A stretch of 33,194 bases of DNA from Gracilariopsis chorda. Taxonomy: Eukaryota > Rhodophyta > Florideophyceae > Gracilariales > Gracilariaceae. Below, piece by piece: positions 1 to 33,194 of the stretch (the first letter of the stretch is position 1; each line of letters begins with the position of its first letter). Under the pieces are notes generated by a model. It saw only the letters and a program-made list of their open reading frames with translations. It searched no databases and had not been told where the DNA came from. Both the position numbers and the translations under genes were made by a program. The stretch lies in the NCBI GenBank assembly GCA_003194525.1, contig NBIV01000426.1, forward strand, positions 1 to 33,194, in the 5' to 3' direction.

Positions 1-1989
1 AGTACAATTCACTTCAATGGTGAATATCGTGGCATGTTTGCGCTTGGAGTCAGTGAACGCGACGGGTATTTTCATATTGCACCACCAAACGCAACGTCAC
101 AAATGTGCGCACAGCGTGTTTGGGGATATGTGTCCTCAAGAAAACACCAGATTCAAACCCTTTATCGCTTGTTCATGTGCTGGGTTCTCTTCTCTATCCC
201 AACGAAGTGCGCAGATACTGGAGCACTCACGAAGGACTCACCATCTCAATCTTGCACATCAGTACTCATCATGGTGATGATAGCGAACAAAATCGTTTTC
301 CCGGCCCCTAGTTCCCGAACGTCGGCGAAGGACTCGAGCTCGTTTAGCATTGGAAATGAAATCAAGAGGGCAATCGAGTGTCACAACGAAAGCCTTCGAG
401 AAAACGAAGCAGATTATCGTGTGGAGATCCCATTCAAGAGTACTGGCAAGTATTCTGTAGCTGTCCTGGGCACTGTTGGTCGCTTGCTGCGCTCATCTGA
501 TGTATTTTCACAGCATGTAGGCAGAAGAAGCTTTCGTTCCATCAAACAGGCTACAGGCCAGAACATGTTCCAGAAGGCTGTGAACGGGCTGATTCGCGAT
601 ATCAACGAGAAGCACAAACTTCTTACGTACACCGAAGGTGATTGGGGAGCAATGAAATCCATTGTGCAGAAGCTTCGCAATGAGGTCGCGCACAGAAATA
701 GCAAGAAGAGGGCAAAATTAATGAAAAAGAGGCAGCTCGCTCGGCGTCCAAGGAATGATTCAGAAGCTATGTTGACAAACAAGCAGACCTTTGAAGAACA
801 CAGAGTTCAAAAGCAGCGTTTTGTTTCCCGGACTCCAAATCGTACAGAGCCAAGTACGAATGTGCCTCGTTCTCGTCATGATGAACATTCTCGGGTCAAG
901 AGAAACCGAAAGCTCAGCCAAAAGGTCGGGAGGAGTGATCACAGAATCCTTAACAACATTTGTAGTTCTGATGATTGCACTGGTCTTAGTTCGTCAGTTC
1001 GGATGAGATTGACACGAAAAGCAAACCCACGAAGCATCGCAGCTTACGAAGGAGCCAAAAAGTGGAACGCCGTAAGGAAAGCAGAACTCCTGAAGATAGT
1101 GATGATGATATTCAACCAGTTTTCAGAACACACAAATCCTCGCTGGCCAGTGCAAGGACCAAAACGGTTAGAACTCATGCGAAGGGGAGAGAGTTACTTC
1201 ATCGCTCGGATGGTGAGTTATCTGAGAAATCTGATGACGATGATATTCATTCAAATAAGAGTCCATACAGCTCCTCCACGCTGAGGCTGAGCCCCCAGAC
1301 AACAAAATGGCAATGGTAAGAAAAGACTGTTACCTCAGCGCCTTGATGCAGGCCAGTGTGTGGCTGAAAGCCGTCAGACGTCACATGCCTCTGATGTTGC
1401 AGTAGAACCCATTTTGAGGACGAAGACTAAAGCTTCGTTCACGCCACTCACCAAAACACCCCCAAAGGGTTAGGAAACATAGAACTCTACTTCACTGCGT
1501 AGACATTTCATCCCCTCAGGGGGGTGACGAAGTTGATGTGATCGGAAGCAAGAATACAAAGAACGTTGCGTTGACGAAAAGGAAGCAACTTGCCCTAAAA
1601 CGTAAGAGGCGCGTTTTTGCCTGAAAGTTCTGAAGATGTGCAGAAACAAACTCACGTCCACAAGAAGCCACGTCTCGAAACCCGTTTCGAGAATATTGAC
1701 GAAGGTGTGCCAAAGGGATCTCATACCTCTGGGTCTTTGACTGAACACACTGCACATATGGATCGTAACAGAATGCGTTTCATTGGGCGAGGAAGACAGT
1801 AGCAATTGTGATCGAAAGTGCAACGTAGTAGGTTGCAACATGCCAGGGGATGCGGCTCATAGATGCAATGTGTGCGGAAGAGCTATGCATAACCTTTGTG
1901 GTCAACGAGTGCTAGGTGCTGCTCATGTTGAAGGAAAGTTCATCTGCTCTTTTAGTTGCGTGTCGAGTGCTTTGAAGCAGATAACGTAG
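1..1989 (+). pseudogene. Decayed gene with C-terminal Cys/His zinc-binding motif
   Basis: I do not recognise this gene. The frame is open from base 1, so the 5' end lies outside the window. Coding-like sequence hops between frames: frame 1 to about 1060, frame 3 to about 1300 (an acidic Ser/Asp-rich stretch), frame 1 to a TAG at 1471, frame 2 over about 1505-1620 (Lys/Arg-rich), frame 3 to about 1785, then frame 1 to 1989. The last piece has a clear metal-binding pattern (C-x4-C-x9-C-x2-C-x4-H-x2-C, then C-x3-C). Similar Cys/His tails occur at the C terminus of some transposon-encoded proteins, so a mobile-element origin is possible but unproven. Five frame changes in 2 kb, none at convincing splice sites, indicate decay. 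An earlier segment (about 330-760) is basic and helix-rich. Confidence 0.55.
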
Positions 1990-4616
1990 GCCCCAACAGC
2001 ATGATTTACATCCAGTGTGACGAGGCTCTGGGTCCCAAGGGAATATATAGAGCACCGAACCCGCAATGAAGGCTGATTTCGATGTGCTGCGAGCGATGAG
2101 GACTGTGCTTTGTGGTTACAGATGGCTATCAGTCATTGCTTAAGGGGTCTCTGAGCTTGGGCTGAACGATCGAACCGTGATATTAACCACAGAAACTGCA
2201 GAGCTTGACGTAACGCATAACCTACTTCTGACTGGTTCGTCAGAATGTTGTACGACTTATCTCTTTGTGGAATAAATAATAACATATGTGACGTTGAGCC
2301 AGAGCTTTATTCTTGTAGCCCACCTGTCATCTCAAGCCTCCAACACATCTTCATTACCATGGTTTTATCTGAAATGAGCACGAGTTCTGGAACTTGTACA
2401 GCAGATTTGCAGCCAGAAGTAGCCAAAAACAGGTGAAGAGAATACAATTCGATGCATCACAAAGCCCAGCAACGTAGCAACAAGAAGCGAGAGCAAGAAA
2501 GACGCGCTCTTTCCAAAAGAAGAGGTGAGTGTCGACGAATCTCTGCGCCTGTGTGTCAACAGATATGTTGCACCGCCTTTTTGCGAAATGGATGTGGTCC
2601 GTCCTTGCGAAGGTGGGTAAGGTGCAGATTCACGACGGAAGGAAAGTCGCAAGTGACTTTGTATGTGAGGCTACGGTCAATGGTGGCAAAGTGATACACC
2701 GCAAGACACAACGGAGCTGCTGCTATAGTTGGTGGCCGCGACCGCGTCTGTCGTTGTGGGGGTGGGGGAAGTTCAGCTTCACTGCTAGAGCGCGCTTGCT
2801 TGCATGGATGGGTGTCCAGAGAATCGTAACTCAAACGGTCTGCCAATACAGTTGCTCTTCCATTGTAACGTAGAACGCATTCTCGACAGGCCATAGCAGC
2901 AAAAAGAGCAATTTCAGCCGGGGTACCGCGTTGAATCAAACAACATCATGACTTTGACCGAAGAGTTCATCTGCAGAAACGTTGAGAATATTATCTTGAA
3001 TCAAACAAAGACATAATAAAAGTGCTTCCAGGCATATGACACAGCCGTCGCAAGCGTGCATACGAGGAAGACGTCAAAATTATCGCTTTTGGGTTGCGAA
3101 GAGAGTGGATAAGAGAACATGCTAGATGGGCGTAGCGTGTAGTAAGGTGTTGCCATAAGTATTGTGAGGCGGTTTTCGTAGTGACTGATTTAGGAGACGA
3201 AGGACGATGCGACTTTGTTAGGGGGTTTGCTGCGGATGCACGCATGAGATTGGGTATGATGACGAACCCACGAGTGGCATTCCCAAGCTCATCACCGTTT
3301 GTGTAAAACTCCTTACGTCAACAGCTCTTGCTTACCGCTTTTTGGCTCTTTTCGGATCTGCATCAACACTTGCAGTAACAATTTAAGGAAAAATTCCAAA
3401 CGTTTCCTTCACATCTGATTGTCCTCTCATATGCAAACATTCAATCTAATCTACAGCAGACTGTACTGCAACAACTGTAATGTGAGCGTGGGTTTGGATC
3501 ACAAAATGTCAGATTTTGAAATTACAAAAACTATCGAAGCATGCACATGACACAGATGACCTACCGCAGTTCGTTGAGAGTTGACCGATAAAAGCTGCAC
3601 ATGTCGCAGTTTCTGAAACTGTTGAAGAAAAATGGCTGGGATTAACCCAGCATTGATGTTGTAGAGTATTGACGGCAGTGCCCTGTTTTTCTACAGATTT
3701 TTGAACAACAAGTTTAGGATAACCACACCCTTTTTGTACACTTCGAAAAATATCGTCATGGGGCTCGGCTCTGAAAAATCAAGTTTCCAGCACCACCCGA
3801 GCTTCGAACCCGTAACCCCAACAGTCAGCCCAACAGTTTTTTACTGGTCCACGACTGCGCTGTGCGCCTCCGCTTCCCACGATGGTTATGTTCTGGGCCT
3901 CCGTGGTGGTCTGTATTTATATCAGGTTTTCATAAACAAGTATAGTCCGAGTTTTCATTCCGATTTCCTAATATCAATCTGTGGGCAGGTAGCTGCATGT
4001 TTCGTTAGCTCCTTAGTTCGCTACAACGAGGAGTGCCATTTAAATAATAGAGAGATGTATTAAGATCTGGCAACGTTAGATTTCTTTATCGATGAAATTG
4101 GAGGTGCTCGAGTGGGCACCGTAACTCTGTTTGCCATTTGTGTGCAAGCATCGAGCACCAAACTCCAGTACGTGCGTGGTTCCTTCACAGGCAGCACTTC
4201 GGAAGAGACAAACGTATCTTATTGTACTGAGACCGGTATCGAATGTCTCGATGGCAGAAGCGCAAGTACCACAGAATCGTCATCAGGAAAGGCGTCGTTA
4301 AGCCGCATCAACAGAGCCGCAGAAACAGGGCTAATAGTGACCGCGGTTGTATCTATGCGAACGTACACAAAGATACTATAACTCGACTGGCGAACGACTA
4401 GTGCGAATGGTCCACAGAAGGAGCGCGCAATGGTGTAAAACGTAGAGGGGTGAGAATTCCAGGGGAAGAAGGGTTACTGCCTGGGGAGGACATGAAGCGA
4501 GAAGATGTGTAGAACGAGAGAGAGAGTTGTCGTCTTATAGAGGTTCAAGGTGGGGGCGACATCGGCGCCTTTGAGTACCCATTTAGAGGGTGATCCTTCG
4601 TGTCATCAGCCTGCAC
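1990..4616. other. Long stretch with no supported gene
   Basis: About 2.6 kb in which I can support no gene. Open frames of 60-130 codons occur on both strands (for example 2529-2873 +, 2556-2939 -, 3701-4063 +, 4112-4381 +), but none shows a recognisable motif or a convincing start. A fragment near 2452-2530 encodes a Lys/Arg-rich string resembling the basic linker of the decayed gene upstream and may be its debris. A short near-repeat, TTGAATCAAACAA, occurs at about 2931 and 2996. The one structured feature is the tRNA-like stretch annotated separately. Confidence 0.5.
3795..3865 (-). repeat. tRNA-like / possible SINE head (Pol III A and B boxes)
   Basis: On the minus strand AGCGCAGTCGTGG (3849-3861) resembles a tRNA A box, and GGTTCGAAGCTC (3799-3810) resembles a B box. 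Their spacing of about 40 nt is right for an internal RNA polymerase III promoter. Four of five pairs of a T-stem can be formed around the TTCGAAG loop. The flanking sequence does not pair into a 7-bp acceptor stem, and the anticodon stem is poor, so this is not a functional tRNA. A tRNA-derived SINE fragment is the simplest reading; a chance match is possible. Confidence 0.3.
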
Positions 4617-7600
4617 TATTCAATGGATGCACCCTCTGTGCGCGTTAGACAAGCCCCAAGACCTCCCAAGTTTACCATCGAAGCCATCTTGTTCATCTGC
4701 GCCAGGTGGAGATCCAAGACCCACTCAATGGGGTCTCCGTGAACCTAATTCTTCGCACCCGCACTGAAAGGGGCACGTCTTTCTTGATGTCCGGCCATTG
4801 ACCATGCTTCAGACCCTCGACCTCAGTAATCAGCGTAGCCATAGCATTCTACACCTCCACAAAAAAGTGGTACTTGTCGGCCTTCAGTGTTGCGATCACG
4901 CCCAGCATCCCATCCGTAGTTCGGAAGATCATCGTGTTCACCGCCGCTGGCTCGTTTTCCGCCAATTGCATCACCAGTGATCCATGTTCGATGCCATTCA
5001 CTCTCGCTACCAGGTGGAACTGTCCTACTCTTTCGAGACGCTGCCGTTCACCATCAGATGTAGCACGAGAGTTTCGCTTGCATGTGTACAAGTGCTTTGA
5101 GTGGTGAGCGACAATATACGTGTCGTCGTCCAACATTTCCATCGCCATCACCCATACCACCCCATAATCCCTTGCCAGCTGCTCTACCCGATAGTTATCC
5201 CCTAGCTTCTTGCAGGACAGTAGAGCCACTGACCTCACAACGTCTCCAACAAGTACAAAGTCCCCACGCAGTTTCATTCGATACGCCAGAATATGTCCCC
5301 GATGTCTGTCCAGCTGTTGAATACTTAGCATACAGTCTTTTCGTTCAGAAACCGAGGGCAGCCGCACCTCCGGACCCACACGGATAATCAACATTCCGTT
5401 ATGCGAATTCATGTTGTACACAGCGCCGTGACACTTTTGTTCCGCTACCAGAACCGCCTTGCCTTCGATGATCCGGAAAATCAGTACCCGCCCACTATTC
5501 GGATCCTCTTCGGTTGGCAAATCGAATTCTGTTCCAACGACCAGGAATTGTTCGTTCTTGTCAATTACGCTTTCAGTGAAAGTAGTAGCAAGAATCGAAC
5601 TTCCGTTCTCCATAGGTTTTAGCTTATACTTGGACAATGTATCGTACCTTGAATCATCGATGATTCGCACATATCCTTCCCATACGTCATCACCGACATC
5701 TTCAATGGCTTGTGTCTCTGTGGTCACGCCAAAGCATTTTGCCATTTCCATATGAGTAATCTGACGTGGTTGCTCACCTAATGGTATTGAGATAATATGT
5801 AGTTTTTGGATCTCATCCACCTCACCCAGGTGCAGTCCGTTTTCTGTAGCAATTGCCAACGAGTCCGGGAAAGCTTCGGTGTCAAATCCACAAACTCGGG
5901 TAAGCTCTTGAAGGTTCACGTTAGACACTAGCAGTTTCCCACCCCCAGTGGCAGAGTAGACTACTGTTGGTCGGTCGCTTGCTGCAAATACATGATTTGC
6001 CCCACCGCTCCTGAAGATGCTCAGCTGGGCAGGCTGGGTACCTATACTCAGTTTTCTTCGCTCTGGAACTATGGAAACCGGCATTGATGATGAATCCAAT
6101 TCCTCAGAAGATGCTGCGGCCATCGCTATTTCGCCGCTCACCGAGTAGGTCAGAAGGAACCCGTCCCAAAGGTCAACAAGCAGATAATGCTGACCTTCAA
6201 GGGACGCTAAGAGAACTGAACGAACGATGACATCGCCACCCAGTTCTATACTTTCAAGGGCTCGTAAAGATGGAAGAGTGACCAAATTCACTACCGAACT
6301 TTCATTCACTTCAGCCCATAGTCCAACTACAGCCAGATATGCCGCACCCCTGCTTTCCGTAGAATCTTCAATATCTGTCATTTGATTTGTTGATTGCAAG
6401 AAATTGCAATTCAAACAAGAAACCTCTCTGTCCATCTTTGTCAGTGTAACTTCCACTAGAGTCTTGTTATCTGGCTCAACCTTCAGGAGAATAAGATACC
6501 CACCAGTTGTGGCGAAAAGAAGCTGATGGATATTCTTGGACGCAATTGAAATCCGCATATTTGGGGGAGGGACCCAGCTGTAGGTCGGCTGAGACGTCAT
6601 TGTTCTATAATCAGTGAAATGAACACCTTTTGCTGTAACTTGAACGATGATAACACCCTTCATGATTGCCGCATACAGTGTAGGTGTATCCTCGTCTAAG
6701 CCTGGTAAACTTGCCGGAGCCATTTCATCCGCGCTAATAATTCCTAATGTCCTGATGGCAGAAGTGAAGGTTTGGAGGAGGTAAGAGTCATATCTGTCAA
6801 CGATATGTCTCTATAAGGATCACATGTCTTTAATACCCGGCAGGTCCTCTGATGCGTGTTCCGACTTGCTTATTCCGTTTCCGATGAACTGTAAAGAACC
6901 GCCTTTCCCTGCTCCAGAGCATGTCCCAACTTGTCTTTGACCGTGAGGCAAATAGCCCATGCCTCCAACAATGCAAAAGTCTAGAATAGGACCGAGATGA
7001 GGGTATGTTTGCACAAGTTCGACGTCAGTACCGTTCTCCTTATTTCGTTCACGACCGAGATGGACGAGATTTGAATCACCTTTCTTTGCCCTAATAAAGG
7101 CAAAAGCACTGTCACGGTTGGAGATGCAACAAGGTACACTGGTTTCCCCAAGACGTTCCATCTTGATTCGCCTAACTACTTTGTTCTGATCTGTCACTAG
7201 AAGAAGAACACTGCGTTCTCCCTTATGATCCCCGAAAAGATATTGTGTGCCTTGGGCATCAACCCTTCCCACAGCAGTGATAATTGTTTTTTCAAATTAT
7301 TGCGCCGTATAATCTCCGTTTGTGTTCATGTAGGTGACAAGATCATCACCAAAGACCATCATCACCAAAGACCAAAGCACCGCATATGGGTTCTGAAACA
7401 GCAAATAGTTTTTTAGATGTAACATCAAGCTTGCCTTTTTTCGATGTGGTAGGCGCGATATCTTGGTCGCTCATCCGAGTGACGTAGTTCGCATTTCACG
7501 ATTACCGTTTCCCCGCCAACACAAAATGGCGATTGTGAGATTCTATCAGCAGTGCAAGGAGACCATGTCGAGGACGCTTTTTTCCGTGAGGCGGACTTTA

Positions 7601-8052
7601 AACGCCGTCTTATGTGCATCGTGCTCAGTCAGGGCTACTTTGCGTAATCGCTTGTACTGATACGTTGCGATGCATTTTGCCTTCGAGTCAACAATGCTAA
7701 CGCGCTCGAATATGGAATTGGACACGAAGTGGTCTTCCATATCGCCGGAGGACACGACATGACAGCGCGACTCGGCAGCATTCCATCGCAAAACGCAGAG
7801 CTTGTATTTGTCGGTGATGACGACGAGGTGATCTTGATTCTCTCGGGTCATACGCATAAGATGCATTACGGAAGTAGTGCCATAAATCGGTAGCTCGATA
7901 GTGCAAGCAAGACCTTCTCTAGTGATGGTGTATACCTGAATATAGTTGACCTTCGAGCCGATAAGGTTGCGCTGATCTGGGGCTAGAAAGCTTCCGACAG
8001 CGGTGTGCGAGACCCGCGACGGCTTATGGGCGGTTACGACGTAGTTGTACAT
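4617..8052 (-). pseudogene. DDB1: DDB1 (UV-damaged DNA-binding protein 1) degenerate copy
   Basis: DDB1 is the three-beta-propeller adaptor of CUL4 ubiquitin ligases and acts in nucleotide-excision repair and chromatin control. The N terminus starts MYNYVVTAHKP at 8052. Family hallmarks follow in order: LGETSVP, LGPILDFC, TCSGAGKGGSLQ, then SDRPTVVYS, PDSLAIA, DEIQKLHI and GDFVLVGDVVRS. Length and order match a full DDB1 of about 1,140 residues. The frame is broken repeatedly: a break after 7546; a 16-bp tandem duplication at 7342-7373; TAA at 7297; TGA at 6820 where the family has Trp; TAG at 6811; TAG at 4849 where the family has Gln; a frameshift near 4780; TAG at 4745. Removing one duplicated 16-mer restores the expected frame there, so at least that lesion is a real mutation. 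The last residues are uncertain, so the 3' end at 4617 is approximate. A functional DDB1 presumably exists elsewhere. Confidence 0.9.
7342..7373. repeat. 16-bp tandem duplication inside the DDB1 copy
   Basis: ATCATCACCAAAGACC occurs twice with no gap, at 7342-7357 and 7358-7373. The duplication adds 16 nt and shifts the DDB1 frame. With one copy, the minus-strand frame reads through the conserved segment that aligns with the 'GGAIIIG' region of human DDB1. Confidence 0.95.
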
Positions 8053-8133
8053 TCTGGGCACGGGTTGAAGCAAGAACCGAGCGGAGGATTGGGAACGAGA
8101 TGGGGAAGGAAAACAGCAGAGCACAACGGCTCA

Positions 8134-8166
8134 GGGCCAGCGCGGGCCAGCGCGGGCCAGCGCGGG
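8134..8166. repeat. 10-bp tandem repeat, 3.3 copies
   Basis: GGGCCAGCGC is repeated three times perfectly and followed by GGG, about 80-115 bp upstream of the DDB1 start codon. It may be a GC-box-like promoter element or a simple satellite. Confidence 0.9.
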
Positions 8167-8297
8167 CTCCTGTCGGACTAGAAGATCTCGACACCGCGCT
8201 CTTCTGCAGCAAGACGTCGGAGAGAGGCGATGCAAAGAAGCGGCGGCGTTGAAGCGAGACGGTGATGGAGGAAAAGTGCGCCAAAAAGGCCGGGGCT

Positions 8298-8414
8298 GTG
8301 GAAACTTCGGAAAGTTTCCACTCTGATTTGTTCAGGCAGGTGCCGTTGGTACGACGGTACAGTAACTGTACAAAATTAGTAAACTACCGACGGTAGCGTT
8401 CCTGGAGTAGGAAC
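8298..8414. repeat. Cluster of four perfect inverted repeats
   Basis: Four palindromes lie within 117 bp: a 10-bp stem GTGGAAACTT with loop CGGA (8298-8321); GTACAGT-A-ACTGTAC (8357-8371); CTACCG-A-CGGTAG (8384-8396); and GTTCCT-GGAGT-AGGAAC (8398-8414). All pairs are Watson-Crick. They could be factor-binding dyads of the divergent promoter or remnants of a small palindromic insert. Confidence 0.85.
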
Positions 8415-8900
8415 CTATTTCGCTGCATCTTCTGTGCTTTGGCGCTATGGATCAACGCTCCCCGCGAAAAGTAGGGGTGATCGGCTACCACGAGCTACTG
8501 CGGCTACTAGAAATGTTAATCCAAACTTCGAAATGCGAGATTCGGCTGCCGTTCTGCTCTTCACGGCGCATGCGCACAGCTCCACTGCGCAGTGACGTGA
8601 TGGCGCAGCACTTCTGTTGTCGGTCATCGTTTCGGTTCGGATGCTGTGCTTCGCCTCGCGGGCCGTTGCTAACCCTTTCACACTTCCGCTCCGTCCGCTG
8701 CCCACCGTCTCCCCAAGTCGCCAGCATTCGTCACTACAACGTCTTTCTTCTGGTCCATGTCGTCTTCTGCCCATGACTTGCGGCCCTTTTCACTCCAGCA
8801 CCCGCCTTTATTGACCTCCCAGAAGCCTCCGCCACTTTTCTGCCTCCCCCTTCTCTTGCGCTCTGCATCCCTCTGAAACACACAATCCACCACTTTCAGT

Positions 8901-11900
8901 ATGGGCGCCGAAACGGCGTCCATGTCTGCGTCCGCAGACAACTCTTCTCTTTCTCTTTCATTCCGCTCGTGCTTGCCTTTGTGCTATGGATTATCATCGT
9001 TGCCATTATCCTCCCTCGCTTCTTGGGTCGCATCGTGTCCTTCTTCATCAATCGCGCGCGAGGCAACACACTTCGGATCGTTGTACATTCGATTTACATC
9101 TACCCGTTTGCTGGTCACGCCGTTGCTCATTCAGTGCGCTACACGGTGCCAAACGGTACCATTGCGGTAAAGCAGTTAATACTCCAGATACTATGGTGGC
9201 GAAAATCACCCAGAGTCAACTTCAACCAACTTCTAACCGTCGAGCAACCAGCTACGCTCGATCGCGTGGCGCACGCCCAACAAGAAATTGAGAAGGAAAA
9301 CGCCGCCTTCTTTCTTAAACGTCCGTTGTATCGCTTGAGAAGATGGTGGCGTCGAGTCACCGCTTCTCCGAATCAAGATGTGTCCGATGAACCCACCCCT
9401 CTTATCTCCGTCGTTTGCGTCGGCCTTCGTACTCGCATGGTTAACTATCAATCCAACTACAACCTTGTTAAGCGCGTACTCCACATGTCTGGAAATGAGT
9501 CTACACTTGACAGCCTTGTCAATTACGGTGTGCGATCGAGAGACACTCCTAACCCTGATTCCGACGCTACTGTCCCCGCCCGTTCCAGTTCGTCTTCAAG
9601 GCCTGACGAATCATCCTCTGCCTCGTCGTTTTCGTCTGTACAATCAGTGGATGAGAAGCCTTTTGTGGAGCGCCTCCTCGAGCGTACGTCGTTAAGAATC
9701 ACGCACGGTGCCTTTTATTTTTGCGACATGAGTGAGTCCCCTCTCGTTCGAATCTCGGTCAAGTCAGCAAAGTTACGCTATATGTACGGTGCACCGGCAT
9801 GTTCTATAGATAAGTGCCGAAAACGCATTCGCATGCGGACATCTGGTCTGAAAATCTCCGTTTCTGATGAAACCTCTGTGAAGAGTGTCACTGAAACGTC
9901 TAATGCGACAAGAGGCTCGGCACAGAACCTTAATGGTACCGAACCCCTCGTGAAAAAGGAGGATACTACGAACCGCTTGATACAGCGCGTTTTAGATCAC
10001 GGGTATAGAGGTATTAGTGAATCCCTGTCTGAAACAGGCACAGTTCGCGAACACTCGCATAAGCAGTCGGTAGACCAAAATCCTCCGCGGACCGGGAACA
10101 GACGAATTCCGCTACCCACATTCCAGAAGAAGGGATGGCGATTTAAACCAACTGTCCGGCGAACTAGACCGTTACCATGCTCTGAAGTACTGAAAGCTGA
10201 AACGGCCATCATTGACTACGTATTTGACGAACCGGGTGTCGAATCTGCTCGTCCAGAAGAAGTGGTAGGACGAGATGATCATAATGGGGAACAAACAAGC
10301 ATGGATGTGCGTGAGGATTCAAATTCCAATACGCCGCCAGTGTGCCGTGTGTCAGTGTTGCCGAGAGGTACGTCGCTTTCGTACAATGCACAAGCGAAAG
10401 CAGACATTGAGAAGGTTGTTGAAAGGCTTCAACCGCCGTTTTACGATCTAGATCCACTGGAAAAGAGACTATACACCAAAGAAGGTAAACGGGAAGCAAC
10501 CGGGATTCAGATTGCCATTGACGCCTCTCCGAAGATTTCGAAAGAGAATCAACTACCTTTGATTGCTATACCATTTGATGCGAGGGAAAACACGTAGAAG
10601 GCTCTTAAAATTACCGGCATCAGACAGTGGAGTTCGTCAGACAAGAATGGAAAAAAAGGAGAACGGGACAAGGAGCCATGCTTTCCTATGCCAAGCAAGT
10701 TGCTGTTACATGCCAAAAAGATTTCGCTTCGAGCAGAAATACCCTACGAATATGGTGCGTCTCAGAAAACAGTTATAACCATGAAAGATATGGAAGCTCG
10801 AGTGGAAGGAGTAGTTAATATGCCAATCAGCCGTTCACAGCTGACTACCATCACAAAAGTAGTGCACACTCCAAGGATCTGGAATGAAGTACATGCTGTT
10901 TCCTTCGATATTGTTATGTCGCAAATGGAGCTTAACTACTTTCCCGACACCCTTCGCATCATTGATGATATTGGCGCCTACTCTAGAGAACATAGTAAGA
11001 AACCGGAAAACGTTCGTTACTTTGTTCCTTACCGGGAAATTGTAAAGATTCGTGCCGAAAAAGACTACTGTGTGGTTCTAGCATGCAGCCACGATAACAC
11101 GTGGAAGGACATCCAGAACGTGTTTCAGATCAGTATAGACAGATCAAAGTGTGCGGAACGAGTTGCGCGTTTACCCCTACCCCAGTTGCAGCATCGTCAT
11201 ATCGTGATGATTCTTCCGAGACTCATTGGACGTTATCGTTTCCAAATACAACAGGAAAGATCTCTGTCGACGTACTAGGGACCCCAGGTTCTCTGAGAAA
11301 AAGTCAAAATAAGTCTGAAACCACAGAAGGCACTGATACCAGTGACGACTTTCTCCGATAGGGTCGCACCTCGTCCCTTGCGCAGCGTATGCTGAGTCAG
11401 CTTGAAACGCTTTTAACTCAACACGGAAGCACCTCTCTCCAACCTATCTCGCAGAAAAAACACCACGGTTGTGGAGCGTGTGTTCTTGGCGGCTGGGGAA
11501 ACGTCTGAACTGTCTCGAAAGCTGATTACAAGCGAGAGTAAGTTCTCCTTGGATAGTCCAAGGCATGCCTTTCTCCACGCTGCAAACAAGAGTGAAATGC
11601 ACTTCAACACGTCCAGCTTGGTTGTAGTCTTGAACCCGCATCACACGACACATGTTTTAAACCTAAGTAAGAACTACAGTTCTGGAAAACCTCACACAAT
11701 ATCTTCAAGAGAAAACACCAAGACGGATGATGTACGCAAAGAAATCGCGACTCGCGTATTGGGTAAAGGCCGGTATCGAAACTTGTCTGAATGTCTTACT
11801 ATGGGTTTGAGCACGGGTCTAATGACACGTTCAGCAGCATCTGGGAACGCTGAAGATGATACATTTGAACTGATTATATGTATTGATTCACTTCTTGTGC

Positions 11901-14900
11901 GCATATACGATCTCCCACACTCGATTTCTCCATTCTCAACTGCATCTGACCGTGTCTGCTCACTTGAATGCCACAAATCTGAAGGTGCTTTGCGCTCAAA
12001 TCTGTTGACTTCAGAATTAACATGGCATCCAGATAGAAGGAATGACCAGATATCAATTTTTAGTGGCTACCTTCCATATCCTGCATCATCTGTGAAGGCA
12101 ACTGACGCTCTTTGCTTCCTGAAATGACCATCGATCTAATAACGCCGTGGGGTGACAAACTTGCACCATGGGTAGATGAGGCTACCATGAAGGCTCAGGT
12201 CTCGCATGCGAGTGAGTTAGGCATAGAACATCCATCAAACCTCTTCGAAAAAACAGGAGTTATGAGAAAAGTGGGTGAGATCAAAAGAATCTCGTTGGAT
12301 ATTCTTCTGGAGTCCACACCGTCTATCTGGTCTTCCAGTATCTCATCGCTACAACAGGGGCACGTGATTTCACTTTTCGAGAAACTACGACATTATGCAC
12401 TGCAATGGGCAGGGCATGGAGTACATTCAATTCGTGCGAGAGCATTGGATAAAACAGGGGGTACAGATATTGACGAAGAGTGGTGGTGTTTTCTATCCAA
12501 CGCAAACAAAGCATCAATTTTGGATACAAAATCAACAGCGGGCGAGAACCAAAGTATTCGTACCGAGAACATATATGTATCTCTTTTCAAGCCTCTTGAC
12601 GACAATTTGTCTCCAGAATGCTTAGAAGTTGCAAACGACATTATAATGAGAATGCATGAAAGTTTTTCATACTACAAAAAGAATCCCCGAATCAGTGAAA
12701 AGAATCGAAGGGTGAATCAATATGTAGATGAAATACTAGACTTATGGGAGCGATACGAATCTATAGAGCTTCATCAAATAGAGAGCTTCGCTCTTCCAGA
12801 TTACCTCACTCGGAATACAAGAGGGTTCGAGAGTGAGCAATTGAATTTGAAGTTACTCCCACCTGCAGTTATGGGCTTGACAGATCTTGAAGGATTCTCC
12901 AATGTTCGCACAAGCGGGAGTACCTTGATCATTTCTGTTCCGTTCGGTTTGCATTTTATGCATTCAACACAGTTCGAAATTGAACCGGGTCAGTCGACAA
13001 AGAGTTTGAAGCCATCACGCCCCTCACCATTCTACTCACCAACTGACAATGTGTTCGCGAAGAACATCTCACACGCTTCTATTCCCGCCATTTCTGTTCT
13101 ATGTCACAGGCACGGCTTGGACGCAACTGACGTTGGTCTGCTAAAAGACCTCATCATCATCTTTCTAGATCGGCTTTCTGCCAGAGACCGAAGCCATTAC
13201 TCACAGGACAACATGTGGTACCGTCCGAGAGCAGAACGCCGTGTTTTAGTTGGCAAACTTTCGTCTATCCAACTCGGGTCTCAGTTCTCTTTCAATGTAT
13301 TCCGCGTTTGGAAAGGTGGCGTCAGTCTTTATGCTACTGATGAGAACCTTAGCTTTGAGATATACATTATTAACAAAGCTTCGGACGGAAGTGATGGAAA
13401 ACATATGTGATAAATTGGTATCAACTCCACTTAATGTCTTCTTTTAGCAGGACTCCTCTGACATATATCTAGCTTTCACTGACGCCGAAGAAATCGCAAC
13501 AAAACGTAAGAACCCCCAAGAAAGCCGCATCAAGCTTCTGCATCATGAAGAAGTCAAATCTTTTGGAATGGACTCTGAGAATACGGGACGTATCGGTCAA
13601 AGCAGGTCAATGGATTTTACATTCAGAAACATATCTGTGAGACTCAGTGGACATGAGATACTGCATATTAATATCTTTCTCTGTAAGAGCGGTTCTTGTG
13701 CAGCCTCGTCGAATTCTGGAGCGCAACGCGGTGATGAAACAATTGTGAAAGCAGCTTTTGGTGTAACAACAATCTTCATGACAGATAGTATTGCAGCTGA
13801 TGCTCTAAGAGTGGTATCCGAAGTTGCCTCATTTGTAGGAAGAACTACGACGCTCTTCCCAATGCTCAAACAAGACATCGAAGAGAAAGCTGATGCTGGA
13901 GGGAGTTCTTTCACGTTTTCTTCTTCGGTTCCTGACAAGGGCGAGGATGTCAACGGCCAGTTGAGATCTGCCACACGACGGCCATCTGAGTACTACAGAG
14001 CGTCTGGAGACCATCACAGGAAACAGGGTCATGATCGTACAGTGACGCTTAGCCCCTATGCATACACGTCCACCGTTAGAAATATGTCAAGCCCCCGTTG
14101 GTCTGTTAGACAATCGAAACACAATTTGATGAGCTTGGACAAAGCAGTGCCCAGTTCGAACTCAGGAACAGGTGCTTTCCGACGTGTGCCATCTACACCA
14201 TCGCCTACGTTTCGAATTCCTAATCGTTACGGATCACAACAAATTGAACGCACAGACAAACCGATCAACAGTTCGCGATCAAGACAATATCGTGAGGCTA
14301 GGGAATATATGTCCCATTTTCTGTCTGATATTACGGCTAATACCAGTGCATCTCCCCGACAAGAGCACACAGACAGTGCTGAAACAACAGATTATCAAGT
14401 TGTTGCAGTCATTACTGCAGGGGAAACAGGTCCACCACGAAAGCGCGCGAAACGTATGATCCCGAAGACGATTGTACCGCCGGCATTCAGAGCAACATCG
14501 AAGGTACCCAATGCACTACCTGACAAGAGAAATCCGTTCTCTATTGCTGCTAGAGAAGAGTTTTGAGGGGTAAGTTTCCCAGATCGAAAGGGAAGAGAAC
14601 AAACTGTATCGTCTAAGAACGGACGCCGATCACAGCTTGTTCGTCCTGGTGGGCATGGGCACAGAAAGCGACTTTGTCTTGTTCTCAAACCCAAACCCAT
14701 AATTTTCCCAAAGACTTTTCCTACCGTCAGTATGTTTCTATCATTCAAGAAGGTTGAGATGCAATACTTCCGGGGAGGAGGTACGTCCAGAAGGAAGCAA
14801 GTAAGAACAAAGAACTTGAAGGATGCCGGTGTGCTTTTCGTTATGAATCAAACCCGGTTGACTCTGAAGTCTTCTGCAAATGGAATGTGTTCAGTAGTTC

Positions 14901-15397
14901 TGACAGCATCTTCATCGGAATTAAGGTCTTCCAATGACCCCAAATGTGTGCTGGCCGGGGCGATTTCTCGATTTGGAATGACAGCAAGCATTGTGCAAGG
15001 TCCGTTTCCTCACAGTTTACCGAAGCTTATCGCATCTACTCGGATTTCTAAGTTCATAGCTACTCTTCATGCACGAGACTTGCAAGCAGTCCTTAAGTTT
15101 CGTGAAGACTTTAAGGAAGACCTGAAGGGCGTTCTGGCTGTGTTTGTAACAACAAAGCATTCAGTCTCCGAAATGGCTCGTGCAACCAGATTGATGACAC
15201 CTACATCAGTTGGTCTGAAAGCTCTATTCTCAACACTGGCTGTTGATTTGCTCTTCGAGGATTCCAGAGTCGTTCTAACAGGGTTCCATCCGAAGGATAC
15301 TTCGATGAGTGTAACATACTTGCTTGACGGATTATTCTTCTCAGCTGTCACGTCTGAGGCAGACAGCGCTGCTTTACTACCGTTCACAAAAGGCTAA
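8901..15397 (+). pseudogene. Csf1/Tweek/KIAA1109-type bridge-like lipid transfer protein, broken
   Basis: Proteins of this family (yeast Csf1, human BLTP1) are very long hydrophobic-groove proteins anchored by an N-terminal membrane helix at ER contact sites, where they move phospholipids. Here an N-terminal helix (about 8957-9010) is followed by RFLGRIVSFFINR and a conserved-looking block ending ILQILWWR, which resembles the family N terminus. The remaining ~2,000 codons are weakly conserved, as is normal for the family. ATG 8901 is in another frame from the helix; a one-base shift in the CT-rich run near 8950 would join them. Further breaks: TAG 10595; frame 2 to 1 near 11230; TAG 11359; frame 1 to 2 in an A6 run near 11457; frame 2 to 1 near 12115; frame 1 to 2 near 13395; TAG 13445; TGA 14564. 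No splice sites with matching phase explain them, except a marginal 30-nt GT-AG stretch at 10594-10623. The gene is shorter than family norms (about 3,000-5,000 residues) and ends just before a transposon, so truncation is likely. Confidence 0.7.
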
Positions 15398-15669
15398 TTC
15401 TGGAAAAAGGTCGAAGTTGGAAACTGTCCTTCCAGACCTCATACCTTGGCCATACTGGCTCCGATTTCAAATCTAATCATCTCATCACATTTGTCTCAAT
15501 GAGACAAAGAGTTTGATATGAAAAAGGCGGAACCTTCAAACAGTAGACGCGCGATACCAATAAAAACGTACTGGACGGTGTCATCTTTATTGCACATGAG
15601 CTTCTTTCCATTCCCCGTAGGTCACTGTTCCACACTCTCGAGACCTTGTTCCCTCCACAAATCTTTGCG
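15398..15669. other. Junction between the Csf1-type gene and the transposase gene
   Basis: After the TAA at 15395 the same frame stays open for about 34 codons to a TGA near 15500, so the original gene may have run slightly further. A perfect 8-bp hairpin (TTTGTCTC-AAT-GAGACAAA, 15490-15508) follows. I could not find a terminal inverted repeat or target-site duplication for the transposon here, so its left edge is unplaced. Confidence 0.4.
15490..15508. repeat. 8-bp perfect hairpin near the transposon edge
   Basis: TTTGTCTC (15490-15497), loop AAT, GAGACAAA (15501-15508). It lies between the end of the broken lipid-transfer gene and the transposase start. It could be a transposon subterminal structure or chance. 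Confidence 0.8.
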
Positions 15670-17661
15670 ATGGCTCTGTCCATGCGCAAACAAGCCAACC
15701 GACTTCAAAAAAGTCGAGTCAGAGCGGAGCATCAACGCAGAATGAAACAAAACGCCGTAGTAATGCTCCAAGACAAAAACACTAAACACAAAATCCGCGA
15801 TATCGTCACAGCCACCCATCTCAGCAAAAGCACAGTTTATAACCTCAAACACCTTATCGAGAGCAAAGCGTACGACCGATTAAACCAACAGCTTACTGAC
15901 AATTCATGTTCACGCAAAGGAGCCCAAACGGTTTTAACTCACGAAGAAGAGAGTTTGATTGTTCACAGGTTGAAAGAGGCAGCAGATCGCGGATTCGCAG
16001 TTGATAATGACACATTGAAGTATGTTATGGCTCGCGTAGCGGCCGACCGCAGAACAGGATGGAAAAATAATGTCCCATCAGACGATGCTGTTCGATCTTT
16101 TCGCGCCAGGCATAGAGATTTAACGTTCAAAACCCATTATCCGAAGGATAATGCAAAGCTGAAAGGAGAGACATACGAACACATTCAGACTTTCTTCGAT
16201 GTGGTTGGTAAGATTGGTGAAGAAAATCGTGGTCTCCTTGATGATCCATCTCGGATATGGAACATGGATGAAACGGCTGTGGATGCAACGTGGGGCAAGG
16301 CAACCAAAGCCTATGGCTCGAAGTCTTCAAAACAGGGCGGATGCAAGGTCGCCCAAAAGATGCAAGGTGTAGACAAACACATTACCGCCGTTCTTGTGTG
16401 CTCTGCATCCGGAAAGAAAGCCCCTCCATTCTATATCGTTGCCGGAAAAAAAGTAATGCAGCACTGGATGGAACCCCTTCCCGGTATTTACAAGAAGAGC
16501 GCTGCAGTTTGTAACGAGTTCCAGCGGCCGAACTGGATGCCTGCGGATGCTGTGGTGAAGTGTACAGAAAATGGTTCGATGGATAGTCAGATTCTAGAAG
16601 GTTTCATGAAACACGTTAACAACTTTGTTCGAAGGCATGTTCCAGAGTCGAGTTCTTACCTTCTAACGATGGATGGCCACTCGTCGCGAAAGGGCATTCG
16701 CTGGGTTATGGAATGTGAGAAAAACCGATGTATCCCAGTTATCAAGCCGGCAAACACCTCACATATACTCCAACCGTGCGACCGTCGTATCAACAAAACA
16801 TTCAAAGAGTCGCTTCGATACCTAAGAGATCAGTTCGCACGCTCAGTAGTTCCTGAGACTCGTACACCTCGATTCAACCTTGCGTGTGCAGTTTATGCAC
16901 ATCAGACAATCTCCCCTCCAATCATCAAGTCCTCTTTTGAAGACACAGGCCTGTTTCCGTTCAACCCAAATTTTGCGAAAAGGTACAAACGAGAGGATCC
17001 GGAAGAGGTTAGTGTGAAGATCGCTTCGGTTGAAAACGTTGCGGACAGAACTCGCAATGTCCAAAAAAGACGAACAGATGCAGAAGTTTGCAGCAAAGCT
17101 CGTCACATTCTAGCAACGGAAACAAGCGATGTGATGGTATGCCACAAACTTTTCCAACTTCTTCGAAGCGCAGAAACAGCTAGTAGCATCATAATGAATA
17201 CAATAACCCCGATTAAGACCGAGAAAGAGGTATTGGGAGACATTCATTTACAACGAAAGTTAGCCATGTTAGACTGTGGAGCGCCGGCGGAACACAAAAC
17301 GGTAGCCCAAATGCTTGAAGAACGTCGAAAGAAAGAGGCTGATAAACTTGAAAAGGAAAAGAAAACTCAGCTTGAAGTGCAGCGCAGGGCGATTGAACGC
17401 GAAAAGAAGGACGCTCAAAAAGTGCAAAGTCAAGCACAAAAGGTTGCACGACAAGCAGAACGTGCCGAAAAGAGAGCCCTTATGCACTCTTTAAAAGTTC
17501 GTGAACGTATTGTTAAGAGTGGAGTGCGAAGCGTTAGACGGATGCGGCGATCGGTTTGGGCTCGAAAGTTGCCGGGTGAGAAAGCGAGCTTGTTGGACGC
17601 TATGCAGACGGCTGCGGAAGTTGTGGCGGACTTGGTATGCGGTGCTATGGGTGTTGAGTAG
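15670..17661 (+). CDS. Pogo/jerky-type DDE transposase (DD35D), intact
   Basis: This 663-residue frame starts at the first ATG (15670) and ends at TAG 17661. The N terminus (about residues 1-70) is basic and carries a helix-turn-helix-like segment (DIVTATHLSKSTVYNLKHLI). The catalytic core has the three expected acidic residues: D200 in IWNMDET, D335 in LLTMDGHSSRK and D371 in ILQPCDRRINKTFK, the last two separated by 35 residues. This is the DDE_1 (pogo, Tigger, jerky, CENP-B) pattern. After the core there is a long Lys/Glu/Arg-rich, probably coiled-coil tail (about 540-625). No stop or frameshift interrupts it, in contrast to the decayed genes on either side, so it is probably a recent insertion. 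Terminal repeats were not found. A domesticated host gene cannot be excluded. Confidence 0.9.
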   Translation: MALSMRKQANRLQKSRVRAEHQRRMKQNAVVMLQDKNTKHKIRDIVTATHLSKSTVYNLKHLIESKAYDRLNQQLTDNSCSRKGAQTVLTHEEESLIVHRLKEAADRGFAVDNDTLKYVMARVAADRRTGWKNNVPSDDAVRSFRARHRDLTFKTHYPKDNAKLKGETYEHIQTFFDVVGKIGEENRGLLDDPSRIWNMDETAVDATWGKATKAYGSKSSKQGGCKVAQKMQGVDKHITAVLVCSASGKKAPPFYIVAGKKVMQHWMEPLPGIYKKSAAVCNEFQRPNWMPADAVVKCTENGSMDSQILEGFMKHVNNFVRRHVPESSSYLLTMDGHSSRKGIRWVMECEKNRCIPVIKPANTSHILQPCDRRINKTFKESLRYLRDQFARSVVPETRTPRFNLACAVYAHQTISPPIIKSSFEDTGLFPFNPNFAKRYKREDPEEVSVKIASVENVADRTRNVQKRRTDAEVCSKARHILATETSDVMVCHKLFQLLRSAETASSIIMNTITPIKTEKEVLGDIHLQRKLAMLDCGAPAEHKTVAQMLEERRKKEADKLEKEKKTQLEVQRRAIEREKKDAQKVQSQAQKVARQAERAEKRALMHSLKVRERIVKSGVRSVRRMRRSVWARKLPGEKASLLDAMQTAAEVVADLVCGAMGVE

Positions 17662-18315
17662 ATTCCATATTTAACCTTGAAACCGGTGTAGAGTTGATGC
17701 GGCAATCGGGGGCGGTGTTCAGAGGCTAGAGGGGGTCACGAAAGGAGTGGAAGGTCGTGAAGTGGTCAGTCTAAGGAACGGAGTACGCCGGAGCGATTGC
17801 ACAACATTTCAAAGGCCAAAATGAAATAGTTTCTGAGATATCTTGAGAACATTTGAAAAGTGTACAATTCAAGCCTTTTGTGAAAGGTACTTGGATTGAG
17901 ACTATACGGCCACGGACTGCGTTTGGCCGCACAGACAGGGGGCGCCGCAGAAGTGCTGCGACTCCCACGCTTGTATGCTCGTGGAGCTGAGTGGAGAGAA
18001 TCGATTGATTTAGATGCTGGTGATGTTTTATTTCATTATTAGGAACAGAGGGAGAGAGTTAACCTGCTTCATTTTATTACATTCGTACGCAATTCACTGC
18101 AATATTGGGCTCTACAACTGGCCAACCCTTCACAGACATTGGCAGTTGAGCTCTTGTGGCATACTCGTAGCATATTCTGATAGGTTGTAGTTCTGTTTAA
18201 AAATAGTTACATGCAACGAATGGCGTACACCCACTCCTGCTACAAAACTAACTGCACTGGCGTACCGCCCAAAGGCGTACGCCACTTGCCGATTTCCTCA
18301 ATACTACCATAATGC
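17662..18315. other. Flank between two transposase genes
   Basis: No gene is supported here. The stretch should contain the right end of the pogo-type element and the outer end of the Tc1-type element. The only evident pattern is the heptamer GGCGTAC/GTACGCC, seen at 17783-17789 and then clustered from 18222 onward. I found no convincing terminal inverted repeats by eye. Confidence 0.4.
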
Positions 18316-18381
18316 TCATTCTGTCACATTGGTACGCCATTTATTGTAAGATAGCACTATGTTTGCACATTGGTACGCCAT
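18222..18381. repeat. Cluster of GGCGTAC / GTACGCC motifs with a 16-bp direct repeat
   Basis: GGCGTAC occurs at 18222-18228, 18259-18265 and 18274-18280 (the last within the perfect palindrome GGCGTACGCC, 18274-18283), and its complement at 18332-18338 and 18373-18379. The last two lie in a 16-bp direct repeat, CACATTGGTACGCCAT, at 18325-18340 and 18366-18381. The cluster lies at the 3' tail of the Tc1-type transposase gene, where subterminal transposase-binding repeats would be expected. Confidence 0.85.
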
Positions 18382-18401
18382 CTGCTGCACTAAAATTTTG
18401 C

Positions 18402-20073
18402 TAGGGTCGTCCGGGGCGTAACCACCAGCGAGGCGGTAGGCCAACGCGTCCGCCATGGTGGTGACATCCCCCGATACCTCGGCAGCGCTAAGACCGGCAC
18501 CCCGGAGGAAACGTGCGATGATTTCGTTTTCATTCGCCGTCACCCCGCTGGGGATTGAAGGTCCGGCACTTGCCGCCGAAGGGTCAGCAGCCGGCTCGGC
18601 CGGAGATGCCCCCTCTGGGAATGCTTCCGCGCTAGCGCCGGTTTCCTCTACGTCCATCTCCCCGGGTTCTTCCGGTTCGTTATCGACCATTGGGTCATCC
18701 CCGCCGTATGCGCGGTAGTAGTCGTCGGAATCGACCTACCCCACCGGGTGGTCTTCCGGCACATGCCGGGGCGTATCGCGAAGCTCGCGCGCCTCCTCGG
18801 AGGAAATTTCCCGGAACTCCCAGGGGTCGAAGTAGATAAAATCCCCCACAAGGGCGGTGTTTCTACCGAGTCCCGGACCACCGGTGTTACCGCTACCGCC
18901 ATCCAGACGACCGCTTTGCTCCAGCGGGACCTCACTCCAGCTAACGCTGTCGATGTACCCAAGTAATTGGAGGACCTCTTCATTGTTGGCCTGGCCCCCA
19001 AGGGGGATGCGAAGATCCAGGTTTCGGATCGCTGCCCGCACACGCGGTTGAAGGAACCAGAGACGATACTGGTCGTACGCCTCGTTGAGGATATAAGCCG
19101 CACTGCAGGCCGCCCACTCCGTAACCACTACGGACCACAACCCCGACCGGGGATCCTGCATGAGCAGCGACCCGAGGTACGTAAGTACCGGCGGGAGTTC
19201 TATGTAGCACCCCCGGCAGGCTTCATGGAAGCGCCACCACTCGGGGAGTGCTACATACCGACCTAGTCGGTGAGGCGGCGCAATCCGCTCTATCTCCACG
19301 TTCTGATACGGGATAAAATACCCGAATCGGGATCGCCAACGCCGCTCGTAGCGGATGAAGTTTTGGAGAAAGTTGGACCGGTATTGCCGGGGAAGGTACC
19401 TGAACTCCGCCCGAATAATCGGTCGCTCCCAGCAAAGGGCCTCTTGCCGCGCTGCGGGGAAATTCCTCCAAGCGAGGGTCTCGAGGCGGAACAGGTTCTC
19501 GCCGTACCCAATCTCCCCGCGAGTGCGGAAGTAGCTAACGTCGAAGCCAAACTCCGGTGGGACCGGTACATCGAATGGAGCCCGGCTCTGCCGTTGATAC
19601 GCCATGCGCGTCAGCGCGGTCTGTGCCGCAGTGACGGTCTCGCCCGAGTTTCTTCGGAGGTGGTGACGCGGAATCGCAATCCGGTGACGCTAATCCCATG
19701 ATGTGGTGACTGCTCTGGGCAGATCCCCCGGAAGGGTGTCTGAACCATCCGCATAAGCGGTGACCAATCCCTCATTGAGGACGGCGACCGGGTGAAACCA
19801 CGGGGCAAGGCGCAGGCGCGACGCGTGATTCCGATTCATCGGGTTGAGCCCCACCAGGGTGTTGTAAGTTGGCCAGTTGGACACCGGAGTGGTTCCGGAG
19901 GACACCACCGAAGGTGGTAGTGCGAAGGGATGGTCGGCTGCCGCAGCCATATTCCCCGGTTGTACCGGATTTCGATCGCCCTGAGGCAGGGGAACTGACC
20001 GGAAACCGGTGGTGTATCGCCCGAGAAGTCTCGACGGTTGGCTGTGGTTGTTGATATTGTTGTCGTCGTTCAT
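18402..20073 (-). CDS. Unrecognised protein of the hairpin insert, with two in-frame TAG codons
   Basis: I do not recognise this protein. One reading frame runs from ATG 20073 (in-frame TAA 12 codons upstream; context GGGAAAAATGA) to the insert edge at 18402 with no frameshift. It is interrupted only by TAG at 19690-19692 and 18736-18738. The product has an Asn/Pro-rich N terminus, then a Trp/Tyr/Arg-rich core of about 290 residues (19605-18739) that looks globular, then an acidic Ala/Pro/Glu-rich linker and a short helical segment. It has no stop of its own: beyond 18402 it runs into the transposase tail and ends at 18316. This suggests a 3'-truncated copy of a longer coding RNA. A structural (capsid- or gag-like) role would suit the architecture, but no motif proves it. 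The TAGs could be decay or programmed readthrough. Confidence 0.55.
19201..19257. repeat. Branched long-range stem inside the insert ORF
   Basis: TATGTAGCAC (19201-19210) pairs perfectly with GTGCTACATA (19248-19257). The stem encloses GCTTC-ATG-GAAGC (19220-19232). A further stem, CACTC-GGG-GAGTG (19238-19250), competes for the inner bases of the closing helix. This is coding sequence, so codons and pairing are satisfied together. Confidence 0.8.
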
Positions 20074-21035
20074 TTTTCCCTTTTGGAGGGTGGCTGTTGT
20101 TGTCGTTTATGTGCTTGGTGACTCTGGTGCAGAGGGATTTACCGGAGAACCGGAGACAAAGCACGCGCTTTTATCACCCATTTTCGTCCGGGAATTCTCC
20201 GCGTCCGCGGTCGTTTTTCCGTCTTAAGGGGGGGGATATGAAGTGCAACGCCCTCAGGGAGGGATTCTGGGTACTTGAACGCTTTCCCGATATTATCGGT
20301 TGTGTAGTGTGTATATGAACTACGCCCCACAATGGTGGGTATGGACACGTGGGACACGGTTTTGGGTCAATTGGCGGTTGGCCACAGTAGTGGATGTTGC
20401 CACGGAATGTGGAGTATTTTAGTTAATTTTATTTATTATTTTCACACCCATTTCTGGGAAGCTAGTACTTAGTGCGACGGCGCACTGCCGTCGCACCAGT
20501 AAACCTTCCCCAACAAGGGACCCCAACCTGGGGAATTGGCTCTGAGCTTTACCGCCTCCGCGTGTTCTCAACTCCTCCTTGGAGGGAAGCACCGTAGTGT
20601 ACGGAAGTTCACCCCCCTTGCACATCTAAAGGAGACCCATCATTGGGAGTACTAATTGTTCCAATCATATTGGTGTTTCGCCCTGTATAGGGAGTCTTGT
20701 CCACCGGCATTGCCGTATCTACTCGTCGCTCTCGCGACCCACTTCGTCCTTCCTCTTTCCCATTTTTAGGGTAGCACCTCCCGCTATCCGCGGCCCTCGT
20801 GTGCGCATCCGCTCACACACCCCCACTTACGTGGAAACATACCTCTACTGAGGATCACACCCCGCTCACGCGGATACCGATTCTTCGCCTTCACCTCCCT
20901 GCGCGAGTCGCGACAGGTGTCCCTGGTCTTACAAACCGGCTTCGCCGTGACACCTCTGGGAGGGCTCTACCCAACTGGGTTCACCTCGTGAGAGGAAGAT
21001 CCCGGACGTCTTTCGGTGTTTTTCCCCTTTGGGGC
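20074..21035 (-). promoter_or_regulatory. Long structured leader of the insert ORF
   Basis: About 960 nt separate the insert's outer edge from the ORF start. By eye this stretch folds into about 30 successive small hairpins, for example CCTC-TACT-GAGG, CCGC-TCAC-GCGG, CCAC-TTAC-GTGG, GTCGC-TCTC-GCGAC, CCCT-GTAT-AGGG, CCAAT-CAT-ATTGG, CCCCA-ACC-TGGGG. It contains several upstream ATGs and no sizeable convincing ORF. Such an arrangement resembles structured 5' leaders of RNA viruses or IRES-like regions, but no known IRES class was identified. Confidence 0.45.
20466..20501. repeat. Strongest hairpin of the insert: 10-bp stem
   Basis: GTGCGACGGC (20472-20481), loop GCACT, GCCGTCGCAC (20487-20496). 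An outer TACT/AGTA pairing (20466-20469 with 20498-20501) can extend the stem after a small internal loop. Confidence 0.9.
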
Positions 21036-21953
21036 ATTGCACCACAATACTGTTCCAAACTGATTCGATTTTAGCACCAAGCTCGTCCACAGTATCAAAA
21101 TGCTTAAAAACTTGATAAAAGGCCCTCACCACACACACCACACATTTTCCAATTAAATTCAAGTCTGGACTATGAGCCGGCCACTGTAACACGTCAACTT
21201 CCTTGCATACAATCCACTTTTTTGTAACCTTAGAACGATGGATAGATGCACGATCTTGCACTAAAGTCCAACTTTCACCTAATCTTTCTGTAGCAAAAAG
21301 TAAAATTTTCTCTTCAAGTAGTTTTAAATAGTCCGTAGAGTTCTGGCTACCATTCAATTCTACTACTTGCAGCGCAACATAGTAAGATATAGCTCCCCAA
21401 GCCATTACCTATCCACTTCCCATATTCCGTTTCGAAAAACATATTGGTTTGATACGTAAATCGTGCGCATACATGCATTTTCCATCGGGGCCGTCCAAAT
21501 TGAACTTGTTATCATCTGTAAAAATAACTTTCTTCCAATCGATAGGTTTAGATTGAAAGTACTTTGTAGCAAACTCCATCCGTTTAATTTTGTGTGCTAT
21601 CTTCATTTAAGGGCCTTTCACCATTTTTCTGTACGTCAAGTGTTGAAATTTGTAAATTATCTGCTGTATTGGACGAGTCGTTACTAAAAGTTGCATGTAT
21701 TGACAAATGTCATTTCCACTGTTTTTTTGATTAGAGTTTTGCAAAATATCCGCCGATCTGTTTGTTTTGTAAGCTTTTGGTTATTAGCTCGCGAATACTT
21801 TCGGCTGGATTTGTTCGAGTTGTTTAAAAAATTTTCAGAGGCTCTTCTAGAGCGTTTGATAGCCTCTGCAATTTCTTCTTGGCTGACTTGCTCGTGGTGT
21901 AGGGCTAAAATGATGCCTTTTTCCCTGTCCGTAAGGGAATTGCCGCGGGGCAT

Positions 21954-22771
21954 TGTTTTGCAACTGTTGTTTAGACATTCTTTGTTCAGGACTGTGAAGC
22001 CGTTTTGTGCCGTTTTATTAGGCTTGGTTACACTTACAAATGGCAAAAAAGGGCGCCAAAGTACAGTAAACAAGTGTTTGGATTTATTGAATTTCGTGGA
22101 TCTATTTCGCATTTCACATTGTATAGTCTACATAAGTTTTTACTAGGGTCTACTTTGCACTTTTGGCCTTCTTGGTGCCGTTAGCTGTAATAGTCTTTAC
22201 GCTCAGATGCACTACACCGTCGATCGGCCTTACTTTTCACGAGCAAGGCCGGTGGCTTGGTGGATTTATTTGAATTTTGGAGACTGTATGTAGTAGAGTG
22301 GCGCGAAGCGCAACGGCGCTGCGTGGTCGGTGACGGTGCAGTCGGTGCGCGCACAATTAAAAGCTTCTATTTTGATCTAAAACATTTGCCCGAGGCTAAC
22401 CGCCACACTCCTCCCACACTCGCCGCTGCAATTGGGATATCTGCAGCTCCCACAGCAGAAAGCGTCGACAAAGCTCGCACTATAAAAATTACATACACTT
22501 CATAAGATATGACGCACGCAACAGCAACAAGCAAAGCGCAACGTCAAACGTTTCCAGGCGCCACCGCATTGCGCACCCGACGAGCACTCATTAAGATAAA
22601 GTTATAACTTTATCTTAATGAGTCTATCCATGATTCCAAGCGCACAAGAACGGTTTCGAGAACATACCAAACGCCGTACTAGGCCCGCGCAAAAACATAA
22701 AACTGTAACCGCCACAATATTCGCAAACAGAAAACATAAAAAAAAAAAAAAGGGAGCGCAATGTGCTCACA
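21954..22771. other. Intergenic: Tc1 element 5' flank and palindrome
   Basis: No gene is supported here. Sequence upstream of the Tc1-type start (about 22115-22170) is AT-rich, and an ACTAGGGTCTACTTTGCAC stretch could belong to that element's terminal repeat, but I found no matching inverted copy at the other end. A perfect 38-bp palindrome lies at 22586-22623 and an A13 run at 22739-22751, just downstream of the trehalose-phosphatase stop. Confidence 0.45.
22586..22623. repeat. Perfect 38-bp palindrome
   Basis: The half-site ACTCATTAAGATAAAGTTA is followed immediately by its exact reverse complement, with no spacer, giving a 38-bp perfect palindrome containing TTAA twice. The flanking bases (C on both sides) do not pair. 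It could be a head-to-head terminal repeat left by a MITE, a terminator-like structure for the minus-strand gene ending at 22772, or a binding site. Confidence 0.97.
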
Positions 22772-23908
22772 TCATGCGTCGAGTGCAGTACAAGGGTAGT
22801 GTTGGCGTCTAGCAAAATACAACAGCAATTGGCGCACCTCCGATGGATCGTTCACGCGCAAGTCCGCAACCGTCAGTCGAGTCGAGTGTGTCTCCGCCAC
22901 AATCACCGAAACGCCCCGTCCCCTCAAAACCTTGAACGCATCTTCGTCCGTAAGATCATCACCCACATAAATCGGCAACACATCCTCCCCGTCCATCTTC
23001 ATTGCCTTCAACAGATACTCCACCGCCTTACCCTTGTTCCACGCCACGCGCGGTCTCAGCTCAAACACCATCTTCCCGCGAGTCAACGCCAGGTCGTGCT
23101 GCTTCGCCACGCCGTTCACAAAGCTTTCAATCGCCCCTATTTGGTCGCCTTCACATTTGCGGTAATGAAATGACACCGATAGCGTGTTGTCCTCCACTGA
23201 AGCGCCAGCGTACTGCCTCAACCGTTTCTCCATATCCGTTTTCGCCGCCACCAGCGACGGCCGGTACTCAAATGCCACCCGATGCGAAATGTCACCCACG
23301 CCCGCCAGCTTTCCATCAATGTCAAACCCATGAGAACCAGCGTAAACCACATTGCTCAACTTCACAAACGACATAATCTTGCCTTTAGACCGACCGGTCA
23401 CAATAGCCGTGGTATAGCGTGACGCCACCTCCCGCAACACCTGCCTCGTCGCCTCCGGTAAAAACGCTCGATCAGGGTCGTCCACAATAGGCGACAGCGT
23501 TCCATCGTAATCGAGGAACAACACCACACGACGACCTTCTCGCAAAACTTCTTCAATACGCTCCAAAGCGTTTGGCAAACACGTTGCCAGTCGAAGCGTC
23601 GAAGCTGCCGAACACATACTAGTACCGTTAGGACAACTTCCGCCACTGCCACCGCCCCCATGGGGCGCGCTTCCAGCACCGTCGCGCAGTGCAAGTTGTT
23701 CGGCACCAGCGCCCATGGCGCACCGCTTACAACGTTCGATTCCGCCTGCAACCGACGAGCAATGTGTCAAGGGTGGCGTATGCCTAGTCGAGATTGAACT
23801 GCACAAAGGTTGAAGAGTTGCGGCCGTAGCACCGCCTCCAACCCCCCCACACGAAGTACCCCCACCACAAGGCGTCGGCGTGCACGACAAAGCCCTCTGC
23901 GGCCGCAT
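22772..23908 (-). CDS. Trehalose-6-phosphate phosphatase
   Basis: This enzyme removes phosphate from trehalose 6-phosphate, the second step of trehalose synthesis. It is a HAD-superfamily protein: motif I LFLDYDGTLSP is at about residue 131 from ATG 23908 (nucleophile and acid Asp in DxDGT), then TGRSKGK, SHGFDI, NKGKAVEYLL and the Mg-binding motif YVGDDLTDEDAF (about 314). The C-terminal 250 residues form the whole catalytic domain and are intact; the stop is TGA. No trehalose-phosphate synthase domain is fused. The start is uncertain: the frame is open upstream to about 24083, and that extension encodes a hydrophobic segment (GVCICIALFFGV) that could be a signal anchor, but it has no ATG, so an upstream exon is possible. 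The region before the catalytic domain is Gly/Ser/Cys-rich and low in complexity. Confidence 0.92.
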   Translation of the reverse strand: MRPQRALSCTPTPCGGGTSCGGVGGGATAATLQPLCSSISTRHTPPLTHCSSVAGGIERCKRCAMGAGAEQLALRDGAGSAPHGGGGSGGSCPNGTSMCSAASTLRLATCLPNALERIEEVLREGRRVVLFLDYDGTLSPIVDDPDRAFLPEATRQVLREVASRYTTAIVTGRSKGKIMSFVKLSNVVYAGSHGFDIDGKLAGVGDISHRVAFEYRPSLVAAKTDMEKRLRQYAGASVEDNTLSVSFHYRKCEGDQIGAIESFVNGVAKQHDLALTRGKMVFELRPRVAWNKGKAVEYLLKAMKMDGEDVLPIYVGDDLTDEDAFKVLRGRGVSVIVAETHSTRLTVADLRVNDPSEVRQLLLYFARRQHYPCTALDA

Positions 23909-25244
23909 ATCGTCGGCCCCTGCCTTCAACACAACCGTTCGTTCAAACAGACGTCTAGACCCCACCCCAAAAAAAAGCGCAATACAAATGCAAACGCCGT
24001 TCAAAACTGCCGTGCGCCTCAACCCGCCTTCGTCGTGGTCCCGACCGCCAAGTGCGCAGTTATAACGACACGACCCGGGCACAATTTACAACCGCCCTTG
24101 CCAACTCTTCGCAGCCCAAGAACAGGAGCGCACCACGCGCGTGCGAAGCGGCGACAGCGGCGCCCAATTCATCCACGCGCGCGGCCGCAGTGTAAACCTG
24201 AGCGAGAAGCGAGTGCGGGCGAAGAGCGTGCGCGTGGCAGACGCTCAACAACGCGCTGGCGCCACGCATGAAATAGCGCAAACCCATCAGCGTCGAATCT
24301 GGCGCAATCTGCCTCCACGCGCGCGCGCGACGTGCGCACTTGTGTGGCTCGCGCGCATCGCGTCCCTCACCTTCACGATTGACATGTCCCTCTCCTCTGC
24401 CCACCTTCCACTGCGCCACCGCAGTCGCGCCGCCCGTCTTGCCGGCCCGCCTCCGTCAACAGGTGCGTGTCCCCGTCATATGATTATTCTCGCAGTGCCT
24501 TCCCGCTGCAACCTGCTGCAACGTCCGCCCCCTCAATCATCCAATTGTTTCACACGCAGAAGCAGCAGCAAAAACACATCGCAGACTTTCTCGCATGCTC
24601 CACTTGTTGAGCTTCATTCACCCGCTGCGCCATACAATACCTTAATCTATAAAGCCACTGGTGTTAAACCTTTAAACCCACCTCAAAGAACGCCTCTCTC
24701 GCATCGCACCCCTGTTGGCCCGGCCCCACTCCGAACCACATTCCACTCCGCCCACCGTCGTCGTGTCCGCCACTCCGCCATCCTATCCACCAAACTACGA
24801 ACTGGAAGCATCACCCCACCCAAGCCACACATTCTCACACCACCCCACAAACTTCACATCGCCATTAATCACCGGCTCAACGAATACATGTTCAACTGCA
24901 CATCTCCCCCAACACAGCTTGTTTCCCAATGAGCACCTCTATCACTTACAACCCCGAATAGGCTTGTTTTCATTCTGCACTAGAACAGCTCCCTACTAGG
25001 CTCTTGAAAGAAAACGCCACGGCTCCAAAAAAGGGTACATAAGCCGCTTTATATACACGCCCATTACGTCATTCTACTCAGCCGTTCCAGGCACCGCCCC
25101 CCACCCCCACGGATTTATCTCTGTGCGGTCACAACGGCACATCCGCCCCCATCCCCAGCAAAGCTTGAAAAGTCCCATCCTTTCTGAAAAACACATTCAC
25201 ATCATATCCATTTTCGTTTTGTTCTTGGTGCATCCCTCTCAGTT
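23909..25244. other. Intergenic between trehalose-phosphatase and URB2-like gene
   Basis: This region includes the possible N-terminal extension of the phosphatase (to 24082) and its promoter. A 119-codon minus-strand frame (24060-24419) is GC-rich and unconvincing. On the minus strand a short ATG-led piece near 24387 is followed by GTGAGG, which could be a small first exon with a donor site, but I cannot place the acceptor. The plus-strand frame at 24141-24932 is a shadow of C-rich sequence. I see nothing else in 24420-25244. Confidence 0.35.
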
Positions 25245-28200
25245 TCACTTGCCTCGATATCGCTCCTCCACGTAAACTTCTCGCGCCTGGCGCAGAACTT
25301 CCTGTCCATTCGCGCTCATTCCACAAAGAACTCTTCTTGCGTCTTCGTCATCCAAAGCCTTCATCAGGCTCACAACTCCCCCGAACAATCCTCGTCGAAA
25401 CTCCGCGCTGCACCCTCTCCCAATTCTATCACAGCAATCTGCCAGAACTGCACCAACAATCTCCCTGCCTGAACTGCATTCCACGAATTCTCTTAGGACA
25501 TCCCCCACAACAGCCCCAGTTTCGCCACTCCCACCCTTCTTCGCCGCACCTTCAACAGCTCTTCGAACAAGCCCCATACACGTCCATCGTCCCACATTAC
25601 CGTGTACATGCAATATATATCGGCATATACGCATCGTTTTTGTCACCATCTGCTCTTCGCTCCCGACGAAACGCTTCCCATTGTCATGTGTAAAAGCCAC
25701 TACCACAGCCAGAGATTGTAGCACTTCTTGTATCGAATTGTTATCCAAACGGTGCGGAGCACGTCTGGCTACTGTAGTTTCACATGCATCTAAGCCCACC
25801 AACACACTCGACCACGCAATGTGCTCCAACTCCTCCGCTTCCTTCCTTGACATACTCTTCGCTCGCTCAAAATTCTGGTACAGCATTTCCAGGAAACCGA
25901 TCAAACGCTCCAACATTTCCATCAGCTTCACAACTATCTGCGCGCTCAACTCGCGGCTCAGTCGAATACCACTCAAATCTCTCCGATTTCGCGCAGATAC
26001 AAAATGAGAGAACTCGTTTCTTTCGTTCAGAACAAGAGTCTGTTGCTCGGAAGTAGAACGCGATCCACTTAATGCCGCCCCAGCCGCGAGCACGTTTCCC
26101 TGCACGCGACACAATGTATCGAGCGCTCCCTCCATCTTTCGAGCATCCTGAAGCGATTCAGCCGATTTGCATATCAAATAAGACAACTCATCATCAAAAG
26201 CTTTCATAATAGTTGATCCTATTGTGCTTATGACTTCTTCACTCTCGAAAGTGCACATCGCACTTAACATTTCCACGCCAATTGTGCGCAAGGCGGCGCT
26301 TCGATCATACAAGAAGTATAGCGCATGTGCCAGATGTCTGGAAATAGCAAAACCGCGCTTTGTGTCACAACTGAAGCGATCAGTTCTCCGCGGCATGTAT
26401 TGACAACTGCTGAGAAGGAGATCACGTGAACTGGCGAAAACCTCGTCATACTTTCCCTCCTTGTCTTTTGTGATCACTTTGTTGACGCTTAACAAGAGGG
26501 CATGCTGCATGGTCTCCACGAGAAAAGCCACGCATGCCTGGATTGCTTCGTTGTGCTCAGGATCATCCGGATCCGAATCTTGGACGAGGTGACCCCATAC
26601 GGCAAGCAACAACGACACGATTCGTAGAGCGTGAGGAATAGACGCATCCTTTTTTGATAGGAGTGATGCCTTGCAAGCGTGACACGATTTCTTCAGAACT
26701 TCCGCGAGGCGAACAAGAGCCATAGCGATTATACTTGAATCAGAGAACGAGCGACACATTGCGGCTTCAACGTTGCGTACAAAACCGAGCACCACTTCTA
26801 GCTCTGTTGAAGTCTTTGTCCATTTTTCCAGCACGTACTCAGCTAGTCGAACAACATCATTAAGCTGCGAACGTCTGTCAGACTTGCTTGATACTCTCGC
26901 CGTTTCGGCAGCTCTTTCCGAAAGTTTTGTTAGTATGGAAGAATTGAGAGAATACGCAACTGATTCTTCTATGATCGGTTTCAGTTTGATAGGATTACAT
27001 TTGCCGATCTTGAGCAACACATTCAGTGCTTCTGTTCTTTCTTCGTTGTCAGACAAATCCGAGTACATTCGACGCACACATTTTTCAATTCGCTTCTCTT
27101 CTGACTCGGGCATGTACCCTGAAGGCGTGTGGAGAATAAGCTTGAACGTAGCCAATAAGCTAATGTTTGCTCGAGCATCCTTTTTCTCCTTGTTCAGAAC
27201 CCCTTGAATAATCTTCGGAAATGCATCTTGCACAACTTTCTTTTCCAATATGTCCGACCACAGATCAGGAACTGTTGGGTATTTGTTCACCAAGAACCTT
27301 AGAAATCTCAAAAAGCCGTGTGGTGTACGATAGCCTTGGAAAGTCAGCTCAATAACATCCATCATGCCGACCACAAGAGGGACGATTTCGTCGAACTTTG
27401 AGCCTTCAAAGAACGGATTAGGGACCAATTGCTCTCTTCCTTCTGGGGGAACCAAAGCATCAACAAAAGTGAACAATAACTCGATCAAACGACGTATGAA
27501 GGCGTGGTCTTCTTGAACTACGTTTTGCTGAACGTCAACGTGAACAAGCACGGATAGCAGGCGAATGCAACAATACTTCTCGATGGGATCGAGATCCTCT
27601 TCTTCCATCTTTTCGACAAACTTCCTCTGGAAATCAGTTATGTCATCAATCCCAAATGGGAATCCACAAGCAGCTTGCATAATCCCACATTTCAGCAGTA
27701 CTTGAAATGCATCATCATCAGGGGTAACGTTCGCTTTTACAACTGCGAAAAGCAATGACGAAAGGAGAAACAGCGACGCACAGCGGATAGACCTACACTC
27801 TTCAAGGCTTGCGATCTTCCGCACCACCTCATTACAAACAACTTGGATGAGCTGGGATTTGTCATCACGGCTATTTTCCATTATTATAGCCGAAAGAAAT
27901 GCGACACTCTGCGCGTCATCTGATTTCATGTTACCAACAGCAATCGTTTTGATGCAATGCTCGGCTTGGCCTTTTGGCAGACGAAAAACTGTTATAGCCA
28001 AAGACTTTCGCAAGTCGTCATGCAGAAAGATGGATTGATACATTCCAAGCAGTGAACAATCGGGTTTGATGAAGTGGTTGAAGAATCTCGGTACCGCGCG
28101 TGATGTGGCGTACAGTTCGAGCAATTCATGGAATACTTGGCCCCGAGCATCAGTATGATCGCGATGACAACATGATTGTAGCAGTGTTGGAAGAATACTG

Positions 28201-29373
28201 TCAACTGTGTCAACGGATAACTTCACCATTGAAGTGGCTGCACGGCACAAAGGAGATACATCAGTGGCTGTTTTTTCTGAACTCAAATCCAGAAGTGCTT
28301 TGCAGACTTTCCTGAAAGCTTCTCGAATTTCCTGAGCAACCGCACGTACTCCAGATGCTTGGGCGCCTTTCTTGAGTTTCTTCTCCGCCTGAATGAACGA
28401 AAGGTCGTCGAAACTGGGTCCGATACAGGTCAAGGCTTGCTGACGTTTCGAAGAGAGCACGTAAAGCATTAATGCGAGGTACGGACAGAGACTGTTCGTG
28501 TACCAAATTCTGCGCAAGGGCCGAAACCAGGTCCCGGAAGAAGCGCTGAACATGGTGCAGTTCGGAAAGCGGGCGACTTCGCTTGGAGCTGCCAGATTTG
28601 CTTCGCATTGAAATTGCTCTGCGGTTCTCTTCAAGTTCTTGAGTGCGGCGACGCTCGGTGTCTGCGTACGCATTAAGAAGAAAGTGAGTGGTCTCCGGCA
28701 GGTGTTCGTCAACGGATTTGGACATGTAAACAATGATATCATCCCGTGAAAGATTTGGTTGCGCAAAGAATGCATGAGTAAGCACAGGTTCAGCAGGACG
28801 GCGCAGTATGGAGGATGAGAGGAATGGCTCTAAAAGCGGGAGGCATATGGATATCATCTTTTTGTGATCTTGTTCTTGTCTCTGGATTTGTCCATAGACT
28901 TTTAAAACAGATAAGGCAAGAACGTGGAGATCCGGATGGAGTGGTAGAAGAGATGTGATGTTCCTTAAGAGGATGCCAAAATCCTGAAGAGATTGTGGTA
29001 GTGGAAAGTTGAGCAAGATAGTCATTGCCTTTGCAACGGCTTCGGTACAAGAAGGTTGAACGATATGCTCAGCAGCATGACGCAGAAGGGTGTCCGGAAA
29101 CTCGGGAACGTATTCAGACGTTCTTATAGCCTCGTGAAGGGTGTCGTGGAGAAGTGCCCAGTATTTCGAGAACTGATCGTCAGGCTCTTTTGGAGAGTTC
29201 TTCAAGACATAAAAGATATGGCTGAGGATGAGTGGGGCCGGATGGGGAATTAGTTTGCGCTTCAAAAGGTCACGAGCAGTTCTGAGCTTTTCGTCTGTTG
29301 AACCACGAGCTGTTTGGAGGAGACGGGCCGCCTTAGCATACGAAAACGGTTGTTCTTGTTCTGGCGCAGGCAT
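25245..29373 (-). CDS. Probable URB2/NPA2-type ribosome-biogenesis protein, one frame change
   Basis: URB2/NPA2 is a large nucleolar helical-repeat protein needed for early 60S pre-ribosome assembly. The frame begins ATG 29373. A second frame, offset by one base, carries the remaining ~1,050 codons to TGA 25245, giving about 1,375 residues, within the family range (about 1,170-1,520). The changeover lies around 28390-28470; no splice-site pair is obvious, so it is a one-base indel in this copy or in the assembly. The protein is almost entirely amphipathic helices. The C-terminal end (LDDEDARRVL, then REVYVEERYRGK) resembles the family's conserved end, where a Leu-rich helix is followed by a Tyr-containing helix and a Lys-rich end. 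Another large HEAT-repeat protein is possible. It shares an upstream region with whatever lies to its right. Confidence 0.5.
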
Positions 29374-29964
29374 GGTAGGATGTTATGAGAGGGCAAAACA
29401 AAGAAAAGACAGTTGATTACAAAGGGAAGAGCTTAGTAGCCCGTGGCATAAACTGGATTACCCTTTTGACCAAAGCAATACTCGATTCGACGTTCGCAAT
29501 CTTGATGTGTATTGAATTTGTGCGGCGTTACTGTTCAGGTAGCCCTGTTCTCAGGAACTTGGGCGATCTTGAAAGTTGTTTGGTTTGCGCAAATCCCAAA
29601 TCTTACATCTGTTGTGTACCGTCGGTACCAAAGGTGCAGGGTACGATACAGCTAGCCAACATTTGCTATTCCGTCAGAGAAGGCATGAGCATTCTAGACA
29701 AACTCTTCCACAGAATCTTGCCAGAGCCGGATTTCAGATACCGAGAGAAGGCTAGCAAACCGTTTAACCCTTGGTGAAGTGGGTGTCGTGCGCTTTGCAA
29801 AGTGTCGGCGTTGGCGGATCAACGCATGCGCAATCGCGCTGTGTTGAAAGCAACACATTCAGAAAAAATAGGCCAATTTCAGTGGCACCCGTCCCCACAT
29901 GTGCGTAGCCGGCGCTGTCTGTGACTGGTTTTTATTCGAGCTTGCGGAATGTGTCAACGGATGA
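29374..29964. other. Intergenic upstream of the URB2-like gene
   Basis: A 130-codon plus-strand frame (29385-29777) begins 11 bp from the URB2-like start codon and has no recognisable motif. It could be a small divergent gene, but its closeness to the start codon makes chance more likely. The remainder shows no gene. Confidence 0.35.
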
Positions 29965-31134
29965 ATTCACATCCGTCTCGGAGGGAGGCGCATCCGCCAT
30001 CCAGCCGTCAGCGAGAGCATACGCGATGCCATTTCGCGCGGCGCATATTCGGGGTGGACGTGTGCGTGCTCGGCCCACCACAAGCGCGACACATCTCACG
30101 CGCTCTCGGAGAGCGACGAGGCGAAACGACTGGTATATGAATACCGCAAACAATCGCTGACAGCAAGCCCACCAAAGCACTTCATCAACCACTTACACGA
30201 TCGCATCGGACGCGGCAAAGAATGTTACAAGCGCGCGTCAGAAGCGTTGCGGTGCGGAAAGGCGTTGGAATTACCATGGGTGCGAATTTGGAGACTTGGC
30301 GGTACGAAGTGGCGCAACGGGGATGTGGTGGTAATTGCCGCACGCGTGTTGCCGTTCGTATGGACAGTGAACGTGAATCGAGTTGTGATGATGACAGATG
30401 AGCGTAATTTACTGCGTATTACATGGGGAACTACGCAGCGACACATGCTACAAGGCGAGGAGAGTGTGGGTGTACATGTTCGCAACGGAGAAGTAGAATT
30501 CGAACTGCGTAGCTTCTCAAAGGCGAATTGCGCGGTGGCCGCTATAGGCGGCGGGGTGATCCGCATGTTTCAAAGACGTTTTTGCAAGAGATGTACGCGC
30601 GCAGCTAATGCAGATTGGGGGCGAGACGGATCAGGGCCAGGTTTGCTCGTGATAGGGCTCGTCACCCGGAAGGACGGTGCAGTGGTTGGAGTCGAAGGAG
30701 TGGGCTGGCGCTGGAGATTTTGGCGGAGATGCATCCGGGAGATTTATGCGGCGTCTACGCGTTGGAGATGTGTGGAGGCGGGGTTGTGTGTTGTCCACAT
30801 TTGGATATGCATTCTGACGGTGGCGTTTGCGCGAGGAGGCTTTCTGACGACGGGCGGCAGTCGCATCGGGCAGGACTGTGACGAACAGATGGTCCGGAAC
30901 GGGGAATTGCTCCGAATCAGGATTTGGTTGGCATTCAGGGGACGGGGATCGTTCCTTTCGCGAAGCAACAAGAGCCGAGTAGATGCGCCACCGCGACGGG
31001 CAGGTTGCTTGAGCTGGGGCGAGTGCTCGGGTGGAGACAGCTCGGGCGGAGGCGGGATGCAGGCGGAGAACGTGCTTGCGTTGGGTGAATGTGATGGTCG
31101 TAGCGTTCGGCGGCGAGACCGCGTTGAAGGTTGA
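29965..31134 (+). CDS. UPF0548 / DUF1990 family protein
   Basis: The biochemical role of this family is unknown. The conserved domain spans about 30163-30600: an N-terminal GRGKECYKRASEAL helix, a Trp-containing segment (LPWVRIW), then WGTTQRHMLQGEES and VEFELRSFSKAN, and the ending FQRRFCKRCTRAA. These correspond to the family's GTL.GH...GEE and SFSRP blocks and its terminal Arg-rich helix. The frame is stop-free from 29965, but there is no in-frame ATG before the domain, so the true start must come from an upstream exon, another frame or a non-ATG codon. After the domain the frame continues about 175 codons as Trp/Gly/Arg-rich sequence that looks non-coding, so the real 3' end is probably earlier or spliced. 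Confidence 0.7.
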   Translation: MHIRLGGRRIRHPAVSESIRDAISRGAYSGWTCACSAHHKRDTSHALSESDEAKRLVYEYRKQSLTASPPKHFINHLHDRIGRGKECYKRASEALRCGKALELPWVRIWRLGGTKWRNGDVVVIAARVLPFVWTVNVNRVVMMTDERNLLRITWGTTQRHMLQGEESVGVHVRNGEVEFELRSFSKANCAVAAIGGGVIRMFQRRFCKRCTRAANADWGRDGSGPGLLVIGLVTRKDGAVVGVEGVGWRWRFWRRCIREIYAASTRWRCVEAGLCVVHIWICILTVAFARGGFLTTGGSRIGQDCDEQMVRNGELLRIRIWLAFRGRGSFLSRSNKSRVDAPPRRAGCLSWGECSGGDSSGGGGMQAENVLALGECDGRSVRRRDRVEG

Positions 31135-31666
31135 ATCGCTGCACGAAGGGGCGCACATCAGCGGCGCGCGAGGAACGCGCAAGCACCTTTTCGCACGGAC
31201 TGCTTGGCGGCACACAGCTTGCAGACGAAGCGAGAGTCTTTGCGCTGCTGTGCGACCTGCGCCTGGCTACACTGGAAGCACTGCACTGCCAGGAAGACGG
31301 GCATTGCGCGCGACGACGTGCAGACGAGGGGCCGACTCGATTGACGGGGAAGCGCGATTGGAGCGGTCGCGCCATTTTTGCGTTTCGGGTGTGGCCTTGC
31401 GCTTCGGGAGTGGGACGCTTTTTCGTGGCGACGTGTCACGCTCGGATTGCATGCCGCGTGGTGCAGAGTCCACTGCGGACACGGTGGGGCCCTCGGCCGT
31501 TTGGCGCAGCAAGCGCTTGCGCGGTCCGTTGTGCGTGCTACCGAGTCCGACGTCAGCGAGCCGCGGCGTGAGATGCCTCTCGCGCAGCACACTCTACCCT
31601 CGCACTCGTAGCGCTCCACCCCCACCCCCCCCCCCCCCCCCATCCCACCCGCTATCTCCCCACCAA
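31135..31666 (+). promoter_or_regulatory. Upstream region of the bHLH gene, with a 17-C run
   Basis: This GC-rich region between the UPF0548 frame and the bHLH start has a run of 17 consecutive C at 31625-31641, 26 bp before the chosen ATG. The bHLH frame is open through this region, but the translated sequence is low in quality, so I treat it as leader and promoter. The C run could form i-motif or G-quadruplex-like structures and is prone to sequencing error. Confidence 0.5.
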
Positions 31667-33004
31667 ATGTCGCACCATGTCCCCGACGCCGCCGACTACG
31701 ACCTGCTCGCAGACGTGTCGCACCACGGCGCCTCCTCCTTCTTCGACCTGTTCGCCTCCACACCGCTCGACCCCCCCTCCCGCCCCAATCTAGACGCGCC
31801 CTACCTCGCAACTCCCACCGCTTTTTCCTCCGCTCCCCATTTCATTTCCCACCACGACCACCCCTCTTCCAACGCCCTGTCCCACGTCACCGCCCCCACT
31901 GCAGCTCCCGACTCGCTGCCCTCAAATATCCCACCTCCCGTCCCCCCCCCCCGCTCCCTCCGCCGCTCCCAAGCGCCGCTCCTCCTCCATCCCCGCGCCC
32001 CCCCCACCTCAACCTCCAAGCGCAGAAAACCCCGCTCAGCTGCCGTCAAGCTTGAGGATCAAACCGACGCCTCCGCCCCACCGAACCCCGCCCAATCGCT
32101 CGCAAACTCCACGTCCAACCAGCCGCAAACCCGAAACTCACACTCTCTCATTAACCCCGATCCCAACCTCAAGGACACCCACAACTCCCACACGCGCAAA
32201 TGTCGAGCAAAGGTCAACTCCAAGTTTAAGGAGCTTCTCGGCATCCTCCCCGCCCCGCCCGCCAACACGGGCATAAAGCACAAAGCCCAGATTCTCTACA
32301 CTATTCGCGTATATCGAGACATTCACGCCCGAAAAACGCTGCTTGAAGCCGAACTCGCCCTCAGTTCGCCTTCGCAACTCAATGCTTGGATTTCGAACAT
32401 TGTTTCTCGTTCGCGTTCTCTGCAAGACGCGCTCGCCCCTTACCTCTCACTAATATGCACAAAGGGAGCTTGGAAGTACTCTGAAGCATGGGTTCCATTA
32501 CAAGAGCCTGAATCTAACACAACTAACGACTCTCAGCTCCGCGCTATCACGGGCGAAAGCCGATTTCTCACCCCTGCGAATATGCTCTTGGGGCCTAATG
32601 CTAGACTTCGCCTTGGGCTTGCTGTCATTCCCTCTCTAGGAAATACCGATGACCCTGACCTGCAACCCAAACTTGAGCGCTTTCGTGACCGCAGCCGTCC
32701 GTACACTTGCAAGCCCCGAGTTGACCTCCCTGGTAGAATTATGTGCACTATGCGACCAGAGTGGTTGCCCTCGCTTGAGGATCATGAGGCCTTCCAGAGA
32801 GCAAAACTCGCCAGAGATGCTTCGCTCGTTGTATGTTTTGGCGTTCCGATCTTCATTGGCGATCACGTTGCCGCCGTCGCCGTGTTTTACGACACTGACC
32901 AGCGGACATATGATGCCAAGTGCTTAGACCTCGCTGTGCGAGTAGCTCGCATGTTGGGCAGCGCATACGGAGCGTCGGCTATGAAACGCGTTAATTACCG
33001 ATGA
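31667..33004 (+). CDS. bHLH transcription factor with GAF-like C-terminal domain
   Basis: This 445-residue protein is predicted to act in the nucleus. The ATG at 31667 begins MSHHVPDAADYDLLADVSHH, an acidic, activation-domain-like segment. A Pro/Ser-rich linker follows. The basic helix-loop-helix region is at about residues 177-225: RKCRAKVNSKFKELLGILP, then a loop, then KAQILYTIRVYRDI running into a leucine-rich helix. It lacks the classical H-E-R basic motif, so E-box specificity may differ. About residues 293-440 form a GAF-like sensor domain (DLPGRIMCTMRPEWL, then FGVPIFIGDHVAAVAVFY), suggesting ligand or redox input to a DNA-binding protein. I infer that plants and algae have comparable bHLH proteins with such C-terminal regulatory domains. 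The frame is intact, the stop is TGA, and no intron is evident. Confidence 0.8.
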   Translation: MSHHVPDAADYDLLADVSHHGASSFFDLFASTPLDPPSRPNLDAPYLATPTAFSSAPHFISHHDHPSSNALSHVTAPTAAPDSLPSNIPPPVPPPRSLRRSQAPLLLHPRAPPTSTSKRRKPRSAAVKLEDQTDASAPPNPAQSLANSTSNQPQTRNSHSLINPDPNLKDTHNSHTRKCRAKVNSKFKELLGILPAPPANTGIKHKAQILYTIRVYRDIHARKTLLEAELALSSPSQLNAWISNIVSRSRSLQDALAPYLSLICTKGAWKYSEAWVPLQEPESNTTNDSQLRAITGESRFLTPANMLLGPNARLRLGLAVIPSLGNTDDPDLQPKLERFRDRSRPYTCKPRVDLPGRIMCTMRPEWLPSLEDHEAFQRAKLARDASLVVCFGVPIFIGDHVAAVAVFYDTDQRTYDAKCLDLAVRVARMLGSAYGASAMKRVNYR

Positions 33005-33194
33005 CTCGTACTCGCGGTAATCTACCTTCGTACGTTGAAAGTCGTATCGCGCCTCTCTGCAAGCACCAATCACTGGTCTTGGCCACACAACGAACAACAC
33101 AATAACGTGCGTTTCGCCGGGTCCCAGACTTGTTTTTTTTTTTGTATAATCAGGTTTTCTGTTTATTAAACATGATCACCAGGAATCATCTCGT
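33005..33194 (+). other. 3' flank of the bHLH gene
   Basis: The stretch holds a T-run (about 33131-33142), then TGTATAAT and TTTATTAAA. No canonical AATAAA is present on the plus strand. The AT-rich end probably includes the polyadenylation region. Confidence 0.4.

Follow-up and report, generated by a model that had tools for sequence, protein, structure and literature searches.

The window, a 33,194-nt stretch of Gracilariopsis chorda DNA (contig NBIV01000426.1), carries the 3′ part of a truncated Ty3/gypsy LTR retrotransposon (Table 1). The initial annotation had described the region between 18402 and 21035 as a 2.6-kb insert saturated with tiny perfect hairpins, made up of a non-coding leader and a long open frame, and had proposed that it might be an undescribed element or an integrated structured RNA. 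Blastn at 17 loci recovered 12 other copies of this block, which are 97.8–99.4% identical and end at the base matching 21046 (one of them, at a contig end, stops 13 bases short), and the block edges were corrected to those given in the table. Because the similarity among these other copies runs past the point matching 18407, the window copy is truncated there; gag-pol itself, whose sense is the + strand, is missing to the left. In the six copies that were followed to both ends the full element measures approximately 11.5 kb, so the proposed 2.6-kb limit is that of a truncated end. All six have TG..CA termini, a 5-bp target-site duplication and near-identical 808-bp LTR pairs (1–3 mismatches plus 1 gap column). 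The supposed leader is the 3′ LTR, and the open frame turned out to be a broken ORF antisense to gag-pol, which lies in pieces at 19690–20073, 18739–19689 and 18407–18735, separated by a frame change and an in-frame TAG. This ORF is 595 aa long in several other copies and in copy L011, from which the 20183 end of the remnant was mapped (± 2 bases).

Table 1. Features of the hairpin-rich block in the window.
Feature	Position	Strand	Evidence
Truncated 3′ part of Ty3/gypsy LTR retrotransposon	18407..21046	+	Blastn to other copies
Remnant of ORF antisense to gag-pol	18407..20183	-	Relatives and mapping from L011
Array of 78 non-overlapping perfect hairpins (stem ≥4 bp, loop 3–5 nt)	18471..21034	.	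Hairpin listing and shuffle excess
Polypurine-rich tract AAGGGGGGGGATA directly before the 3′ LTR	20226..20238	+	Sequence read directly
3′ LTR, 808 bp, TGAAG...CACCACA	20239..21046	+	808-bp repeat in direct orientation at the two ends of full copies

The pol ORF of L011 (1776 aa) and the open frame noted initially lie on opposite strands. In a Pfam scan pol matched RVT_1 (389–547), RT_RNaseH (641–742), H2C2 (876–933), rve (950–1047) and Chromo (1712–1753), with no protease domain. A DTGAGPN stretch was read by eye near the start of the protein. The 269-aa ORF upstream of pol gave a zf-CCHC_2 match only at E 0.47, and a stretch beginning with TGG, 3 nt downstream of the 5′ LTR, is a putative primer binding site. 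On the basis of the pol domains, the TG..CA LTRs and the 5-bp duplications, the element is almost certainly a Ty3/gypsy chromodomain LTR retrotransposon, with reverse transcriptase, RNase H and integrase as expected, and hence does not represent an undescribed class. When a 317-aa translated piece of the block was compared with the 91.3 Mb genome, all 125 of the matches listed scored at 95–100% identity (1563 candidates), indicating at least 125 copies. The 595-aa antisense ORF of L011 has five relatives at E ≤ 0.01, including proteins of Gracilariopsis chorda and Gracilaria domingensis. A Pfam scan of the intact ORF identified no domain above cut-off, a sequence search of solved structures found no relative, and AlphaFold gave no usable model of a related protein (P0002, 5 sequences; pLDDT 32).

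To quantify the hairpins, non-overlapping perfect stems of ≥4 bp with loops of 3–6 nt were counted in 18402–21035 and in 40 dinucleotide shuffles. The block contains 85 such hairpins compared with 34.6 (sd 5.5) in shuffles (z 9.1), and 26 stems of ≥5 bp compared with 10.5 (z 5.9). The estimates made by eye, about 75 hairpins or one every 35 nt, with more than 20 stems of ≥5 bp where chance would give about 35 of ≥4 bp and about 9 of ≥5 bp, were therefore close, and the excess remains under the dinucleotide shuffling that had been named as a possible refutation. The description of the stems as mostly 4–6 bp is accurate for 4–5 bp; at ≥6 bp there are 4 stems against 2.9 expected, without clear excess. 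One exceptional 10-bp hairpin is present in the array (20472–20496). With loops of 3–5 nt, counted in 500-nt bins with the final 140 nt of the block left out, we observed 69 hairpins in the block (25.0 expected), 160 to its left (177 expected), 110 to its right (111 expected) and 270 in the whole window outside it (288 expected). As had been claimed, leader and open frame are alike in this respect (27 against 8.2 expected in the LTR and 50 against 21.2 in the open-frame part, loops 3–5), and neighbouring DNA lacks the pattern. The texture ends at the block edges, and nine window segments outside gave z-scores of −2.1 to 1.7 for stems of ≥4 bp. Segment 15000–17633 has two stems of ≥8 bp where 0.2 are expected (z 5.2). 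The GC content of the block (0.585) is above that of most of the window; the texture was not found in the GC-rich interval 30000–33194 (0.586) or in the GC-rich element L053 (0.57). An Rfam search of the window returned no family at the gathering threshold.

The texture fills the element from LTR to LTR at about three times expectation, in coding and non-coding regions alike. Within the element, every one of the 19 L011 bins has a z-score of 2.9 or more, compared with −2.3 in the bin preceding the element. At L021, the far-end bin, of which the first 100 bases belong to the element, gave z 2.4 and the next six gave −0.1 to 0.9; further out, three bins with z 3.6–5.2 coincide with a related element whose LTR is 84% identical. 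One later bin at this locus has z 2.8 and no recognised match. The 3′ parts of nine copies reach 2.95–3.18 times expectation and the 5′ parts of six copies 3.26–3.63 times, whereas the flanks of eight of the nine copies lie at 0–1.39 times; the ninth flank (L009, 4.25 times) consists largely of inverted element sequence. Codon-preserving shuffling, likewise named beforehand as a possible refutation, left the excess in place in L011: pol has 170 hairpins against 60.8 (z 15.9), the antisense ORF 54 against 23.0 (z 8.9) and gag 26 against 9.6 (z 6.2). The same synonymous shuffle of L052, L053, L025, L029 and L045 gave z-scores of −0.7 to 1.2. Since the excess survives synonymous-codon shuffling, protein coding fails to explain the texture.

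We then considered the distribution of the texture among related elements. In the same genome, L049, L050, L051, L072, L073 and L075, with pol sequences 66–73% identical, are textured and form three further families on the tree; together with L065 they range from 2.14 to 2.57 times expectation. More distant elements gave 1.14 times (L052, 31% identical) and 1.40 times (L074, 36%), and the texture is absent from 12 copia and 12 chromodomain loci (0.72–1.19 times). L065, which is 50% identical over 462 aa, is also textured (2.20 times). It belongs to a set of 19 loci found in records of bacterial and archaeal genomes, a number of them resembling eukaryotic contamination; the other 18, L053 included, lie at 0.88–1.41 times. 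Viral contigs scanned for relatives yielded none. In a tree of 22 rows from 23 loci tried, in which the bootstrap had not settled and L065 was only partly aligned, the nine textured rows group together (support 84/69), and L053, the next branch, stands at 1.09 times expectation. With modest support, this is compatible with the texture having arisen once among the sampled elements. Overall, it is very likely that the hairpin texture is genuine, spans the whole element and is restricted to one group of the elements sampled.

The hairpins have a characteristic geometry. In the family represented by the block (family A), where density is about 30 per kb, hairpins with 3–4-nt loops and 4–5-bp stems account for the excess: 5-bp stems with 3-nt loops number 86 against 10.8 expected, and 4-bp stems with 4-nt loops 137 against 37.6. 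For loops of ≥7 nt the excess is small or absent (4-bp stems, 31 against 26.3 at loop 7 and 37 against 29.8 at loop 8). An odd value was obtained for 5-bp stems at loop 10 (16 against 7.2). No motif stands out among the loop sequences examined. CC..GG forms the outer pairs of 161 of 268 hairpins in family A and 36 of 72 in B; the counts for C and D are 17 of 83 and 6 of 74. Hairpins of family A are often flanked by A. Pairing within the stem is nearly all-or-none. The arrangement CC-N8-GG with 0, 1 and 2 inner pairs occurs 49, 33 and 86 times (41.4, 29.2 and 4.7 expected), and CC-N9-GG with 0, 1, 2 and 3 inner pairs 43, 48, 23 and 49 times (32.8, 34.5, 11.5 and 1.2 expected). No single interior mismatch type, G·T included, exceeds 1.6 times expectation, whereas perfect 5-bp stems reach 4.7 times. 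Stems longer than 5 bp are avoided in textured elements; among stems of 5 bp or more, those of 6 bp or more account for 35 of 232 in five elements, compared with 28% in shuffles and 36 of 81 in three ssRNA phages. In family A, 32.5% of neighbouring hairpins are 18–23 nt apart compared with 19.3% by chance, a value reached in none of 2000 placements. This spacing of about 20 nt was looked for and not seen in families B, C and D, and was rejected as a general rule.

In order to probe how the stems evolve, we compared stem and linker sites between copies. Between L009 and L011, which represent two close subfamilies, divergence at codon position 3 is 0.140 in stems and 0.216 in linkers (p 0.0025), or 0.113 and 0.228 with the other reference (p 3.5e-6); when locally diverged blocks are omitted the contrast gives p 0.049 and 0.0019. 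Among ten copies, fixed differences between subfamilies are rarer in stems than in linkers (0.0118 against 0.0259 per site), while singletons, taken to be mostly post-insertion changes, show no such scarcity (0.0364 in stems, 0.0293 in linkers; Fisher p 4.7e-4 for the contrast, 1.3e-6 with the other reference). Blocks below 80% local identity, gapped columns and L011 3300–4600 were left out of this test, as was L014 from blocks ending beyond 6400. A first count, in which stems were defined in either subfamily, showed no stem/linker difference; because such a union class by definition includes stems that were gained or lost, it is biased upward and was replaced by single-reference classes. The scarcity of fixed differences, but not of singletons, in stems indicates that something acts on stems during replication and not after insertion, which may be either selection during replication or templated upkeep. 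At wider distances, one of six between-family comparisons at codon position 3 gave p < 0.05 (0.0034) and one more gave 0.05, and the near-identical pair L050 and L051 shows no stem/linker difference at this position. Between families at 64% nucleotide identity, 19–20 of 117 hairpins are co-located against 3.5–3.6 expected, and covariation is weak, with ‘paired again’ changes on both sides exceeding shuffles by 0.8–2 sd. Hairpin density is thus kept while individual positions turn over between families, and the texture is likely to be maintained by selection.

RNAfold, which the initial annotation had recommended for both strands, gave modestly negative z-scores. The mean is −2.08 in gag and pol (16 windows), z lies between −0.8 and −1.0 in the block and L050 (block mean −0.78, 7 windows) and between −0.6 and −0.7 in the non-textured L053 (mean −0.62, 20 windows), and the scores are alike on both strands. 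In family A, stems are predicted to form with higher probability in the gag-pol sense than in the antisense direction (0.480 and 0.366, p 0.011; at 12 °C 0.498 and 0.410, p 0.069), and in families B, C and D no significant preference was detected. Predicted stem probability is no higher, and in places lower, than with shuffled linkers. Linker tuning was dropped as a discriminating test, as the phages do not pass it significantly either.

The block is thus the 3′ end of a truncated copy of a high-copy Ty3/gypsy chromodomain element. On balance we favour the view that, in this lineage, selection maintains the whole replicating genome as a series of short local hairpins. Selection would probably act on the genomic RNA. 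By analogy with ssRNA phages, the form that folds may be the single-stranded genomic RNA in the gag-pol sense, which the array would compact. The hairpins might serve as repeated sites for the element's Gag, or for another RNA-binding protein, during packaging; alternatively, they might prevent antisense or small RNAs from annealing to the genomic RNA. Holding the stems at about 5 bp could allow ribosomes and reverse transcriptase to pass while offering no target to duplex-sensing enzymes, and individual hairpin positions would be replaceable, density being what is kept. A more far-reaching version, which we regard as possible and advance tentatively, is that the entire genome has been recoded into capped mini-hairpins read by a co-evolving partner, forming a ‘hairpin armour’ that would package the RNA and shield it from antisense and small RNAs. 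The family-specific stem ends and the spacing of about 20 nt in family A may be mentioned alongside this version.

Templated mutation would account for the texture as a by-product of replication: following the snap-back model, nascent cDNA folds back, reverse transcriptase copies its own arm and near-hairpins are perfected. We think this fairly unlikely. A DNA-level or mutational cause was suspected because the pairing is strictly Watson–Crick, and the sharp geometry, the near all-or-none completeness, the untuned linkers and the limitation of the texture to one group, as is the reverse transcriptase, all agree with it. Moreover, such a process acts only in the replicating lineage and hence also predicts the contrast between fixed differences and singletons. 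Of the hairpins present in only one of L011 and L009, most (27 of 33 and 20 of 27) are separated from the sequence of the other copy by at least two base changes, and many of them lie in strongly diverged blocks; some, however, differ by a single base (3 of 33 and 7 of 27). Stems with one mismatch are not below chance (10 of 12 ratios are 0.8–1.4, the others 0.74 and 1.56), and ten comparisons revealed no excess of changes in one arm (all p ≥ 0.14). Furthermore, templated mutation predicts neither family-specific stem ends such as CC..GG nor the avoidance of stems above 5 bp.

It is also conceivable, although in our judgement quite unlikely, that the target of selection is not the RNA but DNA hairpins formed by single-stranded cDNA, or both strands simultaneously. 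Consistent with this, G·U pairs are not enriched (GT 38 against 31.6 and TG 29 against 35.2 expected, compared with 237 against 50.5 for Watson–Crick pairs), fold scores are alike on both strands, and stem changes to G·U and to A·C between L011 and L009 are similar (10/14 and 15/14). However, RNA phages likewise have no clear G·U excess in short-loop stems (43 against 37.5 at loops of 3–4 nt), although they do have one at loops of 5–8 nt (110 against 69.0), and family A folds better in the gag-pol sense. After this phage control, the missing G·U was dropped as proof of a DNA-level process.

It is very improbable that the block originated by integration of an RNA virus or a structured RNA, such as one resembling the totivirus-like CcV of Chondrus crispus. 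Its dense short hairpins do recall RNA genomes, and CcV is said to have been partly transferred to the nuclear genome (Rousvoal et al., 2016). The LTRs, target-site duplications and pol of the surrounding retrotransposon nonetheless reject this origin for the block as a whole. In addition, the texture spans pol and LTR too, no capsid, RdRp or other viral Pfam domain was detected in three block pieces and the intact antisense ORF, and the latter matched no solved structure. Chance, base composition or codon usage, suggested by the high GC content of the block, has a practically negligible probability, being refuted by the dinucleotide and synonymous shuffles and by the GC-rich controls.

The preferred reading, selection for a hairpin array in the genomic RNA, can be set against known systems. 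With chromoviruses the element has in common LTRs, a 5-bp target-site duplication, a purine tract and the order RT-RH-INT-chromodomain, and 5074 of 7975 scored candidates are related proteins. It differs from other chromoviruses in having an antisense ORF of 595 aa that separates pol from the 3′ LTR, and from other gypsy elements in its mini-hairpins, which are absent or slight (≤1.4 times expectation) in the distant gypsy elements examined. Antisense ORFs are also present in the Retand elements of plants, which are non-chromovirus gypsy elements; most of these ORFs carry TRP28 (PF04195) (Vicient, 2025, PMC11963269). By contrast, Pfam did not find TRP28 in the antisense-ORF protein of our element, and the word ‘hairpin’ is absent from the main text of the Retand paper. 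In literature searches of open-licence PMC full texts we found no report of a mini-hairpin texture in a retrotransposon, leaving uncontradicted the initial statement that no transposon class of this kind is known. Repbase is said to hold 1181 families from Chondrus crispus, and the passages searched in a paper on algal microRNAs (PMC12026948) yielded nothing usable about the size of Chondrus small RNAs.

Ordered RNA structure across whole genomes is a known property of RNA viruses. In genome-scale ordered RNA structure (GORS), folding is spread over the genomes of some positive-strand RNA viruses, and the element resembles GORS in that its folding texture extends over the genome without a single conserved element. 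It differs in that its folding-energy z-score is only about −2 or weaker, the signal residing in local perfect mini-hairpins. The element is present in more than 100 close copies in a single genome, which opens selection on RNA folding in the course of retrotransposition to direct measurement. Structured RNA genomes had been named initially as the closest analogue, and the ssRNA phages MS2, Qbeta and PP7 (Fiersviridae) do share a genome-wide excess of short-loop stems (17.0–20.5 per kb compared with 8.9–9.9 in shuffles). Unlike these RNA viruses, the element is a retroelement; phage stems of 6 and of 7 or more bp are enriched, whereas its own stems rarely exceed 5 bp. At 31.5 hairpins per kb, the element of family A is denser in hairpins than all three structured phage genomes and has a sharp upper limit of stem length.

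Another copy of the element lies on contig C295 (loci L003/L013), and it and the window copy (18407–21046) are 99.4% identical. In the C295 copy, too, the antisense ORF is split, and the two copies may share an origin from a single copy that was already broken. The retrotransposon seems to have inserted inside or adjoining a DDE_3 transposase remnant. The region of the DDE_1 ORF, upstream, does not carry the hairpin texture (z −0.2 for 15000–17633 of the window).

Features in and around the window copy
Feature	Position in window	Strand	Basis or remark
RSE1/DDB1/CPSF1 beta-propeller and CPSF_A open frame, 624 aa	4849–6723	−	domain matches
ORF with DDE_1 endonuclease domain, 671 aa	15646–17661	+	domain match
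Perfect hairpin, 10 bp, 5-nt loop (n=1)	20472–20496		within LTR
DDE_3 (Tc1/mariner-type) transposase remnants	20929–21606	−	directly adjoin 3′ LTR of the retrotransposon
ORF with trehalose-phosphatase domain, 436 aa	22772–24082	−	domain match

Within the LTR, one hairpin far exceeds the 5-bp limit usual for stems of the element, and it is possibly a regulatory site. Outside the element, the RSE1/DDB1/CPSF1 frame probably encodes a host splicing or DNA-repair factor.

Elsewhere in the genome, inverted neighbours were observed beside other copies. Next to the copy on contig C66 is a further, inverted stretch of this element (locus L009, 1–532), and at locus L021 a related element (6144–7746) lies inverted about 3 kb from a full copy; its LTR is approximately 84% identical, and the hairpin texture is also present in it. 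A partial textured gypsy element (L065) was also observed on one contig of a Robiginitomaculum genome bin, and this contig is probably contamination from an unknown host.
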